Below the pieces are notes generated by a model. The model was not told where the DNA came from and made no database searches. It saw nothing but the letters and a program-made list of their open reading frames with translations. The translations under genes and the position numbers were made by a program. 64,000 nt of DNA, taken from IMG/VR virus record IMGVR_UViG_3300023174_000053, positions 62,001 through 126,000 of that record; one strand, 5' to 3'. Positions 1 through 64,000 of this stretch are shown one piece after another; within the stretch, counting starts at the first letter, position 1, and each line of letters starts with the position of its first letter. This DNA comes from a virus.

Positions 1-256
1 CACTATTTGATGCTTGTTCAATTTGAGTTACTTCAGTAATTCTTGTGAGAGTGCTGACTGGTTTCATTCCCAAATATCTCATATGTTCTGTGAGAGTATC
101 AATCTCTTCAAACATTTCATTATATTGTTCACCAAAGACAGTGTGTAGTTGATGAAAGTCTGGTCCAACAACATCCCAATGATAAATCCAAGTTTTTTGA
201 AATAAAACAAAAAGTGATGCCTGAGCATCACTCAAAGATTTAAATAAAGTTTCCAT
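1..256 (-). CDS. Dps-like ferritin-family protein (3' end outside window)
   Basis: Reading from ATG at 256, 85 codons are open before the window edge, so the C-terminus is missing. Dps proteins form 12-mers that bind or shield DNA and oxidise and store iron. The sequence has the Dps helix pattern W-x-x-H-W-x(3)-G, then F-x(2)-LH, then D-x(3)-E. His26, His38, Asp53 and Glu57 have the 12/15/4 spacing of the Dps inter-subunit ferroxidase centre (E. coli H51, H63, D78, E82). It follows the porin gene and has its own late-type promoter, so late expression and a role in protecting host or progeny DNA from oxidative stress are plausible inferences. A degenerate ferritin-like structural protein is the alternative. 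Confidence 0.72.
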   Translation of the reverse strand, partial: METLFKSLSDAQASLFVLFQKTWIYHWDVVGPDFHQLHTVFGEQYNEMFEEIDTLTEHMRYLGMKPVSTLTRITEVTQIEQASNS

Positions 257-270
257 TATACTTTTTGAAG

Positions 271-278
271 TATTTATA
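271..278 (-). promoter_or_regulatory. late promoter TATAAATA for the Dps-like gene
   Basis: Perfect match to the T4 gp55-dependent late box, 15 bases upstream of the ATG and just after the porin terminator. Confidence 0.65.
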
Positions 279-295
279 AATGATCAAATACCAAA

Positions 296-313
296 ATCCC
301 CCTTGTGGGGGAT
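296..313 (-). terminator. terminator after porin gene
   Basis: On the minus strand ATCCCCC pairs perfectly with GGGGGAT across an ACAA loop, followed by a short T-run. It lies just beyond the porin stop codon. Confidence 0.65.
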
Positions 314-339
314 AAATGGTACTTATACCTTAAAGGTTA

Positions 340-1230
340 TCAGAACTTGATACCAAGACCAGTTGTGAACACGGGACTATAAGTTCCATTTGAACTACCA
401 TAACTGTTACCAGCATTGGTAGTGGGGAACTTAAGATCTGCAAAACCAACCAAGGAATCAGTAATACGACCTTCAACACCCAAAGCAAGAACAACTTGAG
501 TCTGAGAACCAACAGCAGATTGATAATTGGAAGTGGTGTTATTCACAAAAGGAGTTTGAACACCAATACCACCATAGATGTTTGCACGACTTACTTTAGT
601 TCCATTTGCAAGATTCTTGCGTGAAATGGAATAATCATAAGTAGCAAGAGCACCACCAGCAGCACCAATCTGTCCAGCAGGGTTACCAACAAAGTTGCCA
701 TAAGGGCGAATTGAAACTTCATTTCCCCAAGCAGTAGCAACAGGAAGACGTGCCTGAACAGTAGCACCGGAGATGGTTTGATTAGTACCATTACCACCGC
801 CAGCAACTCCTTGCTTATTCAGCAGAACGCCAACACCTACATACTGACCAACTCCTTGTGCCTTACGAGCAGAAGCAACTTCCAGAGTCGTTACACGAGT
901 ATTAGTGGCAGCAATTTCTTTGGAGAATTGAGCACGAAGCGCGGCAGCAAGAGCAGCATCAGCAGCAGTCTGATACTCACTAATGCGATCCAGGCAAGCA
1001 CTAGTCAGTGCAGCAAGTTGGGCACGAGTGGCAGGTTGTCCTGGTTGAAAAGTTCCATTAGGGAAACCAGCAACACATCCATAACGCGATACCAGATTTG
1101 AAACTGCCTGATAAGACCAGTCAGTAGGTTGCACATCACGCAGTTGAGAAACACTGGTGACTTGTGCCATAGCAGGAGCGGTCATTGCAGAAACAACAAC
1201 GGCACTAGCAAAAAATGATTTAAAATTCAT
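340..1230 (-). CDS. SLH-domain porin-like outer-membrane protein
   Basis: A 296-residue protein. Residues 1-22 are a clear signal peptide ending in A-M-A-Q. Residues about 33-80 are an S-layer homology domain of the cyanobacterial SomA/OprB type (DWSYQAVSNLV, YGCVAGFPNGTF, TRAQLAAL). Residues about 85-120 form an alanine-rich helix or coiled coil. The rest is rich in Gly, Thr and Asn and looks like alternating beta-strands, ending in the aromatic-terminated strand TTGLGIKF expected of an outer-membrane beta-barrel. In cyanobacteria the SLH domain anchors such porins to peptidoglycan. It is shorter than host porins (about 400-550 residues). It is probably host-derived and delivered to the infected cell's envelope; receptor masking or altered permeability are inferences. 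A virion role cannot be excluded. Confidence 0.75.
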   Translation of the reverse strand: MNFKSFFASAVVVSAMTAPAMAQVTSVSQLRDVQPTDWSYQAVSNLVSRYGCVAGFPNGTFQPGQPATRAQLAALTSACLDRISEYQTAADAALAAALRAQFSKEIAATNTRVTTLEVASARKAQGVGQYVGVGVLLNKQGVAGGGNGTNQTISGATVQARLPVATAWGNEVSIRPYGNFVGNPAGQIGAAGGALATYDYSISRKNLANGTKVSRANIYGGIGVQTPFVNNTTSNYQSAVGSQTQVVLALGVEGRITDSLVGFADLKFPTTNAGNSYGSSNGTYSPVFTTGLGIKF

Positions 1231-1262
1231 AAGATTGTATTAAGATTTACAACTACGAGGAT

Positions 1263-1269
1263 TATTTAG
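1263..1269 (-). promoter_or_regulatory. late-type promoter box CTAAATA for porin gene
   Basis: CTAAATAAT on the minus strand, about 33 bases upstream of the porin ATG and just after the hairpin that follows the tRNA. Confidence 0.5.
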
Positions 1270-1271
1270 TA

Positions 1272-1289
1272 TTCCCAAAAAATTGGGAA
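1272..1289 (-). other. hairpin immediately 3' of tRNA-Gly
   Basis: TTCCCAA/TTGGGAA form a 7-bp stem with a T-rich loop directly after the tRNA discriminator base. There is no T-run after the stem on this strand, so it looks more like a 3'-end or processing structure than a classical terminator. Confidence 0.45.
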
Positions 1290-1361
1290 AGCGAAATAGG
1301 AGATTCGAACTCCTGACGTTCTGCTTGGAAGGCAGACATTCTACCGCTGAATTAATTTCGC
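1290..1361 (-). tRNA. tRNA-Gly (anticodon UCC)
   Basis: A complete cloverleaf reads from the minus strand. The 7-bp acceptor stem is GCGAAAT/ATTTCGC, the D-stem ATTC/GAAT, the anticodon stem TCTGC/GCAGA with loop CTTCCAA (anticodon TCC), and the T-stem AGGAG/CTCCT with loop TTCGAAT. The discriminator is U, as in bacterial tRNA-Gly. CCA is not encoded and would need host nucleotidyltransferase. The tRNA reads GGA codons. Its 5' 21 bases are shared with the end of the upstream coding region. Confidence 0.95.
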
Positions 1362-1751
1362 ATCTTTTGGGCAGTCATCAACCCAAGGAGAACACAATCT
1401 CATTTCACCTCCAAGAACTGATTGGGCATAAGACCCATCTGGTGGTTTCTCTGAGTATCGTGGTGAAGGTATTTTAACCTTTCCATCATCTCCTGTCAAG
1501 CGTTCATACTCTGCGATTGCTGCATCAACATCACGCTTGATTCTTCTATCAAGTTTTTCTGGATCTTTAATCACAAAGTCGTTGAGAATAGTTTGTGGGA
1601 AATATCTTCTTTGAACTTCGTCAAGTAAGTCCCAAATACTATCTTGCTTAATACCACTACATTGGGAAAGTGTTGCAATAATAGAACTCAATACAATTCC
1701 TATGATTGCGTACTGCTTTATATCTGGTTTTTGTTTTCCAAATTTAAACAT
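1341..1751 (-). CDS. small membrane-anchored or lipoprotein-like hypothetical protein
   Basis: I do not recognise this 136-residue protein. The ATG encoding MFKFGKQ is chosen; a GTG start 7 codons upstream is possible. Residues about 12-28 form one hydrophobic segment (YAIIGIVLSSIIATLS) followed at once by Cys, resembling a lipoprotein signal although the residue before Cys is Gln rather than Gly, Ala or Ser. The remainder is charged, predicted soluble and contains three more Cys. It lies just downstream of the lysozyme gene, so an envelope role in lysis (spanin-like) is possible but unproven. Its last seven codons and its TAG stop lie inside the tRNA-Gly gene. Confidence 0.65.
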   Translation of the reverse strand: MFKFGKQKPDIKQYAIIGIVLSSIIATLSQCSGIKQDSIWDLLDEVQRRYFPQTILNDFVIKDPEKLDRRIKRDVDAAIAEYERLTGDDGKVKIPSPRYSEKPPDGSYAQSVLGGEMRLCSPWVDDCPKDAKLIQR

Positions 1752-1784
1752 AAGAAAGGAGAGCAGTAACACTCCCCTTATATA

Positions 1785-2423
1785 TTAGACTTCTACTTGA
1801 ACTAGTCGAGATGCATAATCATAAGCATAAGATGTGCGAGCACCATGATGCCCCCAACCAATCCAATTGTACGCATAGTCCATATAACGATTAATTGATT
1901 TACCAGGAGTTTTCATCTTCTCCTCAATTCGTTGCCATTGAACTTCATTTGTAAGATAACGAAGTTGCGTTTGAAGTGATGATGGAGAACCACCATACTT
2001 CTTAGCAAAATCACCCAATCCATAATAACGATTCGCAGATGTCCATTGAATCAAACCATAACCACCTGAGCAATTATAGTATGACGTTATACTACCACCT
2101 TCACAAACACTAGATTGGAATGTTGATTCCTGTTTAATGTTGCCCATGATGGTAGCAAGGGCGTTTCTGTCTTTGATTCCAATATCTTGGAAGTAATCAA
2201 GAGCATTTTGCTCTACATTTGAACACCCTTTACAAATTAACCTTTTCTCTTTTGGTTTTTCGGGAACAACCTCTTTGGTCGTTGTCTTGGTCTCAAACTC
2301 CTTAATCACAGAAAATGGTGGCGGGGCACTCAATGGGGGAGGAGGAAATAAACCAGGCAATGTTGCCATATTGGTCGTAACCGCTGCCAAAAGGGGCAAG
2401 GTTACTGTAAAGAAATTTTGCAT
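1785..2423 (-). CDS. secreted or tail lysozyme (Phage_lysozyme2-like endolysin)
   Basis: A 212-residue protein. The first 20 residues resemble a signal peptide or anchor, followed by a proline-rich linker (about 23-40). From residue 72 onward is a lysozyme-like domain: a helix, IMGNIKQES with Glu99 as the likely catalytic acid, GYGLIQW at 121-127, then helices ending in WIGWGHHGARTSYAY. This is the signature of the phage tail-lysozyme family that cleaves peptidoglycan glycan strands. Three cysteines lie before the domain (64, 67) and within it (107). It could be the holin-independent endolysin or a virion-associated muralytic enzyme. The leader and neighbouring membrane protein favour a lysis role. 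Confidence 0.8.
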   Translation of the reverse strand: MQNFFTVTLPLLAAVTTNMATLPGLFPPPPLSAPPPFSVIKEFETKTTTKEVVPEKPKEKRLICKGCSNVEQNALDYFQDIGIKDRNALATIMGNIKQESTFQSSVCEGGSITSYYNCSGGYGLIQWTSANRYYGLGDFAKKYGGSPSSLQTQLRYLTNEVQWQRIEEKMKTPGKSINRYMDYAYNWIGWGHHGARTSYAYDYASRLVQVEV

Positions 2424-2579
2424 TTAAATTAATTGAACTCTACATCCGTATAAAAGGGGGGTACACCAAACCTCTCGGTAGGCACCTTCCACGGCTCTAA
2501 TTTTCACGATCAAATTCTCATAATATTAAAACCTACTCATAATAGGAATCCAAAAATGGATTTTTACATTATATCAGAG
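2424..2579 (-). promoter_or_regulatory. hairpin-rich 5' leader of the lysozyme gene
   Basis: This 156-base untranslated leader has three hairpins on the minus strand. Two are AATCCA/TGGATT (2548-2563) and CCTA/TAGG (2532-2546). The third is larger (2446-2494), with outer CCGU/ACGG, middle GGUGC/GUACC and an inner ACC-GAGA-GGU stem closed by a GNRA tetraloop. An unusually structured leader next to a lysis gene suggests post-transcriptional timing or a ligand-binding RNA. I cannot assign it to a known family. Confidence 0.5.
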
Positions 2580-2586
2580 TATTTAG
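2580..2586 (-). promoter_or_regulatory. late-type promoter box CTAAATA upstream of lysozyme leader
   Basis: TTCTAAATACTC on the minus strand, 157 bases upstream of the lysozyme ATG. A TATAAT hexamer with only a weak -35 lies just downstream (2568-2573). Confidence 0.45.
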
Positions 2587-2592
2587 AAATGG

Positions 2593-2787
2593 TTAAAAAT
2601 CTAAAAAGTTTCCACTGATATAATCAAGTGATAATACTTCAAGGTTTTCTTTTTGAATTACCCAATCACGGATTTCATCATAGATACATTTCGCATCTCT
2701 TGCTCTACCATCTTCACACAAATCATGCATACGATTGATATGTTGTTGTATTGTATCATTACAGATTTTTTTGAGGTGAAGTTTCAT
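2593..2787 (-). CDS. hypothetical 64-residue protein
   Basis: The start MKLHLKK is chosen because AGGAAAG lies 9 bases upstream. It overlaps the end of the GIY-YIG-like gene by 29 bases. The protein is mostly helical and charged, with three cysteines and a repeated acidic/aromatic pattern (AKCIYDEIRDWVIQ). I recognise no domain. It is probably translated from the same early transcript as the nuclease-like gene upstream. Confidence 0.55.
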   Translation of the reverse strand: MKLHLKKICNDTIQQHINRMHDLCEDGRARDAKCIYDEIRDWVIQKENLEVLSLDYISGNFLDF

Positions 2788-3205
2788 AAAAGTAATCTTT
2801 CCTAAAATACCTTGAAAGTATGTTAGAATTATAGTACTTTGGCACTCCACCGTCAAGTGCTTCCGTCAAAACGTTATTCAAAAACAACTGCCTTGTCTCT
2901 TCATAGTTTGTCTTACCTAATGTCTTATGAAGAGATAAAATACTTCTTTTGAACTTATCTTTACCTAATAACTTAATATCATCTTTCAGTTCAGGACAAG
3001 AACCATAATAATTTTTCCAATCACTTTCTTGTTTTACTTTTCTTTTCTTTCCTTTTGGTGTTCTAAAAGACCAAAAGTATTTTCTTCCCAAATATTTTCT
3101 TTGAGTTTCTTCACAACTTATCAAATAAACAAATCCAAAATTCTCTTGAATATCTTCTGTCTCAAAAACTTTTCCTTGATATAACCAAGGGTTTTCATAA
3201 CTCAT
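2759..3205 (-). CDS. GIY-YIG-like nuclease domain protein
   Basis: A 148-residue protein. Residues 23-45 give a first strand (FGFVYLISC) and then KYLGRKYFW, corresponding to the GIY and YIG strands of the family. These are followed by WKNYYGSCPELKDDI and GKDKFKRSIL, where GIY-YIG enzymes carry the Y-x-G-S and (K/R)F-x(3)-IL elements. The canonical Gly-Ile-Tyr is replaced by Gly-Phe-Val-Tyr. No intron or DNA-binding NUMOD repeats are visible, so it could be a small phage endonuclease rather than a homing enzyme. It is expressed from the strong early promoter immediately upstream. Confidence 0.6.
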   Translation of the reverse strand: MSYENPWLYQGKVFETEDIQENFGFVYLISCEETQRKYLGRKYFWSFRTPKGKKRKVKQESDWKNYYGSCPELKDDIKLLGKDKFKRSILSLHKTLGKTNYEETRQLFLNNVLTEALDGGVPKYYNSNILSRYFRKDYFYETSPQKNL

Positions 3206-3224
3206 TCGGGCCCTTAATAATCTT

Positions 3225-3273
3225 CAAGTTATTTAGATATAACTTATCTTTCAACCCTAACAGAGTGATTATA
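3225..3273 (-). repeat. early promoter/leader repeat, copy 1
   Basis: From the -10 box onward the minus strand carries a leader (CACTCTGTTAGGGTTGAA, then AGATAAGTTATATCT) that recurs on the plus strand at 35168-35210 with one base of indel. The segment AGATA-AGTTA-TATCT can fold as a small hairpin. Confidence 0.85.
3230..3236 (-). promoter_or_regulatory. possible late-type box CTAAATA within early leader
   Basis: CTAAATAAC lies 25 bases upstream of the GIY-YIG-like ATG, so the gene may be transcribed both early and late. Confidence 0.3.
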
Positions 3274-3296
3274 GTCATAAAAAAAGCACCTGTCAA
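3268..3296 (-). promoter_or_regulatory. strong sigma70-type early promoter
   Basis: TTGACA (3296-3291), a 17-base spacer and TATAAT (3273-3268) form a perfect consensus promoter for host RNA polymerase. It drives the GIY-YIG-like gene. The -35 box is the loop of the preceding terminator hairpin. Confidence 0.85.
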
Positions 3297-3303
3297 GGTG
3301 CTT
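3279..3303 (-). terminator. intrinsic terminator after the 709-residue virion gene
   Basis: AAGCACC/GGTGCTT form a perfect 7-bp stem on the minus strand with loop TTGACA, followed by seven Ts. The T-run is the spacer of the overlapping promoter. Confidence 0.85.
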
Positions 3304-3322
3304 AATAAATTGTAATATTATA

Positions 3323-5452
3323 TCAATCTTCGTCTTTTGGTTTAAATCTTCCAATTTCAGGCATTGAGTGTTGTTGCTTACCACCTCTCTTAGCAACACT
3401 TGTTCTTACACTATTGATATTATCAAATCTTTGAAGTTCTTTCATTCTTGCCTTTCTTTCCTTAGAACCAACATCAGTTCTTAGTGCTTGTAGTTGTCCC
3501 TCTTCATTATCAAGGAGTTTGCTTTCCTTTCTCTTCATTTTAGCAACAGGAAGAGGTTTCTTTTCTTCCATAATACTTTCAAACCAACCCTCACTCATAT
3601 TGTTGATAATCACATTTGCGTCATCAATTGTATTAGCAAAGTTATTTTCTAAAAGATATGATGCTACAAACTCGTATGCTTCATATGCCTCTCTATTGAG
3701 CATCTTTTTCTCTCTAGGGGTCAAAGCACTTCTTTGTGCTCCTCTTGCTGCCTGCTTTGCTTTTACCGTAGGGTCATTGGACTTATAAGCATATCCGTGA
3801 AGACCAGGATTTGAAGAAGTTGTATCACGGAAATCACCTCTTTGCTTTCTAGCAAGATTTTGTCTTGCATTTTGTTTTGCACTATCTCCATAAGTTGGTC
3901 TGTTTTCAAGTGCAGTTGCTCTATCAGCAGATTCTCCACCTTTTGTGTTTCTAGCAATCGTATTACGAATTGCAACCTCATCATAACCTCTCTTAGCCAT
4001 CGCAGTTGCTTCATTCGCAAGAACTTTCTTACGAATTGCTCCAGCAACTCTATTCCCTGCTTCTTTTGAACCATAACGTTTTGCAGCAGATGCAGCAATC
4101 TTCTTAAACATCAAACCTGGTTTGCCTTCGTCTCTTTCTTCAATATACTCAAGTTCTTCATAAATCTCAAACATATCATCCCAAGTATATCCACTTAGGT
4201 CATAACCTTCTTCAATAAGTTCATTTACCCAAAGTTCAACTTCTTCATTATAAGATTTGTTCTTCACCATAGCAATTGCTTTTGCTTTGGGAACACCAGA
4301 AGCAATCATTCTCGCAATTCTTACATCCGCAAAGTCATTATCACCATCTTCGTCTTGGTCTACTTTTTTCTTTGCTTCGTAGATTGAAGCATAAGCACCT
4401 GCAATTTCTCTAATTGTTTTTGCAGAAGGCCATTGATATGAAGAGGTTACATCTGACTTTTTGATGTCAAGTGCTTTTTTGAGCCTATCGGTTTCACCAG
4501 AAGAAGATGAAGAACCAGAACTTGAAGAAGATGAAGGAGTAGGAGTGCTTGGACCTCTATCATTATCAGCATTTACTCTTGCTGAAATCACATCCTTTCC
4601 TGCTTGTGGTGTTGAACTATTAGCAACCTTTCTTGCAAGTCCTGGATTAGAACGAGCCCAAGTATCCATAGGATTTGCTGAACTTGCTGCTGGTTTTGGT
4701 ACTGCAGAAGCAGCAGGTTTTACTGGTGCTGTAGGTGCTGCTGCTGGTTTTGCAGCTCCGCCAGAACTACTAGAACCACCAGAACCAGAACCAGAACCAC
4801 TTCCCGCAGAATATGCAGAAAGTCCAGTTGTTGAATGTACCGACGAAGAACCCGAAGTTGGTCTAGAACCAGGAGGGGCAGGTTTGCCTTGATCCATTCT
4901 TCCGAGATTTTTCTTACCTTGTGCAATTACTTGTGCAGTGCTACTTCCCATACCTTTTTGTGCAGCAGCATTTCCGCCACCAGCAGAATATGCTGATCTA
5001 TCAGCAGCAGATAGTCCAGAAACACCAGTAGAAGTTACTGATGATCCTTTTGGTGTTGTAGTTCCAAACTGTGGTTTTGTTGCTGCTGGTGGTTTTTGTA
5101 CTGGTGGTTTTTGTATACCAAATGCATTCCCGTATGCAGCAACATCATTTGCTCTATTTTGTGTTCTTTGACTTTGTTGTCTAGCAGAAGCAGCTGTTTG
5201 TTCTGCTCTTTTTTTATCACCAATTTGTTGAGACCTTTGCATAAATGTTTTTGCCGCAGCACTGTCACCAGAAGCCGCAGCTGCTCGTGACAATCCAGCA
5301 TTTCCACCTATTGAGGCAAAGGTATCTCTACCTTGTTGTGCTTGTTGAGCCTTTTGCACTCTATCAGCACTATAAGGTCCTTCATTCAACTGCTCTCCAC
5401 CATAAACACTTGAATATAACTCGTTCAATGCGTCTAAATCTTTTTTATTCAT
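3323..5452 (-). CDS. low-complexity virion protein with Ca-binding-like loop
   Basis: A 709-residue cyanophage structural-type protein. Residues about 30-320 are Ala/Ser/Gly/Gln-rich and look disordered, with a poly-Ser stretch near 305-320. After IYEAKKK comes an aspartate-rich loop, DQDEDGDNDFAD, resembling an EF-hand or dockerin calcium site, then helices. The C-terminal part is basic. Near the N-terminus, QLNE/GPYS fits the (I/L)-x-E/(A/G) cleavage rule of T4 prohead protease. The protein is probably packaged in or attached to the head. Its own late box lies upstream and a strong terminator follows. I know no biochemical function. Confidence 0.75.
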   Translation of the reverse strand: MNKKDLDALNELYSSVYGGEQLNEGPYSADRVQKAQQAQQGRDTFASIGGNAGLSRAAAASGDSAAAKTFMQRSQQIGDKKRAEQTAASARQQSQRTQNRANDVAAYGNAFGIQKPPVQKPPAATKPQFGTTTPKGSSVTSTGVSGLSAADRSAYSAGGGNAAAQKGMGSSTAQVIAQGKKNLGRMDQGKPAPPGSRPTSGSSSVHSTTGLSAYSAGSGSGSGSGGSSSSGGAAKPAAAPTAPVKPAASAVPKPAASSANPMDTWARSNPGLARKVANSSTPQAGKDVISARVNADNDRGPSTPTPSSSSSSGSSSSSGETDRLKKALDIKKSDVTSSYQWPSAKTIREIAGAYASIYEAKKKVDQDEDGDNDFADVRIARMIASGVPKAKAIAMVKNKSYNEEVELWVNELIEEGYDLSGYTWDDMFEIYEELEYIEERDEGKPGLMFKKIAASAAKRYGSKEAGNRVAGAIRKKVLANEATAMAKRGYDEVAIRNTIARNTKGGESADRATALENRPTYGDSAKQNARQNLARKQRGDFRDTTSSNPGLHGYAYKSNDPTVKAKQAARGAQRSALTPREKKMLNREAYEAYEFVASYLLENNFANTIDDANVIINNMSEGWFESIMEEKKPLPVAKMKRKESKLLDNEEGQLQALRTDVGSKERKARMKELQRFDNINSVRTSVAKRGGKQQHSMPEIGRFKPKDED

Positions 5453-5483
5453 CTTCTTAGGAGCAGTAAAAAGTACTTTTCTA

Positions 5484-5490
5484 TATTTAT
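5484..5490 (-). promoter_or_regulatory. late-type promoter box ATAAATA
   Basis: CTAAATAAATATAG on the minus strand, 32 bases upstream of the ATG of the 709-residue virion gene. Confidence 0.5.
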
Positions 5491-5506
5491 TTAGTGTTTT
5501 TTAATA

Positions 5507-6847
5507 TCAATCAATAAACTGTTTCCAGTACTCATAAGAACTCATCTCTTCTCCCATATTCTTTCTTGCTTTTTTACGTGCTCTTTGTGTTTGTTTAGTA
5601 GTTTTTGGAGCAGCTGGTTTATCTCTTATTCCCGTTCTACCAGGCCTAAATGGTTTAGTTTCTGAACCAAGTCTAACAGGAACAATATCACCTTTTTTTG
5701 ATTTGCCTTTTATTTTTCTATCAGGTTTAGATTGAACTACTCGGGTAACAAATGCCCTTGTCCTAGAAGAAGGAGATTCGTTATGAGCTGCTTGGGCCAT
5801 ACTATGTGCCTGTGAAGGAATATCATCGTAAGTATCTATTGAGGATATTCTTTGGCCAGATTTTAATCTATTTTTTATAATAGAAGCAGCAGCTATTGCT
5901 TTTCTTTTTGGTCCAGAAATATTTCTAGGCATATTTCCAGTTAAATGTAGTTTTCCTCCTCCATGAGCACCTAATCCCAACATTCCAACATTTCTTAAAT
6001 GTTGTACCATCATTTGATTTCCACTTTTTGATTTATCATCATTATAATTACTCATTTGACCGCGAGCTGTGACCGCAGATGTTGGATTTATTCTTCTAGG
6101 ATTACTTCTTCTGTGTCCTGGTTGCACATGAGTTATAACAGCACGGTTACCTGAAGTGCCTCTAAGCATACCTGCATCATCAAATGACCCCTTTCCTTTA
6201 AAATCATAATGATGTCCTTTTGGTAATTTATGGTCTGCAAAATCGTGAGAACTAAGATTTTCCTTGGTTTCACCAGAAGGATTAACAACTTTAACTTTAG
6301 ATTTACTTGCCTTAAGAAATGCATCATCTAAATCTGAAAGTTTTACAGCTCTTGAAAGTTTTGCTTCTTCAATATACTCTTCAAGAATGACTGCTAAAAA
6401 TTCACTACTCATATGTTCAAACATATTTTCGGCAGTCTCATAATCTTCTGCGAATTCACTATCAACCAAAGTTTCAATTACATAATCATAAATGTTTTCT
6501 GTTTCTTCTTTTTGTGCTGCGTAATAAGCACCAAGTGCTCTCTTAATTCTTTGCTTCTTACTATCACCTTTGAAGGTTTTGCTCTTTGAATGGACGAAAT
6601 CACTGATTGTCGCACCAGCATCAGCACCTACATCAATCTTTTCATTTACTTCTACTTCTTCTTTTTTCACTGAAAGAAGTTTTGGTCCATTTAACTTCTT
6701 TTCTGCTGCTGCCTTTTCTCCAGGATTTGTAGTTCCTGCAGCAAGATTTGCAATTTTTGCTTTCCTTTTTGCTGCATTATGTCCTGAACCAATATCAAAA
6801 CTTACACCTTCACTGTAAATTCTTTTGAACTTAGAAATTCCAGACAT
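5507..6847 (-). CDS. basic virion-type protein
   Basis: A 446-residue protein starting MSGISKFKRIYSEG; the ATG is preferred over a TTG four codons upstream. The N-terminal half is mixed alpha-helical with acidic patches (YDYVIETLVDSEFAEDYETAENMFEHM). The C-terminal half is very basic with many KR, GH and SRTR motifs, ending in SSYEYWKQFID, which suggests nucleic-acid contact. The early Glu-Gly (IYSE/G) could be a prohead-protease site, though it is a poorer match than its neighbours. A terminator plus TATAAATA box precedes it. It is a head-associated candidate with unknown activity. Confidence 0.7.
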   Translation of the reverse strand: MSGISKFKRIYSEGVSFDIGSGHNAAKRKAKIANLAAGTTNPGEKAAAEKKLNGPKLLSVKKEEVEVNEKIDVGADAGATISDFVHSKSKTFKGDSKKQRIKRALGAYYAAQKEETENIYDYVIETLVDSEFAEDYETAENMFEHMSSEFLAVILEEYIEEAKLSRAVKLSDLDDAFLKASKSKVKVVNPSGETKENLSSHDFADHKLPKGHHYDFKGKGSFDDAGMLRGTSGNRAVITHVQPGHRRSNPRRINPTSAVTARGQMSNYNDDKSKSGNQMMVQHLRNVGMLGLGAHGGGKLHLTGNMPRNISGPKRKAIAAASIIKNRLKSGQRISSIDTYDDIPSQAHSMAQAAHNESPSSRTRAFVTRVVQSKPDRKIKGKSKKGDIVPVRLGSETKPFRPGRTGIRDKPAAPKTTKQTQRARKKARKNMGEEMSSYEYWKQFID

Positions 6848-6870
6848 ATGAGTAAGCAATACCTTCTTTT

Positions 6871-6878
6871 TATTTATA
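6871..6878 (-). promoter_or_regulatory. late promoter TATAAATA
   Basis: Perfect late box, 23 bases upstream of the basic virion gene start, directly after the U-tract of the preceding terminator. Confidence 0.7.
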
Positions 6879-6880
6879 AT

Positions 6881-6903
6881 AAAAAGAGGGGTCGAAACCC
6901 CTC
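6881..6903 (-). terminator. terminator overlapping the stop codon of the CHNNV-type gene
   Basis: GAGGGGT-TTCG-ACCCCTC on the minus strand is a 7-bp stem with a stable UUCG loop, followed by TTTTT. The TGA stop of the upstream gene lies inside the left arm. Confidence 0.85.
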
Positions 6904-7318
6904 ATATTACATTTAATCCTGGTTTTAATACTTCATATTTTCCATTATTAAAAACAACCCCAGAATAATAGTTTTTACCATTAAACTCACAGAACATATT
7001 ATATTCTCTACTATCTTCAAATGGGGTTATATCTATTAAGTTTCCATAGGTATTTTTCCAGATACTATGGTATATCGCACACCCATAACTTTCATCATCA
7101 ATATCTGTGATTAAATAATAACCACTTATCTTTTTCCCCCCATAAGTATTTGTATAATGATTTACATTATTGTGGCAGTTTGCATCAGCGCATAAAGGTT
7201 TAACTACCACAGGAACTTTCAATAGAATAGAAGAAAAACTACAATACTCCTGAAGTTTTATTACACACTCATCTTCTGGTAGTGATATTCTAAATTTTCT
7301 CTTCAATACTCCATCCAT
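6902..7318 (-). CDS. conserved hypothetical protein (C-x-N-C-H-N-N-V type)
   Basis: A 138-residue protein. The core has CADANCHNNV, then GYYLI, YHSIWKN, LIDITP and YNMFC. This combination of Cys/His with an 'H-x-x-W ... L-x-D-x-T-P' strand recurs in small bacterial and phage proteins of unknown function. The Cys and His could bind metal. It overlaps the end of the homing endonuclease gene upstream by 29 bases and shares its transcript, ending at a strong terminator. It may be a passenger of the homing element. No function assigned. Confidence 0.65.
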   Translation of the reverse strand: MDGVLKRKFRISLPEDECVIKLQEYCSFSSILLKVPVVVKPLCADANCHNNVNHYTNTYGGKKISGYYLITDIDDESYGCAIYHSIWKNTYGNLIDITPFEDSREYNMFCEFNGKNYYSGVVFNNGKYEVLKPGLNVI

Positions 7319-7907
7319 TTGTTCTAGGTCCTTTTCTATTATACTTTATTGCGGCACTCATAGTCGCATATGAAATATTTTGAGATTTACAAAATTCTTT
7401 TAATCCTCCAATAATAACATATTCTTCATTTTCTGGAGAAATAATTTTCCAAGTTTTGGAATTTGAATTATCTTTTCCAAATTTTGGATGTATATTTTGA
7501 CTTATTTTGGTTTTTGTTTCTTGTGATAATTTAACTCCATATCTTGGATTATTTTTTCCTGCTACTTTTTCACTTATTCTTTTCTTTGCTTCTTCTGTGT
7601 GGGTTCTTCCACCAAAACCAGTAGTTTTTTGCCCTCCTGGTTTTCCATCACCACCAAGATTTTGATTTAATAAAACTCCGCCATCACACTCTCTTTTCCA
7701 AAGAGCGATATGTTTAATTTCCAAATCTATTGCTTCTTCTTTAGTTAATCCAGATTTAACTACATATCTCCTATGTCTTGGGGGAAGTATTTCTGCTCCA
7801 TTTCTTCTAGAATGTCTAGCATTAATTCTTCGTGGTTTTCCATATCCAACATAATATGGAGAACTAAAATCTTCCCTCAAATAGTAATAAAGAATATAGT
7901 TATTCAT
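7290..7907 (-). CDS. GIY-YIG homing endonuclease with NUMOD repeats
   Basis: A 205-residue protein. The N-terminal catalytic domain begins YILYYYLRE and YYVGYGKPRRINARH (the GIY and YIG strands plus the catalytic Arg region), with a conserved Glu in EEAIDLEIKHIALW. Residues about 105-145 carry two NUMOD3-type DNA-binding motifs (THTEEAKKRISE; LSQETKTKISQ). The C-terminus resembles an intron-encoded-nuclease repeat helix-turn-helix (GGLKEFCKSQNISYATMSAAI). Such enzymes cut a target site and copy their own gene into it. It sits free-standing just after nrdB, with both an early and a late promoter. Confidence 0.85.
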   Translation of the reverse strand: MNNYILYYYLREDFSSPYYVGYGKPRRINARHSRRNGAEILPPRHRRYVVKSGLTKEEAIDLEIKHIALWKRECDGGVLLNQNLGGDGKPGGQKTTGFGGRTHTEEAKKRISEKVAGKNNPRYGVKLSQETKTKISQNIHPKFGKDNSNSKTWKIISPENEEYVIIGGLKEFCKSQNISYATMSAAIKYNRKGPRTNGWSIEEKI

Positions 7908-7910
7908 TTT

Positions 7911-7959
7911 GAGACCGAACTTATCTATTATTATTTATATAATATATTAGTTCGGTCTT
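7911..7959 (-). repeat. inverted repeat flanking the promoters of the GIY-YIG gene
   Basis: AGACCGAACT (7912-7921) and AGTTCGGTCT (7949-7958) are perfect 10-base inverted arms, extended by one wobble. They bracket a 27-base AT-rich loop that holds the -10 box and the late box. Confidence 0.8.
7932..7939 (-). promoter_or_regulatory. late promoter TATAAATA before GIY-YIG endonuclease
   Basis: TATAAATAAT lies about 25 bases upstream of the start codon. The same 10-mer precedes the two HNH endonuclease genes. Confidence 0.65.
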
Positions 7960-7967
7960 AAAGTCAA
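7939..7967 (-). promoter_or_regulatory. sigma70-type early promoter before GIY-YIG endonuclease
   Basis: TTGACT (7967-7962), 17 bases and TATTAT (7944-7939) form a 5/6 plus 5/6 match, starting immediately past the nrdB stop codon. Confidence 0.6.
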
Positions 7968-9152
7968 TTAAAGTTGAAATCCAGCAAATGTGTCTTTTTC
8001 CACATCTTGTTTAATTCCACCAACCACATAGGACTGAACTTGTGTTTGTTGTGGTGCTACTTGAAGTCCCTTAGAACTAATCCAATGCTCCGTCCAAGGG
8101 AGTGGATTGTTTTTAGCAGCAATATCATAAAGTGGTTTAATACCAATAGACTTCATACGACGATTCGCAATCCACTCAACATAACTCCAAAGAAGTTTGT
8201 CGTTCAATCCAATCATTGAACCATCTTTGAACAAATATTCTGCCCACCTCTTTTCCTCATTTACACAATTCTCAAAAGCACCTTTTACCCATTCCTCTTC
8301 TTCCTTAGCAATTTGTTGCATTTCTGGATCATCTCCTTCACGCCATTTATTGAGGATGTTTTGAGTAATAACAAGGTGCTGATTTTCGTCTCTTGCGATG
8401 AGAGAGATAATTTTAGCGGATCCTTCCATAAGTTTGAGTTCACCAAACGCAAACGAGCAAGCGAAAGAGACATAGAATCTGATACCTTCGAGAATATTGA
8501 CATTTGCTACTGCACGATAGAGTTTTCTTTTGAGTTCATATCTTTCATCCTTTGCAGTTCCAGCACCTTCTTGTGCGTGAACCCAAAGATTTGAGTTTCC
8601 ATAATGTTGTGCGGAATTAATAAAGTCATCATAAGCACCAGTTACTGATGATGCCCGTTCAAGAATTTTTTCATTACTCAAAATAGAATCAAAAACTTCT
8701 GTGGGATCAGAGTAAACATTCTTAATAATGTATGTATAGGAACGACTATGAATCATTTCCATAAATTCCCAAACCTTCATACACGCTTCCAATTCAGGAA
8801 GAGAACAATAGGGAGTAAAAGCCATTCCGGGACCACGACCCTGAACTGAATCCAAAAGAATTTGATACTTCAAATTAGAAGTGAAGATGTGCTTTTGTTC
8901 TGGACGAAGAGTTTGATAATCCGCACGATCTTTCTGCAAAGAAACTTCTTCTGGTCTCCAGAAATATCCCAACTGCTGTTGAGTCAGTTTATCAAAGACT
9001 GGATACTTATAAGTATCATATCTTTGAACTCCAAGAGGAGCACCAAAAAACATAGGTTGCTTTTTGGCATCTACCTCTTGAGTATTAAATACGGTCATTC
9101 CTTCAATCATTTTTTCTTTCTCTGCAGTGGTTCTAAATTTTACAGGATTCAC
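7968..9152 (-). CDS. nrdB: class Ia ribonucleotide reductase small subunit
   Basis: The R2 subunit makes the di-iron tyrosyl radical needed by NrdA to reduce ribonucleoside diphosphates. The iron ligands and radical tyrosine of R2 are all visible: Asp in LLDSVQG, Glu and His in EMIHSRSY with the radical Tyr four residues after the His, Glu in ILEGIRFY, and Glu/His in ENQHL. The C-terminal peptide TFAGFQL is the tail that docks on R1. Length (about 394) is normal. A GTG at 9152 with GGAG nine bases upstream is chosen; GTG 9167 or ATG 9110 are alternatives. The start overlaps the end of nrdA, which suggests translational coupling. Confidence 0.95.
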   Translation of the reverse strand: MNPVKFRTTAEKEKMIEGMTVFNTQEVDAKKQPMFFGAPLGVQRYDTYKYPVFDKLTQQQLGYFWRPEEVSLQKDRADYQTLRPEQKHIFTSNLKYQILLDSVQGRGPGMAFTPYCSLPELEACMKVWEFMEMIHSRSYTYIIKNVYSDPTEVFDSILSNEKILERASSVTGAYDDFINSAQHYGNSNLWVHAQEGAGTAKDERYELKRKLYRAVANVNILEGIRFYVSFACSFAFGELKLMEGSAKIISLIARDENQHLVITQNILNKWREGDDPEMQQIAKEEEEWVKGAFENCVNEEKRWAEYLFKDGSMIGLNDKLLWSYVEWIANRRMKSIGIKPLYDIAAKNNPLPWTEHWISSKGLQVAPQQTQVQSYVVGGIKQDVEKDTFAGFQL

Positions 9153-11430
9153 AATCTTCTTCTCCACCTTCTAAAAGTTCTTTAACTAAATCATCAATAC
9201 TTACTTTATCTTCCTTAACTTCATCAGTCTTATTATCATATGTATTTTGATAATATGCCGTCTTATGCCCCAGTTTAAAACAAGTAAGCATATCTTGTGC
9301 CATTACACTAACAGGAACTTCATTATTGGCATAATTCTCTGGATTATACGACCAGTTTCCAGAAATCGCTTGATCGAAGAATTTCTGCATAACTGCAACA
9401 ATATTAATATACCCACGATTGCTAGGCATATCCCAAAGCAACGTATAGTTGTTTTTAAGATGTTGATACTGTGGAACAATCTGTTTGAGAGGTCCTTTTT
9501 TAGATTTCTTAATTGATAAGAATCCACGAGGAGGTTCAATTCCATTAGTTGCATTTGAAACTACAGAACTTGATTCTGATGGCATTTGTGCTGTAAGAGT
9601 GGAGTGTCTCAATCCAAACTCTTTAATTGACTGTCTTAGTACTTCCCAATCGTGCTGAAGAGGAACAGAAGACACTTCATCTACATCTTTCTTGTAAGTA
9701 TCAATAGGAAGAATACCCTGCGAATATTTAGTACGATTGAAATATTCGCAAGCACCCTTTTCTTTAGCAACTTCATTTGATGCTTTGAGAAGAAAATATT
9801 GGAATGATTCAGACAATTGATGAACTGCATCCCAAGCCTCTTGAGTATCATAATTAAACCCAAGTTTAGCAAGATAATGTGCTAAACCAATATAACCAAC
9901 ACCCAAAGACCTACGTGCTTTAGTTCCAATCTCTGCAGCAACTATAGGATAGTTTTGATAATCAATCAATTCTTCCAAACCACGAACAGAAAGATTGCAA
10001 AGATCCTCAAACTCTTCATCTGATTTTACTTTACCGACATTAATAGCAGAAAGAATGCAAAGTGCAATCTCACCATTAGGGTCATCAATATGTTGAAGTG
10101 GGATTGTTGGAAGTGTAATCTCTTGGCAAAGATTACTCATTTCAACCTTATCAGTAAAGGATGAATGAGAATTACAATGGTCGATATTCATAATGTAAAT
10201 ACGACCTGTTTCAGCACGTTCTTTCAGGAGGTCCAAAAAGAGTTCTTGAGCTCCGATAGTCTTTCTAGGAATAGATTCATTTCGTTCTGCATCAACATAA
10301 AGATCGTCAAATCTATCAGTCCCAAAAGCATCATAAAGACCAGGAACTGCGTGTGGAGAGAAAAGTGAGATTTCTTCGTTTTTAATAAATCGTCCATAGA
10401 ACAGTTTAGAGATTTGGATACTGTAATCTAACTTACGAACACGATTATCCTCCGTACCCTTGTTGTTTTTTAAGACTAGAATGTCTTCGATTTCTTGATG
10501 CCAGATAGGAAAGTGGACTGTAGCAGAACCACCTCTGATGCCGTTTTGTGTGCAGCATCGCACAGTTGCCTCAAACTTTTTAAGGAAGGGGACCACACCT
10601 GTGTGCTGTACCTCTCCGCCTCTGATTTTAGAGTTGATGCCACGGATGCGACCTGCGTTGATGCCGATGCCTGCCCTTTGAGCAACATACCTCCCAATAG
10701 CCATATCACTACTGAAGATGCTATCGAGGGTGTCATCAACATCAACAAGAACACAACTTGCAAATTGACGAAGTGGTGTTCTAACTCCTGCCATAATGGG
10801 AGTTGGGATGTTGATTTTGTGTTTTGAGATTGCGTCATAATACCTCTTCACATATGAGAAACGTGTTTCTTTTGGATATCTAGCAAAAATAGTAGCAGCA
10901 ATCATCATATACATGAACTGTGGAGTTTCATATACTTGACCACTACTGCGATCTTGAACCAAATACTTATCAACTACTTGACGAAGACCAGCATAGGTGA
11001 AAAGATAATCTCTACTATGCTTGATATAACTACCAAGTCTATCAAGTTCTTCTTTCGTATAATTGGTCAAAATTTCTGGATCATAAACTCCAACATCTAC
11101 ACAACTATTAATGTGTTCGACAAAATCAGGATGATCTTGAACTCTTCCGTACAAAGATTTTCTTACAGAAAACAGAAGTAGTCTTGCTGCAACAAACTGA
11201 TAATTTGGATTATCCAAATCAATTAAATCAGAAGCAGAACGAATTAAAATCTCCTGAATTTCTGCTGTGGTGATTCCATCATAAAATTGAATACCAGATT
11301 GCATCTCTACCTGTGATGCAGAAACACCAGAGAGGTCTCTACATGCCTCCTCAACCATCAAGTGAAGTTTATTTAGATCAAGAGGTTCATTATCACCACT
11401 TCTCTTAACTACTTTTGTACCGTTGCTCAT
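9133..11430 (-). CDS. nrdA: class Ia ribonucleotide reductase large subunit
   Basis: Catalytic R1 subunit, about 765 residues, the usual length. An N-terminal ATP-cone-like region (VVKRSGDNEPLDLNKL) is followed by the ten-stranded barrel. It has the active-site set Cys226 (FASCVL), Asn433, Cys435 and Glu437 (SNLCQEI) and Cys458 (ALCILS). The C-terminal CESCKI is the redox-shuttle cysteine pair. Together with NrdB it supplies dNTPs for phage replication from degraded host RNA. The ATG at 11430 overlaps the primase stop as ATGA and is preferred over the in-frame ATG four codons upstream. Confidence 0.97.
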   Translation of the reverse strand: MSNGTKVVKRSGDNEPLDLNKLHLMVEEACRDLSGVSASQVEMQSGIQFYDGITTAEIQEILIRSASDLIDLDNPNYQFVAARLLLFSVRKSLYGRVQDHPDFVEHINSCVDVGVYDPEILTNYTKEELDRLGSYIKHSRDYLFTYAGLRQVVDKYLVQDRSSGQVYETPQFMYMMIAATIFARYPKETRFSYVKRYYDAISKHKINIPTPIMAGVRTPLRQFASCVLVDVDDTLDSIFSSDMAIGRYVAQRAGIGINAGRIRGINSKIRGGEVQHTGVVPFLKKFEATVRCCTQNGIRGGSATVHFPIWHQEIEDILVLKNNKGTEDNRVRKLDYSIQISKLFYGRFIKNEEISLFSPHAVPGLYDAFGTDRFDDLYVDAERNESIPRKTIGAQELFLDLLKERAETGRIYIMNIDHCNSHSSFTDKVEMSNLCQEITLPTIPLQHIDDPNGEIALCILSAINVGKVKSDEEFEDLCNLSVRGLEELIDYQNYPIVAAEIGTKARRSLGVGYIGLAHYLAKLGFNYDTQEAWDAVHQLSESFQYFLLKASNEVAKEKGACEYFNRTKYSQGILPIDTYKKDVDEVSSVPLQHDWEVLRQSIKEFGLRHSTLTAQMPSESSSVVSNATNGIEPPRGFLSIKKSKKGPLKQIVPQYQHLKNNYTLLWDMPSNRGYINIVAVMQKFFDQAISGNWSYNPENYANNEVPVSVMAQDMLTCFKLGHKTAYYQNTYDNKTDEVKEDKVSIDDLVKELLEGGEEDCESCKI

Positions 11431-12428
11431 ACTCGTTTCCATCCAATAAGTTTTGCTTTTGCTTCTAGTCCCATATAAGTATTTTCCTTGATGATTTTTG
11501 GGGCATCAATTCCTGATAGGATCATATCATTAATATCCTTTTCTTTCAAGTCATTTGGCCAAATGACAATTGGAAATCGCATTTGTATTGCTTTTTCCAT
11601 TCTATCAACAATTTGTTTATTCCGTTTTTCATTATCATATACCATTACAAAATCTGTTCCAAAGTTAGAAACAAAAAACATTTTGTCAATGTCTGCACCA
11701 ACCATAGCAATTGAATTATCTAAAAACATACTATCAAATGGTCCTTCAACAACATAAACAGTTTTATCGTAATCTGGTTTATCCAAATTGTAAATTTTTG
11801 GATGTGTATCATTAAGAATAATTGTAATGTATTTTACCTTTGAGTTTTTATTTAAACTACGACCTTGAAATCCAAATATTTCTCCTTTATTGATTAAAGG
11901 AATAATGATTCGTGGTTCGTCCTTTTCTACTTTATCAAATGTGTGTTTTTGAGTATTCGTCCATTCTTTAAACTTCTCACAGAAATACAATTCACGCAGA
12001 TAGTTGTTGGGTATCTTTCTATCTTCTAGGTATTTTCTTGCGGAGTGTTCTTTATTTAGTTCTGCGATAGTAGGTAGGTCAAATGCCTTTTTTGAAAAGT
12101 TTGGTTTCTCAAAATTAAACTCTGGGTTCTTTGTTTGTGATCCTCTTCCTGTTATTCCCTCTTTATATCTCTCCATTACATACTGGTCGTAAAGAACAGT
12201 ATCCATATCTTTTAGAAAGTTTGTAAAAGTTCTAGAAGTCCCACAATTATGACATTTGAAATTGTGATCATTCTTTAATTGGTAAATATACCCTCTTGTT
12301 TTACTCTTTGTCTTTTGACTATCACCACAGTAAGGACACCGAAAGTTATAAAGACCTTCTTTCTTCTTAGCAAACTTATCCAGTCGGGAAGAAACCAACC
12401 CGATATATTTGGAATCAACAAAACTCAT
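11427..12428 (-). CDS. 61: DNA primase (T4 gp61)
   Basis: A 333-residue DnaG-type primase that lays lagging-strand RNA primers with the gp41 helicase. The N-terminal zinc ribbon uses Cys31, Cys34, Cys59 and Cys62 (CPYC, CHNC). A TOPRIM core follows, with VVEGPFDSMFL supplying the catalytic Glu and FVMVYDNE the metal-binding acidic residue. It heads the primase-nrdA-nrdB operon with ATGA coupling to nrdA. Confidence 0.93.
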   Translation of the reverse strand: MSFVDSKYIGLVSSRLDKFAKKKEGLYNFRCPYCGDSQKTKSKTRGYIYQLKNDHNFKCHNCGTSRTFTNFLKDMDTVLYDQYVMERYKEGITGRGSQTKNPEFNFEKPNFSKKAFDLPTIAELNKEHSARKYLEDRKIPNNYLRELYFCEKFKEWTNTQKHTFDKVEKDEPRIIIPLINKGEIFGFQGRSLNKNSKVKYITIILNDTHPKIYNLDKPDYDKTVYVVEGPFDSMFLDNSIAMVGADIDKMFFVSNFGTDFVMVYDNEKRNKQIVDRMEKAIQMRFPIVIWPNDLKEKDINDMILSGIDAPKIIKENTYMGLEAKAKLIGWKRV

Positions 12429-12440
12429 TACAAAAGAATA

Positions 12441-12872
12441 CTATTTCAGTCTCTCTATTCTACCGTTGTCTTGTGCTGGTGTCAAGATTTTTCCAAAGAA
12501 ATCTGCGTTTCTAACTACAAATGATAAGCAAAATACTATTCCAATACCTATCCAAACTTTCTTTTCTAATCCCTGCAACTTTGCCAATACCGCAGTATGG
12601 TCTTTATCCATTTTATCCTTTATCTGATCAATCTTCGTAAAGATTATATCTTCTATCTTTTCCCCATTATTAATCTTTTCTTCATGAACTACAAGCATTT
12701 TAGTTACATTTGCATTTACTTCACTTATCTTTTCAATCGCACTCTCAATACGTTGCATCAATTGCTCACTTGTATGGATTTTCTCCTCAAGGATTGCAAC
12801 CTTTGTTTCTATTGTTTGAGGGGGACTATACATTGGATTGATTATGGTTGTGGGTTTCTTCGTTGTAACCAA
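12441..12872 (-). CDS. coiled-coil membrane-anchored hypothetical protein
   Basis: A 143-residue protein. Residues about 22-100 are heptad-patterned coiled coil (ETKVAILEEKI, ESAIEKISEVNANV, KIDQIKDKMDK). A single C-terminal membrane segment follows (VWIGIGIVFCLSFVV, about 107-122) and then a short charged tail. The layout is that of a tail-anchored oligomer. It is the gene just before primase. Membrane tethering of the replication machinery or an envelope role are both possible, and I can support neither. It overlaps the previous gene by 31 bases. Confidence 0.7.
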   Translation of the reverse strand: MVTTKKPTTIINPMYSPPQTIETKVAILEEKIHTSEQLMQRIESAIEKISEVNANVTKMLVVHEEKINNGEKIEDIIFTKIDQIKDKMDKDHTAVLAKLQGLEKKVWIGIGIVFCLSFVVRNADFFGKILTPAQDNGRIERLK

Positions 12873-13066
12873 TTTTTGCGGAATCCCGCTCCATATATGT
12901 ATTTATTCTTCTTTCTTACTGGGGGATTATCTGGTGGAAGACCCGCTATATTTATTTGACCTGGTGGGTTTGTAGAGTTTGTATGAGCAGCAGATACAGA
13001 CATTCCATCTTCAACAATATAATGCCTTACAATTGAAATAATTCTGTCTAGGGTAGATTCTTTCAT
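12842..13066 (-). CDS. small conserved cyanophage-type protein
   Basis: A 74-residue protein with an N-terminal amphipathic helix (TLDRIISIVRHYIVEDG), a central proline-rich turn (GLPPDNPPV) and a basic C-terminus (RKKNKYIYGAG). No catalytic motif. Its ATG directly abuts the stop of the upstream gene and its tail overlaps the coiled-coil gene, so the three are co-translated. Possibly a minor virion or membrane-associated protein. Confidence 0.65.
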   Translation of the reverse strand: MKESTLDRIISIVRHYIVEDGMSVSAAHTNSTNPPGQINIAGLPPDNPPVRKKNKYIYGAGFRKNWLQRRNPQP

Positions 13067-13437
13067 TAGATTAAATTAAGTTGTTCTAAACATTCTATAT
13101 CAATTGGAATATTATGAATTTTGGTTTTTGGAACTTCCGGCAATCTTCCAAGATAAACTACAAAAGTTTTTACAATACTCCAAAATTCACCATCTATTTT
13201 ATAAAACAATAAAGGTGTTGCTGCATCACCAAAAACATTATAAAGAATAATAAAATGATTAATCAAAAGGTGAGCGTTTAGCTCACCCGTTGTTTTATGT
13301 CTTTTCAATAATCTTTTTATCCACTTGAATCTTTTTAGGTCCTCATAAAAATCATCTTTGGTTGCAGCCTGTGGATTATCATAATGTTTAATAGCAAACA
13401 TCAAATAATTATCTTCATTCAACTCATCAAATCTCAT
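13066..13437 (-). CDS. conserved T4-like phage protein of unknown function
   Basis: A 123-residue protein, MRFDELNEDNYLMFAIKHYDN, then DFYEDLKRFKWIKRLLKRH and HLLINHFIILYNVFG. It is helical with a basic central helix and recalls a family of about 120 residues found in many T4-type phages. It overlaps the next gene by one base (stop/start). A perfect hairpin with four Ts lies within the coding sequence near codon 55. Confidence 0.7.
   Translation of the reverse strand: MRFDELNEDNYLMFAIKHYDNPQAATKDDFYEDLKRFKWIKRLLKRHKTTGELNAHLLINHFIILYNVFGDAATPLLFYKIDGEFWSIVKTFVVYLGRLPEVPKTKIHNIPIDIECLEQLNLI
13264..13286 (-). other. terminator-like hairpin inside a coding region
   Basis: GGTGAGC-TAAAC-GCTCACC then TTTT on the minus strand. 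It is a perfect 7-bp GC-rich stem with a short T-run, but codes for T-G-E-L-N-A-H in the overlapping gene. It could attenuate read-through into primase and nrdAB. Confidence 0.4.
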
Positions 13438-13445
13438 ATTTTATT

Positions 13446-14474
13446 TTATCTAACAGTTAATGTGGTAGTTCCAAGTCCAACTCCAGAAGTTGTTCCGGCA
13501 CCAGCAACGTTGCGGAGAATAACGTCTCCAAATTGTGAGGTGAATGAACTGATTACTCCAACACCATTTGAACCATCGGTAATTACACCAACAAATCCAC
13601 TTGAAATATCAATAAACAATTTAGTAGCAACAGTTCTTGTGCTGAATGTAACAACAGTTCCAATACCAATCACAGATGAGACTGTAGATGCCGTTCCAAT
13701 TGTAACAAAGGTATCACCAACAGCAACTACTGATCTTGTTGTGATCGCAGTTCCCACAGTAATTGAACTTCCTGCCGAAACTCCAGTCAAACTACCAACA
13801 TAAATTACAGTAGAACCAGCAGCAACTGTGGTATTAATAGTAGTGCTTAAGAATGAAACGTTTGTGGTAAGACCTACACTTGGACTCGTAAACGCAAATG
13901 CTACTCTGTTTGTAATTTGACCGTTGAAACTTGTATATACTCCTGGTGATCCGTGAGTAGCAGCGTATCCCGCCCAAGCATATTGAGTGCCGGTGTTTGA
14001 TGCAGCATATCCAATAATTGATGTCGATTCATTATTATTGTTTGCGTCAAAAGTACGAATTTTAACTGTTGCTCCAGCACCAGCAAAAACAAGTTCATTA
14101 AACACAACGTGAACATAACCAGTAGTATTTGTAGCAATACCAGTAGTTGCTCCACCACCAACAGAAATTGGTGATGCTTGGTTGGGGTCTTCAAAGAACA
14201 CCGCAACTGGACCAGCAGTTCCAATACCAGCAGATTGACTATTAACACCAACATTAGTAGCATTCAATCCAGTAACATCAACCAAGATTTCGTCAAAATA
14301 ACGAGTAGAAATTCCAGAATTCTCTCTAGTCTTGTATCTTCTTTGAACCCAACCACGAACATCTGCAAAAGTATTCCAAGGACTTGTGTTACGATCAGTC
14401 TCAAGTTGGAATTTTGGAATAGCGTATTTGTTTGCCGCAGTTTCCGATGTTGTTGAAATACCCCAAAGTGCCAT
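13446..14474 (-). CDS. virion structural protein ('ALWGI' family)
   Basis: A 342-residue protein starting MALWGISTTSETAANKY, a signature I associate with a conserved cyanomyovirus virion protein. The first 100 residues are a distinct domain (GWVQRRYKTRENSG). The rest is Gly/Thr/Ser/Val-rich beta-repeat sequence (AGSTVIYVGS, GSSITVGT, VGDTFVTIGT), similar in style to insertions in the phage's sheath and neck proteins, and probably surface-exposed. It has its own TATAAATA late promoter. Exact location in the particle is unknown. Confidence 0.8.
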   Translation of the reverse strand: MALWGISTTSETAANKYAIPKFQLETDRNTSPWNTFADVRGWVQRRYKTRENSGISTRYFDEILVDVTGLNATNVGVNSQSAGIGTAGPVAVFFEDPNQASPISVGGGATTGIATNTTGYVHVVFNELVFAGAGATVKIRTFDANNNNESTSIIGYAASNTGTQYAWAGYAATHGSPGVYTSFNGQITNRVAFAFTSPSVGLTTNVSFLSTTINTTVAAGSTVIYVGSLTGVSAGSSITVGTAITTRSVVAVGDTFVTIGTASTVSSVIGIGTVVTFSTRTVATKLFIDISSGFVGVITDGSNGVGVISSFTSQFGDVILRNVAGAGTTSGVGLGTTTLTVR

Positions 14475-14504
14475 GTGATTTCTCGTTAATTTTTTTCCTA
14501 AACT

Positions 14505-14512
14505 TATTTATA
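14505..14512 (-). promoter_or_regulatory. late promoter TATAAATA
   Basis: Perfect late box, 31 bases upstream of the ALWGI structural gene, overlapping the U-tract of the preceding terminator. Confidence 0.7.
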
Positions 14513-14537
14513 AAAACAGGGGAGTATCAAACTCCCC
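14511..14537 (-). terminator. terminator after the 650-residue head-protein gene
   Basis: GGGGAGT-TTGAT-ACTCCCC, a perfect 7-bp stem followed by TGTTTTT, lies 26 bases after the stop codon. Confidence 0.85.
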
Positions 14538-14562
14538 AAAAATAATGGTCTTTAGTTATTTA

Positions 14563-16515
14563 TCAACAATTCCACTTTCTTAATGAAAGTGCTTTTCTTG
14601 TTGGTCTTCCTTTTTCATCTTTCATAGGACCAGGCATTCCACCCATACGGGCACAGAATGACTTTCTACGATTTGCTGCTTTACTACCTTTTTTAAGTTT
14701 TGATGGTTCTGTTGTAACCGCAAGTGAAAGATGAGACCCAGGATGCTCCCTACGATAAGAAGCAATACCTTTTTTGTTTAGTCCACCCTCGGGGTTCTTT
14801 CCTTCCTTACGTTGCCAAGCAGCACTTTCCTCTCCAATAATTCCCGAATTCAATTGAAAGTTTTTTTTCTTTTTTGCGTCTATTGCTTTTTTAATAATCA
14901 TCATCGCAAGAACTTTTTTCTTATCATCCTCACATCCACATTCTTCTGTTACATCTTTGTTCTTTTTCTTTTTCTTTTTCTTTGGTTTTTCAACATCGGC
15001 ATTCACTTGTTTCATTAGTTTCAAAACACCAGCAGTTCTATTTATTCTTTCACTTGGAGAAAGAGATGAAAAAGGTTCACGAGAATGCTGACGGAAAGTT
15101 TCATATTCATCATCATATCCTTCCGAAACAGGTTCAGTTTCACCAGACATATAATCAGCAACAGTATCAATATGATCTGCTGCTTTTGAGATTTTAGATT
15201 GAACCCAAGCAGGAAGTTGTTGATTTGGAGATTTTATTTTTTTACGAAGAGTTTTGACTGCTCTTTCCATCGTAGCAAGTTCATTATGAGCCATTCCACC
15301 TTCTTGGTCCTTTTCCTCTTTCATATTTGGATTGAGTTCAACTTTATTTTTACCACGCATTACATCAATAATTTTTTTCCTTTTTGCTTCTTTATCTTCA
15401 ACTTCAGCAACAAATTCTTCCCTTGAAAAAATTTTACCCACATTAGATAATGCCTTAGTATAAGCAGTTGCTGATGAATCATTAGAACTAATTGGTTCTT
15501 CACTACTACTTGAAGAACTTTGAGAGTTTGAACTATTGTCCCCATCACCCAATTTATTCTTAACTGTTTTTTTAATTACATTAGATACTTTAGACCCAAG
15601 ACCAGTTTCCCCAGCAGCTGCTGCTCTTCCTGCCCCAGAGGCAACAGATGCGGCCTCAGCAGCACCACCCGCTTCCAATGCAGCAAGAAGTGCTGGTAGG
15701 AACTCATGTAGATTTTCTATAGAGTTATTTTCTGAGAGTAGTTCTTCTCTCCAATCAAAATATTTTTCTTTGATCGTTGGTGGTTTGGGTGGTTTAGGTG
15801 CCTTGAGTGGTATAGGAGAAGAACGTTTTCCTTCGATTTCTGATGCTTCTTTCTTTGCCTTGTGTCTTGCTATACCATAATGAATTCCTGCTTTCGCAAC
15901 TCCACCAAAAAGAGACCCCACATTTCCAATTGCCTTTGTATAAGCAGTCGCATCACTATCTTTATATGAGATTGATTGTGGTTTACTAATACTAGAAAGA
16001 GCAGCACTCGCAGCTTTTCTTGGACTATCTTTAATGTCTTTTAATTGCTTCTTTTTTCTTTCTTCAGCATTTTTTTGAGCTTGATCTATAACCCACTTGG
16101 AATGTGCTCCTTTTCTTTTAGCTTCTTGTTCTCTTGTGGTTTGATGTCTTTCTCTTACTTTTACGTCTCTTTCTCGTAATTTTAGTTCTTCTGGGCTTAA
16201 TCTATTTCTTTTTTTCTGTTCTTTTGCTGAAACCTCACGAGTCTTTTTGTGTATATCGTAAGTCCTTTCTAATCTACCTGCCCTTTCTGGACCTGTTTCT
16301 TCTCCATCATCATCATATCCTGGAGCAATATATGTTTTATTAGATTGTCTAAATTGATTGGCTTTATTTCTATTTTTTTGATTTGGAGTTTTACCACTTC
16401 CTGGTAATTTTTCAGTTGGTTCATAATATCTTTCATAAACATCACAAAATTCATCCAAAGTATAATCTTTGTTTCTATCTCTTGCTTCAGCAATAATTTC
16501 GTTCCAAGGTCTCAT
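14563..16515 (-). CDS. basic head-associated protein with T4 capsid-targeting-like N-terminus
   Basis: A 650-residue protein. The N-terminus MRPWNEIIAEA matches the T4 internal-protein leader MKTYQEFIAEA in layout, with I-A-E/A at residues 8-11 as the predicted prohead-protease site. The body has long charged helices (about 90-180), an Ala-rich segment (EFLPALLAALEAGGAAEA) and Ser-rich linkers. The duplicated phrase SDATAYTKAIGNVG / SSATAYTKALSNVG marks an internal repeat. The C-terminus (AAWQRKEGKNPEGGLN, SFCARMGGMPG, SLRKWNC) is a small conserved domain I believe is DUF6321. It is probably a packaged DNA-associated protein; no enzyme activity is evident. Confidence 0.75.
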   Translation of the reverse strand: MRPWNEIIAEARDRNKDYTLDEFCDVYERYYEPTEKLPGSGKTPNQKNRNKANQFRQSNKTYIAPGYDDDGEETGPERAGRLERTYDIHKKTREVSAKEQKKRNRLSPEELKLRERDVKVRERHQTTREQEAKRKGAHSKWVIDQAQKNAEERKKKQLKDIKDSPRKAASAALSSISKPQSISYKDSDATAYTKAIGNVGSLFGGVAKAGIHYGIARHKAKKEASEIEGKRSSPIPLKAPKPPKPPTIKEKYFDWREELLSENNSIENLHEFLPALLAALEAGGAAEAASVASGAGRAAAAGETGLGSKVSNVIKKTVKNKLGDGDNSSNSQSSSSSSEEPISSNDSSATAYTKALSNVGKIFSREEFVAEVEDKEAKRKKIIDVMRGKNKVELNPNMKEEKDQEGGMAHNELATMERAVKTLRKKIKSPNQQLPAWVQSKISKAADHIDTVADYMSGETEPVSEGYDDEYETFRQHSREPFSSLSPSERINRTAGVLKLMKQVNADVEKPKKKKKKKNKDVTEECGCEDDKKKVLAMMIIKKAIDAKKKKNFQLNSGIIGEESAAWQRKEGKNPEGGLNKKGIASYRREHPGSHLSLAVTTEPSKLKKGSKAANRRKSFCARMGGMPGPMKDEKGRPTRKALSLRKWNC

Positions 16516-16543
16516 TTTGCTTAGATACTTCTTTTCTTACTTG

Positions 16544-16550
16544 TATTTAT
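16544..16550 (-). promoter_or_regulatory. late-type promoter box ATAAATA
   Basis: GATAAATAC on the minus strand, about 29 bases upstream of the 650-residue head-protein ATG. Confidence 0.45.
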
Positions 16551-16551
16551 C

Positions 16552-17610
16552 TTATTCGTAAAGTTCATGAACATCCTTCAACCAACTCTTAAACATCACA
16601 CCTTCTTTCGTTACACAAATTAAATGATTTGCTCCTCTACGAAGAATTCTTCCGACCAATCCACTATTTAAGTTTTCAACTAAAGAACCAACATCAAATA
16701 ATCCATTCTTCTTATAATTCCATCTCATTCCCTCATAATCCAATTCTGGGGCAATCTTCCAAATTTCAGTATCTTCAGTTACTTTCATTGAACGAGAAAC
16801 GGTATTGAACATTTCCTGTTTCTCTGCGGTATCCATATTTGCTGGAAGTCCAGTAGCAAATCTTTCATAATCTCCCATTGCTGCTGCTGTTCTCATCATC
16901 GCAGAAGAACCAGGACTTTCAACATCACTATCAGGGTCTTTCACACCAGATGGGACTACCTCAATATTATTAAACTGATATTGTTGTCCGTCTCCTTTGT
17001 GAACTAAACTTTGGAATTCTCCAAGTCTGTCTTGTCCCGTTACAATCACAACATCAGTATAACCATCATTATATACAGAACCCAAAACATCAAAAATAGT
17101 TTTTGTTTTATCACTATCTACAATATATTCCGCATACTCTGGGAACATAGATTGTAGATAAGAAATCTTTAATCCTGGATTGAGTGGATTTGTTGCTCCA
17201 TCTTCAATACGACTTGGATAAACTCTAAACTCAAATTTTCTTCGAGTTGCTTGTGAATATCCTGCCTTTAATAATGCTCCGTGATTTTTGGATGGAGGAT
17301 TGAATCTGCCAATCACAATCGCAACACCATTAACCTGCTCTGCTTCTGGTTGCTGTTGCTGTGTTGCTTGTCGTTGTGGTGCTGTTTGTTGCTGTTGTGC
17401 TCCTGCCTGTTTCTTTGCTCCTTGTTGCTGTTGAGCACCAGCACCACCTTGACCGAAATACTTTAACTTTCCACCTACAGTTTTTGCTACAAGATTTCCT
17501 TGATTATCATACCAATCACCATGACCATCTCCTTTAAGTCCGCGATTCTTTGCTTCAGTAGACGCAAGTGTTTCTACTGCTTCTTTGATAAATCTAGCAA
17601 AACTTTTCAT
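16552..17610 (-). CDS. nucleotidyltransferase-like protein with capsid-targeting-like N-terminus
   Basis: A 352-residue protein. MKSFARFIKEA aligns position by position with T4 MKTYQEFIAEA, cleavage being expected after Glu10. Residues 55-90 are a Gln-rich linker. Residues about 94-260 form a cytidylyltransferase/NMN-adenylyltransferase Rossmann fold: GRFNPPSKNHG (101-111) in place of the usual G-x-F-x-P-x-H-x-G-H, VTGQDR near 190, and SSAMMR (235-240) corresponding to the I-S-S-T-x-(I/L)-R nucleotide-binding motif. The first catalytic His of HxGH is replaced (KNHG), so activity may be altered. The C-terminal 70 residues look like a small beta-barrel. I infer a packaged protein, comparable in logic to T4 Alt. 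Confidence 0.75.
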   Translation of the reverse strand: MKSFARFIKEAVETLASTEAKNRGLKGDGHGDWYDNQGNLVAKTVGGKLKYFGQGGAGAQQQQGAKKQAGAQQQQTAPQRQATQQQQPEAEQVNGVAIVIGRFNPPSKNHGALLKAGYSQATRRKFEFRVYPSRIEDGATNPLNPGLKISYLQSMFPEYAEYIVDSDKTKTIFDVLGSVYNDGYTDVVIVTGQDRLGEFQSLVHKGDGQQYQFNNIEVVPSGVKDPDSDVESPGSSAMMRTAAAMGDYERFATGLPANMDTAEKQEMFNTVSRSMKVTEDTEIWKIAPELDYEGMRWNYKKNGLFDVGSLVENLNSGLVGRILRRGANHLICVTKEGVMFKSWLKDVHELYE

Positions 17611-17628
17611 TTATATTATATTTTTAGT

Positions 17629-17635
17629 TATTTAT
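17629..17635 (-). promoter_or_regulatory. late-type promoter box ATAAATA
   Basis: GAATAAATAACTA on the minus strand, 19 bases upstream of the nucleotidyltransferase-like gene. Confidence 0.45.
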
Positions 17636-17638
17636 TCA

Positions 17639-18403
17639 CTAGAAACTACTATGAAGTAATTTCAAATCATTAGCATCATCTAATGAAAAATTACTTCTCG
17701 CAACACCATCACTTTTTAATGTTAATGTTGGTCTAAATGTTCCATTACTAGTACTTGATTTCCCCCTAATCACCAAACTAGCAGACGATGGAGCAAATCT
17801 TGGAATATCAATTGGAAGTTTTGAATTCAAACCCATTTTATCACTACCAAGAATATAAAATCCTTCATTTTTTATCTGTATATAATTAATACCCTTACTA
17901 TTATAATAAAATATAATTTTAGAAACAACATCTGGTCCAGATGCTATTGTTGTTTGTGGGAATGGATTTGAACTTCCAGTCTTTTCAGTTAAAAGTTTTT
18001 CGTAATATAAAATCTTAGCAAGATTTTGATTATTAACAATTTCTTGTAATTCAGTCGCAGACAACTTATTTCCTGGTAATCCCCAAGCTTGTTGTATTTT
18101 TCTATCTACATCATATTGCGAATAGAGATAATTATACAAACTAACTATTGATTGTGGTTCTGTTCCATCAAATTTTGCCACCCAAGAAGTTCCATTAAAA
18201 GTTATTGCCTTCTGTCCAAAGTCAGACTGTGTGGTTGTTTTTGCTTCAACCAAAAGTGCCTGCCCTGGATTAGTAGCAGAAGGTATAGTTAGGTCTGGAC
18301 CACTTCCAAATCCAGCATTTTTTGGAATATTTTTAAAAACTGATTTTAATTTATTCCTAAGGGTAATCTCATATTGTTTTCCTGCTAGTGCTGGATTAGA
18401 CAT
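17639..18403 (-). CDS. PD-(D/E)XK nuclease-like protein
   Basis: A 254-residue protein. Near the N-terminus is a restriction-endonuclease-fold signature: a helix with Glu12 (YEITLRNKL), then SGPDLTIP with Pro36-Asp37, and LLVEAKTTTQ with Glu53-x-Lys55 at the end of a strand. These form the D...E-x-K triad of PD-(D/E)XK enzymes, and a Gln-rich helix follows. The remaining 190 residues have no motif I know. It might be a structure-specific or restriction-like nuclease, or a packaged nuclease. The start codon directly follows a terminator U-tract and has no good Shine-Dalgarno sequence, so translation may be weak or leader-dependent. Confidence 0.6.
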   Translation of the reverse strand: MSNPALAGKQYEITLRNKLKSVFKNIPKNAGFGSGPDLTIPSATNPGQALLVEAKTTTQSDFGQKAITFNGTSWVAKFDGTEPQSIVSLYNYLYSQYDVDRKIQQAWGLPGNKLSATELQEIVNNQNLAKILYYEKLLTEKTGSSNPFPQTTIASGPDVVSKIIFYYNSKGINYIQIKNEGFYILGSDKMGLNSKLPIDIPRFAPSSASLVIRGKSSTSNGTFRPTLTLKSDGVARSNFSLDDANDLKLLHSSF

Positions 18404-18404
18404 A

Positions 18405-18443
18405 CAAAAAATCCCATCTTTCTTATATTTAGAAAGAGGGGAT
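18405..18443 (-). terminator. strong terminator ending the gp43-uvsX-gp41-mazG operon
   Basis: ATCCCCTCTTTCT pairs with AGAAAGATGGGAT (12 of 13 positions) on the minus strand across an AAATATA loop, then TTTTTT. It starts 8 bases after the stop of the 51-residue gene and ends at the ATG of the next gene. Confidence 0.85.
18426..18432 (-). promoter_or_regulatory. late-type promoter box CTAAATA in the terminator loop
   Basis: CTAAATATAAG spans the loop and upper stem of the terminator hairpin, 23 bases upstream of the PD-(D/E)XK-like gene. Transcripts starting here would lack the left arm and so escape termination. Confidence 0.45.
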
Positions 18444-18450
18444 ATATTTT

Positions 18451-18606
18451 TTACAAATTTTTTATCTTTTTCTTAACCGATTCTGGTGTTGCTTTTACTC
18501 TATAAACGACATCATCTCTTCGGGAAAGTTCTGTAAGAATCTCAGCAGAAATATCCCAGAGTTCAGATGAGTGTCGGTGATTATAAGGCCAGGTTATTTC
18601 AGTCAT
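18451..18606 (-). CDS. hypothetical 51-residue protein
   Basis: ATG overlaps the mazG stop codon as ATGA, so it is translationally coupled to it. The translation begins MTEITWPYNHRHSSELW, continues with a helix (ISAEILTELSRRDDVVYRV) and ends in a lysine-rich tail (KKKIKNL). There is no known domain. Because it closes the replication operon just before a strong terminator it is likely expressed. A MazG partner or small regulator is speculation. Confidence 0.65.
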   Translation of the reverse strand: MTEITWPYNHRHSSELWDISAEILTELSRRDDVVYRVKATPESVKKKIKNL

Positions 18607-19016
18607 CAGATGTCTCCATCTTCACGATTTTCACTATAGTATGCGTCAAAAAATCCTTCGGGATAACGCTTCATTAGTTTATCAATATTTGTCTGAATAA
18701 CTTCATCAAAAGAAACTTCAAGAGCAATACAAGCCTGGGCAACATACCACAGAGTATCACCAAGTTCCTTGATTAAGTGAGTGCGAGTCTCATCGTTCCA
18801 AGGTTTACCCTGAAATAGCATTTTCTTTACGATTTCCAAAAACTCACCACCTTCGGCATTAATGCCGACACCAGCAGTCAAAAGTCTTTCAATATTAGCA
18901 CCTTTCTCATCAAGTTCTACCATACGGTCAGAAAGAGCAAGAAAATCTTTGGATGCGTCACTCGTAACAGCATCTACAAAGTTTTGATATTTACCAAAAT
19001 CAATTCGTTGAGTCAT
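18606..19016 (-). CDS. mazG: MazG-type nucleotide pyrophosphohydrolase
   Basis: A 136-residue all-helical NTP pyrophosphohydrolase. The metal-binding helices show E-G-G-E-F-x-E (INAEGGEFLEIVKKM) and K-E-L-G-D-x-L-W-Y (KELGDTLWYVAQA), the E-x-x-E ... E-x-x-D pattern of the family. Cyanophage MazG is thought to hydrolyse dGTP and dCTP or (p)ppGpp-like nucleotides and so adjust host metabolism or nucleotide pools; I infer substrate only from family knowledge. It is a single-domain form, unlike the duplicated E. coli protein. It lies six bases after gp41. Confidence 0.9.
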   Translation of the reverse strand: MTQRIDFGKYQNFVDAVTSDASKDFLALSDRMVELDEKGANIERLLTAGVGINAEGGEFLEIVKKMLFQGKPWNDETRTHLIKELGDTLWYVAQACIALEVSFDEVIQTNIDKLMKRYPEGFFDAYYSENREDGDI

Positions 19017-19021
19017 ATTAG

Positions 19022-20398
19022 TTAAAATTTAAATCCTGAGAATTTGTCTGTTTTTTTGTCTTCTTCATAAGTATACTCTTCCTCTTGTCCAGAGTCAAGT
19101 ATATCTTTTTGAGCACTTTGTTCTACATCATAAAGACGCATTTTTGCTCTATCAATTCCAACTACAAATCTCTTATTCATAGTTGGGTCATTATATCTAT
19201 TCTTCAATTGTTTTACCATAATCTGTCCTAGTCCTTCCAACTCTTCTGTGCTAATAAGGGCAAACATAAGATCAGCAGTAGCAGGAAGACCAAAGGATTC
19301 ACTAGTATCAGTAAGGTCAGGATCAGAGCTAGAAAAACCACTACGAGTAGTCTGGGTAGCGGAAACAATTGGGACATTTGATTCAACTGCGAGACCACGG
19401 AGTTCTTCCGCAATTGCTTTAACATAAGAGTAAGAATTGACTGAAAAATTACTCTTATACCTTGAGGACCCACAAATATTAAGGTAGTCAATGAAAATAA
19501 TATCAGGTTTAAATGATTTCTTAAGAGAGAGTTCATTTAGAAGTGCCCTAAAGTGTCCTGCGTGTGCGGAAGCAGTTGGATACTCTTTGATAATCAAAGT
19601 TCCTTGTGTCTTCTTCGCAATATTATTTACTTTCGTATCAAACATCATTTTTGGTAATGTTTCGATATCTTTAATATTTACATTCAAAAGGTTTGCGTCA
19701 ATTCGTTCAGCAATTTTCTCTTCTGCCATTTCAAGCGTAATATACAATACGTTCCGTCCTTGGAGCAAGACGGAGCTAGCCACATGGCACATGAATAAAG
19801 ATTTCCCGACACCCGTACCAGCAAGTGCGATATTAAGAGTTTTGTTAGGGATACCCCCTTTGGTAATTTTGTTAAAATATTCCAAATCAAATGAGATTTT
19901 ATCTTCTTTTCTGTGATAAGAGTCATATCGTTCTTGGTAATCTTTTAGGTAATCGTGTCCAATGTGGCTATCAAATCCAATAGCAAGTGCTTCTTGTAAA
20001 ATTGTTGGAATGGAATCTCTAGACTTCTTTTCGTCTTGTCCATCAGCAATTTTGATACTTTCCATAAGAGCAAGATAGATTGCTCGGTCTTTACACCACT
20101 TTTCAGTAGTATCTACTAACCATTGTTTATCTGCTGGGTCATCATTAAGATTGGAAATATAATCACAAATAATTTTATAAGTATCCTCTGTGATATCAGT
20201 TCTTTTTTCTGTTTCAATCAAAAGAACTTCTTTTGTTGCGAGTTGTTCATAGGCAACAATAAACTTACAGATTTCTTCAAAAACTACTTTCTCGTGAAGG
20301 TTTTCAAAATATTCATTTTTAATAAAAGGTAATACTTTTCTACAATAATCATTATTGAAAAGTAAATTTCTCAAAATAGTAGTTTCGACTTTTTCCAT
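19022..20398 (-). CDS. 41: replicative DNA helicase (T4 gp41)
   Basis: A 458-residue DnaB-family hexameric helicase that unwinds the fork and activates gp61 primase. The N-terminal helical domain runs to about residue 150. The RecA-like motor carries Walker A at 194-200 (GTGVGKS), Walker B in DIIFIDYLNI, and the DnaB H3/H4 elements (VSATQTTRSGF; KQLKNRYND). The C-terminus is acidic/lysine-rich. It is separated by 11 bases from the hydroxylase gene upstream. Confidence 0.96.
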   Translation of the reverse strand: MEKVETTILRNLLFNNDYCRKVLPFIKNEYFENLHEKVVFEEICKFIVAYEQLATKEVLLIETEKRTDITEDTYKIICDYISNLNDDPADKQWLVDTTEKWCKDRAIYLALMESIKIADGQDEKKSRDSIPTILQEALAIGFDSHIGHDYLKDYQERYDSYHRKEDKISFDLEYFNKITKGGIPNKTLNIALAGTGVGKSLFMCHVASSVLLQGRNVLYITLEMAEEKIAERIDANLLNVNIKDIETLPKMMFDTKVNNIAKKTQGTLIIKEYPTASAHAGHFRALLNELSLKKSFKPDIIFIDYLNICGSSRYKSNFSVNSYSYVKAIAEELRGLAVESNVPIVSATQTTRSGFSSSDPDLTDTSESFGLPATADLMFALISTEELEGLGQIMVKQLKNRYNDPTMNKRFVVGIDRAKMRLYDVEQSAQKDILDSGQEEEYTYEEDKKTDKFSGFKF

Positions 20399-20409
20399 TA
20401 CTCCTCTAA

Positions 20410-20964
20410 CTATGGATTTCGTTTGTGGTGAGGAGCATCGAATACAAAAGTAATTCTAACTTCATCACCAATATTTTCAGCACTATGGGGAAGTTTATTG
20501 TTAAACCAAAAGAAAGTTCCTGGTTCAACAATCATAGTTTCATCCCCTACACTATACCTGTATTTTCCCTGAATGGAAAGGTGGTATCTATCTTTTGTAA
20601 GATAATAAGTTCCCTCATCAATATGAGAACCTACTATTTCCCCAACAGGCAAAGAAAGAAAAGCACAACGACGTATTTTCTTAAAATATGTCTTTAAGAA
20701 TTTAAGAACTTCTGTGTGCTTTTCGTATGCGGGTGTTTGAATACAAATTTCAGTATCACCAACATATTGTCCTTCCTTTTCTATTCCACCCATTATCAAT
20801 TGAAGAACATCAACCGTAACAGTATATTTTGTTGGGTCAAGTTGTTCTATTTTTTTATCTTTGATATTTTTCTGTGAACCCCAATCTTCTGGGTGCTTCT
20901 TTATTTGTTCTAATATTTTAGATACATCAATTCCAGTTTTTATAACTCGAATATTTTTCATCAT
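20410..20964 (-). CDS. 2-oxoglutarate/Fe(II) oxygenase (aspartyl/asparaginyl hydroxylase type)
   Basis: A 184-residue protein. The C-terminal half is the jelly-roll of the aspartyl/asparaginyl beta-hydroxylase family. His114 lies in GSHIDEG with an acidic partner (Asp116), then DRYHLSIQG, a strand [11 protein letters not shown] and [16 protein letters not shown] with the second Fe ligand His160. Arg170 (VRITFVFD) should bind 2-oxoglutarate. It would couple 2OG decarboxylation to hydroxylation of a protein side chain. The two ATGs at its start overlap the uvsX stop, so it is coupled to recombination genes. The substrate is unknown. Confidence 0.85.
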
Positions 20965-21962
20965 CCATAACTAAACTCTTTTCTTGCGATTTCGTCAAGT
21001 GCTTGCATTACTTCTGGAGTAAAATACTTTTCTGGATTTTTCAGTATTTCTTTTGCGTAAAGTTTTTTACCATCCATTTCGTACCTACCAGCAACATTCT
21101 TCCACAACCCACCCAATTCTCCAAGTTCAAGCAAACCATAATACCTATCAAGACCACGCTCATCATAGAACAAACGAATTTCAACATCTTGATTTTCTTT
21201 ACTTAGACGCGACTTAGCAGTCTTTGCCTTGATAATGTTTCCAATGACTTCTGTTCCTTCCTTCTCCTTTTTCTTTGAGAGATGAATGATGGTAGAAGCA
21301 GCATACTTAAGACCACTACCACCACCCATTTCTTTTGTTGGAACATAAGCACCAATAACATCATAGGTGTGATTGGTTACAATCATAGGAATTTTTGCCT
21401 TTCCGAGTTTCAATGTAACCATACGGAATGCACCTTTAATGAGTTGAGATTTGGTCATGTCCCTAACTTCTTTGTCATTCAGGGCATCACTAATCTCTTT
21501 ACTGGTGGAAAGCATACCTAAAGAATCCAGAACAAACATACAAGGACTGCGTTCCCCTTCAGGTTTCTTTAGGTAAAGGTCAACTGCCTTTAGTGCCGTG
21601 CCACGAAATTCTTCAACTGTGACCACATTGACAACAACCACTCTACTTGTGTCGATACCTCTACTCTCCAGTAAGGATCGTGTGATTGCAGCCTCAGTAT
21701 CAAAATACAAGCAGTATCCAGTAGGATTATTATCAAGAAAATTTTTGACCACTGCCAAACTGAAAAAAGTTTTTCCTGTAGAACTTTCACCTGCGATTGC
21801 AGTGATTTTATTACCAGATACACCACCAAAGATACTCCCAGACACAAGAGCATTAAATATGTACGAACCCGTATCCACATAAGTTTCAGTCTCGTCAATA
21901 TCTGCTGCAAGTTGTGTGTATTCTCCACCAATCTCTTTTACAATGTCTTTAAGAAAATCCAT
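20961..21962 (-). CDS. uvsX: UvsX RecA-like recombinase
   Basis: A 333-residue strand-exchange protein for recombination-dependent replication. Walker A is GESSTGKT (58-65), the catalytic Glu region is YFDTEAAI, Walker B is [11 protein letters not shown], and a mobile-loop region includes [14 protein letters not shown]. The C-terminus is acidic and basic mixed, as in T4 UvsX. It works with UvsY and gp32 (the latter not in this window). The 40-residue gene just upstream and the hydroxylase downstream belong to the same transcript. Confidence 0.96.
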
Positions 21963-21964
21963 AG

Positions 21965-22087
21965 TTATTTACCTTTTTGATATTTGTAATTGAACCAATA
22001 GGCCCAAAGTTTATTATATAACTGTTTATTGCCTTTAACAGATTCTATAATATATTTACATTCTTCTTCTGTAATTGAAAGTTCCAT
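21965..22087 (-). CDS. hypothetical 40-residue protein between gp43 and uvsX
   Basis: ATG overlaps the gp43 stop codon (TAATG) and the gene ends just before uvsX. It begins [18 protein letters not shown] and ends in an aromatic basic helix ([14 protein letters not shown]). Tight packing on both sides and an amphipathic helical composition argue that it is real. No domain is recognised. Its position suggests a small replication accessory protein. Confidence 0.65.
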
Positions 22088-23196
22088 TATCCAAAAAATG
22101 ATTCAAGGTTTACTGTTTTTTCTACTTTCCAGTTAATTGCATCCAAAATTACTTTCATTGGTTCCAAAAATGCTTTACTGAATTGTAAGTCATAATCAAT
22201 ATATTTGTCTAGTCCAAATTCTTTTGGGAATTCTTGAATATAAGAAATAACATTCTCACGAATTGGATTTGGAAGTTTTAAATAGCAAAATTTAATCTTC
22301 TCACCATTTTGAATCTTTGCATATTTCTTATCCAATTTCTTTTCTTTAATTAGATGATTATAGAGAATTGCTCCTCTTGCGTGAATAGGAGTTCCTTTAC
22401 AATAAAGAGTTGATGAAGATTTATGTTTATCTACGTCATTAATTGAACGTGGAAATGAAATTTCTTCTGGGGGAAGTTCATTAAATGCTTTACGAAAATT
22501 ATCTATAAAAGAAATCATTTCGTCTTCTGTTTTAGTCATTACAATTTTAAGAGCATCCTTAATCTTTTGACGACAAGGAGCAGGAGTAGAAGATTTGACT
22601 GCTTCCAATCCCATAATTTTTAATTTAGGTTCATCATACCTAACACCCTCACTATCCCAAACATTCAGAATGTATCGTTTTTTGGCAGTCCAGATTCCAC
22701 GGTCGGCAATATTCTCCCGTTTCATCTGCATCTTCTGGTCGTATGCATTTACATAGTCTGCCAGTTCTTGGTAAGAACTCTCAATATATTTTTCAAATTC
22801 CACCTCACAGACCTTATCAAGGAACCCAACAATTTCCTCAGTAGTTTTTTCTCTTCCTTTGTATACAGTCTCGACAAAAGGACCCATATTAAGGTAGATA
22901 GAATCAGTATCAGAAGCAATAACATAATCAACATCATTTGTTTTAAGAATTTTGTTTAGGTATGAATTCATTTTACGTTCAATCCAACGAATGGAAACTT
23001 GCCCAGACATTGTAATTGCTTCAGCATTTGCTAGTTTATAATACCTGAAATACTGATTACCGATAGCACCATACAAACTATTAATTTGTATCTTTCTAGC
23101 CATTTGGTTATTTGTATATTTTGATATATTTTTTATGCAATTTTGACGAAGTTTTTTCAACTCATCTGATGATATTTTAGAATAATCAATTTCCAT
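22087..23196 (-). CDS. 43B: DNA polymerase gp43, C-terminal part of a split gene
   Basis: The C-terminal 369 residues of a family B polymerase. It carries motif B in the fingers (KIQINSLYGAIGN), motif C in the palm (YVIASDTDSIYLN, with both catalytic Asp), the KKRY motif (AKKRYILNV) and the thumb. It has its own ATG (MEIDYSKI) but no strong Shine-Dalgarno sequence, and overlaps the HNH gene by 11 bases. Residues from IDYSKI onward continue directly from the ...KKRGID end of the upstream fragment. It should assemble non-covalently with 43A, as described for some Aeromonas T4-like phages. Confidence 0.92.
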   Translation of the reverse strand: MEIDYSKISSDELKKLRQNCIKNISKYTNNQMARKIQINSLYGAIGNQYFRYYKLANAEAITMSGQVSIRWIERKMNSYLNKILKTNDVDYVIASDTDSIYLNMGPFVETVYKGREKTTEEIVGFLDKVCEVEFEKYIESSYQELADYVNAYDQKMQMKRENIADRGIWTAKKRYILNVWDSEGVRYDEPKLKIMGLEAVKSSTPAPCRQKIKDALKIVMTKTEDEMISFIDNFRKAFNELPPEEISFPRSINDVDKHKSSSTLYCKGTPIHARGAILYNHLIKEKKLDKKYAKIQNGEKIKFCYLKLPNPIRENVISYIQEFPKEFGLDKYIDYDLQFSKAFLEPMKVILDAINWKVEKTVNLESFFG

Positions 23197-23860
23197 AATA
23201 TTTTTCCAAAGGAATACTTCTCCACATCAAAACTCTTGTTATATTTGAATTTTTTGCTCCATCTTTTCTGTAAAGATTTTGATTAGAAATCCAAATATTA
23301 AATTCTTTTTCACTCATAGAAATAAATTTTAATTTTGTATTTTTTCTAGTTTCTGATATTTTTTTTGATTTTTCTGGAGGACAAGGTAAAGATTTTCTAT
23401 TTTTGGGATACTCTATCTTCATTCCAATTTTTTTTTGTCTCATTTTTTCTATTCCATTTTTAATGACCTCATCATTAGCACCAAAATATTTTTTTCCCGA
23501 CATATCATTTCTTTTTTTACCTGTCCTAATTTTAGACAAACATTTTCTGGCAATTTCATATTGTCTAGATGTATATGTTCTTTCTTGCAAATCATTTGAA
23601 ACACACATCATAGCAAATGCAGACCCCATATTAAATGTTTTTCTATTTCTAATACCATATCTTTTCAAACATATTTTATAAAGTAACCAATGTGCTAAAA
23701 AATGTTCTCTTGCAGTCAAATAGACAATTCTATCATTTTTGCCATATATTGATATTGGAAAAATATGATGCCCCTCAAGATAAAGACCATCATAATTTTT
23801 TTTCCAATTTCGATTTTCTGTGAATTTGACTAATTTGCAATATATTTTTAAATAATTCAT
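23186..23860 (-). CDS. HNH homing endonuclease inserted in gp43
   Basis: A 224-residue protein. YLEGHHIFPISIYGKNDRIVYLT and AREHFLAHWLLYK form the H-H ... N ... H beta-beta-alpha metal site of phage HNH nucleases. The middle and C-terminal parts are lysine-rich and contain NUMOD-like helices (EKMRQKKIG, SKKISETRKNTK). ATG 23860 is chosen over a TTG four codons upstream. It occupies almost the whole insertion between the two polymerase fragments, and its stop overlaps the 43B start. A TATAAATAAT late box precedes it. It probably cuts uninterrupted gp43 alleles near the insertion point. Confidence 0.88.
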   Translation of the reverse strand: MNYLKIYCKLVKFTENRNWKKNYDGLYLEGHHIFPISIYGKNDRIVYLTAREHFLAHWLLYKICLKRYGIRNRKTFNMGSAFAMMCVSNDLQERTYTSRQYEIARKCLSKIRTGKKRNDMSGKKYFGANDEVIKNGIEKMRQKKIGMKIEYPKNRKSLPCPPEKSKKISETRKNTKLKFISMSEKEFNIWISNQNLYRKDGAKNSNITRVLMWRSIPLEKYYGN

Positions 23861-23882
23861 ATTAGACTTCAATACACTTTAT

Positions 23883-23890
23883 TATTTATA
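23883..23890 (-). promoter_or_regulatory. late promoter TATAAATA before the gp43 HNH gene
   Basis: TATAAATAAT starts just past the 43A stop and 23 bases upstream of the HNH ATG. It could also give late expression of 43B. Confidence 0.6.
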
Positions 23891-25366
23891 TTATAAAGTA
23901 TTTAAGTCAATACCACGTTTTTTTAACTCATTTTCAATTTCTTCTAATTTTGATTTTTCTTTCAACATTTCCTTTTTGAAAAATTGTCGATCATTAAATA
24001 TATTCTCAACAAGTTCTGGAAATATCCCTCTTTTGGTTGTATCATACATACAACCATTAGCAGAAACACATTTACCTTCAATATTTTCTATAACAATTTC
24101 CTTGTTGAGTAATTTATCAACAGTTATTCCTGGATATTTTTCATCTAAAAGAGTTTCTGGAGAAATATTATATTGCATAATAAGAGAAGGATATAGAGAT
24201 GTTAAATCAAAACTCACAATCCAATCATACTTTCCAGGAATCGGTTCCTTGACATATGCCCCCGCAAATTTATCACTCTTTTCTGAACGGTCTTTAGGAG
24301 GAATAACAATATTCCTTTTCTTCAAGTAGTTATAAATGATTGCATCCCAAGTTCTTACCTGAAAGAACACATCATTAAAATTAACCTTAGCATCATAAGC
24401 CATCGTAAAACATAGTTCGATAAGTTTCATCTTATCTTCTAATTGGTCTACAAGTTCTACGTCTCGAATATTATAATCAATAAACTTCTGCCAATCTTTT
24501 GTATAAAAATCTTTAAAAGTCTCAAATTCAGAGTGGTCCAATTTCTTTTGACCTAGTTCCACATTCGCAATATGATCTAGACGATAAGATTCCTGTGCCT
24601 TATAAGTAAATTTCTTATAAAGGTCAAGGTAATCAATTACAGAAACCCCAGCAACTTCATAAGAGATTTGTTCTCTTCCTTTAATTACAAGTTCTTTTCT
24701 GCGAATATTTCCCCAAGGAGAAAGACGACGTGCTTCCTTTTCTCCGAGAATTCTATCAATTCTTCCAGCAATATAAGGAATATCATACAACTCACAGTTC
24801 CAACCTGTAATCACATCAGGAGTTTCTCTTTCCCAAAATGCGAGAAAGTGCTGAATCAAATCAATCTCATCCCTACACTCAACATACACAACGTCCTTAC
24901 GAGTATTAATATAAGGACGAGAAGCAAAACAAATAATATGCTTTGTTGAGTAGTTTTGTAGTGTGATTGCTAGAAGTTCTTCGGCACAATCAAATACATT
25001 TGGGAATCCATTCTCAGAAGCAACCTCAATGTCAATTGTTACGAGACGAATTTTTTTAATATCAAACTTAATCTCATCTTCTGGATATGTTTGAGAAATA
25101 TATTGTGCTTTGTAATTATCATTACCATAAACAGTAAATCCTTCTACATTTTCATATTTCTTCAAAAATTCCTTACAATCTGAAATCTTTCCAGGTTGAA
25201 TTGGTTCAACACTCGACCCATCAAGAGTTTTATACTTACTTTGTTTTTTAGAAGTCACATACAGAGTTGGTTGAAACTCTTCCTCTGACTGAAAATACCT
25301 ACCGTCTTCATAACCACGAACCAACATTTTATTAAATTTTTCATAGACGTTGGTATAAAATCTCAT
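23891..25366 (-). CDS. 43A: DNA polymerase gp43, N-terminal part of a split gene
   Basis: The N-terminal 491 residues of the family B replicative polymerase. It has the 3'-5' exonuclease motifs DIEVASENG (Asp112, Glu114), WNCELYDIPY and YNIRDVELV, then palm motif A, SFDLTSLYPSLIMQYN, near residue 390. It ends within the helical region before the fingers, with four residues (LNTL) that do not continue into the polymerase. Motifs B and C are in the separate downstream gene. ATGA overlap couples it to the Sm-like gene upstream. Confidence 0.93.
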   Translation of the reverse strand: MRFYTNVYEKFNKMLVRGYEDGRYFQSEEEFQPTLYVTSKKQSKYKTLDGSSVEPIQPGKISDCKEFLKKYENVEGFTVYGNDNYKAQYISQTYPEDEIKFDIKKIRLVTIDIEVASENGFPNVFDCAEELLAITLQNYSTKHIICFASRPYINTRKDVVYVECRDEIDLIQHFLAFWERETPDVITGWNCELYDIPYIAGRIDRILGEKEARRLSPWGNIRRKELVIKGREQISYEVAGVSVIDYLDLYKKFTYKAQESYRLDHIANVELGQKKLDHSEFETFKDFYTKDWQKFIDYNIRDVELVDQLEDKMKLIELCFTMAYDAKVNFNDVFFQVRTWDAIIYNYLKKRNIVIPPKDRSEKSDKFAGAYVKEPIPGKYDWIVSFDLTSLYPSLIMQYNISPETLLDEKYPGITVDKLLNKEIVIENIEGKCVSANGCMYDTTKRGIFPELVENIFNDRQFFKKEMLKEKSKLEEIENELKKRGIDLNTL

Positions 25367-25626
25367 TTTGTAAGTTCAGTATATTCATTAAGTAGTTCTT
25401 TTGTGGGTTCAACGAGAGTTAAAATCTTATCCGAACTCATCATAATTTCTTTGTCATTTGTAATTCTATTCAACCAAGGGGAAAGACTTCCGTCATCGGA
25501 AATCAAATATGGTTTTATTAACCTACAATTTGGTTCTCCAAAATCAACTAATACTTCTTGAATTTCAGTGATTAAATTCAACTGATTCATTAAGATGAGA
25601 ACTTGAACTATCGGGTCCGACATCAT
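25363..25626 (-). CDS. Sm-like family protein, paralogue 2
   Basis: An 87-residue protein. Start MMSDPIVQVLIL is chosen because GGAAG lies about 7 bases upstream; it still overlaps the preceding paralogue by about 60 bases in another frame. The pattern of a first strand, I-x-E-I/V, a strand-rich middle, L-S-P-W-L and V-E-P-T-x-E-L-L-N-E-Y matches the neighbouring gene and the copy at 35.2 kb. It has lost the S-G-E motif (NQ instead), so it may have diverged in function. It ends overlapping the gp43 start. Confidence 0.65.
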   Translation of the reverse strand: MMSDPIVQVLILMNQLNLITEIQEVLVDFGEPNCRLIKPYLISDDGSLSPWLNRITNDKEIMMSSDKILTLVEPTKELLNEYTELTK

Positions 25627-25990
25627 CGGTTCTTCCGATGGTTCCCCCATCATTTGATCCACTGACATTGTAATTTCCTCTTCCATTCATTCTCTCCTCA
25701 TAAGATTTTTTTAAAGTTGCTGCTGGTTCTACAATTGTAACTACCCAATCTGGGTTAATCGCAATATCAGTATCATCGGACAAAGGAACCCAAGGATATA
25801 CTGAGATATTATATGCTCTCGTTTCTGGTTGCTCTGAATCTTCCATCAATACTTGTGGTTGAGTCAGTTTAACAACATAAGGATTAGAAAAAATATAAGA
25901 AACAATTTTATTTGTTTCTTCTGAAATTGCTTCTCTAATATCTGCGATTACATCTTCACCAGATTTTAATAATGCTAGTTTTACAGTCAT
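25565..25990 (-). CDS. Sm-like family protein, paralogue 1
   Basis: A 141-residue protein. It starts LALLKSGEDVIADIRE, with later YPWVPLSDD and WVVTIVEPAATLKKSY, the pattern of the small beta-barrel Sm-like proteins of putative cyanophage origin for which a structure has been reported. Sm/Hfq-type rings usually bind RNA. A Gly/Asn/Ser-rich C-terminal tail follows and overlaps the next gene. It is the first gene of the polymerase operon, directly behind an early promoter. RNA binding is inferred from the fold and not shown by any visible residue. Confidence 0.7.
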   Translation of the reverse strand: MTVKLALLKSGEDVIADIREAISEETNKIVSYIFSNPYVVKLTQPQVLMEDSEQPETRAYNISVYPWVPLSDDTDIAINPDWVVTIVEPAATLKKSYEERMNGRGNYNVSGSNDGGTIGRTDDVGPDSSSSHLNESVEFNH

Positions 25991-26011
25991 TTTATTCCCA
26001 TACCTGTTGTA

Positions 26012-26040
26012 ATTTTACCAAAAAAATAGGGGAGTGTCAA
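26012..26040 (-). promoter_or_regulatory. sigma70-type early promoter of the gp43/uvsX operon
   Basis: TTGACA (26040-26035), 17 bases, TAAAAT (26017-26012). The -35 box sits in the right half of the hsp20 terminator and the spacer contains its seven-T run. Confidence 0.75.
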
Positions 26041-26064
26041 ACTGGTTTGTGCCAGTTACTCCCC
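26020..26064 (-). terminator. bipartite terminator after hsp20
   Basis: GGGGAGT/ACTCCCC form an outer 7-bp stem, with an inner stem AACTGG/CCAGTT and a TGAC bulge, followed by TATTTTTTT. It overlaps the next operon's promoter. Confidence 0.85.
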
Positions 26065-26091
26065 TGCAGCGACGATAGTTTAACTCAATAC

Positions 26092-26098
26092 TATTTAG
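26092..26098 (-). promoter_or_regulatory. possible late-type box CTAAATA at hsp20 end
   Basis: CTAAATAG overlaps the hsp20 stop codon but lies upstream of a strong terminator, so it may be fortuitous. Confidence 0.2.
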
Positions 26099-26538
26099 TT
26101 AAGTTGATAAACCTTTTTCTTTTGGTGTTCTGGAATAACTCTATTTAGTTTGATTGTGAGTAATCCATTCTCAAAGGAAACATCTTTAACTTCTACATCA
26201 TCAGATAAAGTCCAACTGCGGGTGAATGCCCTCTTTGCTAATCCTTGATGCAGATACTCATCATCAGTATCACTAACTTTCTTTGCTTCTATAAAGAGTT
26301 TATTCCATTCTGTAGTAACTTCAATATCTTCTCTCTTATATCCAGCAAGTGCGATTTCTAATCTAAATTCAACACTACTTTCTTTGACTAAATTGTATGG
26401 TGGATAGTTTGTGTGCGTATCAAACGCAGTATCAAACCTCTTAAACCACTCATCCATCCCAATACTATTCTTTTGAATTTCCAACAAATACTTTGCAGTT
26501 TGTGGTACTGTGAGCGTAAACGAATCTGTTCCAAACAT
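26095..26538 (-). CDS. hsp20: small heat-shock protein Hsp20
   Basis: A 147-residue alpha-crystallin-family chaperone that holds unfolding proteins in ATP-independent fashion. The core domain covers about residues 50-145: EFRLEIALAGYKREDIEV, LFIEAKKV, the AFTRSWTLSDDVEV strand and FENGLLTIKLNR with the conserved G-x-L. A short N-terminal arm (MFGTDSFTLTVPQTAKYLLE) and a C-terminal tail lacking a clear I-x-I motif complete it. A very strong Shine-Dalgarno sequence, AAGGAGGT, precedes the ATG. Cyanomyoviruses commonly carry this gene, possibly for virion assembly or host stress. It is a monocistronic unit with terminators on both sides. Confidence 0.93.
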   Translation of the reverse strand: MFGTDSFTLTVPQTAKYLLEIQKNSIGMDEWFKRFDTAFDTHTNYPPYNLVKESSVEFRLEIALAGYKREDIEVTTEWNKLFIEAKKVSDTDDEYLHQGLAKRAFTRSWTLSDDVEVKDVSFENGLLTIKLNRVIPEHQKKKVYQLN

Positions 26539-26612
26539 AATAGACCTCCTTAAAGCGTCTGTAAGTGTATAATGTCCCCGAAGGCAACATCATTAGTATA
26601 TATCACAGAACA
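26539..26612 (-). promoter_or_regulatory. hsp20 leader
   Basis: Non-coding stretch between the regA terminator and hsp20. It has a small UUCG-capped hairpin (TGTTGCC-TTCG-GGGACA with one bulge) and the strong Shine-Dalgarno AAGGAGGT. I see no convincing -35/-10 pair. Confidence 0.4.
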
Positions 26613-26637
26613 TAAAAAAGGGAGTGTTGATCTCCTT
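26613..26637 (-). terminator. probable terminator after regA
   Basis: AAGGAG-ATCAACA-CTCCCT then TTTTTT, a 6-bp stem with one wobble, seven bases after the regA stop. Confidence 0.6.
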
Positions 26638-26643
26638 ACTTTC

Positions 26644-27087
26644 TTATTCGGTTTCTTCTTCCACCCGTTTTTTCTTCGCACCAATATTATATTTGGTTTC
26701 CAAAATCCATTCTGCTTTATCTTTATAAGCAAGAACTTTGATTTGATTTAATGGAGCAATATCAGTAATACCTTCTGGTTTGACGATTGTAATCAATCCC
26801 CAATCACCAAGAAGTTGAATGATACGATTGCGACGTTGTACGTCATTTACAGTAAGATTTGCGTGTTTGCCATCTAAAGCAAACAATTCTTTAAAATGTA
26901 CAAGATAGTATCTACCTTGCTTATGAAGAATATGGCAAGACTGATAAATTTTCTTTTCCTTACGAGATGCAACCCCAATACGAGTGAGTGTTTCACGAAC
27001 CTTCAAAAAATCATCAGGTTCATTCAAAATCACTTCAACCATTTGGTCTTGCGACCAAATCACAATAGGTTCATTTACAACACTCAT
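26644..27087 (-). CDS. regA: RegA translational repressor
   Basis: A 147-residue protein matching T4 RegA closely in its core: P-D-D-F-L-K-V-R-E-T-L-T-R-I-G, YQSCHILHKQGRYY, VHFKELFALDG, VQRRNRIIQLLGDWGL and EWILETKYNIG. RegA binds ribosome-binding regions of early mRNAs, including its own and those of replication genes, and shuts off their translation. An extra N-terminal segment (about 15 residues) and a charged C-terminal tail (KKKRVEEETE) distinguish it from T4. ATGA overlap couples it to gp62. Confidence 0.95.
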   Translation of the reverse strand: MSVVNEPIVIWSQDQMVEVILNEPDDFLKVRETLTRIGVASRKEKKIYQSCHILHKQGRYYLVHFKELFALDGKHANLTVNDVQRRNRIIQLLGDWGLITIVKPEGITDIAPLNQIKVLAYKDKAEWILETKYNIGAKKKRVEEETE

Positions 27088-27470
27088 TTTGTTCCTCCAG
27101 TTTCAAGTTTTGATTTAATAAAATCTAGTTGTGTTTTTGTCAGAATTCTCAAAGCTTGTTTTGCCTTCTCATTACTATAACCATAGTAAGATTTGACTAT
27201 TTCAAGGTCTTTAATTTTTTCTTGTTTTAACCAAGGAGAGAATCTCTTCTTTTTCCTAATTATATTTATAAAAAAATCATATTGAAGTTTCTTATCTAAT
27301 GAGGAGAACTTATTCATCTCATTTGCGTACATCAAACAATCAATATGTCCCGACAAACATCTGTTAATAATATAAGGAGCATACTCCTTTGTAGAGGATG
27401 GGTCTTCATCCATAATATTTTTTTTATTTTGATTGATTGAGTTCAACCAATCCTTCAGTTCAATTTTCAT
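27084..27470 (-). CDS. 62: clamp-loader small subunit (T4 gp62)
   Basis: A 128-residue protein. Start MKIELKDWLNSI is chosen because the longer frame overlaps the preceding small gene completely. The central helix set (RFSPWLKQEKIKDLEIVKSYYGYSNEKAKQALRIL) is characteristic of gp62, the single small subunit that joins four gp44 copies to load the gp45 clamp. It is shorter than T4 gp62 (187). Position between gp44 and regA is as in T4. Confidence 0.88.
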   Translation of the reverse strand: MKIELKDWLNSINQNKKNIMDEDPSSTKEYAPYIINRCLSGHIDCLMYANEMNKFSSLDKKLQYDFFINIIRKKKRFSPWLKQEKIKDLEIVKSYYGYSNEKAKQALRILTKTQLDFIKSKLETGGTK

Positions 27471-27618
27471 TCGTATAAGTTGCTGGATGAAAATTACAAT
27501 ACTCATTAAACACAATCTTACATTCTTTGTTAGTAAGATTACAATGCTGTGCTGCTTTTGGAAGATTCCACTTAGCAACAAAAAGCATTTCCATTGCTTC
27601 TCTAGTTTCAGGTCTCAT
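27460..27618 (-). CDS. hypothetical 52-residue helix-turn-helix-like protein
   Basis: ATG at 27618, stop overlapping the first codons of gp62. The translation runs MRPETREAMEMLFVAKWNLP, then KAAQHCNLTNKECKIVFNEY, which looks like two helices with a turn. It sits between the 198-residue gene and gp62. Its compact helical pattern and conserved-looking aromatic and Cys residues argue for a real gene. It may bind DNA or RNA. Confidence 0.65.
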   Translation of the reverse strand: MRPETREAMEMLFVAKWNLPKAAQHCNLTNKECKIVFNEYCNFHPATYTNEN

Positions 27619-27624
27619 TTGAAA

Positions 27625-28218
27625 TTACACTTCATCATTTTTTTTCTGTATATCAATGATACTGGGTTTAACATCTTTTTTTGGAGTATTTAAACGAGTA
27701 AATCCAGATTCTTCAATTTTTTTATACCAAGTATTACCAAAAAATTTAGTAGCAGATACTTTTTTTGGATTTACTCTTATACTTCCACCTTTATTTTTAC
27801 TTTGCCACTGCACATTTTTAGATTTGCCAGGAGGCAGTTTTATTAAAATATCTTTGGGGTCTTCAAATTCTACTTCTTCGCAACAAACATATACCAAAAA
27901 AGAACTACTCAATTGTTCATCAGTTGGAATTTTATCATAAGTATAAACATAATGTAATCCAAAACCCTCTCCTTCTCTAGGATGAACTTTTTTTTGGAGA
28001 AGTTTGGTTGCAGGGTCTTTAAGAATAATATTTCCACAATCATCCATCTCATATATTTTATTTTTACGATAACGTTGAGAAGGATGAGGGATGCTACACC
28101 AATGAACTCTAATATCACTACCGTCCTCTATCAATGCATCTTGCAATAGGTTAGCGCATGTACATGTTCCAACGTGTGGCGCAAATGCATCCTTAAAAAC
28201 ATACTTAATTTTTTTCAT
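27625..28218 (-). CDS. hypothetical protein between gp44 and gp62
   Basis: A 197-residue protein whose ATG overlaps the gp44 stop (ATGA). It begins MKKIKYVFKDAFAPHVG, has a Cys pair (GTCTCANLL) and later CCEEVEFEDP. A basic C-terminal third is rich in Lys and Ser (PPGKSKNVQWQSKNKGG). No domain is recognised. Coupling to the clamp loader suggests a replication-linked role. Confidence 0.65.
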   Translation of the reverse strand: MKKIKYVFKDAFAPHVGTCTCANLLQDALIEDGSDIRVHWCSIPHPSQRYRKNKIYEMDDCGNIILKDPATKLLQKKVHPREGEGFGLHYVYTYDKIPTDEQLSSSFLVYVCCEEVEFEDPKDILIKLPPGKSKNVQWQSKNKGGSIRVNPKKVSATKFFGNTWYKKIEESGFTRLNTPKKDVKPSIIDIQKKNDEV

Positions 28219-29159
28219 TTGAAAGAACACTCACACATAATTTCAGTTAATGCTGCTAAGAGGTTAATTTCTTGGTCAGCCACGAACGCACATTGGTATT
28301 GGTACTTAGCAACAATAAGAACGGCAGCAGGGATAGATTGGGGTGAAAGGCAATCATAACAGGCGTCATACACCCTGCGAAGAACGAGACCAGGGTCGTT
28401 GTCCAAGTTGGAGACCACCCACTTTCGGACTTCAGAAAAGTTTTTACTTTTAAGATGAGTAATAAGGTCATTTACAGCAACATCAGAAAAAGACGCAAGA
28501 ATACCACTATCTATTTCACCACTAACAGAGTACCTTTGGCACTCATTAAGAACTCTTCTCCAATCAGGGAAATGAGAATTTATCAGTTGGGCAAGTACTT
28601 TCGGATCATATTTGATACTTTCTTCATCCAAGATGTTTTGTAAACGCTTGAAGAAGGATCCTGCCAACTGGGCTTTTTCTTTTCCCTTGATTGAGAACTC
28701 AACAACTGCACATCTGGAGTGGAGGGGTTCGATGATTTTGTTTTTGTAGTTACAGGTGAAGATGAATCGGCAGTTGTTATAAAATGCCTCAATATTCGCC
28801 CGTAGTAAGAGTTGAACATCTGCGGTTGTGTTATCACTTTCATCCACAATAATGACTTTGTGTTTTCCATTTGCTTGAAGTGAAACGGTCGAAGCAAAGT
28901 TCTTTGCTTGGTTCCGTACCGTGTCCAAAAATCGTCCTTCATCAGATCCGTTGATAACATAATAATCTACTCCAAGTTCTTCACATAATGCTTTTGCTAC
29001 TGTTGTTTTTCCTACTCCTGGAGGTCCAGCAAGAAGAAGATTTGGTATTTCTCCCCTCTTAACAAAATCCAAAAATGTTTTCTTAATACCATCAGGAAGA
29101 ATACAATCCTCAATTTTACGAGGACGGTATTTTTCCACAAACAAAAAATCTTTACTCAT
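28215..29159 (-). CDS. 44: clamp-loader large subunit (T4 gp44)
   Basis: A 314-residue AAA+ ATPase that opens and loads the gp45 sliding clamp. Walker A is GPPGVGKT (about 45-52) and Walker B is IIVDESDN (about 103-110, with the family's D-E-S-D variation). Sensor 1 lies in RFIFTCNYKNKI and the arginine-finger S-R-C motif in PLHSRCAVVEF. The ATG overlaps the stop of the HNH gene upstream (TGATG). Length and motifs match T4 gp44 (319). Confidence 0.96.
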   Translation of the reverse strand: MSKDFLFVEKYRPRKIEDCILPDGIKKTFLDFVKRGEIPNLLLAGPPGVGKTTVAKALCEELGVDYYVINGSDEGRFLDTVRNQAKNFASTVSLQANGKHKVIIVDESDNTTADVQLLLRANIEAFYNNCRFIFTCNYKNKIIEPLHSRCAVVEFSIKGKEKAQLAGSFFKRLQNILDEESIKYDPKVLAQLINSHFPDWRRVLNECQRYSVSGEIDSGILASFSDVAVNDLITHLKSKNFSEVRKWVVSNLDNDPGLVLRRVYDACYDCLSPQSIPAAVLIVAKYQYQCAFVADQEINLLAALTEIMCECSFK

Positions 29160-29608
29160 CAATAAACCTCATTTAATACATTCCAAATACTTCGTTGGTT
29201 TTTGCCCATAATATCAGCAATCTTTCTTTGAGACAATCCTTGCTCTGAAAGATTTTTAATTTTTTGCTTTACACCATCCTCCATTTGTAATCTTCCTTTT
29301 TTGGGTTCTGGTCTCCCCAAATGAGACCTTCTTGTGTTTTCTGAACGAGGTAACCACCTAAGATTTTCATTTTTATTATTTTTTTTATTTTCATCAATAT
29401 GGTCTATACACCAATCTTTACCTTTTGGTCTTGGTTCCCCCCAACATTCTACCACAAGTTGATGTAGTCTTTTTCCACGAACTACAACATAACCATCTCG
29501 TTTATCAACTCTTCCAATAGGTTTCACATTTAGAATTTTACCACAAGCACTAATATAAATGTCAGGATAAGTTTTTGATTGTTTGTAGGTAATTCCGTCG
29601 AGTTCCAT
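29159..29608 (-). CDS. HNH homing endonuclease between gp45 region and gp44
   Basis: A 149-residue protein. It has an N-terminal NUMOD4-like segment (YPDIYISACGKILNVKP), then the HNH site: RLHQLVVECWG, DWCIDHIDENKKNN and NLRWLPRSEN. A C-terminal helix-turn-helix follows (GLSQRKIADIMGKNQRSIWNVL) for site recognition. Similar free-standing nucleases sit beside replication genes in T4-type phages. The stop codon overlaps the gp44 start, so gp44 translation may depend on it. Preceded by a late box and a strong hairpin. Confidence 0.9.
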   Translation of the reverse strand: MELDGITYKQSKTYPDIYISACGKILNVKPIGRVDKRDGYVVVRGKRLHQLVVECWGEPRPKGKDWCIDHIDENKKNNKNENLRWLPRSENTRRSHLGRPEPKKGRLQMEDGVKQKIKNLSEQGLSQRKIADIMGKNQRSIWNVLNEVY

Positions 29609-29630
29609 TAGAAAAGTTATAACTAATATT

Positions 29631-29638
29631 ATTTATAT
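29631..29638 (-). promoter_or_regulatory. late promoter TATAAATA before HNH gene
   Basis: GATATAAATAATATTAG, the late box 23 bases upstream of the ATG. Its first bases belong to the right arm of the hairpin. Confidence 0.6.
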
Positions 29639-29668
29639 CCAAACTACACCAAATGTAGTTTGGATATA
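29636..29668 (-). other. 14-bp perfect hairpin overlapping a late promoter
   Basis: ATATCCAAACTACA and TGTAGTTTGGATAT pair perfectly around a 5-base loop, directly after the stop of the 75-residue gene. There is no T-run, so it may stabilise the 3' end, pause polymerase or regulate the HNH/gp44 unit. Confidence 0.75.
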
Positions 29669-29671
29669 ATC

Positions 29672-29899
29672 TCAATCTCTATGGACTTTCATTTTATCAA
29701 TCACATAATTTGTTTGTGTGAGACCATTACTATCAGTAATCTCTGCTTTCGTCATATAGAAGATAAGAGTAGAACCTTCGGCAAGTTGTTCTTCAATACC
29801 TTCCATAGTTCCAAATTTTCCAGTTCTCATAGATTCTGGAATTGAGTTGAATGCGTCTTCAATTGTTTGTCGTTGTTCTTGTGTTAATTTAAAAGTCAT
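29672..29899 (-). CDS. hypothetical 75-residue protein
   Basis: Start MTFKLTQEQ follows the stop of the upstream gene by two bases; a TTG four codons earlier is less likely. It has an N-terminal helix (QEQRQTIEDAFNSIP), a Gly-rich middle and two strands (STLIFYMTKAEITD, NYVIDKMKVHRD). No family is recognised. It ends against the 14-bp hairpin. Confidence 0.6.
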   Translation of the reverse strand: MTFKLTQEQRQTIEDAFNSIPESMRTGKFGTMEGIEEQLAEGSTLIFYMTKAEITDSNGLTQTNYVIDKMKVHRD

Positions 29900-29901
29900 A
29901 G

Positions 29902-30429
29902 TTAAATCCAATCAGGTTTGCGAGAAGGCATACGAAGATAGTTGTCCGCAACCCAAGGTTTGGAGGCAATATACATTTTGTAGGCAGTGAATGTATCAAT
30001 ACTTTCATCAAGTTTGTATTCATCAGGCATTGCCCTTGTAAATTCTACCACATTTTTGTAGATAGAAATCTCCTTTCCACTTTTAGTAGCAAAGATATTC
30101 TCAGCAACTTCAAGTCCTTTCATACAGGCATGGTCTTTACCATAACGATGTCGATACTCATTACAAAGAGCATAACCGTGCCGAATTAACCAGGCAAGGT
30201 TTTCATAGTTCTCTGCTGCCCAAACAGTACAAGGATGATTTCGGAATGCTCCCTTCTCAGTACTATAAGGAGTTCCATCCTTTTTAGGAATAGTTCCCCA
30301 ATTATAGTACCACTTGGAGAAAATGACAGAGACCATCTGACAGGTCTCCAAAGGCATTTTCACTACGTGTTTGTCGGGAAGTGCTACGGCAGAAAGCACA
30401 GGACACTCATCGACGACAAAAATATTCAT
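29902..30429 (-). CDS. conserved phage protein (D-K-H-V-V-K-M family)
   Basis: A 175-residue protein. It starts MNIFVVDECPVLSAVALPDKHVVKMPLE, a signature seen in many myovirus proteins where a Cys/Asp-rich first strand is followed by DKHVVKM and a helix. NHPCTVWAAENYENLAWL and KPWVADNYLRMPSRKPDW complete the pattern. Conserved His, Trp and Asp hint at an enzyme. I cannot name the activity. Located between gp45 and the HNH gene. Confidence 0.7.
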   Translation of the reverse strand: MNIFVVDECPVLSAVALPDKHVVKMPLETCQMVSVIFSKWYYNWGTIPKKDGTPYSTEKGAFRNHPCTVWAAENYENLAWLIRHGYALCNEYRHRYGKDHACMKGLEVAENIFATKSGKEISIYKNVVEFTRAMPDEYKLDESIDTFTAYKMYIASKPWVADNYLRMPSRKPDWI

Positions 30430-30445
30430 AATATAAAGTTAAAAA

Positions 30446-31111
30446 TCAAGAAAAATTGGAGTCTGGTTCCAAAGTAATATAATAGGTCAAATTGTACCGT
30501 TCGTTCGTGAATTTAGACAGAAGTTTTTCTGACACAACCACATCATAAGAACCAGGAATAATCTTAATGTTTTCTACCTTGAAGTTGAAAGTAAATTCCT
30601 TATCGGTTTCACCAACAACGATAGAGTATTCGTTGGAAGTATCATTCTTCTTATCACGAACAACCAAACGAATTACACCTGCTTCACCAACAGCAGAAAG
30701 GTCTGGAAGTTGATAAACTGATGCTGCTTTGATAAGTTTATCGAGTTGTGAATGTTCTAGTTGAAAACAAACATCATTAGAAGGAAGTGTAATTTCTTTT
30801 TCTGGTGGTGATACAATTACTTCTGGATCAGCAAAGAAATACTTCACACGACGTTTTCCTTCACGGATAATAACGTGAGAATCATTTTCAAAATCAAGGT
30901 CAGGATCTTGGTGTAGTCCCAAACCATTTAGAAATTGGTTGAGGTCATAAATCGCAAAATCTTTTGTAAATTCTTCCTTGATTGTTGCTTCCGCAAGAAT
31001 ATTCTTCATCACAGAAATTGTGCGGAGTTTAGAACCTTCCTTAACCAGAATAGACTGGTTAATTGAAGAAAAGTTTTTTAGAATAGTAATAGTAGATTCG
31101 GAAAGTTTCAT
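30446..31111 (-). CDS. 45: sliding clamp (T4 gp45)
   Basis: A 221-residue trimeric processivity clamp, which also tethers the gp55 late transcription complex to DNA in T4. Start MKLSESTITILKNFSSIN is chosen because it aligns with the T4 gp45 start (MKLSKDT...). A GTG seven codons upstream overlaps the DUF3310 stop. Motifs include AIYDLNQFLNGL and the second-domain strands (CFQLEHSQLDKLIKAASVYQLPD; FNFKVENIKIIPGSYDV). Length equals T4 gp45 (228). Confidence 0.94.
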   Translation of the reverse strand: MKLSESTITILKNFSSINQSILVKEGSKLRTISVMKNILAEATIKEEFTKDFAIYDLNQFLNGLGLHQDPDLDFENDSHVIIREGKRRVKYFFADPEVIVSPPEKEITLPSNDVCFQLEHSQLDKLIKAASVYQLPDLSAVGEAGVIRLVVRDKKNDTSNEYSIVVGETDKEFTFNFKVENIKIIPGSYDVVVSEKLLSKFTNERYNLTYYITLEPDSNFS

Positions 31112-31128
31112 AGTTTGGGGTTTAATTT

Positions 31129-31554
31129 TCACTTATTTTCAACGAGATTAAGATGATTAATCAAAAGAATAGTATAGTGTAGAACTTTAAACAAGTCAGC
31201 ACGAGGAGTTCCTTTTGTATCATAACGGTCAATATACTTGGTTACATTACCAGCACAAAATCCTTCACGACGATTGTGTTTAATCTTATCGAGAGTTTGT
31301 TCTGTTCCACCACCAGTCCTATCAACATAATGCTGACTGTAAGTACCAGCAATATATTGTTCAAGTTGTTTCAGGATTTGGTCTTCGTTGTATTTCCAGA
31401 AACCATTAGCATTTGTATTTTCAGTCATATTCATAGGAGTTTTTGTAACATCAATTAAACCAGTTATTTCATCAAGTTTTACTGTAAACTGATTGAAATT
31501 TCTTTCATCTTCAGGTCCAAACATAGTAAAGAAAGTCATAATAACCTTTACCAA
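31129..31554 (-). CDS. DUF3310-type protein
   Basis: A 141-residue protein. The C-terminal third has FCAGNVTKYIDRYDTKGTPR followed by DLFKVLHYTILLINHL, the G-N-x-x-K-Y-I-x-R-x-x-x-K-G motif of DUF3310, a helical family often placed near phage nucleotide genes and sometimes called nucleotide-kinase-like. The N-terminal part is acidic and less conserved, and the true start could be internal (MTENTNANG). It sits between gp46 and gp45. Confidence 0.75.
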   Translation of the reverse strand: MVKVIMTFFTMFGPEDERNFNQFTVKLDEITGLIDVTKTPMNMTENTNANGFWKYNEDQILKQLEQYIAGTYSQHYVDRTGGGTEQTLDKIKHNRREGFCAGNVTKYIDRYDTKGTPRADLFKVLHYTILLINHLNLVENK

Positions 31555-31574
31555 TCATACCAAAAAACCAAAGG

Positions 31575-33293
31575 TCAGTCAACCATTTTACTAAATCCCT
31601 TAACCTTATCAAACTTGATAACTCTATCAAATTTATCAATCAATTCGTCTGTCTTATGTGAAATCACAAATATATTAGTATCTTTTATTACATACTTAAT
31701 AATTCTTGTAAAATAATCTGTTCCCATAAAATCCAAAGAACTATCAAATACCTCATCCAAAATAAGAAGATTGGTATTGACTGAATTTTTCATTCTTGCG
31801 ATTTCTCTCCAAGTGAAAAGAATAGCAAGATTGATTCTCATTTTTTCTCCTTCACTAAAACTTTCATAGGTAAAATCTTCATGAATAGGAGATTTGATTT
31901 TTTCATTAAACTCTTCATCAAGGGTAAAATTAATATAAAAGTCCATCATTTGCAGATACTTATTAATCTGCTGGTTCATAAGAGGAAGATACTTCTTAAT
32001 AATTTTACCTTTAATACCACCATCTTTCATCAAGGAATGCGCGAAGTCAAAATAAGAAACATCTTCTTTATTCTTTGCTTTTTCGGTTTGAATTAAATCC
32101 AAAGTTTGTTCCAATTCAATTAATACTTTTCTTTCAGTATTTCTGTTTTTAATTTTGTTGGTAATGTCTTGAATTTCTTGGTCAAGGTCTCTTGATTGTT
32201 TATTAAGTTGGGAAATTTTAACATTGTTATTAGAAATTTCATTGTTTAAAGAACTAATCTCCTTTGAAACGACATTGAATTCACGTTCTCTTTTTTCCTC
32301 CTGTTGAATTGCTTCTTTCAATTCATTATAACCTTGTTGAAGTTCTTTTGCTTTGTTTTCAGATTCACTAACTTTATTTAATCTAAATTCTTCTTCAATA
32401 GTTTGAGTACAAGTAGGGCATACCGAATTATTATTAAAAAACTTATGCTGTTCTGTAATGCTTGATACTTTTTCTGAAATCTTACCCTTTAAATTGGAAA
32501 GTTGTTTCAGTTTCTTAGATGCGTCTAGAAGGTTCTCCAGTTGAGGTTGAAGAGTAGTTGATACTTCCTCTACCTTATGTACATTCTCTGCTGCTAATTG
32601 GTCAATATAAGTGGTAATAGAAGTGATTTTATCTTTTTTCTTTTCTATATTTTCTTTACCACTTTTCTCAATACTTTCAATAAACTCTTTTTGCATCTCG
32701 ACCTTTTCTTCAGTCATTGATTGCTTCAAAGAAAGTTCTTTAATTTTATCATTTGTATTTTTAATCCTATCTTTAATTACAGCATTCATCGCAGAAAAGA
32801 TTTTAATATCCAACAAATCTTCTACAACTTCTCTACGATTTGCCGTAGATAACTGCATAAAAGGTACAAAGGAAGCACTACCCAAAATTACAATTTGAGT
32901 AAATGACTTATAGTTTAATTTTAAAATATTATCTTCTAGTTGTTTTTGTTGGTCTGCCGATGATGCTGCTTGATTTTGTAAGATGCCATCAATCCAAATC
33001 TCAAAAATATTTGGTTTAATACCTCTTTTTATTTTGTATTCTTTTGTTCCAATACTAAAATCAATCTCAACCAAGCATTCTTTTTCGTTGGTCGAATTGA
33101 TTAATTGAGATTTATTGATTTTGCGAAATGCTTTATTGAATAGTCCAAAGCAAAGAGCATCAAGCATCGTGCTTTTGCCTGAACCATTCGCACCGACAAT
33201 TAATGTAGTTTGAGTATCTGTAAATTTTATCTCTGTTGCTTGATTTCCAGAAGAAAGAAAATTACGATATGCGATTTGTTTGAATAGTATCAT
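31575..33293 (-). CDS. 46: recombination exonuclease subunit (T4 gp46, Rad50-like)
   Basis: A 572-residue SMC-type ATPase. Walker A is GANGSGKS (34-41) and a Q-loop region follows. A long antiparallel coiled coil (about 170-420) is broken by the zinc-hook VCPTC (Cys292, Cys295). The ABC signature is SFSEGEKMRINLA and Walker B is LLILDEVFDSSLD. With gp47 it resects DNA ends to feed UvsX-mediated recombination and replication. It overlaps the DUF3110 gene by 32 bases. Confidence 0.96.
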   Translation of the reverse strand: MILFKQIAYRNFLSSGNQATEIKFTDTQTTLIVGANGSGKSTMLDALCFGLFNKAFRKINKSQLINSTNEKECLVEIDFSIGTKEYKIKRGIKPNIFEIWIDGILQNQAASSADQQKQLEDNILKLNYKSFTQIVILGSASFVPFMQLSTANRREVVEDLLDIKIFSAMNAVIKDRIKNTNDKIKELSLKQSMTEEKVEMQKEFIESIEKSGKENIEKKKDKITSITTYIDQLAAENVHKVEEVSTTLQPQLENLLDASKKLKQLSNLKGKISEKVSSITEQHKFFNNNSVCPTCTQTIEEEFRLNKVSESENKAKELQQGYNELKEAIQQEEKREREFNVVSKEISSLNNEISNNNVKISQLNKQSRDLDQEIQDITNKIKNRNTERKVLIELEQTLDLIQTEKAKNKEDVSYFDFAHSLMKDGGIKGKIIKKYLPLMNQQINKYLQMMDFYINFTLDEEFNEKIKSPIHEDFTYESFSEGEKMRINLAILFTWREIARMKNSVNTNLLILDEVFDSSLDFMGTDYFTRIIKYVIKDTNIFVISHKTDELIDKFDRVIKFDKVKGFSKMVD

Positions 33294-33552
33294 AATTTCT
33301 TGGTGGTATCACAAATTCATTTGGGGTAATTATAACATAATTATATCCATACATCTCACAAGTCTTTATCGCCATTTCATCATCAACTTCTATCACAGTC
33401 ATTTCTGGATAATCTTCCGCCATTAGAAGACCAGAATATCTTTCCGCATCATCTTCTTCTTCAAAAAAGTACAAAGCCTTTTCACCATGTTCATCAGCTA
33501 CTGCGTATGCCCCTTCTTCTTCTTTTTCTAAGATAGTGAGTAAAAACATCAT
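33262..33552 (-). CDS. DUF3110-type protein
   Basis: A 96-residue protein. ALYFFEEEDDAERYSGLLMAEDYPEMTVIEV fits DUF3110 (F-x-x-E-D-D-A-x-R-Y), a small alpha/beta family that I know mainly from cyanobacteria. It is very acidic. It overlaps both gp47 (ATGATG) and gp46, so it is translationally tied to the nuclease subunits and may be an accessory of the gp46/47 complex. Its presence supports a cyanobacterial host. Confidence 0.8.
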   Translation of the reverse strand: MMFLLTILEKEEEGAYAVADEHGEKALYFFEEEDDAERYSGLLMAEDYPEMTVIEVDDEMAIKTCEMYGYNYVIITPNEFVIPPRNYDTIQTNRIS

Positions 33553-34592
33553 TCTACTTCCAGTGCTTCTTTATAAAATTCTCGTAAGAGTTTTTTAATA
33601 GTGTTCTTGTCTAGTTCAAATTCTGACTCTTCTACATATTTATCCAAAATACTTAATGTATCTTCTGTTGGAATTTCATCGCAATTTACATCTTCATCAT
33701 AGACATCAATATTCTCAATAATCTTAAGTTCTAATGGATTTACTTTAACTATTGCATCCACAAACTTATCAAACATCTTATAGTCATCTCGTTGACGAAC
33801 AACGATTTTAACCATTTTATCAGTCAAATAAGATGCGTCAAAATCTTTTGGATTATTATTTTCATAATAAACTCTCTCAAACATTGTATGAGGATTTTGA
33901 TAATAATCTAGTTTATAATCATCAGTATCGAAGATATGAAATCCTCTTTTATCATTCAAATCATTCCAAAACATTTGGTATGGATTTCCAAGATAAAAGA
34001 TTTTTCCATCATCACTACGAGTATGATAATGACCCGAATAAACTCTCTCAAACTTTTGAAATACTTTTTTATCTAGTCCTTCTTCATGAATGTGCCCTGG
34101 ATAAACCGAAAATCCATTCAGTTCAAGATGACCAAAAATAACTTTTGCTTCTGTGTTTTCAAGAAGTTCAAAAGTTTCTTTTTCATTATCAGTACATATC
34201 CAAGGAAGAAGAACTGTTTTCATTCCCTCAATAGTATATTCTGCTGGTTTAGACACTCTAACTACATTATAATATTGTTGGAGAAGTGTATCTATAGCAT
34301 TAATTTCATTACTGTTTTTATAATAAGCATCATGATTTCCCACAATATTATAAACAGTAATTCCTAAATCTTGAAATCTATCATAAACATTTTCCTTTGC
34401 CCAATCAAGAGCCCAGTAATCCACACCTTTACGATTATCAAAAGCATCACCCAAATGAATGACTGTTTTGATTTTGTTTTTCTTTAATGTAGGAAAAAAT
34501 ATTTCATCATAAAATTTAGCAAAATACTCGTGAAATGCTTTATTTGCTTTGCGGAAATTATAATGAGTGTCTGTAATTAAACCGATACGCAT
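33549..34592 (-). CDS. 47: recombination exonuclease subunit (T4 gp47, Mre11-like)
   Basis: A 347-residue calcineurin-type phosphoesterase. Metal-binding motifs appear in order: LITDTHYNFR (D-x-H), HLGDAFDNR (G-D), YNIVGNHDAYY (G-N-H-D), IFGHLELNG and YSGHYHTR (G-H-x-H). It is the nuclease partner of gp46. The C-terminal domain is acidic. Gene order gp55-gp47-gp46 is conserved in T4-type phages. Confidence 0.96.
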   Translation of the reverse strand: MRIGLITDTHYNFRKANKAFHEYFAKFYDEIFFPTLKKNKIKTVIHLGDAFDNRKGVDYWALDWAKENVYDRFQDLGITVYNIVGNHDAYYKNSNEINAIDTLLQQYYNVVRVSKPAEYTIEGMKTVLLPWICTDNEKETFELLENTEAKVIFGHLELNGFSVYPGHIHEEGLDKKVFQKFERVYSGHYHTRSDDGKIFYLGNPYQMFWNDLNDKRGFHIFDTDDYKLDYYQNPHTMFERVYYENNNPKDFDASYLTDKMVKIVVRQRDDYKMFDKFVDAIVKVNPLELKIIENIDVYDEDVNCDEIPTEDTLSILDKYVEESEFELDKNTIKKLLREFYKEALEVE

Positions 34593-34617
34593 AATGTATT
34601 TTAAAAGGAAGAATTAA

Positions 34618-35103
34618 TCATTGGTATTGTTTCATTTGAATGTTTTCTTTAATTGTATTGTAGTCAGAAGAATTGAATCCACTACCATCAACAGAAAATA
34701 CTTGATCAAAACCACTTTTTTCAAGAATCTTTTCTTTGATTTCCATCTGTCTTTTTTCTTTCTGAATACGACGCAGGAAAGCATAGTAAACAATTTGTGT
34801 AAAATACGCAAATGGATTTGTACGTTCTACATCAAAATTATTGATATACTGAACGCAATTTTCAATACCATCTGAAATCATATCTTCACGATACATATAA
34901 TTTACAAAGTTTGGACGATATGATAAATGAGTAGCAATTTTTAAAAAACAATCACCCAGATAATTAGGAATAATTGGATTGGGTAATCCCTTTTCCTTTG
35001 CTGAATTCACTTTAATTTTATAATTAATCAACGCATCGTGAAAATCTTTATTATTTACATAATGTGGATTTTTCTTTACTTTATTCATTTTTGAATTTAA
35101 CAT
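34618..35103 (-). CDS. 55: late transcription sigma factor (T4 gp55)
   Basis: A 161-residue divergent sigma factor that directs host RNA polymerase to TATAAATA late boxes. The start MLNSKMNKVKK is chosen because a longer frame would run through the promoter; MNKVKK at 35088 is an alternative. Sigma region 2-like sequence is seen in YRPNFVNYMYREDMISDGIENCVQYI and FDVERTNPFAYFTQIVYYAFLRRIQKEKRQ, where the aromatic cluster melts the -10 element. Its own early promoter lies directly upstream, so it links early to late expression. Confidence 0.93.
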   Translation of the reverse strand: MLNSKMNKVKKNPHYVNNKDFHDALINYKIKVNSAKEKGLPNPIIPNYLGDCFLKIATHLSYRPNFVNYMYREDMISDGIENCVQYINNFDVERTNPFAYFTQIVYYAFLRRIQKEKRQMEIKEKILEKSGFDQVFSVDGSGFNSSDYNTIKENIQMKQYQ

Positions 35104-35122
35104 AAATTGATTACTTTTCCTT

Positions 35123-35152
35123 ATTATAACACACAATAGCAATAGTTGACAA
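35123..35152 (-). promoter_or_regulatory. sigma70-type promoter of gp55
   Basis: TTGTCA (35152-35147), an 18-base spacer, TATAAT (35128-35123). The leader then supplies AAGGA for the gp55 start. The -35 box overlaps that of the divergent plus-strand promoter. Confidence 0.7.
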
Positions 35153-35174
35153 CTATAAAGAATGTGTCTATAAT
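35146..35174 (+). promoter_or_regulatory. strong plus-strand early promoter, antisense to the Sm-like/uvsW genes
   Basis: TTGACA (35146-35151), exactly 17 bases, TATAAT (35169-35174), a perfect consensus. There is no plus-strand gene downstream; transcription would run antisense into the Sm-like gene and uvsW. The -35 lies in the palindrome ATAGTTG-A-CAACTAT. Confidence 0.75.
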
Positions 35175-35210
35175 CACTCTGTTAGGGTTGAAGATAAGTT
35201 ATATCTTTAA
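35168..35210 (+). repeat. early promoter/leader repeat, copy 2
   Basis: The -10 box and leader (CACTCTGTTAGGGTTGAA, GATAAGTTATATCT) are nearly identical to the minus-strand copy at 3225-3273, but here no gene follows in the same direction. Confidence 0.85.
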
Positions 35211-35596
35211 ATAGATTTGTAAAGTTTCTCTAAAGATATTCTGGCATCAGCAATCGAGGACAAATAACCCATTTTAGAAGTGAGTTCACTTTTATTGGAT
35301 TTTTTACTCCTTTCTCTAACAAACTTTTGATGCATTTTGATTAAATCTTCATCCGTTATTTCAGTCATCGTTATAACTTTTTCCATATCCATTACAAACA
35401 TACTATCATCAGCAAACTTTATCCAAGGACTTACTTTGATAGTTGATATTCCAAGTTGACGAATTGTTACGGTTTCCATAGTAATTGGATTATCTAAAAT
35501 TAAAACAATCCTATCGTCTTCGTCACAAGGACAAACTTTAGAAAGTATTTCCTCACCTGATATTAATTTAATGATAGCATAAAAATCTTCTTCCAT
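35207..35596 (-). CDS. Sm-like family protein, paralogue 3
   Basis: A 129-residue protein, the best-preserved member of the window's three Sm-like proteins. It starts FYAIIKLISGEEILSKV, has the Sm-type strand order through IVLILDNPITMETVTI, then STIKVSPWIKFADD and DMEKVITMTEITDEDL, with a basic tail (RERSKKSNKSELTSK). Its ATG abuts the uvsW stop. A structure of such a cyanophage-derived Sm-like protein has been reported; its RNA partners are unknown to me. The plus-strand promoter makes antisense RNA to this gene likely. Confidence 0.72.
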   Translation of the reverse strand: MEEDFYAIIKLISGEEILSKVCPCDEDDRIVLILDNPITMETVTIRQLGISTIKVSPWIKFADDSMFVMDMEKVITMTEITDEDLIKMHQKFVRERSKKSNKSELTSKMGYLSSIADARISLEKLYKSI

Positions 35597-37060
35597 TTAT
35601 TTTTTAAAGTCTAGTTGTATAATTTCATAATTAAATTTTTCTTCATTGTAAATTTTAATTCTTTCGATTAAATGATTTAAAGTATAATTCTTTTTTGATT
35701 TGTAAGTAATGTCGTCTGCAATATCGTAAAGAACTGCTTTATTTTTGTTTTCTCCTTTTCGGAGAACTCTACCGATAGATTGTAAATTTCTTACTCTTGA
35801 TTTACTTGGACTAGCAAAGATAATATTATGGAGATTTTTAATATTAATACCAGTACTAAATGTTCCGTATGAAGCAACGATAATTGAATCGTTTTCTTTT
35901 TCGGTAATTTCTCTTACCTTTTCTCTTTCTTCAGCATCCACACCACCGTAGACAAAAAATATTTTTCTATCTTTTGCTGCTGAACTATTTATCATCTCAT
36001 ACAAAGGTTGCCCGTGAGTTTCAACACGACTATAAAGAATTAAAGTATTACCCTTCAAATCCAAAGATAAGTTTTTAATAAAATTATTTCTCTTGTCGTG
36101 GGTAATCAAATACTGAATTTCTTCTTCGTATTCATCAAACTGATGTTCGTTATGTTTTAATAAAAGAACTTTGATTTGTAGTTTTGATAGATAACCTTTT
36201 TCAATAAGTTCCTGTGTCTGCGTAACCTTGTATGAGGGACCGAATAAACCCTCCAGAACCCACTTGTGAGTTTGCGAACCATCCAAAGTACCAGTGAACC
36301 CAAAACGATACTTTGTATTGTCCATCTTTGTCATAATACCAACCAAAGATTTAGACTTAAATTGGTGTGCTTCATCCCCAATCACCACATCAAATTTCTC
36401 AAAGAATGTTCTTGGTAAGTTGTAAATACTCTGCCAGGTTGTAATGACTACATTTTTATTTGTAGATTTTTCTTTACCAGAGTAAATCTTATGGCAATAT
36501 TCTTCGGCATTCCACCCATAATCCTCAAAGTCTTTATACATTTGTTCTACTAATGAAGTAGTAGGAACAATTAGTAAAATATTATGTTCCTTTTCTACAA
36601 AGTATCTAACGATTGAGTAAATCATCAAAGACTTACCAGAAGCAGTTGGAGAAATTAAAAGCTTACGATTATACCTGAGAGCATCATACACAGCATCTAC
36701 TTGATAGTCTCTTGGTTCGTGCCTTGATATACTCTTCATATAATCAGAGACACCTTCCACCGAAATCATTTCATTCTCCTCAAATGGAGAACCATAAAAC
36801 TTATTATCTTTGAACTCTACCGTATATTCACAGTTTTTTGCCCAAGCAACTAGTTTATCCAAAAGACCAACATATAGTTCACCAGTATGATTACTATAAA
36901 GTCTTATTTTTCCATCCCAATATTTGCTCCTATACTGGGGCATAAATTTTGCTCCAGGGACATCAAAAGTAAAATGCTCAGATAACTCTTGATGAATATG
37001 TGGTTCTGTTTCGACTTTTAAATAAATCTCGTTCTTTTTTTGTATAATAATATTAGCCAT
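35597..37060 (-). CDS. uvsW: UvsW DNA/RNA helicase
   Basis: A 487-residue superfamily 2 helicase. Motif I is SPTASGKS (137-144), motif II DEAH (229-232), motif III GFTGTLDG, motif V SYGTFSTGINI and motif VI QSIGRVLRKGENK. In T4, UvsW unwinds R-loops and branched DNA, switching replication from origin to recombination mode. It is about 100 residues shorter than T4 UvsW. ATG 37060 overlaps the uvsY end; a TTG four codons upstream is less likely. Confidence 0.95.
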   Translation of the reverse strand: MANIIIQKKNEIYLKVETEPHIHQELSEHFTFDVPGAKFMPQYRSKYWDGKIRLYSNHTGELYVGLLDKLVAWAKNCEYTVEFKDNKFYGSPFEENEMISVEGVSDYMKSISRHEPRDYQVDAVYDALRYNRKLLISPTASGKSLMIYSIVRYFVEKEHNILLIVPTTSLVEQMYKDFEDYGWNAEEYCHKIYSGKEKSTNKNVVITTWQSIYNLPRTFFEKFDVVIGDEAHQFKSKSLVGIMTKMDNTKYRFGFTGTLDGSQTHKWVLEGLFGPSYKVTQTQELIEKGYLSKLQIKVLLLKHNEHQFDEYEEEIQYLITHDKRNNFIKNLSLDLKGNTLILYSRVETHGQPLYEMINSSAAKDRKIFFVYGGVDAEEREKVREITEKENDSIIVASYGTFSTGINIKNLHNIIFASPSKSRVRNLQSIGRVLRKGENKNKAVLYDIADDITYKSKKNYTLNHLIERIKIYNEEKFNYEIIQLDFKK

Positions 37061-37481
37061 ATCCTGCTGCAAATCTCATGTATTCAATCGCATTCTTTAT
37101 TTGATAAGTTCTATTTAAGATTGTTTTTAATATACTTTCCAAATAACTAAGCATCGTTTGGTAATAGTCTATTTTGGATACTATTTTAATTAAGTCTTTA
37201 TCAGCATCCATATACTTATCTATATCCGGTTTCAAAACCTTATGGTCAAATGGTTTTTCTTTATATACTTCTGGTTCTGCTTTACCAGAGTAATACATCC
37301 ATTTTTCTTTTTTTAAAATCTTATATTTGTTTTCTTCTAGTTTTCGAAGAAGAAGAATATTGTTATAAAGTTTATAATATTTTGCATGAAGAGCAGGTAT
37401 TTTGATAGACTCATCGTGTAAATTATCTTGGTCTATAATTGAATCCTTTTCCCATAATAATTGTATTTCATCAAGGTTCAT
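37053..37481 (-). CDS. uvsY: UvsY recombination mediator
   Basis: A 142-residue helical protein that loads UvsX onto gp32-covered single-stranded DNA. It aligns with T4 UvsY (137) by eye: an acidic N-terminal helix, LYNNILLLRKLEENKYKILKKEKW then YYSGKA, DADKDLIKIVSKIDYYQTML and a terminal helix ending FAAGYG (T4 ends FEAGK). The YSG motif and ADKD spacing are the strongest markers. It sits immediately before uvsW, as in other cyanomyoviruses. Confidence 0.9.
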   Translation of the reverse strand: MNLDEIQLLWEKDSIIDQDNLHDESIKIPALHAKYYKLYNNILLLRKLEENKYKILKKEKWMYYSGKAEPEVYKEKPFDHKVLKPDIDKYMDADKDLIKIVSKIDYYQTMLSYLESILKTILNRTYQIKNAIEYMRFAAGYG

Positions 37482-37485
37482 AGTT

Positions 37486-38028
37486 TCAATAAGTTGTTAT
37501 ATCATATAAAGTATACTTGAAGTTTACCTGTGCTGTTACATATTGAACGTCAGTATTGGTAGCATCAAAATTAATTGTAGAAAGTGATGTTGGAAATAAA
37601 CCTTTAAAACTAACTGATGCTACTGGATTGTAATTGCTGTTGTAAATGATTAAACTTCCATCAGATTGACCCGAAGATGCGTTTTGAACTCCTGGATTGT
37701 ATGGGTCTTGATTGAGAAATTCTTGGTATTCCCCAACGTTCTCTGGGTATCCAAGACCTCTTATCCAATTATGAACTTGAAGATAATTTTCTAAATTTTC
37801 ATCAACAAAAAATTTTAAATTAAAATCATCATAAGTTATCTTATCACCAGGAATTGGAATATCTTTCAAATAAGTAGGTTGAATTGCTACACCAAGATTA
37901 ATTCCAGGTATTTCTGCGGAATTAGAAAAGAAATCAATTTTTGGATACTTTGCTAATACAAACTTAAAACCTAATGGAGATAGGTAGTTTTTGTTTCCAA
38001 TTTGATTTGATAACGAGGGTGAAGCCAT
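37486..38028 (-). CDS. tail-tube-like protein (second copy of the gp19 fold; possibly gp3)
   Basis: A 180-residue protein. NYLSPLGFKFVLAKYP, FFSNSAEIPGINLG, DIPIPGDKITYDDFNLKFFVDENLENYLQVHNWI and the late strand GLFPTSLSTINFDA reproduce the layout of T4-type tail-tube proteins: an SxxIPG-like loop, an IPG-D-xxxYDDF strand and an LFPTSLS strand. The true gp19 is at 45.8 kb, so this is a paralogue. By position after gp23 it may be the tail-completion protein gp3 or a tube initiator such as gp54. It has a TATAAATA promoter and follows the gp23 terminator. Confidence 0.65.
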   Translation of the reverse strand: MASPSLSNQIGNKNYLSPLGFKFVLAKYPKIDFFSNSAEIPGINLGVAIQPTYLKDIPIPGDKITYDDFNLKFFVDENLENYLQVHNWIRGLGYPENVGEYQEFLNQDPYNPGVQNASSGQSDGSLIIYNSNYNPVASVSFKGLFPTSLSTINFDATNTDVQYVTAQVNFKYTLYDITTY

Positions 38029-38037
38029 TTTTATTTT

Positions 38038-38045
38038 TATTTATA
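38038..38045 (-). promoter_or_regulatory. late promoter TATAAATA
   Basis: Perfect late box ten bases upstream of the tail-tube-like ATG and five bases after the gp23 terminator U-tract. Confidence 0.7.
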
Positions 38046-38050
38046 GGCAT

Positions 38051-38073
38051 AAAAAAAGGGTCCTTTCGGACCC
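38051..38073 (-). terminator. terminator after gp23
   Basis: GGGTCC-GAAA-GGACCC, a 6-bp stem with a GNRA loop, then seven Ts, 21 bases after the capsid gene stop. Confidence 0.88.
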
Positions 38074-38094
38074 CAAGAAAAATGTGAAAGAAAC

Positions 38095-39528
38095 TCACAT
38101 AAGGTTAGAAACCTGTACTCTTCTGTAGTAACGGTTTGAGTTGGTCGAAATTTGACCAAGACCTTGTGTTTTACCTTCTGCAAATGGGTTAGCAACAAGA
38201 CCATAACGGGTCTTAAAGCCAATTTTTGGTTGGAAGGTGTTCTCACCAACGGCACGAACCATTTGGAGAGGAACATAAGGACAATAGAAGAGACCTGCAT
38301 CATAAGGGGAAGAACCCTTATAACCGACAACATAGTACTGACCACCAGTTGCACCAGTTGCTGGGTTACCAGCACCACCCGAATATGGGTCGATATAAAC
38401 TTTATACTTACCGTTAAGAACACCAGCAAAAGTATTGCCAGTATCGTCTACGTTAAGGTTTGCATTGAGTGCAGGGGTGTAGTCAAGAAGACCAGCCATC
38501 GAAAGTGCAGAAGCAACATCCGAAGAACACATGATGATGTTGCCTTTTCCTCTACGAGTTCTTTGTGCGATTGCGTTAGCATCACGCTCGATTTGGAAGA
38601 TAAGACCTTTGAATTTCTCAACCGACCAACGACCGTTGGAATCAACGTCAAGGTCAAAAGTACCAGCAGTAGCAGTGTTGAACTGAGCACCAGCTTCAGC
38701 AGTCTTGTAGATGGTACGAATAACTTCACGGTTGATTTCAGCAAGAATCTCAGTTGAGAGAATGTTTGCCAATTCCGCTTCAGCATTCAGACCATGAATT
38801 GCCTTGAGGTCTTGTGCGAGCTCTAATGAATACTCAGCCTTGAGTGCTCTTGACTTTGCAGTAACGGTGACTTTCTCGATTGAGAATGCCATTTCGTTGA
38901 AACTTTCAGAACCTGATGCACCAAGTCTTTCTGCATCATAGGTAGCCATACCACCACCTACGTTGTAGGAAGTACCAGCAGTACCAACAGCATTCAGAAG
39001 ACCGGGGTTGCTACCAGTTTGTGAAGCAGTAGTACCGAAACCTACGTTTGCTTCAATAGTAGGATCAACAGCATACTGGGTTTGAGTTCCCTTTCTTCCA
39101 GAGAACTGAGTATCAACTTCATCGAAGAATGCTTCAGCACCTGATTGACTGGTATAACGTGAACGCATTGCGAAGATGAGTCCTGTGGGACCGTTCATTG
39201 GTTGAACACCTGCGAGGTCATATGCGACCAAGTTAGGCATTGAACGACGGATTAAGCTGATTAGAACAGGGTCGAAACCTGCAACTGGACCAGCTGCTGC
39301 GTTTCCACTAGCACCATATCCACCACCAAAACCAGCACTACTAGTAGTTGAACCACTATATGATGCTTCGCCAAGGAATTCTCTTTCCTCACGAAGGAAT
39401 TTCTCTTGATTCTCCAGGAGAACTGCGGTTACCATTCTACGATGTGAATCTTTGATTCCATCAAGTCCCTGATAGTCAAGGAGTGGTGCCCACTTCTCCT
39501 GCAGATGTTCTGCGTTGAACATTTGCAT
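38095..39528 (-). CDS. 23: major capsid protein (T4 gp23)
   Basis: A 477-residue capsid subunit of the HK97-fold. The N-terminal scaffold-interacting stretch (MFNAEHLQEKWAPLLDYQGL) ends at EREFLGE/ASYSG, which fits the (I/L)-x-E/(A/G) prohead-protease site. The mature part has the conserved cyanophage gp23 segments PNLVAYDLAGVQPMNGPTGL, FAMRSRYTS, KAEYSLELAQDLKA, ERDANAIAQRTRRGKGN and YVPLQMVRAVGENTFQPKIG. The AGAGGT Shine-Dalgarno sequence lies seven bases before the ATG. It is bounded downstream by a strong terminator. Confidence 0.98.
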   Translation of the reverse strand: MQMFNAEHLQEKWAPLLDYQGLDGIKDSHRRMVTAVLLENQEKFLREEREFLGEASYSGSTTSSAGFGGGYGASGNAAAGPVAGFDPVLISLIRRSMPNLVAYDLAGVQPMNGPTGLIFAMRSRYTSQSGAEAFFDEVDTQFSGRKGTQTQYAVDPTIEANVGFGTTASQTGSNPGLLNAVGTAGTSYNVGGGMATYDAERLGASGSESFNEMAFSIEKVTVTAKSRALKAEYSLELAQDLKAIHGLNAEAELANILSTEILAEINREVIRTIYKTAEAGAQFNTATAGTFDLDVDSNGRWSVEKFKGLIFQIERDANAIAQRTRRGKGNIIMCSSDVASALSMAGLLDYTPALNANLNVDDTGNTFAGVLNGKYKVYIDPYSGGAGNPATGATGGQYYVVGYKGSSPYDAGLFYCPYVPLQMVRAVGENTFQPKIGFKTRYGLVANPFAEGKTQGLGQISTNSNRYYRRVQVSNLM

Positions 39529-39577
39529 TTGTTTTACCTCTTTAAAAAATTTTAGTTTGATTGTTATAATTTAAAAA

Positions 39578-40798
39578 TCACTTTTTAGAAACTCTTTGGA
39601 GTGCATCGAGATAATATGACATCGAACCAGATACTGGTTGCGAATAATCAGTTTCTTCTGCAATGTAATCCGAGTTGTCTCTTTGAGTACCAGCGTTTCT
39701 GGGGAAATAAGATTCCCTTAATGTTACCAGTTTCTCACGATAGCTACCTTCACTATCAAACTCAACATTTTCTGCAAGAGAAGCGAGTTTATCCTTCTGA
39801 GAAAGTGCGAGACCCTCAGAAACTTCGGCAAAGATTACTTCAGTAACCGACTCTGCTAATCTTCTATTCAGAGCAACATTCCTATGAATCTGCTCATTGA
39901 GTTTGGACTCCATATCATCAAGTTTTTCTACCATACTCTCAAGTACATCATATCTATCTTCAGGGATTGTTACATAATGATCTTCAAAAAGACCCTTCAT
40001 TCCTTGAAGGAATGATTCAGTCATTTCAGTCTTAAGTCCTTGCTCTACTTCGAGAGCATTTTCTTGTAACCATTCTTCTGAAACATACTCAAGGTATGCA
40101 TCAAGACGGTCAGTTAATTCTTCTCTAATTACTTCTACTTCTTCGGCAAGCTTTTGCTCATATTGATAAGCAATTGCTTCTTCGATTTGTTCGGTTCTAG
40201 CATTCAAAGCAGCTTCGAAAACTGTTTTTGCTTTTACCTTGAAATCTTCGGAGAGTTCTTCACCAGAAAGAAGTGCATTTACGTCCTCTTCGATTTCTTC
40301 TTCGATTTGGGCAAATGCCTCTTTCATTGCTTTTTCTTTTTCGTCCTCTTCATCATCTTCTTCACTATCTTCATCTTCACCTTCTTCGTCATCCTCATCA
40401 TCTTCCTCATCTTTTTTGGAAGACTTTTTCTTTGCTTCGGAAACTACTTCATCTTCATCATACTCATCTTCGTCATCAATGAGTTCTTCTTCCTCATCTT
40501 CTTCGACTGATTCCTTAGCAAGGGACTTCATAGCATCTGCTGCTTTTGCGCCCTTATTTACAACATTCTTAACTTGCTTAAGAGTTGCGCCAGGAGTTGA
40601 AAGTTTTGCAGAATCATCATCTGGTTTGTAGTTTTCTGGAGTTGGTCCTCCAAGATCTTCCCAACTACCAGTTTGACCATCAGGAATGCCTGTGGTTAAC
40701 TTCTGCATTGGTTCTGCTGCTTTTGCTCCCGCATTCACAGCAGTTTTAGATTGTTTAGTGCCTGTTTCCATTTCTTGTAAGTTTTTGCCACGGGACAT
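39578..40798 (-). CDS. 22: prohead core scaffold (T4 gp22)
   Basis: A 406-residue protein with an extremely acidic Asp/Glu-rich central block (about residues 100-165) and long amphipathic helices (about 165-330), typical of gp22, the main internal scaffold degraded by gp21 during maturation. The N-terminal 95 residues contain two similar phrases (NAGAKAAEPMQKL, NKGAKAADAMKSL), a small internal duplication. It is between gp21 and gp23 as expected. Confidence 0.93.
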   Translation of the reverse strand: MSRGKNLQEMETGTKQSKTAVNAGAKAAEPMQKLTTGIPDGQTGSWEDLGGPTPENYKPDDDSAKLSTPGATLKQVKNVVNKGAKAADAMKSLAKESVEEDEEEELIDDEDEYDEDEVVSEAKKKSSKKDEEDDEDDEEGEDEDSEEDDEEDEKEKAMKEAFAQIEEEIEEDVNALLSGEELSEDFKVKAKTVFEAALNARTEQIEEAIAYQYEQKLAEEVEVIREELTDRLDAYLEYVSEEWLQENALEVEQGLKTEMTESFLQGMKGLFEDHYVTIPEDRYDVLESMVEKLDDMESKLNEQIHRNVALNRRLAESVTEVIFAEVSEGLALSQKDKLASLAENVEFDSEGSYREKLVTLRESYFPRNAGTQRDNSDYIAEETDYSQPVSGSMSYYLDALQRVSKK

Positions 40799-40837
40799 TT
40801 TAGATCTCTCCGATTAACCTATTGTTTAATCTGTATT

Positions 40838-40845
40838 TATTTATA
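40838..40845 (-). promoter_or_regulatory. late promoter TATAAATA before gp22
   Basis: TATAAATAAATA, the late box 40 bases upstream of the gp22 ATG and three bases past the gp21 stop codon. Confidence 0.7.
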
Positions 40846-40847
40846 AT

Positions 40848-41498
40848 TTAAAGATTTGATAAAAAGTTCTGGAACAGATCAACTTTCTGTTCTTCCAAAC
40901 GTTTTTGATCTACTAATGTGTTTATTTTTCTCTTTGCTGCTTTTGCGGCTCTTTCGCGGAGAATTCCACCTTCCCAACACCACTCCTTTCCTTCCATAAT
41001 TCCATTTACAAAAGCATCAGGAGCAGAAGGATCAGCAACAAGATCTGCTGCTGTTGCCAACATAAAATCTTCACCAACTACTGAATAACCTTCATTAGTT
41101 GGAATTAATGAACCAACACCACGAGAAGAAACTCCCAACATCACACCTTCACCGAGAAGAGATTCTGCAATTTTTCCCATAGGAGTGGAAAGAATTTTTG
41201 CTCTTCCTTTAAAATTATCTCCAACTCTCTCTAAACAAACAATTTTATGAGAAACTCTATCAAGGTTTAAAGAAGGACCATCAGGGTGACCTAGTTCTCC
41301 AAGAGCACGACCTTTTTGAATATAATTTTCATTATATCTTTTGACTTCTCTTTCGAGAGTTCTCATTTCATAGAGACGCTTGTTTCTGTTTGGTTTATTT
41401 GCTTGAAGAAAAATACCTTCAATAAAAAGAGACTTTTTACCGTTGGTTTCTTCGACAATAACCTTAACCTTTTCGATTTCTTCTGTGATGAGTTTCAT
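40848..41498 (-). CDS. 21: prohead maturation protease (T4 gp21)
   Basis: A 216-residue serine protease that cuts capsid, scaffold and internal proteins after (I/L)-x-Glu. Start MKLITEE has AGGTGG about nine bases upstream and follows the stop of the previous gene. The active-site His71 is in GELGHPDGPS and the Ser is in LGVSSRGVGS (124/125), the expected ~55 residues apart. An additional acidic residue follows near FMLATAADLVADPSAPDAF. Its predicted specificity links it to the Glu-Ala sites noted in several proteins here. Confidence 0.94.
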   Translation of the reverse strand: MKLITEEIEKVKVIVEETNGKKSLFIEGIFLQANKPNRNKRLYEMRTLEREVKRYNENYIQKGRALGELGHPDGPSLNLDRVSHKIVCLERVGDNFKGRAKILSTPMGKIAESLLGEGVMLGVSSRGVGSLIPTNEGYSVVGEDFMLATAADLVADPSAPDAFVNGIMEGKEWCWEGGILRERAAKAAKRKINTLVDQKRLEEQKVDLFQNFLSNL

Positions 41499-41502
41499 TG
41501 GA

Positions 41503-42054
41503 TTAACCACCTGCGATTTGAATTTCTGTGATGTGGAGTTTTCCACTTGCTCCATAAGCAGCAACTTTTGTTGTTCTTCTCAAAACACCAGTAGGAGTAG
41601 TTACTGGACCTTGACTTGAAGTATTCCAAGTAAGAGTGATAACTCTATTAAATCCACCTGTTCCAGCACTGTTTGATGCATTTACTGAAGCAACAGTTGC
41701 TGCTGTTGTGTTGATGCCCGATGGAACAACACCAGTAAGTTCAACAATATCACCGGCAGAAAAATCAGAGAAAGTACCTTCTGGTAAAGTTACAATAGTA
41801 GTAGTACCAGTAGTAACACCAACAATAGTTTGAGTAGTTGGTGTATCTCTTAATATAAGTTCAGTTCCTGCTTTAACAAAAATGCTAGCATTTGTAGTAG
41901 TACTAATTGTTGGAGTTGGAGCAACCTCAACATAAGCATCTTGTTCTGGAACAATTCTCAAAAAACCAGACCTCAAAGCAATTGGATTGCTGGTTACTGC
42001 TGCACCAGTCATCGTCAATGGCGTAATCTTTTGTACAATCTTATATACGGACAT
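41503..42054 (-). CDS. conserved virion structural protein
   Basis: A 183-residue protein. It starts MSVYKIVQKITPLTMTGAAVTSN, a conserved cyanophage opening. A beta-rich middle has a repeat-like module (TQTIVGVTTGTTTIVTLPEG, FSDFSAGDIVELTGVV) and it ends ASGKLHITEIQIAGG. It lies between gp20 and gp21 genes and has a late-type box, so it is likely a head or decoration component. Not further assignable. Confidence 0.7.
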   Translation of the reverse strand: MSVYKIVQKITPLTMTGAAVTSNPIALRSGFLRIVPEQDAYVEVAPTPTISTTTNASIFVKAGTELILRDTPTTQTIVGVTTGTTTIVTLPEGTFSDFSAGDIVELTGVVPSGINTTAATVASVNASNSAGTGGFNRVITLTWNTSSQGPVTTPTGVLRRTTKVAAYGASGKLHITEIQIAGG

Positions 42055-42077
42055 TGTAATAATTAGACTATATTAGT

Positions 42078-42084
42078 TATTTAG
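42078..42084 (-). promoter_or_regulatory. late-type promoter box CTAAATA
   Basis: CTAAATAAC, 24 bases upstream of the MSVYKIV-type structural gene. Confidence 0.5.
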
Positions 42085-42132
42085 TATTTCTTACAAGTTC
42101 TCAATAACATTCATAGAAGTAATTATTACTAT

Positions 42133-42909
42133 TTACGATAATTCCTTACAAGTAAAAGCAAACCAAACATCTAATTTTGTTGAATTATCAACTCTTTTCA
42201 TACAAAGTGTAAGCATATTTGGAGATGCTCCACCATGCATAGTTGATGGTCCTTCATCACCTGAAGTATTTTTTCCAATAATAACTCCACTATGTCTCAT
42301 AACAGAACTATTTTGTGTGAAGGTATTTCCCGTATTAGTACTATACTTATCTTGATATACTCTATATTGTAATTTTGTTCCTAATGAATTCCAAGCAGGA
42401 ATTGCTGCTCCAGCAATATTAATATCACCCTCATACCATTCATAAATGATAGTGCTTTGATTGGCGTTATTATTTCCAATTTCATATTCTGTAATTTCTG
42501 CCAAATCTGATATAGTAGTTCCAGAACTATTTACTCTAATACTCATTACGGGTCTCATTGTATCATCCATAGTCCAACCACGATTTGTATTTGTTGCGTG
42601 ATTGTTAAATGAATATAAACTGCCTTCAGGTTGTTTGACAACTATAATATTATTAAAAGTTGATATACCTACTGGAAGGTATGGTGTTGTTAGAATTCCT
42701 GATGTTCCAACTTCTGTAAGATGTACATGATTTGGATTTTGTGGAGAACTTGTGACTGATACTGTGGTTCCAACATTTACATTACCAGTAATCGTAATAT
42801 TGGAAGAACCCAACGATACTGGAAATGGATTGGAAAAACTTACTACTGTATTTCCTGCCCCAGTAAAAACTACGGATTGTGCTGGTTGGGGAAGTGGATT
42901 ATAAGACAT
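42133..42909 (-). CDS. virion structural protein, beta-rich
   Basis: A 258-residue protein with a Gly/Ser/Thr-rich N-terminal beta region (SSNITITGNVNVGTTVSVT) followed by a better-ordered domain (NRGWTMDDTMRPVMSIRV, STIIYEWYEGDINIAG, WNSLGTKLQYRVYQD) ending CMKRVDNSTKLDVWFAFTC. The composition is that of a fibre or decoration protein. It abuts the next gene upstream by one base and is probably co-transcribed with it. Confidence 0.65.
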   Translation of the reverse strand: MSYNPLPQPAQSVVFTGAGNTVVSFSNPFPVSLGSSNITITGNVNVGTTVSVTSSPQNPNHVHLTEVGTSGILTTPYLPVGISTFNNIIVVKQPEGSLYSFNNHATNTNRGWTMDDTMRPVMSIRVNSSGTTISDLAEITEYEIGNNNANQSTIIYEWYEGDINIAGAAIPAWNSLGTKLQYRVYQDKYSTNTGNTFTQNSSVMRHSGVIIGKNTSGDEGPSTMHGGASPNMLTLCMKRVDNSTKLDVWFAFTCKELS

Positions 42910-42910
42910 A

Positions 42911-43909
42911 TTAGATTAAGAACCAATTTGAACCGTTATAAAAATATGTTAGTGATTGATGATTGATAGACATAATCACAGAAGTATCGTTTTCTACACT
43001 TTTACCAATACCTGATTGAACTGTAATACTATATGTAGATATATTATTTCCCTCATCTTTGACGATGATTTTTTTTCCAGTATTTGGAGATGTTGGAAGA
43101 ACTATTGTTACAGGAACACTAGCATTGACACCAATATAATCATCATTATCGGTTGCCTGATAATAAGTTGTGACTCCACTAATAGAAACAATACTTGTAA
43201 TACCAACAGCGTTTGGATTTACAAACTCCGCTTTATTGGTGGTTGAGTTCCATTGTAGAAACTTACCATCATACGCACTTGGATTTGTCTTAATTCCTAC
43301 AAGTCCATCAAGATATCTAAAACGATATTCTCCCCCACCACCAACTGTTGATAGTTGTTGTTGAATACGAGAAAGGAAAAGTTTATAATGTTTCTTTAAA
43401 TCGTCAAGTGTTGCGAACTTTTGGTCTAATGGAGTTAATGGGTCATTTTGTTGCTTAACATCACTTGGTTCGGCAAGAAGACCTAATGATTTTTCAATCA
43501 GGTCTTCTTTGGGTTCTTCTAATTCTTCTTTATATTCGTCCAAAACCTCAAGAACTTCATCCAAAGAATTTTCAATTACTTCTTCAATTACTTGTTCTTG
43601 TTTTTTTGGTGTCTCTGAATATAACCAATCCTCAAATGCCTTGACTGTTTTTTGTTCTTGTACCTTTTTCTTTTTCTTTGGAGTAATCTCTTCTGTTAAA
43701 GCAGACAAAAAAAGTTCATCAAAAGAATTCCCAACAAGAGTTTCTTTTTTTTCTTTAATAACTTTTTTTCCAGTACTTATCGTTGAAAAAAAGTCATCAA
43801 CAGCATCTCCTACTGTCTCATCAAGTTCTTTTTTTCTTTTTTGTTTTCCCGCACTTATTGCGGTAAAAAAATCAGATAATTCCTTGGAACCTACTCCAAA
43901 GTCATTCAC
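42911..43909 (-). CDS. virion protein with repeated N-terminal motif
   Basis: A 332-residue protein. The N-terminus has three imperfect repeats of a Phe-x(2)-(Ile/Leu) plus lysine-rich unit (ELSDFFTAISAGKQKRKKE; DDFFSTISTGKKVIKEKKE; DELFLSALTEEITPKKKKK). A glutamate-rich coiled-coil-like stretch follows (about 90-150). The C-terminal 150 residues (YRFRYLDGLVGIKTNPSAYDG, FLQWNSTTNKAEFVNP, then TYYQATDNDDYIGVN) resemble cyanophage fibre or adhesin head domains. The repeats could bind another virion protein such as scaffold. Unknown function. Confidence 0.7.
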   Translation of the reverse strand: MNDFGVGSKELSDFFTAISAGKQKRKKELDETVGDAVDDFFSTISTGKKVIKEKKETLVGNSFDELFLSALTEEITPKKKKKVQEQKTVKAFEDWLYSETPKKQEQVIEEVIENSLDEVLEVLDEYKEELEEPKEDLIEKSLGLLAEPSDVKQQNDPLTPLDQKFATLDDLKKHYKLFLSRIQQQLSTVGGGGEYRFRYLDGLVGIKTNPSAYDGKFLQWNSTTNKAEFVNPNAVGITSIVSISGVTTYYQATDNDDYIGVNASVPVTIVLPTSPNTGKKIIVKDEGNNISTYSITVQSGIGKSVENDTSVIMSINHQSLTYFYNGSNWFLI

Positions 43910-43912
43910 TTA

Positions 43913-44065
43913 TCAATCCTCAACATCACCAAAGAGACTTGCGGCAACTTCTGGTCTTACGGCATTAACATTTTCTGCTGATTTAGCAAAAAGAATTTCT
44001 TTAATCTTATCGCTGATATCCGTAGGGGACTCATCAGCTAAAATCATATCCATTAAATCATCCAT
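43913..44065 (-). CDS. small prohead-core-like protein (50 residues)
   Basis: ATG at 44065, stop four bases before the next gene. The translation starts MDDLMDMILADESPTDISDK and continues IKEILFAKSAENVNAVRPEV, ending AASLFGDVED. It is acidic and helical, directly after the portal gene, which is where T4 carries its small prohead core proteins gp67 and gp68. Short conserved proteins of this style occur there in cyanomyoviruses. It has its own TATAAATA box. Confidence 0.7.
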   Translation of the reverse strand: MDDLMDMILADESPTDISDKIKEILFAKSAENVNAVRPEVAASLFGDVED

Positions 44066-44089
44066 AGTTATAATAAGTTTAACTGAAAA

Positions 44090-44097
44090 TATTTATA
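44090..44097 (-). promoter_or_regulatory. late promoter TATAAATA
   Basis: Perfect late box overlapping the gp20 stop codon, 25 bases upstream of the 50-residue gene. Confidence 0.65.
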
Positions 44098-45775
44098 ATT
44101 CCCCAGCAGACCCTAATTCAACACCTGCTTGTTTATCAGTTAATCCTGGTTCTTGGGGCATTGCTCCAAGTTGGTTTTGACTTGGGTCTTGTGGAGCACC
44201 AACAGCACCTGGAGCACCCATTGGGTTCATCATTGCTGCTGGGTCTGGAATAGTTCCATCTTTAATTTCTTTTTTCATTTGTGCGTTAATTTCTTTGATT
44301 TCACTATCAGTTTGACCAAGAATTGTTCTTCTTACATAATCTGCGGAGAAATAACGACCAAGATATGGATCCATCGCAGCAACAACACCTAATTTATCAT
44401 TCATCAATTCATTTTTCTTTAAATCAGAAAAATGATTATCATAAACATAATCAAACTGAATGTGGTCTGATAATGATTCCCAATCTTCTAATGATACAAT
44501 ATTTTTGAGAATTAATTGAGTTTTAAGTAAATCAATAAAAATCTGAGAAAATCTCTTTCTCAATCTTCCAACAAAACGAGTGAATTTAAGTTCATCTCTT
44601 AGAATTTCTGACGAACGACCAAGATTAAATCCACCTTCTGCGGCAAGTCTTGTTGGTGGAACACCTAAAGAATCATAAAGTTTCTTTTGGAAATACTCAA
44701 TATCAGCAAGTTCTCCAAGATTTTGTCCACCAGGAAGTGTAGTGATTTCAGTTCCTCTACCACCTTCTCTTCTTGGTAGCCAGAAGTCCTCAAGCATCGC
44801 CATATGCTTTCTATCATCTTTAATCTCACCAGTGCTTGCATCATATACAAGTTTGTTTCTATAACGGTTCATAACATCACGCAGGTACTGCTCTGCTTTA
44901 ATCTTGGGAAGATTACCAACGTCAATATAGAAAATTCTTCTTTCTGGTGCTCTGGATAGTCTATAAATCACAAGACTATCCTCAATCATTCTTAATTGAT
45001 TGAGTGCCTTGATTGCCTTGTGAAGGAATGAAAGAACTGTTTGCTTGTTTCTATCTACAAGACCAGATGTAACATATACAATCGCATCCTTTGCGATTTT
45101 TACATTATTTACATCTGATACTCTATACGTAGCATTTTGTGATGACCCAACATTTGGATCATACATATAATATTCTTCTACTTCTTGGTTGCTAAAATCA
45201 ACTTGATTTTTTCCATTTACAATATTTCTATATTGAGAACCAAAAGCATCTTTATTGTCTTTTTTGAGTTTTCTTATATACTTAATTTTTAAAGCATCAA
45301 TATATCTTACTTCCTTGATTCCATCTGATGGTTTGCTGAAATCAATTACTTTATGGTAATAAATTCTTCCATCAACATACCAATTCCTAAAAATCTCGTG
45401 GCACTTCTTATCGAAGTCCATAACTTCTTTCAGATACTTAAACTCTTCTCTGATAATCTCTTTTAGTTTATCAGAAGCAGGAAGATTTGAAAGGTCTATC
45501 TCTACTGGAGAATCATTTAAGTCTGATACAATTGCTTCATTTATAACATCCTCAATCGCACTATCGCATTCTGGGTGTAAAGACATCTCACGATATCTTC
45601 TGATTAAATCTGCTTCACTCTTATAAACACCCTCAATGTCTACATATTGGCCATAAAAACCACTTGAAATATAAAAATCTGATTTGTCTTCATCATTTTT
45701 TGGAATGGGGGAAACAATCTTTTTGGACTGCTTCTCCCTATTATCTTCAAATTTAAAACCAAACAGTTTTGCCAT
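44093..45775 (-). CDS. 20: portal vertex protein (T4 gp20)
   Basis: A 560-residue dodecameric portal through which DNA enters and leaves the head. Conserved cyanophage gp20 regions are plain: LIRRYREMSLHPECDSAIEDV, NEAIVSDLNDSPVEIDLS, LRMIEDSLVIYRLSRAPERR, FYIDVGNLPKIKAEQYL, DMLEDFWLPRREGGRGTEI-like sequence (written HMAMLEDFWLP here), and LPGGQNLGELADIEYF. The C-terminal tail is Met/Pro/Gln-rich. Length is close to T4 gp20 (524). Confidence 0.97.
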   Translation of the reverse strand: MAKLFGFKFEDNREKQSKKIVSPIPKNDEDKSDFYISSGFYGQYVDIEGVYKSEADLIRRYREMSLHPECDSAIEDVINEAIVSDLNDSPVEIDLSNLPASDKLKEIIREEFKYLKEVMDFDKKCHEIFRNWYVDGRIYYHKVIDFSKPSDGIKEVRYIDALKIKYIRKLKKDNKDAFGSQYRNIVNGKNQVDFSNQEVEEYYMYDPNVGSSQNATYRVSDVNNVKIAKDAIVYVTSGLVDRNKQTVLSFLHKAIKALNQLRMIEDSLVIYRLSRAPERRIFYIDVGNLPKIKAEQYLRDVMNRYRNKLVYDASTGEIKDDRKHMAMLEDFWLPRREGGRGTEITTLPGGQNLGELADIEYFQKKLYDSLGVPPTRLAAEGGFNLGRSSEILRDELKFTRFVGRLRKRFSQIFIDLLKTQLILKNIVSLEDWESLSDHIQFDYVYDNHFSDLKKNELMNDKLGVVAAMDPYLGRYFSADYVRRTILGQTDSEIKEINAQMKKEIKDGTIPDPAAMMNPMGAPGAVGAPQDPSQNQLGAMPQEPGLTDKQAGVELGSAGEL

Positions 45776-45800
45776 AGTAACGTTATTGTCCTTATTCTAC

Positions 45801-45807
45801 TATTTAG
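45801..45807 (-). promoter_or_regulatory. late-type promoter box CTAAATA before gp20
   Basis: CTAAATAG, 26 bases upstream of the gp20 ATG. Confidence 0.55.
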
Positions 45808-45822
45808 TTCCCCAACAAAACA

Positions 45823-46473
45823 TTAAAATTCTTCTTGATCACCTGAACCAAGAATAGTTTTATTATTTCCATCAAGAGCATCCCACCATTGAACTTGAAG
45901 GTCTACTGTAAATTCTTCAATAGTATCTGCTTGATCATAAGAAAGATCAATCGCACTAATGGAAGTTGGGAATGTTCCATAAAATTCATAAGCTTTGAGG
46001 ACTTTTATATCCTTTCCTGATGTAAGATCACCACTAATTTCTGCTTTACCAAGTTGATAAACTTTCATATTTCTTTGGTAATTAACAGGATTCAACTCTC
46101 CCGAATTGTCTTCGTGCTTATTCATATAATTCATCCACTTTTCAAAAGCATTTCTAATTTTGAAGTCAGTATCATTAATTACTGTAATTGTCCAAGGATC
46201 AAATGTTCTATCACCAGCAATCTTGAGATTTCTTCCTCTAAAAGGAATATCAATTACGTTAATTGTTGAAGCAGGTAATTGTGCTGATTTAATTAAAAAT
46301 CTAGTTACATCCTCAAGAACATTTCCACCAAATCCCAAATTAAGATTGGTGGGAAAGGTAATTTCACATTCAAAGAGGTTAGGTCTTGCTCCACCTCCAG
46401 AAATTCTATTCTTGAAGTCGTTTAGAGTTCTAGATCCAGGTGATACTGGACCACCAGTAAATTGATTAGCCAT
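45823..46473 (-). CDS. 19: tail tube protein (T4 gp19)
   Basis: A 216-residue tube subunit that stacks inside the contractile sheath. RPNLFECEITFPTNL, FLIKSAQLPASTINVIDIPFRGR, FDPWTITVINDTDFKIRNAFEKW and YEFYGTFPTSISAIDLSYD are the diagnostic strands; the C-terminal strand EFTVDLQVQWWDAL is typical. It is located directly after gp18. No separate late box is visible in the 18-base gap, so it is co-transcribed with gp18. Confidence 0.95.
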   Translation of the reverse strand: MANQFTGGPVSPGSRTLNDFKNRISGGGARPNLFECEITFPTNLNLGFGGNVLEDVTRFLIKSAQLPASTINVIDIPFRGRNLKIAGDRTFDPWTITVINDTDFKIRNAFEKWMNYMNKHEDNSGELNPVNYQRNMKVYQLGKAEISGDLTSGKDIKVLKAYEFYGTFPTSISAIDLSYDQADTIEEFTVDLQVQWWDALDGNNKTILGSGDQEEF

Positions 46474-46491
46474 TGTTTTTTACCTCGTTAA

Positions 46492-48867
46492 TTAAACAGT
46501 ACCGATAATTTCTTCAAAACTAACTCCTGTGCGAGTAGCAACAAAAGTCAATCCGATAAAGTTGATTGTTCTTGCGGGTTTGATGTAGATATCAGCTTTG
46601 AACTGATTTCCATCAATAACATCAGGTGTGTTGTTTGACTCATCGCAGACAACAACGAAATCAGTAATACCTCGTTTTGACTTCACATCACGGAGATAAG
46701 GTTCAACGATATTGATAAAGTTTGCTCTGGTGATTGTATCATTAAACTCAAAGAGTTGTGCTCTTGCTGCACTTTCAATTGATGATTCAAGTGTGAGGAA
46801 TAAACGACGAACGTTAATTCTATCAAAAGCTGAGACATATGAAAGAGCAGTCCTATCACCAAATAGAATAATACCAGCACCAGGAGAGAAGATGATTGGA
46901 TTAATTCTATTAGGATAAAGAATATCTCTTTGTGCTTGTGAAGGATTGTAAGCAAGTTTAACTGCGTTATTGAGTGCTCCTCTGCTCGCACCAGCAGGTG
47001 AGAACCAAGGATACTGATTGATTGATGTTCTAGCCATCAATCCAGCAACGTCAGCATTACAAGCAACATATCTGAACTGATTGTTAAATCTATCATAAAT
47101 GTACTTATAACCAGTATCAAATACTGCATAAGATGATGAATTTAATGGGCCAAAGAAATTAAAAATATTATTAGTTTGAGTATCAGAGTTTGCTATATTA
47201 ACAACACCGTCTTTATGTGGTGAAATGGTAGCAACACAGTCCTTACGAACATCTGCGATTGCGATTAATTCATTTGCCTTTGCTTGTGATTCTTGAATTG
47301 TAGTACCACCAGAAGGACCACCAATCAAAAAGTCAATTTTGTATTCTGCTGGATTTGTGAAGTTTCTGTAAGCACTAATTACATCTGATAAACCAACTGA
47401 ATAACCACCAACACTACTAACTCCAGAATAATCTTTACCACCAGTTAAATTGTAGATAGATGCTCCAATACAATTGAATGTATTGCTTTGTGCTGCTAGA
47501 CCCCACGTAGTATTAGATGCTGATGCGACACCCGATACTGTTGAGAACTTTGTTTTATTTCCAGTTGGAGCAAGTCCAGGGAAAATATATTGTGAATTAT
47601 TAGCAATAATATCTTTATAGTAATTTGCTTCTGCTGGAGAAATCTTCGCATCAAATGCTTTGGATAGATTTGTATATTTTTCTAAAATATTTCCAGCAGT
47701 ACCAGTTACTGCTCCAGTATCATCAACAACAACGACGTGAAGTTCATCATTTCTTCCACTTCTTTCGGAAGCATATTGAGATGTTCTTGGTCTTGGTGCG
47801 ATATTTTTCCAATAAACAGTAGCATTCGTTAATCCTAATGTTTGTTCATTATACCAATCAGATGCTGTTGCCGTGCGACCACTAGATGCAATACCAAGAA
47901 CCGCAAGTTCTACTGTTCCTGATGCTGCTGCTGCTGTACTTATACCAATTGAATTTGCAGTAGATCCAAGTCCAACATAAGTTGTATCTACTGGAATAAA
48001 AGAGTTACCTCCAGATACTTCAACAATAAACTGACCCGTAGCAATACCAGTGGGAACAGTACTGACATTTATTGATGTCGAACCACTAGAAATTGTACCT
48101 GTAAATCTTGCAGTTGAGGTTTCTATTTTAACAAAAGCACCACTATTGTCTATAATTCTAATAGTTTGATCGTTAGTAAAAGCACTTACACTTCCTTCCG
48201 AATAAGAAGTTTCAGTAAATATACTTGAACCAGAACCAGTTTTTGCAGTAATTTTTACATCAATTGAACCAGCATTAACTTTGGTAATAATACCTTTAAG
48301 AGTTCCTGATTCTGTTGTTGTTGTTCCAATACCAGCAACTGATTGAGAGAAAGCAGCAGTAACAGCATATCCAACTGCATTAGTCAATCCAGCAGTTCCA
48401 ATTGCAATTCTTTGGTCTGCTGCGGCATCAATAACACAAACCTTCAAGTTATTTGCCCAAGAACCTGGGTTTCTAGCAGCCCAAGCCCAATCAGTAGCAG
48501 TGGTATAACTATTATTATAATTTTCAGTTGATTTAATTTTAACTGTAGTTCCTGCGGTAGAACCAATCCCAGTAGAATTTGCGTTGTTTAATGCTGTTCC
48601 ATCACATCTTACAACTCTCAAAATACCACCGTAAGAAAGATATGAAGAAGCACCTAACCAATATTCATATTGTGCGTCTGAAGAAATTGGTTTTCCAAAT
48701 GTATTGAGTAAATCATTCTCTGTTTCAATTAAAATAGGAACATTGACTGGACCCTTTTGGAAAGGACCAGCAATAGCTCCAACTTGATTGTTTGCTGCGG
48801 TAATTCCACCAACAGTCAAATCAACTTCTCTTATTCTGACTCCTGGTGATACTAAATTTAACGCCAT
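46492..48867 (-). CDS. 18: tail sheath protein (T4 gp18)
   Basis: A 791-residue contractile sheath subunit. The N-terminus SPGVRIREVDLTVGGI and AGPFQKGPVNVPILIETENDLLNTFG, and the C-terminal region (RTALSYVSAFDRINVRRLF, FEFNDTITRANFINIVEPYLRDV) are the conserved sheath core. It is longer than T4 gp18 (659), with a Gly/Thr/Ser-rich insertion at about 140-340 (SGSTSINVSTVPTGIATGQF) of the same style as insertions in gp14 and other virion proteins. Those loops should lie on the tail exterior. A TATAAATA box precedes it. Confidence 0.96.
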   Translation of the reverse strand: MALNLVSPGVRIREVDLTVGGITAANNQVGAIAGPFQKGPVNVPILIETENDLLNTFGKPISSDAQYEYWLGASSYLSYGGILRVVRCDGTALNNANSTGIGSTAGTTVKIKSTENYNNSYTTATDWAWAARNPGSWANNLKVCVIDAAADQRIAIGTAGLTNAVGYAVTAAFSQSVAGIGTTTTESGTLKGIITKVNAGSIDVKITAKTGSGSSIFTETSYSEGSVSAFTNDQTIRIIDNSGAFVKIETSTARFTGTISSGSTSINVSTVPTGIATGQFIVEVSGGNSFIPVDTTYVGLGSTANSIGISTAAAASGTVELAVLGIASSGRTATASDWYNEQTLGLTNATVYWKNIAPRPRTSQYASERSGRNDELHVVVVDDTGAVTGTAGNILEKYTNLSKAFDAKISPAEANYYKDIIANNSQYIFPGLAPTGNKTKFSTVSGVASASNTTWGLAAQSNTFNCIGASIYNLTGGKDYSGVSSVGGYSVGLSDVISAYRNFTNPAEYKIDFLIGGPSGGTTIQESQAKANELIAIADVRKDCVATISPHKDGVVNIANSDTQTNNIFNFFGPLNSSSYAVFDTGYKYIYDRFNNQFRYVACNADVAGLMARTSINQYPWFSPAGASRGALNNAVKLAYNPSQAQRDILYPNRINPIIFSPGAGIILFGDRTALSYVSAFDRINVRRLFLTLESSIESAARAQLFEFNDTITRANFINIVEPYLRDVKSKRGITDFVVVCDESNNTPDVIDGNQFKADIYIKPARTINFIGLTFVATRTGVSFEEIIGTV

Positions 48868-48905
48868 CTGTTTCCCCTCGTGAAGAAGTTCATTTTGCCT
48901 AAAAG

Positions 48906-48913
48906 TATTTATA
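48906..48913 (-). promoter_or_regulatory. late promoter TATAAATA before gp18
   Basis: Perfect late box 38 bases upstream of the gp18 ATG. Confidence 0.75.
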
Positions 48914-48952
48914 AATTGTTATTCTTCAAATGGGGAAACAATACGTGAACAA

Positions 48953-49186
48953 TTACCAGTCTGGGTATTGAGAATCTATAGATTTTTGTGATTGTTTTTT
49001 TCTACTATTGATAATTCTATTCACAGTACATTCTTTACATTCATATGAATAAGCAGAGGGGAATCCTCTTCTATTTTTTCTAGTCAAATAAAAATCATTT
49101 AGTAAATCTTTTTTTATTTTACAAGTTCTACATTTTCTTTCTTTGAAGAGTAAATTATCCAATTCAAGTTCTTCTTCAAACTTCAT
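48953..49186 (-). CDS. zinc-ribbon protein, possible remnant of an endonuclease VII-type domain
   Basis: A 77-residue protein. ATG overlaps the gp17 stop (TAATG). It has CRTCKIKKDLLNDFYLTRKN followed by YECKECTVNRI, i.e. two C-x-x-C knuckles about 25 residues apart. The pattern C-x-x-C-x(3)-K-x(3)-(D/E)-F-Y ... C-x-x-C is the N-terminal zinc module of endonuclease VII/HNH-type phage resolvases. No HNH core follows: the protein ends 20 residues later. It may be a stand-alone zinc ribbon that assists terminase or a decayed nuclease. Confidence 0.65.
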   Translation of the reverse strand: MKFEEELELDNLLFKERKCRTCKIKKDLLNDFYLTRKNRRGFPSAYSYECKECTVNRIINSRKKQSQKSIDSQYPDW

Positions 49187-50835
49187 TATTGATATTCCCA
49201 CATAAAAGATCTATCCCCATACTCATCCAAATGCCACCTATCACCGTCATTATCAACAAATGATGTATCATCACTCAATCCATCAGACATAAAACCAAAT
49301 GGAGCCATATCTTGTTCGATTTGATCTTTTTGGTCTTCGTATATTCTTTTACGAACATCATTATCAGTCATCTCCTTGAAATAATCCTGAACGACTAACC
49401 AAGCAAAAATCACAAGACACATCGCAAGGTCATCATTACATCCTTCTTCTGCTTCAAATGATTGACTTTTTTGAATAAAAGTTGTTAGTTCACTAATAAT
49501 ATCATAATCTTTAATGACTAACTTATCATCTTCAATAATTGTTTTTAGGTTAGAGCATCCAACTTTTTTAACTGTTTTGGACATTTTAATTCCAAGTTGA
49601 GTTTTCTTACCAGAAAAACCCTGACCAACCATTTGACCTGCTCTTCCTCTCATTGAACACATCAAAATATTATCATATTCCAAATCATAATGAAGAATAC
49701 TTGAAACTTGCTCTCCGATATCATTTACTTCGGCAAGAACAAATGCTTTGTTGTATGCTTTTGCTATATCGTGAATGATATTTGGAAAAAGCATAGGTTT
49801 AATTTCATTGTTTCGATATTTTGCGACTACCTTGTATGGGAATTGACTAATATCAAATACAATAAAAGCAGAGTAATCATTACTCATTCCACGAGATACG
49901 TCCACAGTCATTAGATATGTGTGTTTTTCGATTGGATCTTCATAGACATCCATTCCTTTGCTTCTATTAAGTGGATCATCATAAACCATCATTCTAAGTT
50001 TTGATGGAGTAATCAAAGTATCAACAGACCCCAAGAATTCACACTCAAACTCTTGTGTAAACTGTCGTTCAGAAGTATTCGCAATAGTTTGTCGTTTCCA
50101 CTCTGCGTCCCTTCCAGGCACCGCAGACCAATGAACTTCTAGTGGAATATAACCATTCTTTCCTCTTTCCGCATCGTGCCAGAGTTTATAAAACATATTC
50201 ATCCCATTTGGAGTTGAGATGATAATAACTTTTGTACTCGTTCCTGAAGAAATGGTAGGATATACAGAAGAGAAAAACTGTTCTGCGATGTGATTTGGAA
50301 TGAACGCAAATTCATCCAAGAAAATAATATTGAAAGAGTTTCCTCGAACAGCAGATGATGATGTGGATGCTGCTACAATTTTGGATCCATTTTCAAGTTC
50401 CAAAGAACCTTTATTCCAAGAACCAACACCTTGCTGTAACCACTTTGGTAAATTTTCATAAGACAGTTGTAATCTACCTAAAAGTTCTCTTGCTGTTTCT
50501 GCTTTGTTTGCTAGAATTGCAATTCTTATATTATCATTGAATAAAGCATAATGAAGAAGATAAGAAACAACAGTAGTAGATTTTCCTGTCTGTCTTGGAA
50601 GTTTTGCGATATTAAATCTATTTTGATGAAAGTTTGTAATTAGTTCTTCTTGGAAATCATACATATCAAACGGAACCAATCCGTGATCCAAAGAAACAAT
50701 TTTCACATAATTTTTTGCAAAATGAATTGGGTCACTTTTGCATTTTAAGTATTCTTGAATTTGGTCTGTAGTAAATTCAATTTGGACGTTTTCCGCTTTT
50801 AAGTTTGGATTGCCCTTATAATGTTTATCAATCAT
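49186..50835 (-). CDS. 17: large terminase (T4 gp17)
   Basis: A 549-residue packaging motor. The ATPase has an adenine-binding Q motif (FDMYDFQEELI), Walker A LPRQTGKST, Walker B NIIFLDEFAF and a coupling motif (IISTPNG). The C-terminal RNase H-like headful nuclease starts at TVDVSRGMSNDYSAF and includes LAEVNDIG and CNDDLAMCLVIFAW. It cuts concatemers and pumps DNA through gp20. The ATG overlaps the stop of the 60-residue gene (ATGA). Confidence 0.97.
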   Translation of the reverse strand: MIDKHYKGNPNLKAENVQIEFTTDQIQEYLKCKSDPIHFAKNYVKIVSLDHGLVPFDMYDFQEELITNFHQNRFNIAKLPRQTGKSTTVVSYLLHYALFNDNIRIAILANKAETARELLGRLQLSYENLPKWLQQGVGSWNKGSLELENGSKIVAASTSSSAVRGNSFNIIFLDEFAFIPNHIAEQFFSSVYPTISSGTSTKVIIISTPNGMNMFYKLWHDAERGKNGYIPLEVHWSAVPGRDAEWKRQTIANTSERQFTQEFECEFLGSVDTLITPSKLRMMVYDDPLNRSKGMDVYEDPIEKHTYLMTVDVSRGMSNDYSAFIVFDISQFPYKVVAKYRNNEIKPMLFPNIIHDIAKAYNKAFVLAEVNDIGEQVSSILHYDLEYDNILMCSMRGRAGQMVGQGFSGKKTQLGIKMSKTVKKVGCSNLKTIIEDDKLVIKDYDIISELTTFIQKSQSFEAEEGCNDDLAMCLVIFAWLVVQDYFKEMTDNDVRKRIYEDQKDQIEQDMAPFGFMSDGLSDDTSFVDNDGDRWHLDEYGDRSFMWEYQ

Positions 50836-51014
50836 AAATTAATAGCCATACTTGCGACTGTTTCTTGTTGTTTGAAATAAAGTTTTACATAAGATTTTGA
50901 TATATTCTTCAAAAGTTCTACATCATCGCAAGAATCAATTTCCCTAGAAATTTTTTCATATTCAAAAATCTTAGAAAGATTATCTAATTTAATATCATTT
51001 GGATCCATTTTCAT
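50832..51014 (-). CDS. small conserved protein upstream of gp17
   Basis: A 60-residue helical protein, MKMDPNDIKLDNLSKIFEYEKISREIDSC in outline, then DVELLKNISKSYVKLYFKQQE. Two amphipathic helices predicted to pair. It overlaps the head-protein gene before it by 20 bases and gp17 by four bases, so it is translated with terminase. Start may be Met1 or Met3. Function unknown; a terminase cofactor is a guess from position. Confidence 0.65.
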   Translation of the reverse strand: MKMDPNDIKLDNLSKIFEYEKISREIDSCDDVELLKNISKSYVKLYFKQQETVASMAINL

Positions 51015-52311
51015 TTCCTGTGAATAGTAAAGGTTTTGTTGGGTCTTTTACGGATGGATTGTATGATAAAACAATCGCACCAGGATATATTTTTCTTACT
51101 TCAAAAGTGACCTGATCTTTTGGAGGTCTAGCAAATTGCGGGAAAAACATTTGAGCTGAAATATATTTTCCTCTCCAATTTAACAGAATACTATAAGTAG
51201 ATCCACGAGACTGTATCCGTGTATATATTTCTTGAATATTTTTTAAATTTTTCATCTTTTTATAATTATATTTTTCTTTCATATGGGATGAAAAAATATT
51301 ATGAATTATTTCCTTTGTATGATCGTGTGGTTCTACGGCAAAAGAATATGCTCTCCAAAATTCAGGTCCATGTTTACATACGTGCATATGTTCCATTTTT
51401 TTACATTTTGGGCAATACCTTTCTTCTCCTCCATAAATGGGAGTGTCCCATTCATACGCAAGAGCATCAGTACTTTCCGATTTCGTTCCCCAACTATCGG
51501 CACCGACTTTGCGACATTTGACAAGTGCTCCAGAAGCATATGCAGAAGGCCAAACTTTATATCTTGATTTTACTTTTTTATAGCAAGCGTCTTTTTCACC
51601 AGCAGATTCATTTGTGGCAACCATTTTTGCCTTACCTTTTCTATCTGGATTTGGGTCTTCTCTTCTTTTTCTTCTTGCTGCTGTGTCTTCTTCCTCATCT
51701 GACATATTTGCAGCCATTTTTGATGAACCACATTTTGGTTTAGTAGTTTGTCCTGGTTGACGGGCACAAGGAGCACCAGCAAACTTTCCACCAATTTGAG
51801 TCCATCCTTTTACTTTTTTTCCTGTTTTTGGATTTGTTCCACTTGATTTCGCAAACCAATCATGGAGAGATTCATCTCCAGATGCAGTTTCTTCACTAAC
51901 ACCTTTCATTCTTTCTGGTTTAATTAAATCAATAATTTCTAAAAATGTATTTCCGTTTGCATCTTCAATCGTAACTGTTTCCTTTACATCTTTGAACTTT
52001 TTGTGTTCTTTTTTCGCACTTGCTTCCATTTTTTTGAGACGAGTATAATAATCTGGTATTTCATCGAGATGCTGAAGAGAAATATAAGTTGCTAATGTTT
52101 TATTTTTTGTATGTTCGTGCTCAATAGGAATTCCCATCTTAAGTTGTTTTTCAATAAAAGACACTTCTAAACGGTGCTTTGTCGCAATTGCTTCAACCGT
52201 TTTGTGTGGTTTTACTTTAGGGCACTTTGCTTTTCCGTGAGTGGGACAATCCATTCCTTTTGGACTTCCATTACAACTTGCCTCTAAAATAAATTCCTGA
52301 AAAGTTTTCAT
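50995..52311 (-). CDS. internal-head-protein candidate with T4 capsid-targeting leader
   Basis: A 438-residue protein. MKTFQEFILEA differs from the T4 IPIII leader MKTYQEFIAEA at only two of 11 positions; prohead-protease cleavage is expected after Glu10. Cysteine/lysine-rich sequence follows (CPTHGKAKCPKVKPHK). Next comes a helical domain with EHEHTKNKTLATYISLQHLDE and YYTRLKKMEA that I associate with DUF5661. A basic Lys/Arg linker precedes CYKKVKSRYKVWPSAYASGA, a small domain seen in other phage head proteins, and a zinc-knuckle-like CPKCKKMEHMHVCKHG. It lies between gp16 and gp17. It probably enters the prohead and is ejected with the DNA. Confidence 0.75.
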   Translation of the reverse strand: MKTFQEFILEASCNGSPKGMDCPTHGKAKCPKVKPHKTVEAIATKHRLEVSFIEKQLKMGIPIEHEHTKNKTLATYISLQHLDEIPDYYTRLKKMEASAKKEHKKFKDVKETVTIEDANGNTFLEIIDLIKPERMKGVSEETASGDESLHDWFAKSSGTNPKTGKKVKGWTQIGGKFAGAPCARQPGQTTKPKCGSSKMAANMSDEEEDTAARRKRREDPNPDRKGKAKMVATNESAGEKDACYKKVKSRYKVWPSAYASGALVKCRKVGADSWGTKSESTDALAYEWDTPIYGGEERYCPKCKKMEHMHVCKHGPEFWRAYSFAVEPHDHTKEIIHNIFSSHMKEKYNYKKMKNLKNIQEIYTRIQSRGSTYSILLNWRGKYISAQMFFPQFARPPKDQVTFEVRKIYPGAIVLSYNPSVKDPTKPLLFTGNENGSK

Positions 52312-52325
52312 TAGAAATTTTTTAA

Positions 52326-52748
52326 TTATTTAGAGTCCATTAGACCTTTCTTCAATAATTTTTGAAGGTCTGCTGTGGAACCAATAAAAACAGAATTATT
52401 AACGGTAGAAGGACCTCTATTGTCTTCTTCTTTCAGTTTCTTCATCTTGTGTTGTAGATCAATCAACTTATCAGTCACATCACCAACATTTTTAATTAAC
52501 TGACCTGCTACTTCATATGCTCTTGGACTATCACTTTGTTGTGCTAAATCCATAATACTATCAATTGCTTCTTGTCCTTTTTCAATTAGTGAATATAGAT
52601 TTCCTCTTGTATATTCATAATCCTTATCACTCTCTTCCCCAGAAGTCGGTCTTGCTATTGCTTCTTTTGATTTTTTTACAATCTCTTTTGATACAGAAGT
52701 TGCTTCTATCTCTAATGCTTCATCTATATTTTCGAATTTACTTTTCAT
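52326..52748 (-). CDS. 16: small terminase (T4 gp16)
   Basis: A 140-residue ring-forming regulator of gp17. The central helical hairpin GQEAIDSIMDLAQQSDSPRAYEVAGQLIKNVGDV is diagnostic (T4 gp16 has the same P-R-A-Y-E-V-A core). A variable N-terminal helix and a C-terminal segment (VFIGSTADLQKLLKKG) flank it. ATG overlaps the gp15 stop (ATGA). Confidence 0.93.
   Translation of the reverse strand: MKSKFENIDEALEIEATSVSKEIVKKSKEAIARPTSGEESDKDYEYTRGNLYSLIEKGQEAIDSIMDLAQQSDSPRAYEVAGQLIKNVGDVTDKLIDLQHKMKKLKEEDNRGPSTVNNSVFIGSTADLQKLLKKGLMDSK
52327..52333 (-). promoter_or_regulatory. late-type promoter box CTAAATA
   Basis: CTAAATAAT overlaps the gp16 stop, 16 bases upstream of the internal-head-protein candidate. 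Confidence 0.45.
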
Positions 52749-53803
52749 AATGATACATCAATCCCCTTTGTTGTACTGTAAACTTTACCATCACCAAAAT
52801 CAAAACGAGATTCACTAAATCCAAAATCATCGTCCATTTCAACTAATTCATTATCTGCTGTTGTAATTACATCAATTGAATCACCTTCATTGTGAGATTC
52901 AATTGATGTACCGTCTTGTCCTCTTAATACAGTTAAAATATTTCCAGAAATATTTTTGATATACATTTCCTCATTACTAATCATAATATAAGAATTATTA
53001 ACCAAGGATACAGCACTTGAAACATTAAATGCAGTTACTTTATCATCAATATTTTCAGCAAGTGTTGTGGTGTTGTCGTTATTGTAATCCTTAATTGCTC
53101 TTGGAGTAGCAGTATATCTCAATTGTCTTGATGCATTCTTTGTATCTGTATTTGTATAATAATCAACTTGGACTTTTTTGATTATTCCATCTGTACTGTC
53201 TGGAATTGGACCAAACAGATATGTTTTTGCTGTAAAGTTTAAAGTATATACCAAAGCTCTTCTTTCTTTGTAATCACTTTCATAATTATCTTCCATACTA
53301 ATTCCTTCCAAAATTACAGGAACATCCTTTTTTTCACCTATTGATGAAATCAAATTGATTGTTAATGAAAAACTTGGTTGAAATGCTGGAAGAATTTGTT
53401 CTACAATTTGAAGCATATCATCATTCAACTTAGTCATAATACTAAGTTGAAAACCAATATTATAAGGAACAGGCATAAAAACTTTAACTTGTTCTGTTCT
53501 ATCGGTAGTTTTTATTGCCTTGAATGTTTGCATAGCAGAAACTTTTCTGCTGCTATCATATTTCAAACTCGTCATCTCAAAAGACATTCGAGGAAGAGTC
53601 ATCGCAACTCTTTTTCTCAAATCTGGTTTTTGTTCTACTCTTGCTAAAAACTTTTGAATTGGACCATAAGCAATAGGAACTTTTATAAAACTATAATCAG
53701 TACCATCCTGCTCCTCGTGCTTAATGTACACTTCATTAAAAAGTGTACCAAAAGCAATGATGGTTTTTCTGATTATTTCATTGTAACTATAAGTTCCTAA
53801 CAT
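52745..53803 (-). CDS. 15: tail sheath terminator/stabiliser (T4 gp15)
   Basis: A 352-residue protein. The N-terminal 220 residues match gp15: YSYNEIIRKTIIAFGTLFNEVYIKH, KVPIAYGPIQKFLARVEQ, RMSFEMTSLKYDSSRK and MPVPYNIGFQLSIMTK. gp15 hexamers cap the tube and sheath and join the head. It is about 80 residues longer than T4 gp15. The extra C-terminal part contains a module (YIMISNEEMYIKNISGN, LTVLRGQDGTS, SHNEGDSI) that recurs in the giant virion protein. Confidence 0.92.
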   Translation of the reverse strand: MLGTYSYNEIIRKTIIAFGTLFNEVYIKHEEQDGTDYSFIKVPIAYGPIQKFLARVEQKPDLRKRVAMTLPRMSFEMTSLKYDSSRKVSAMQTFKAIKTTDRTEQVKVFMPVPYNIGFQLSIMTKLNDDMLQIVEQILPAFQPSFSLTINLISSIGEKKDVPVILEGISMEDNYESDYKERRALVYTLNFTAKTYLFGPIPDSTDGIIKKVQVDYYTNTDTKNASRQLRYTATPRAIKDYNNDNTTTLAENIDDKVTAFNVSSAVSLVNNSYIMISNEEMYIKNISGNILTVLRGQDGTSIESHNEGDSIDVITTADNELVEMDDDFGFSESRFDFGDGKVYSTTKGIDVSL

Positions 53804-53822
53804 AACAATAGAGTTTATTAAT

Positions 53823-53829
53823 TATTTAG
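53823..53829 (-). promoter_or_regulatory. late-type promoter box CTAAATA before gp15
   Basis: CTAAATAAT overlapping the gp14 stop, 20 bases upstream of the gp15 ATG. Confidence 0.5.
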
Positions 53830-55205
53830 TAATTACCAAACGGGTTCTTCTGCGAAAAGTCAACAATACCATCTGCTTCATCTTCAATTTCAATATTTTC
53901 AGAATAGGGGTCATATTCATCAAATGTATTGATTGAATATACTTTATGTGTTGCTGCTGCACCAACTATCAGTTCACCATTAGCAAAGTTTCCACCAACT
54001 ATTGAAACTTTAAGTACTCTAGTATCCGCATCCCAATCTTTTACATATCCAGTAGTTCCAGTCGAAACACCTCTAACTGATTCATTAAACTCAAAATTAC
54101 CAGTAGATATTCCAATAGGACTTGTAAGTGTAATTGTTGGGTTAACAGTATATCCAGCACCAGCATTAGTGTAACGAATTGCTGTTACAATTCCAGTAAC
54201 TGTTAAGACTGCTTCTGCTGCTGCGTTTACTCCTCCAGCAGGAGCAGTAGATATAGAAACAATAGGAGCAGATGAATATTGACTTCCGCCAGAAGTAATA
54301 TTTACAATTCCCAAAGTTCTAGAAGCAAGAACAGCAGTAGCAATTCCACCAGAACCAGATTGACCTACAATTGTAACTGATGGTATTTGTGTATAACCAG
54401 CACCAGGATTAACCACAAGAATTCTACTAATCGAATCTCCAGTTCTTCCTGTTTTGCTAGTCATAATAGCAACTGCAGTAGCATCTGTTCCTCCTACTGG
54501 TGCTTTTGTGATTTGAATAGTTGGTGTAGACAGATATCCAGTTCCATCATTAATCAAATCAATATATTGGACTGATTTGTTTAATGTAGAAGCAATAGAA
54601 ACCGTAGCAGTTGCTCTGATTGCAGTATCTTTAACCATATTAATGGTTTGGATATAACCAAAATCTTGAACTGACCTATCAACTTCATCGATTCCAGTAT
54701 CAATAAGTTCATCTTCGTATCTGAAGATTTCACATCTCAGTTCATAAACATAAAGATTGTTTAACTGATAAAATGGAACTTTTCCTTCAACATATTTGAT
54801 TTCAAAAAGACCATTATCAATTGGAAGATAAATTAAATCTCCCTCTTGTGGTCTTGTGGCAACTTTAATATCTGGATCATCCAATATAAATGGAGATATA
54901 AAATCTTCGTATCTTTCCTTTGAAATGATAAGAGTTAGTTCATCACTTGTTTTCACACCAAATTTTGATAAAATATCTCCTTGTCCCCCAAATCCATTAA
55001 AATTTGAAATATATGCTTCAATTCTAAAACTATCATCAAATTTTGATACTAAAACTTCTTTAATAATAGTTTTTTCATTAATTAACTGTCTGGGCATATA
55101 AACAACATCTTGCCCATACATTTTTAGTTGTTCATTAATTAAATCCTGAACAAGTCTTTGTTCACTGGAAGAACCTCCCAGAAAATAGGGATTTAGTGGT
55201 GCCAT
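53826..55205 (-). CDS. 14: neck protein (T4 gp14) with repeat insertion
   Basis: A 459-residue head-completion protein that seals the filled head with gp13. The N-terminal 200 residues (NPYFLGGSSSEQRLVQDLI, DVVYMPRQLINEKTIIKEVL, FNGFGGQGDILSKFG) and the last 70 are the gp14 core. Residues about 205-390 are an insertion of four beta-type repeats with the phrase G-(T/A)-G-Y-x(3)-P-(T/S)-(I/V)-(Q/T)-(I/V), for example GTGYLSTPTIQI, GAGYTQIPSVTI and GAGYTVNPTITL. This doubles the length relative to T4 gp14 (256) and should project from the neck. The TAATG overlap couples it to gp13. Confidence 0.9.
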   Translation of the reverse strand: MAPLNPYFLGGSSSEQRLVQDLINEQLKMYGQDVVYMPRQLINEKTIIKEVLVSKFDDSFRIEAYISNFNGFGGQGDILSKFGVKTSDELTLIISKERYEDFISPFILDDPDIKVATRPQEGDLIYLPIDNGLFEIKYVEGKVPFYQLNNLYVYELRCEIFRYEDELIDTGIDEVDRSVQDFGYIQTINMVKDTAIRATATVSIASTLNKSVQYIDLINDGTGYLSTPTIQITKAPVGGTDATAVAIMTSKTGRTGDSISRILVVNPGAGYTQIPSVTIVGQSGSGGIATAVLASRTLGIVNITSGGSQYSSAPIVSISTAPAGGVNAAAEAVLTVTGIVTAIRYTNAGAGYTVNPTITLTSPIGISTGNFEFNESVRGVSTGTTGYVKDWDADTRVLKVSIVGGNFANGELIVGAAATHKVYSINTFDEYDPYSENIEIEDEADGIVDFSQKNPFGNY

Positions 55206-56020
55206 TATCCTATCATATCCATTGGAGGTAATTCGTATTCTGTCTTGAGTTCTCTTTCAAGTTCTTCAATTTCTCTAATCGCATCATTTAATATTCTTTC
55301 ACCATTCATCGTAATTCCACCAGGAAGTTGAACTCCATTAAACTTAATTAAATTCTGTCCCCATTGTCTTTTGATAATTGCTGTTAAATATCTTTTCAAC
55401 CACCAATCGTTATATACAGCAGAAAAATCTGATGGGTCTACAATTCGAATACAATCAACAATAATATAACTATTTTCATTTACCATTGCCCAGTCTATAT
55501 CCAAATATAGTCTGTGTTGCTTTTTGTTAAATCTCAATTGAACATCTGGAGTTATTAATCTACTAATATCTTCCAAATGTGTTTTTACCATTGCATAATT
55601 CAATAAATCAAGAGCACCATAATAATACAAATCATTCAAAAATATTTGATATTTGATATTAAATAAACCAGATGATATAGTATTTGCATCTGATTTGAAT
55701 ACGTTATTTACTCCAATAATTGTATCTGGAAGTTGAATAAAATTAGTTGTTTCTTGATAAGATACCGTTGTAATTCCAACAGAAGAATTACCAGTTGAAC
55801 TTGTAATACCTGTTCTTACTATAGTTTTTTCATCTGGAAGAAGTTTGTGCTTTAAATATACTCTTGCTGCACCATCATAATGCCTTTCATTAAAAAATTG
55901 AATAGCATCATCCACCAAATCGTCAATTTGATCGTCATCGACATTGACTTCTAAAACAGGATATCCAAGTTTTCGCAAACAATAATCAATTAATCCCTGA
56001 CGACTTGATGGTTGAGACAT
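55205..56020 (-). CDS. 13: neck protein (T4 gp13)
   Basis: A 271-residue neck protein. SSRQGLIDYCLRKLGYPVLE and EVNVDDDQIDDLVDDAIQFF with HYDG form the recognisable N-terminus. NDLYYYGALDLLNYAMVKTHL and WWLKRYLTAIIKRQWGQNLIKF are conserved later. The C-terminus (EIEELERELKTEYELPPMDMIG) is helical and acidic. It binds the portal exit with gp14. Slightly shorter than T4 gp13 (309). Confidence 0.93.
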   Translation of the reverse strand: MSQPSSRQGLIDYCLRKLGYPVLEVNVDDDQIDDLVDDAIQFFNERHYDGAARVYLKHKLLPDEKTIVRTGITSSTGNSSVGITTVSYQETTNFIQLPDTIIGVNNVFKSDANTISSGLFNIKYQIFLNDLYYYGALDLLNYAMVKTHLEDISRLITPDVQLRFNKKQHRLYLDIDWAMVNENSYIIVDCIRIVDPSDFSAVYNDWWLKRYLTAIIKRQWGQNLIKFNGVQLPGGITMNGERILNDAIREIEELERELKTEYELPPMDMIG

Positions 56021-56041
56021 TATTTAATTGAAAACTCTAAT

Positions 56042-56048
56042 TATTTAT
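56042..56048 (-). promoter_or_regulatory. late-type promoter box ATAAATA before gp13
   Basis: GATAAATAAT, 22 bases upstream of the gp13 ATG and overlapping the stop of the 75-residue gene. Confidence 0.5.
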
Positions 56049-56275
56049 CAGTATGTACCGCCATCAATAAATGGATATGGGTTCCATTCTTCTGTTGCTG
56101 AATTGTAAACAAGCACTGAATTATTTGGAATTCCAGCAGAAGCATTAATGTCATCTAAATCAGAAAGTTTCATTTTTAAATTTGCAACAGCAGAAACTAC
56201 CCTGTTTGCGTTATCAGCACCAAGTCTTACTTTTATTAAATTGTCTGAATTAGTTCTTACTCTAATGTCTGACAT
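56048..56275 (-). CDS. small structural protein
   Basis: A 75-residue protein, MSDIRVRTNSDNLIKVRLG, with KLSDLDDINASAGIPNNSVL and VYNSATEEWNPYPF. The phrase (L-S-D-L-D-D-(I/V)-N ... V-Y-N-S-x-T-x-x-W) is common in cyanophage fibre-tip and adhesin proteins. It is probably a fibre-linked virion component, co-transcribed with the next two small genes. Confidence 0.65.
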   Translation of the reverse strand: MSDIRVRTNSDNLIKVRLGADNANRVVSAVANLKMKLSDLDDINASAGIPNNSVLVYNSATEEWNPYPFIDGGTY

Positions 56276-56280
56276 TGTTT

Positions 56281-56619
56281 TTATGCAGTGGTAATTCCAG
56301 CAGTAACTAAGGCACTTCCTTCAACAACTCTTGTCTTTGCTGTTCCACTATTCAATAATATATCATAACAATATCTTCCTGGTCTTAAAGATGATGTGAT
56401 AGTTGAACCTAAAGAAATTTTAACTCTTCCGTCAGGTCTATTGGGAAAAGAAACTGTAAAAGCAGCAGAAGTGTTTAATGATGCTGGTGATTTTTTTAAT
56501 TTTGCATATCCAGTATATCCAGTCAAATTCAGTGGAGTGTTTGCTGTTGATTCGAGAAAAAATGTCTGATTAAAATCAGCACCTCCTGGAATTGTTATAT
56601 TAGCTACATATATTGCCAT
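56281..56619 (-). CDS. small beta-sandwich virion protein
   Basis: A 112-residue protein. The alternating strand pattern (IYVANITIPGGADFNQTFFL, PLNLTGYTGYAKL, GRVKISLGSTITSSLRPGRY, YDILLNSGTAKTRVVEGSA) is that of an Ig-like or BppU-N-terminal-type fold used in phage tails. It is preceded by a CTAAATA late box. Likely a fibre-linked accessory protein. Confidence 0.65.
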   Translation of the reverse strand: MAIYVANITIPGGADFNQTFFLESTANTPLNLTGYTGYAKLKKSPASLNTSAAFTVSFPNRPDGRVKISLGSTITSSLRPGRYCYDILLNSGTAKTRVVEGSALVTAGITTA

Positions 56620-56649
56620 TATGATAACTAGATAAAATCTTTCCTAATA

Positions 56650-56656
56650 TATTTAG
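56650..56656 (-). promoter_or_regulatory. late-type promoter box CTAAATA
   Basis: CCTAAATATATT, 31 bases upstream of the 112-residue gene. Confidence 0.45.
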
Positions 56657-56853
56657 GATTTGTTTTCTAATAGTTTTGCGAGTAATAATTTTATCTCAGT
56701 CAATTCAGTTTTTAAATTTTCAATCTCACCTTTTTCATTCAATGTAGAGTTTTTAGCTCTCAAATATTCTTGATATTCATAATCATTACAATTTACGATT
56801 GCATTTGATTTTTCATCACGATATAATCCTTTATGCCCTTCTACTGGTATCAT
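56653..56853 (-). CDS. small coiled-coil protein
   Basis: A 66-residue protein. The N-terminal half (VEGHKGLYRDEKSNAIVNCN) resembles a short conserved cyanophage segment. The C-terminal half is a leucine/isoleucine heptad coil (NLKTELTEIKLLLAKLLEN). The ATG overlaps the stop of the giant gene (ATGA), so it is made with it. It may trimerise and attach to tail fibres. Confidence 0.7.
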   Translation of the reverse strand: MIPVEGHKGLYRDEKSNAIVNCNDYEYQEYLRAKNSTLNEKGEIENLKTELTEIKLLLAKLLENKS

Positions 56854-59800
56854 ATTGATGCAATTGCTCTTAGGTCTCTAATAAGTGGAACATATGATTG
56901 ATTTGTTCCAGTCATAATAATTTTAATTTGGAATCCATTGAATGGAGTTATATTTTTACCAGTAAATTCATAATTACCAAAATCATTTAAAGTATTTGAT
57001 GCTTGGACAAATCTATCAGACCTTCCATTATTTTTTGAAGAACTGATTACATTTCCATTCTCATCAAGATTATCATACCCTGGGAAAAATTCATATAACT
57101 GTTGTGAATCTGGGGTATCATTTCTAAGCAATCTATACATAACTCTAATATCATTTGATGAGTGTCTATACGCATCAAAGAGAACTTTTAAACTATCTGC
57201 TGATTTTTGTAGTTTTACAAGTTTTGAAACATAAATTGCTGCGTTTGGATCACCACTTAATTGATTAACTCTTGGTTCTAAAACAAAATCAGAAACAGGA
57301 TTATTAATTCTATTCATTGTTGTGATAATATTTACTCTATGTAAATCAATCATTGGGGATACTTTTCTATCACCTGTTGATAGTAGAAGTTCCATAGTAA
57401 ATGATCTATTTCCTGGTAAAGTAGTTAAATTTGAAAGTTCATTTACTTTGGAATAAATTGCAGAGGTTTCACTTAGTTGATTGGTAGAATTTAAAGATAT
57501 ATCCTCAAATCCTCTATTTGCAAATGAGATTTCATTTCCATTCACACTTGTTCCAGTTGTTGTTCTAATTTTTGCTCCAATTGATGTTGTTTCTGGTAAT
57601 AATGTTTGTATGTTTGGTCTAATACTATTAAATGTAATATTTTGTGTTGCTTTTGGTCCATTAAAAGATCCAACAGTTGGTGTTGATGAATATGTACCAC
57701 CAGACTTAGTTTGTTTGAAGAACAGTTCTGTCCCAGAACTTCTAACAAGACCTGATTTTGATTGATCTATCTTTATGTGGTAAGAATCAAGTTCAATTGG
57801 ATATTTTACCAAATCAACATCTGTAAATTTATGAGTTTTATTAATTCTTCTAAGTGAAACTCCATTAAACTCATATTTAAATACAGACGCATTTGCTAAA
57901 TGTATTGTTGGAACTGTATTATCAATTCCTCTTGTGATACCAGTTAACGTATTTCCATTAGTTCCTGTGTATGCAATAATTTCATTATCAATAATAACAT
58001 ATCCAATATTACTATTTGAACCAGGAACAGCAAGATTTTCAAAGGTTGCTAAAGTACCAATAGAATTTAGTGTAATATCACTAGTAGAAGTAGAAGAATA
58101 GTCAGCAGTTAGTTTTACAGGAGCAATATCAGATTCAATGCCACTTAACGTAACTTGATTAATTGGAGAATACATTCCGTGATTTTGATGATTGACTTTG
58201 AAGTGCAATCCATCAGTAATATTATTGGTACTAGTTACTGTTGCTCCTGATATTTCTGTTCCATTATTGGTGATTGTATAACCAGATGTTGTATTTACTT
58301 TTCCTTGAATATTATCAACAATAATAGAATTAACTGCTGAAATAATTCCAACATTATTTGGAATAGTTAAAATAAGATTTTTTCCAAGATTACTTGTATC
58401 TGTAGAACTTACAGTTAATGTGTCTCCAGCAGCATATCCAGTTCCACCATCAGTGATAGTCGCAGCAACTGCTACACCAGAGGAAACTGAAAGATTTACC
58501 TTTGCATTTTTCCCAAATCCTGTTAATGTTATTAAATTTATATTTGAATATGTCGTTAGAGCACTTGTAAATCCAGAACCAACATTTGTTAATGTTAATG
58601 TTGAACCAATTCCAACTGCACCAACCTTAGATACAAGATTTGAAATAAAATTAGTATTAGAGGTTTGACTAATTGTATTTCCAACGGATAATAAATTCTG
58701 ATTTGCAACAGATAAACTATTTCCCAAACCAATTAATGCTGAGTTTGAATAAGCATTTAGTGGATTTTTTCTCAATGTTACAATTTGATTGTTACCAATA
58801 TTCAAATCTGGATTATAGAATCTAAATGATGCTGGTGAAGTTACAAAGTCTGCTCTATATAAGGTAAACTTCAAATCTTCTAAATCAGATGCAGTCCAAG
58901 TTGATCCATTTTGTGATTTAAATAATGCTCCAAGAGTTGGTTGTTTAGAAACAATAATTTTTTGAGAATCTGGTTTATTTACAGTTGATATATCTGTTTC
59001 TCCCATTCTTGAAATCCATACATTATATGAATCGGAAGAAGAGAGCAATACAATTGAATAACCAGAACCAACTTTTTCCAAATAAACTGGAGATGGAAAA
59101 GTAAATGTAGTTGCGACAGTACCATCTTCTGATGTTTTAACATCTTTTGGATGTAAGTCCACCTGAGAAAATGGTAAAATTGTTTGCGTTGGAAGACCAG
59201 TTTGCATCGTTCTAATTTGAAATCTTACTGGAATTCCCTTAGTATCTTTTGTTTTAAAGAAAATGTCACATTTTGTAATATAAACTCCATTAGTATCAGC
59301 AACTTCAAATGATTGTGCTAATGGATCTACCCATCTAGTTGATTCTGATGTTGTTGTTGTGGAAGTATTGGATGAAACTAAATTAGTTTCAGATGAAGTA
59401 AATGTTCGTGCATCTGTTTGAGGAATTCTCTCAACATTTGCGTTTCTGATCCTAAGTGTAGAATTTTCAACATTATCCAAAGTTCCAGCAGAAGTGAAAT
59501 TGACTTCTGCTGTAGTTTCGTCTGAAGTAACGACTGTAGTATTTGTTGAACTTGATGTTAAAACAAAAGTTTTTGTTCCAGTTCTAAACGATGGAGTTGA
59601 TGGAATTGTTGGATCAGGAATAAACAATGAACCAATATAAACTCCAGATTCATCTGCAACCAATCTCATATCAGAGATGATTGCAATTGCTCCACTTGTT
59701 TGCCCAACTAATTGCATACTTTTTGTAATACTACCATAAAAACCAGATGAGACTTGCATTTCTAAACTTGCCGTATCAACATTTAATATTGTAGTTGTTG

Positions 59801-62800
59801 ATGAGTACGAACTAGATAAAGAATTTTCTGGTAAATATGGATTTATTGAAAATGTTTCTGTTGGTGAATTATATGGACCATATTTATGATTTTGTGTTGC
59901 AAGTCTAAATCTAATACTTTTTGATCCTAAAGATCCAACTACTGTTTCTCCAGCAGTAAAAGTTCCACTAGACATTGAAACTTCAATTAATTTTGGTATA
60001 ACATATGAAGTCATATCAACATTATCAAAAAATGCATAAACTCTTGAGGATGGTTTCAATGCCTTAGAAATAATTTCAATATTTCTAGATCTCATTGTTG
60101 TTATAATTTCTCTAGAAACAATTTTATCTCCAAGATTTTTTGAATCAAATCTTTCTTTAACACCAAATTGAATTCCTTGCCTGGATTGTTTTGTTGCTGT
60201 AGTGACTGTTTGATTTTTAAATTCTATAAAATCACTTACAGTTGTTGTTGTATCAGTTACCTGTCTTCTGCCTCCACCTGGATCAAAAGTTGTTGTGGAA
60301 CTTGTACTTCCAGTTTGTAATCTACCCAAAGATGGACCATTAAAGGTGTTGGTTCCAGTCCAAGTAGTTTCCCAAGCATTCCAATCAATTGGAGAAAGAC
60401 CAGTATTGCTATCTACACCAAGTTGTTGTATTGTTGTATTATAATTACCTTCAATGTCATCAATTCTTTCGGATCTTCTTGTTTCATTCCAAGTATCACT
60501 TGATGGATTTAATTGAATTGAACCAATCCAGTTAATTACATTAAATGGATTTACATTTTCACTTCTTGTAGCAAATTGATTTTTTACATATTCAACCTCA
60601 GAATAATTTAAACAAACAACATCTCCAATTCTTTTTATATTTGGTGAACCCAAATCACTAACAAAACGCAAATCAGCATCTGGATTTGATGTTTGTCCAA
60701 TTCCAATAACTGCTTCAGATCCTAAAAGTAAATCTATAGAAGTTGTATAATGGGTTGGTTTCAATATCCCATTAGCAGTATCGATACTTGCTTTATAGTC
60801 CCTATTTGTTATTTCTCCACCATTATAGGATCTAAAATTATCAACAAAGAAACCACATTTAAATCTATCTAATTTTGTTGTGGTGTCTCTTATTGTTAAA
60901 TTTTGAGTATCTGTTTCCAGTAAAGATAGTGACGTATAATATTCAACATTTGAAAGTCTATCTTCCAATCTGGAGATATCTTTCATTGTATATCGTTTGT
61001 GTTGCACTAAAGATGTTGATGCATCTTCTGAATTATTTAAATAAGCAGGTAAACGAATTGTTGCTATTTCTAAACAAGAATCTAAACCATTTGGAAGTTT
61101 TGGTTGGAGTGATGGAACCCCCTTGTTTACAATAAATGAACCTTCTTTTGTTAAGAATAATTTATCAATTCTTGGTAAATAATAATCATAAGATAAATTT
61201 ATTGCTTTATTTTGTGCAAAGATATTTTGTGTAGAATTTTGTCCAGTAAATAATCTTGATTCATACTCAAATGGTGATTTTGTACCAGAATATGGAGAAA
61301 CTCTTGGTCTTAAATCAATAACATCACTCAGAGATATTCCGTCAACTGATGATATATCATCTCCATATCTATCTTTATCATAAGAATTTACTCCAACAAA
61401 ATCACCAGCATCAGATGAATCAATTGTATAATTATTGTAAATAATTGTAATCTGTTTTGTTGGTGCAGCAACCTGTGGTTTTCTGATAAGTCTTGAAAAA
61501 TCAAGGTATTCTGATCTTTGCCCTTCATCTAAAATAAAGTTAGTTCTAATATTTTTATCACCAACTTGAATTGAGTCAACAGTTCCAGAAATTTGAGATT
61601 CTTCAAACGTAACTTTTTCACCAACAGAAAAAATATTTTCATTTAGATAAACAAATTTCACTTCATTTGTTCCATCATTTGATACTAAACTTGCAACTGC
61701 TCCAGTATCTTTACCAACTATTCTCTCTCCTTTAATTGAATTTAAAATATTTGAATTCAATCCAATTATTGTGATTGCTGGCAATATTGGAGTCGTTGAA
61801 GAAGATGACTCAAAAACCCCAATAACTGATTCTACGTCTGGAACATTTAATGAAATCTCATCATCTTCAACTCTTAAACCATAAACAGTACTAGTAGTTA
61901 ATCCATTTATAGACGTAGAAATACCAGAAGAAGTTTTGTTGATTGTTAGACTAGAGCATCTATTATATGACTTTTTACGAGTTTTTGTGTTTATTTTTTT
62001 AAGAGTAGCAGTCAATATTGCTGCACCATTGCCAGTAATATTTTGAATTGATATAGTTCTTCCACTTGGAACTAATTTTTGATTGTCTAATGCTACTACA
62101 GTTCCATCATTATAGGCCAAATTATAATCTTCTTCATCAAACGGTTCAAATGTTAATGAAGTGTCTGTTTCTAATGTATTACTATATGCGTTGTTTGCTA
62201 TAGTAATATTATAAGATTTTTTGAATACTACATCAGAACCAGTTAAATCTAAATTTGAAACTTTTGAGTTATTTAAACGTGCGTATAAAAATGCATTTTT
62301 TGTATTTAAAACATTTAAAGATACTACTTTGAAGTCATTTACAGTAATTGTTGAACTTGGAAGAGCACCAGAACAAACACCAGAAACAGAAGTCGTTGCT
62401 ACAATAGTTAAAGACTTTGAAGATCCACTAACAACAGAAACTTTGTTATAAGTAGGTACACTTTCTCCTTGCTTTGTATATGATACAATATCACCTACAT
62501 TAATTCCAACGTAAAAGTTTTGATTGGAAGTTGTTACTGTGGAAATTCCACTACCACCAGATGTGATGGTAAATTGAGTTCCTGGTTCCGCAACAGATAA
62601 TGTTTTTGATAAAATTGGATCAGCAGTAAAAGTTCCTACACCAGATACAGATTCATTTGCAACTATTTGATGAACATCGGATAAGGAATAATCTTTTGCA
62701 GATGCAATTGTGCGAGAAACATCTAAACCGTTAATTTTGATCTGCTCGTTTGTTATAAATGAACCAGAAACTTGATATAAGGTTAAAGTAGTAGATGCCG

Positions 62801-64000
62801 ATGCATTACTAATCAAATAACCTTTAGCACCACTATTTTTTCCTTCAATGTATGCTGGAGCAGTTTGTGTTAAAGCAGTATTGATCGTTAATACTGTATA
62901 TGTTTGAATATCATAGAGAGAACTTTCAAATTGAGTTGAAGCATTTGAATATGCTGCATTTTTTAATTTTAAATCATAAAGTCTAGCAACTCCAATCTTT
63001 GTTCCAGAAGAAACCCCAACAGTTGATGTTCTATCACTATAAAGACTCACTTGTGTTGTTAAACCAACACCAATAGAACTACGAACATTATTTAATAATA
63101 TTTGTCTTCCAACATTAAATGGAATTGATGCATTCTCTGCTCGTTCTGTTGTTCTTGGTTTTTCTATATCTACAATAGTATTACTAATCGTTTCAATCTC
63201 ATATCCACGAACATAAGCTTTTCCTGGACTTATTGAAATACAAGCAAGATCTTTTGATGGAGTATTTCCTTGTTTAGTTTTTTGATTGGAATAATAAACT
63301 CCATTATTTCCAATTCTATCATTTAATGATTCTTTTACTTGAATATCAAAAGGTCTTACATAATAATCACCAGATTCATCATAAGTTCTTCTTGCTAACT
63401 CATCTTTAATTAAATTATAATCAGTCTTATCTACAAATTTAGTCAATCCACCATTTTCTACTCGCAGCAATTCTACAAAATCCTGATCATTGAAGTCATC
63501 AATTTCTTTTTTGATTAAAGTTGTAGAGATTTTTAATCTATCAGCACCTGGAGCAGCATAATTTGAAAATCCTTGAGCATTATCAAATAAATCATTATAA
63601 TTATTTGTTGCTACAGCAATTTCCTCATCGATCAAAAGACCAACACGATATGTTGGAGTGTTTGCGTATTGGTCTAAAATTGCTACTTGTTTTGGAACAG
63701 TAATGAAAAATCCACGAACAAAATACACACCTTCTTCAATTTTTGCTGCTGATCCTTTACCAACAGAACCAGAAATAATTGAAGTTGCAAAAGATGTGTT
63801 TGTTCTAATTGAAGATAATGTATAATCAACATTTTCTAATGAAATTAAATTTTCACCATCAACAAAAGTTTTACTTGTGAAATTTGTATCACTAGAACTC
63901 TTATATTTTACATATAATGTATAGTTATTTTTTTCTGATTGTGTATTTGTAATATAATTTTCTACTACCGCAGTAACCCCACTTGTTTCCCCTTTTATAC
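56850..64000 (-). CDS. giant virion protein, DUF4815-type (5' end outside window)
   Basis: The frame is open from the stop at 56850 to the window edge, at least 2,383 residues, and its true start lies beyond. The visible N-terminal region (GVYFVRGFFITVPKQVAIL, DEEIAVATNNYNDLFDNAQGF, PGADRLKISTTL, GKAYVRGYEIE) is typical of DUF4815 cyanophage structural proteins. The rest is a long series of beta-rich Ser/Thr/Gly modules. They include GGTGYAAGDTLTV-type repeats like those in gp14, and an IIDNEIIAYTGTNGNTLTGI segment like the gp15 tail. It is probably a long tail or whisker/baseplate fibre. Its size makes it the largest virion protein in the window. Confidence 0.85.
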   Translation of the reverse strand, partial: IKGETSGVTAVVENYITNTQSEKNNYTLYVKYKSSSDTNFTSKTFVDGENLISLENVDYTLSSIRTNTSFATSIISGSVGKGSAAKIEEGVYFVRGFFITVPKQVAILDQYANTPTYRVGLLIDEEIAVATNNYNDLFDNAQGFSNYAAPGADRLKISTTLIKKEIDDFNDQDFVELLRVENGGLTKFVDKTDYNLIKDELARRTYDESGDYYVRPFDIQVKESLNDRIGNNGVYYSNQKTKQGNTPSKDLACISISPGKAYVRGYEIETISNTIVDIEKPRTTERAENASIPFNVGRQILLNNVRSSIGVGLTTQVSLYSDRTSTVGVSSGTKIGVARLYDLKLKNAAYSNASTQFESSLYDIQTYTVLTINTALTQTAPAYIEGKNSGAKGYLISNASASTTLTLYQVSGSFITNEQIKINGLDVSRTIASAKDYSLSDVHQIVANESVSGVGTFTADPILSKTLSVAEPGTQFTITSGGSGISTVTTSNQNFYVGINVGDIVSYTKQGESVPTYNKVSVVSGSSKSLTIVATTSVSGVCSGALPSSTITVNDFKVVSLNVLNTKNAFLYARLNNSKVSNLDLTGSDVVFKKSYNITIANNAYSNTLETDTSLTFEPFDEEDYNLAYNDGTVVALDNQKLVPSGRTISIQNITGNGAAILTATLKKINTKTRKKSYNRCSSLTINKTSSGISTSINGLTTSTVYGLRVEDDEISLNVPDVESVIGVFESSSSTTPILPAITIIGLNSNILNSIKGERIVGKDTGAVASLVSNDGTNEVKFVYLNENIFSVGEKVTFEESQISGTVDSIQVGDKNIRTNFILDEGQRSEYLDFSRLIRKPQVAAPTKQITIIYNNYTIDSSDAGDFVGVNSYDKDRYGDDISSVDGISLSDVIDLRPRVSPYSGTKSPFEYESRLFTGQNSTQNIFAQNKAINLSYDYYLPRIDKLFLTKEGSFIVNKGVPSLQPKLPNGLDSCLEIATIRLPAYLNNSEDASTSLVQHKRYTMKDISRLEDRLSNVEYYTSLSLLETDTQNLTIRDTTTKLDRFKCGFFVDNFRSYNGGEITNRDYKASIDTANGILKPTHYTTSIDLLLGSEAVIGIGQTSNPDADLRFVSDLGSPNIKRIGDVVCLNYSEVEYVKNQFATRSENVNPFNVINWIGSIQLNPSSDTWNETRRSERIDDIEGNYNTTIQQLGVDSNTGLSPIDWNAWETTWTGTNTFNGPSLGRLQTGSTSSTTTFDPGGGRRQVTDTTTTVSDFIEFKNQTVTTATKQSRQGIQFGVKERFDSKNLGDKIVSREIITTMRSRNIEIISKALKPSSRVYAFFDNVDMTSYVIPKLIEVSMSSGTFTAGETVVGSLGSKSIRFRLATQNHKYGPYNSPTETFSINPYLPENSLSSSYSSTTTILNVDTASLEMQVSSGFYGSITKSMQLVGQTSGAIAIISDMRLVADESGVYIGSLFIPDPTIPSTPSFRTGTKTFVLTSSSTNTTVVTSDETTAEVNFTSAGTLDNVENSTLRIRNANVERIPQTDARTFTSSETNLVSSNTSTTTTSESTRWVDPLAQSFEVADTNGVYITKCDIFFKTKDTKGIPVRFQIRTMQTGLPTQTILPFSQVDLHPKDVKTSEDGTVATTFTFPSPVYLEKVGSGYSIVLLSSSDSYNVWISRMGETDISTVNKPDSQKIIVSKQPTLGALFKSQNGSTWTASDLEDLKFTLYRADFVTSPASFRFYNPDLNIGNNQIVTLRKNPLNAYSNSALIGLGNSLSVANQNLLSVGNTISQTSNTNFISNLVSKVGAVGIGSTLTLTNVGSGFTSALTTYSNINLITLTGFGKNAKVNLSVSSGVAVAATITDGGTGYAAGDTLTVSSTDTSNLGKNLILTIPNNVGIISAVNSIIVDNIQGKVNTTSGYTITNNGTEISGATVTSTNNITDGLHFKVNHQNHGMYSPINQVTLSGIESDIAPVKLTADYSSTSTSDITLNSIGTLATFENLAVPGSNSNIGYVIIDNEIIAYTGTNGNTLTGITRGIDNTVPTIHLANASVFKYEFNGVSLRRINKTHKFTDVDLVKYPIELDSYHIKIDQSKSGLVRSSGTELFFKQTKSGGTYSSTPTVGSFNGPKATQNITFNSIRPNIQTLLPETTSIGAKIRTTTGTSVNGNEISFANRGFEDISLNSTNQLSETSAIYSKVNELSNLTTLPGNRSFTMELLLSTGDRKVSPMIDLHRVNIITTMNRINNPVSDFVLEPRVNQLSGDPNAAIYVSKLVKLQKSADSLKVLFDAYRHSSNDIRVMYRLLRNDTPDSQQLYEFFPGYDNLDENGNVISSSKNNGRSDRFVQASNTLNDFGNYEFTGKNITPFNGFQIKIIMTGTNQSYVPLIRDLRAIASI

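Follow-up and report, generated by a model that had tools for sequence, protein, structure and literature searches.

T4-type capsid-targeting leaders on a nucleotidyltransferase and two further proteins of a cyanophage suggest injected head cargo

Two adjacent minus-strand genes of a T4-like cyanophage, separated by 36 nt, encode proteins of 650 and 352 amino acids that begin with a similar short leader. We analyzed a window of 64,000 nucleotides taken from a virus record of 171,027 bases (positions 62001-126000), in which T4-like replication and head genes are present. The two genes adjoin the gene of a probable virion surface or tail protein, the 342-aa MALWG family, whose relatives are variously named tail fibre, S-layer or head protein. 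An earlier note on the window had read the shared start as the leader that directs T4 internal proteins into the head, and both open reading frames were recovered where it had placed them (Table 1). The evidence suggests that these two proteins and a 438-aa protein encoded between gp16 and gp17 are very probably head-internal cargo, predicted to be cleaved and injected.

Table 1 Features of the window (window coordinates; slash, predicted cut position; CTS, capsid-targeting sequence; NTase, nucleotidyltransferase)
Feature	Coordinates	Strand	Evidence
352-aa NTase with capsid-targeting leader (T4-GC190 / phrog_395 family)	16552..17610	-	phrog_395 E 9.9e-67; AlphaFold2 model; NadD/CoaD fold matches
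NTase leader, residues 1-10, MKSFARFIKE, predicted cut before A11	17581..17610	-	T4 CTS rule; kept in 106/110 complete relatives; low-confidence/disordered in model
NTase post-leader 'DGHG' module, residues 15-52 (AKNRGLKGDGHGDWYDNQGNLVAKTVGGKLKYF)	17455..17568	-	ordered in model, pLDDT about 80-84; also on virion kinase and HNH-like/'Cas9' protein
NTase disordered Q-rich linker, residues 53-90	17341..17454	-	pLDDT <50
NTase core, residues 95-280, GRFNPPSKNH and GSSAMMR	16771..17328	-	pLDDT mostly 85-95; Foldseek NadD/CoaD; motif survey
NTase C-terminal small beta domain, residues 305-349	16564..16698	-	strands in model; also a stand-alone phage protein (phrog_4808; S-PM2p144)
650-aa leader-bearing protein with C-terminal DUF6321	14563..16515	-	PF19846 E 1.8e-22; domain homologues on virion proteins S-SCSM1 gp029 and S-CREM2 gp137
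650-aa protein leader, residues 1-10, MRPWNEIIAE, predicted cut before A11	16486..16515	-	same motif; conservation of first 12 residues in relatives
Candidate gp21-type site IIGE/ES directly before DUF6321	14824..14841	-	CTS-like FxxFMxE/A at same junction in relatives
DUF6321 domain, residues 572-648 of 650-aa protein	14572..14802	-	Pfam
438-aa leader-bearing protein between gp16 and gp17 (DUF5661, phrog_727 / T4-GC119 family)	50995..52311	-	homologues S-SCSM1 gp029 and S-CREM2 gp160 are virion proteins
438-aa protein leader, residues 1-10, MKTFQEFILE	52282..52311	-	ATG-start scan and shuffle test
Prohead protease (gp21) homologue, true start probably internal MKLITEEIEKV	40848..41564	-	N-terminus matches annotated S-SCSM1 and S-CREM2 proteases by eye
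Major capsid protein maturation site FLGE/A (residues 51-55)	39364..39378	-	gene 38095-39528; S-SCSM1 counterpart FLAE/A

The leader in this genome and in T4

According to reviews of T4 head work, the first 10 residues of T4 IPIII suffice for packaging into the head (Mullaney & Black 1996, reviewed in PMC9026906 and PMC3012670). Residues 4 and 7 weigh most for targeting and residues 8 and 10 for processing, and a leader carrying Asp at position 10 is loaded, yet its cutting is blocked (PMC9026906, PMC3012670). The leaders found here, MRPWNEIIAEA, MKSFARFIKEA and MKTFQEFILEA, match the T4 pattern at positions 7, 8, 10 and 11 as the earlier note had observed, and all three also carry an aromatic residue at position 4 (Tyr in IPII and IPIII) that it had overlooked; the observation is confirmed and is stronger than it was stated. 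The likeness to IPI, IPII and IPIII covers the 10-residue leader with an aromatic residue at 4, hydrophobic residues at 7 and 8, Glu at 10 and Ala or Ser at 11, the strongly diverging bodies behind the conserved leader, and a gp21 protease in the genome. This phage has both a gp21-type protease, recognized by N-terminal similarity, and the capsid site FLGE/A that had been pointed out before and was found again. The T4 internal proteins are small, whereas in the cyanophage the leader sits on multi-domain, enzyme-like proteins that have an additional shared module, and, unlike in T4, the motif also occurs internally, before the domain DUF6321, in cyanophage relatives.

All ATG starts of open reading frames of at least 60 aa were scanned over the whole 171-kb record, and only the three real gene starts named above fitted the leader; a looser pattern added one internal ATG. 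For M[KR]x-aromatic-xx-phi-phi-x-E (phi, hydrophobic), three occurrences were observed against 0.032 expected from shuffling residues 2-31 (Poisson 5.6e-6, about 208 gene-like open reading frames, with sequences treated as independent of shared ancestry). The same scan of the T4 genome returned exactly IPII and IPIII, and S-PM2 gave zero strict matches. The likeness could in principle be functionless convergence on a common amphipathic start, the motif being short and loose definitions giving occasional chance matches in T4, S-PM2 and S-SCSM1. We regard this as highly improbable in view of the excess over expectation, the conservation over 69 distinct sequences, the association with virions and the recurrence of the motif at the DUF6321 junction of leaderless relatives, each described here or below.

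The earlier note had also drawn in two neighbors of 709 and 446 aa on account of early Glu-Gly strings. QLNE/G and IYSE/G do exist in these proteins, but they are generic E/G strings and the pattern at positions 4, 7, 8 and 10 is absent. Both were rejected as leader-bearing members, as their N-termini do not fit; their genes lie 8-11 kb away.

A nucleotidyltransferase behind a conserved leader

The nucleotidyltransferase fold that the earlier note had suspected in the 352-aa protein was borne out by the structure prediction it had proposed. A PDB sequence search gave no match with the single sequence and a marginal one with a profile, so a fold search was needed to place the protein. An AlphaFold2 model, built with IMG/VR loci as alignment rows, was matched by Foldseek to NadD nicotinate mononucleotide adenylyltransferase (E 2.5e-5) and CoaD phosphopantetheine adenylyltransferase (2.4e-4), in addition to the PHROGs profile match listed in Table 1. 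By modeled fold and profile, rather than by active-site signature, the protein is a member of the NadD/NMNAT-CoaD group, and we refrain from naming it an active NMNAT. Of 98 distinct relatives, 74 carry the (T/H)-x-G-H signature; the remaining 24, which form the clade of the window protein, have S-[KR]-N-H or G-K-A-H. The window protein itself has S-K-N-H in place of T-x-G-H, and it is shorter, missing the last ~43 residues of close relatives. The second signature, S-S/A-x-x-x-R, is kept as GSSAMMR, with S235 invariant in both alignments and R240 conserved at ≥90%. Because the catalytic signature is altered in the window clade, the protein may serve there for binding or as a structural component. 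Our best guess at the function, a nucleotide or NAD-type chemistry that would protect early infection, is offered with considerable doubt.

The leader was then compared among 112 nucleotidyltransferases from IMG/VR, picked by similarity to the window protein, a choice that favors leader-bearing members. It fits in 106 of the 110 with a complete start, and the remaining four depart from the exact leader. Among 69 distinct leaders, for which, in contrast to the count of 106, leader fit was part of the filter, F4, F7 and E10 are constant, position 8 is L, I, F or V, and 66 have A or S at position 11, while positions 3, 5, 6, 9, 12 and 13 drift. In one alignment F7 is invariant and M1, K2, F4 and E10 are each conserved at ≥90%. 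The leader is retained even in the clade with the degenerate catalytic signature, so that packaging is well supported, whereas catalysis in this clade is doubtful. The nucleotidyltransferase is not always cargo, because leaderless versions occur in the cyanophages S-PM2, P-HM2 and S-MbCM7 and in jumbo phages. That of S-PM2 is fused to a DUF6267-type segment and went undetected in an earlier virion study, which also missed several true structural proteins (cited in PMC3037559); its missing leader and missing detection fit the leader rule, as weak but consistent evidence.

Virion proteins of related phages and the shared module

According to three proteome reports, orthologues of the nucleotidyltransferase, annotated as cytidyltransferase or NMNAT, were detected in CsCl-purified particles of S-SM1 (T4-GC190, 'citidylyltransferase'; PMC3037559), S-SCSM1 (PMC9602691) and S-CREM2 (PMC10665884). 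All three orthologues bear the leader. In S-SCSM1 the syntenic block of gp089, gp282, the nucleotidyltransferase, gp280, gp279 and gp277 is annotated as virion proteins by mass spectrometry (PMC9602691). Of the block of head-internal proteins claimed earlier, a local group of virion proteins thus stands, and the 709- and 446-aa members drop out. In S-CREM2 the strict leader occurs on 4 of 219 coding sequences (0.46 expected), and all four are among its 52 virion proteins (Fisher 0.003, uncorrected for ancestry): a SAM lyase (PF23780, E 2.3e-19), a kinase-like protein, gp136 and the nucleotidyltransferase. The S-CREM2 virion protein gp12, annotated as Cas9, carries the leader at residue 17, followed by the module described below, and gp13, a virion protein detected by one peptide, carries a leucine version. 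S-SCSM1 has two leader proteins, of which the nucleotidyltransferase is on the virion list and gp030 (106 aa) is not. The virion proteins of these two phages also include homologues of the 438-aa protein and of the DUF6321 domain (Table 1).

The earlier note had asked whether proteins with this start cluster near structural genes. They do not do so as a rule, the exceptions being S-CREM2 gp6 and gp14 and an S-CRM01 GNAT protein: the leader-bearing SAM lyase and kinase of S-CREM2 are encoded at 3.8-12.8 kb, far from the head genes, yet are virion proteins.

Carriage of the nucleotidyltransferase into the host has been proposed by the proteome authors, with contamination as the alternative (PMC3037559, PMC9602691, PMC10665884). 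It could be an ordinary intracellular infection enzyme of NAD or nucleotide metabolism that turns up in virion preparations only as a contaminant: its annotation is metabolic, its gene is flanked by replication genes, other phages have versions without a leader, and the authors of two of these proteomes raise contamination. This is unlikely, given that the protein recurs in three independent proteomes together with its neighbors, that the strict-leader proteins of S-CREM2 are mostly ones its authors could not place structurally, and that the leader is conserved at the T4 targeting and processing positions even where the signature is degenerate. The proteins could also be virion components other than cleaved head cargo, either attached through the shared N-terminus to the capsid surface, the neck or the tail, or being scaffold-core components that are degraded before maturity. 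Docking would suit the adjoining MALWG gene and the neck and terminase genes that adjoin genes of the 438-aa type, but the motif is that of a T4 internal-protein leader, with a gp21-type site like that of the phage's own capsid protein, and scaffold proteins are not typically multi-domain enzymes with disordered linkers; we consider this alternative slightly less likely still than contamination.

Packaging of the leader proteins is well supported by the orthologues in the virions of three other phages, by leader conservation and by synteny, and we infer head-internal location, cleavage and ejection. In the cargo reading, which we prefer, the 10-residue N-terminal CTS (M[KR]x-aromatic-xx-phi-phi-x-E/A) would bind the prohead core, the phage gp21 protease would cut after Glu10 at maturation, and the mature cargo would remain with the DNA and be delivered into the cell on ejection; in the nucleotidyltransferase, the small module shared with other proteins and a flexible linker join the enzyme to the leader. 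As purified particles of relatives contain such proteins, including a nucleotide-handling enzyme, these viruses probably inject an enzyme kit with their DNA. Any action after ejection in the manner of T4 Alt, which the earlier note suggested, is an analogy only. Alt is a packaged, injected enzyme processed by gp21 at both ends (reviewed in PMC9026906, PMC3012670). Alt is an ADP-ribosyltransferase, whereas the cyanophage cargo is a NadD/CoaD-type nucleotidyltransferase; no relation between them was found, Pfam and PHROGs list no ADP-ribosyltransferase for the latter, and its catalytic signature in this clade is altered (S-K-N-H). The antirestriction proteins DarA and Hdf of P1 and the ejection proteins of SPN3US are also head-internal and delivered with the DNA, a likeness in working only, by description rather than sequence.

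Behind the leader of the nucleotidyltransferase lies a module with the consensus LxxDGHGxWYDxxGxxVAKTxxGKL, ~38 residues long in the window protein, which AlphaFold2 models as a small ordered unit with the disordered linker next to it. An HMM built from IMG/VR nucleotidyltransferase N-termini only was searched against 17,158 open reading frames. With the leader included, it found the S-CREM2 kinase (two copies, 4.5e-19), S-CREM2 gp12 (6.8e-12) and S-CRM01 128c (2.2e-12), and it matched the S-CRM01 kinase weakly (8e-5). Without the leader the first three were still found (1.2e-16, 8e-13 and 3.9e-14, respectively), and the S-CRM01 kinase dropped to 0.028. An HMM made from nucleotidyltransferases thus finds a kinase and gp12, and unrelated enzymes have leader and module in common. 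In S-CRM01 the kinase, the module protein, the nucleotidyltransferase and small proteins form a block with leader-like starts. Kinase, module protein and nucleotidyltransferase also lie side by side in metagenomic relatives, most with leader-like starts, and a scan of viral contigs with a module-only alignment returned only six loci, among which this same block appeared again. The identification of S-CREM2 gp12 as Cas9 was dropped, as it has no Pfam domain and looks HNH-like by eye. PADLOC, applied to the cargo and to variable upstream genes, gave weak kinase matches and nothing else.

DUF6321 and the reach of the leader

The 650-aa protein is fast-changing and Lys-rich, with DUF6321 (PF19846) at its end, scoring 80.2 bits against a curated cut-off of 28.5. 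Mean identity among its close relatives is 74% over the first 12 residues, a figure inflated by their selection for the leader pattern, 32% over the next 100 and 64% over the last 75. Close relatives have the same leader on different bodies. Unselected relatives from the window's wider clade start variously (for example MTYWEKYIFED and MANWREELLFE), and those of more distant phages start without this leader.

In S-SM1, P-SSM2 and S-SCSM1 a 438-type protein and DUF6321 are fused in one gene (T4-GC119), and the T4-GC119 gene of P-SSM4 lies in the nucleotidyltransferase block, not near gp16. The 438-aa protein has 56 distinct relatives of full length at the start and end, found with MKTFQEFI among the search patterns and counted uncorrected for ancestry. 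The N-terminal leader is present in 34, all of which lack DUF6321, and the domain occurs in 15 of the 22 leaderless members. In 4 of these 15 a CTS-like segment precedes the domain (MKTFGDFMSEASAAW, GKTFFQFMIEASAAW); in the leaderless members the motif occurs 4 times in 240 junction positions versus 0 in 8,523 elsewhere. The idea that DUF6321 alone replaces the leader was therefore softened, since the internal segment sits just before the domain. DUF6321 appears to be another packaged unit, with a cleavage site of its own, and we infer that it may be a formerly separate packaged polypeptide, now fused and possibly released by gp21.

A broader reading, which we put forward tentatively and hold somewhat less likely than its opposite, is a portable loading code: a CTS leader, often with the 'DGHG' module, would be placed on unrelated enzymes (nucleotidyltransferase, protein kinase, SAM lyase, HNH-like protein and GNAT acetyltransferase), with DUF6321 as a second unit, originally a leader-bearing polypeptide in its own right, that has become attached to C-termini, keeps a gp21 site and would be released on maturation.

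The T4 CTS and the presence of the nucleotidyltransferase in cyanophage virions are already known. The accessible parts of the three proteome reports (PMC3037559, PMC9602691, PMC10665884) mention no packaging mechanism, leader, T4 rule or module, and in the open literature searched we found no report tying a capsid-targeting sequence to cyanophage cargo. Within that literature, what appears to be new is the connection of the CTS to cyanophage cargo, together with the module and the pattern of DUF6321 occurrence.

Cyanophage proteomes keep yielding enzymes that their authors leave undecided between cargo and contamination. The T4 leader offers a mechanism and a testable rule, by which residues 4, 7, 8 and 10 should govern packaging and cutting. 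The injected enzyme set of the ocean's commonest T4-like phages would thereby become predictable from sequence, and the SAM lyase, the kinase and the nucleotidyltransferase become candidate early-acting proteins to be tried against host defences. If the portable code is true, leader scans would predict which proteins thousands of marine phages inject.

Variation at the nucleotidyltransferase locus

The gene directly upstream of that for the nucleotidyltransferase (NTase) encodes a 254-aa protein (GFGSGPDLTIP...LLVEAKT), judged by eye to be nuclease-like; a search for a family match found none. Unrelated genes replace it in otherwise near-identical phages (loci L014, L023, L030 and L033), making its position a hypervariable slot beside the cargo genes. 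The NTase itself has 352 aa vs 395–397 aa in near-identical relatives (such as L011, L014 and L045), whose extra C-terminal stretch is a GT..Y.....M.PGQ tail. We therefore infer that the C-terminal piece was lost within the window phage's lineage.

Neighboring and other genes

In many cyanophages a DUF6267 (T4-GC71) gene, which the window phage lacks, stands before the NTase, and in S-PM2 the two are fused. DUF6267 contains VTTKWDGAP, which recalls the KxDG motif of ligases. The 342-aa MALWG protein adjoins the cargo pair; members of its family, which has been detected in S-SCSM1 virions, go by the names of tail fibre, S-layer or head protein. Gene 43 (DNA polymerase) is split: a 228-aa HNH-type ORF separates its 491- and 369-aa parts, in an intron-like or homing endonuclease-like arrangement.

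Coordinates of the features (L-numbers denote loci of related phages)
Feature	Position
709-aa protein	3323-5452
342-aa MALWG protein	13446-14474
NTase	16552-17610
254-aa gene	17639-18403
Gene 43	22087-25366
DUF6267 examples	L065:1467-2660; L062:3772-4983; L058:3775-4995
S-SCSM1 gp089	L047:9539-10510
S-CREM2 gp12	L046:7704-10313
S-CRM01 protein 185	L209:1546-1941
Small ORF, NTase locus	L134:1069-1488

Leaders and possible leaders on further proteins

The 709-aa protein begins with MNKKDLDALNELYSSVY. Similar M(D/N)xKxxxxLxEAYxAVY-type starts were found repeatedly on other variable proteins, among them the virion protein S-SCSM1 gp089, and may perhaps represent a second leader type. S-CREM2 gp12 is annotated as Cas9; a Pfam search gave no match, and the name looks unsupported. 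At an NTase locus there is a further small ORF (MKTFLEFISEAENVSSQIAQLRARARML) with a leader. S-CRM01 protein 185, a GNAT-like acetyltransferase scoring below Pfam cut-offs, starts with MKTFDEFLTEG; encoded away from the cargo block, it is predicted to be a further enzyme cargo with a leader.
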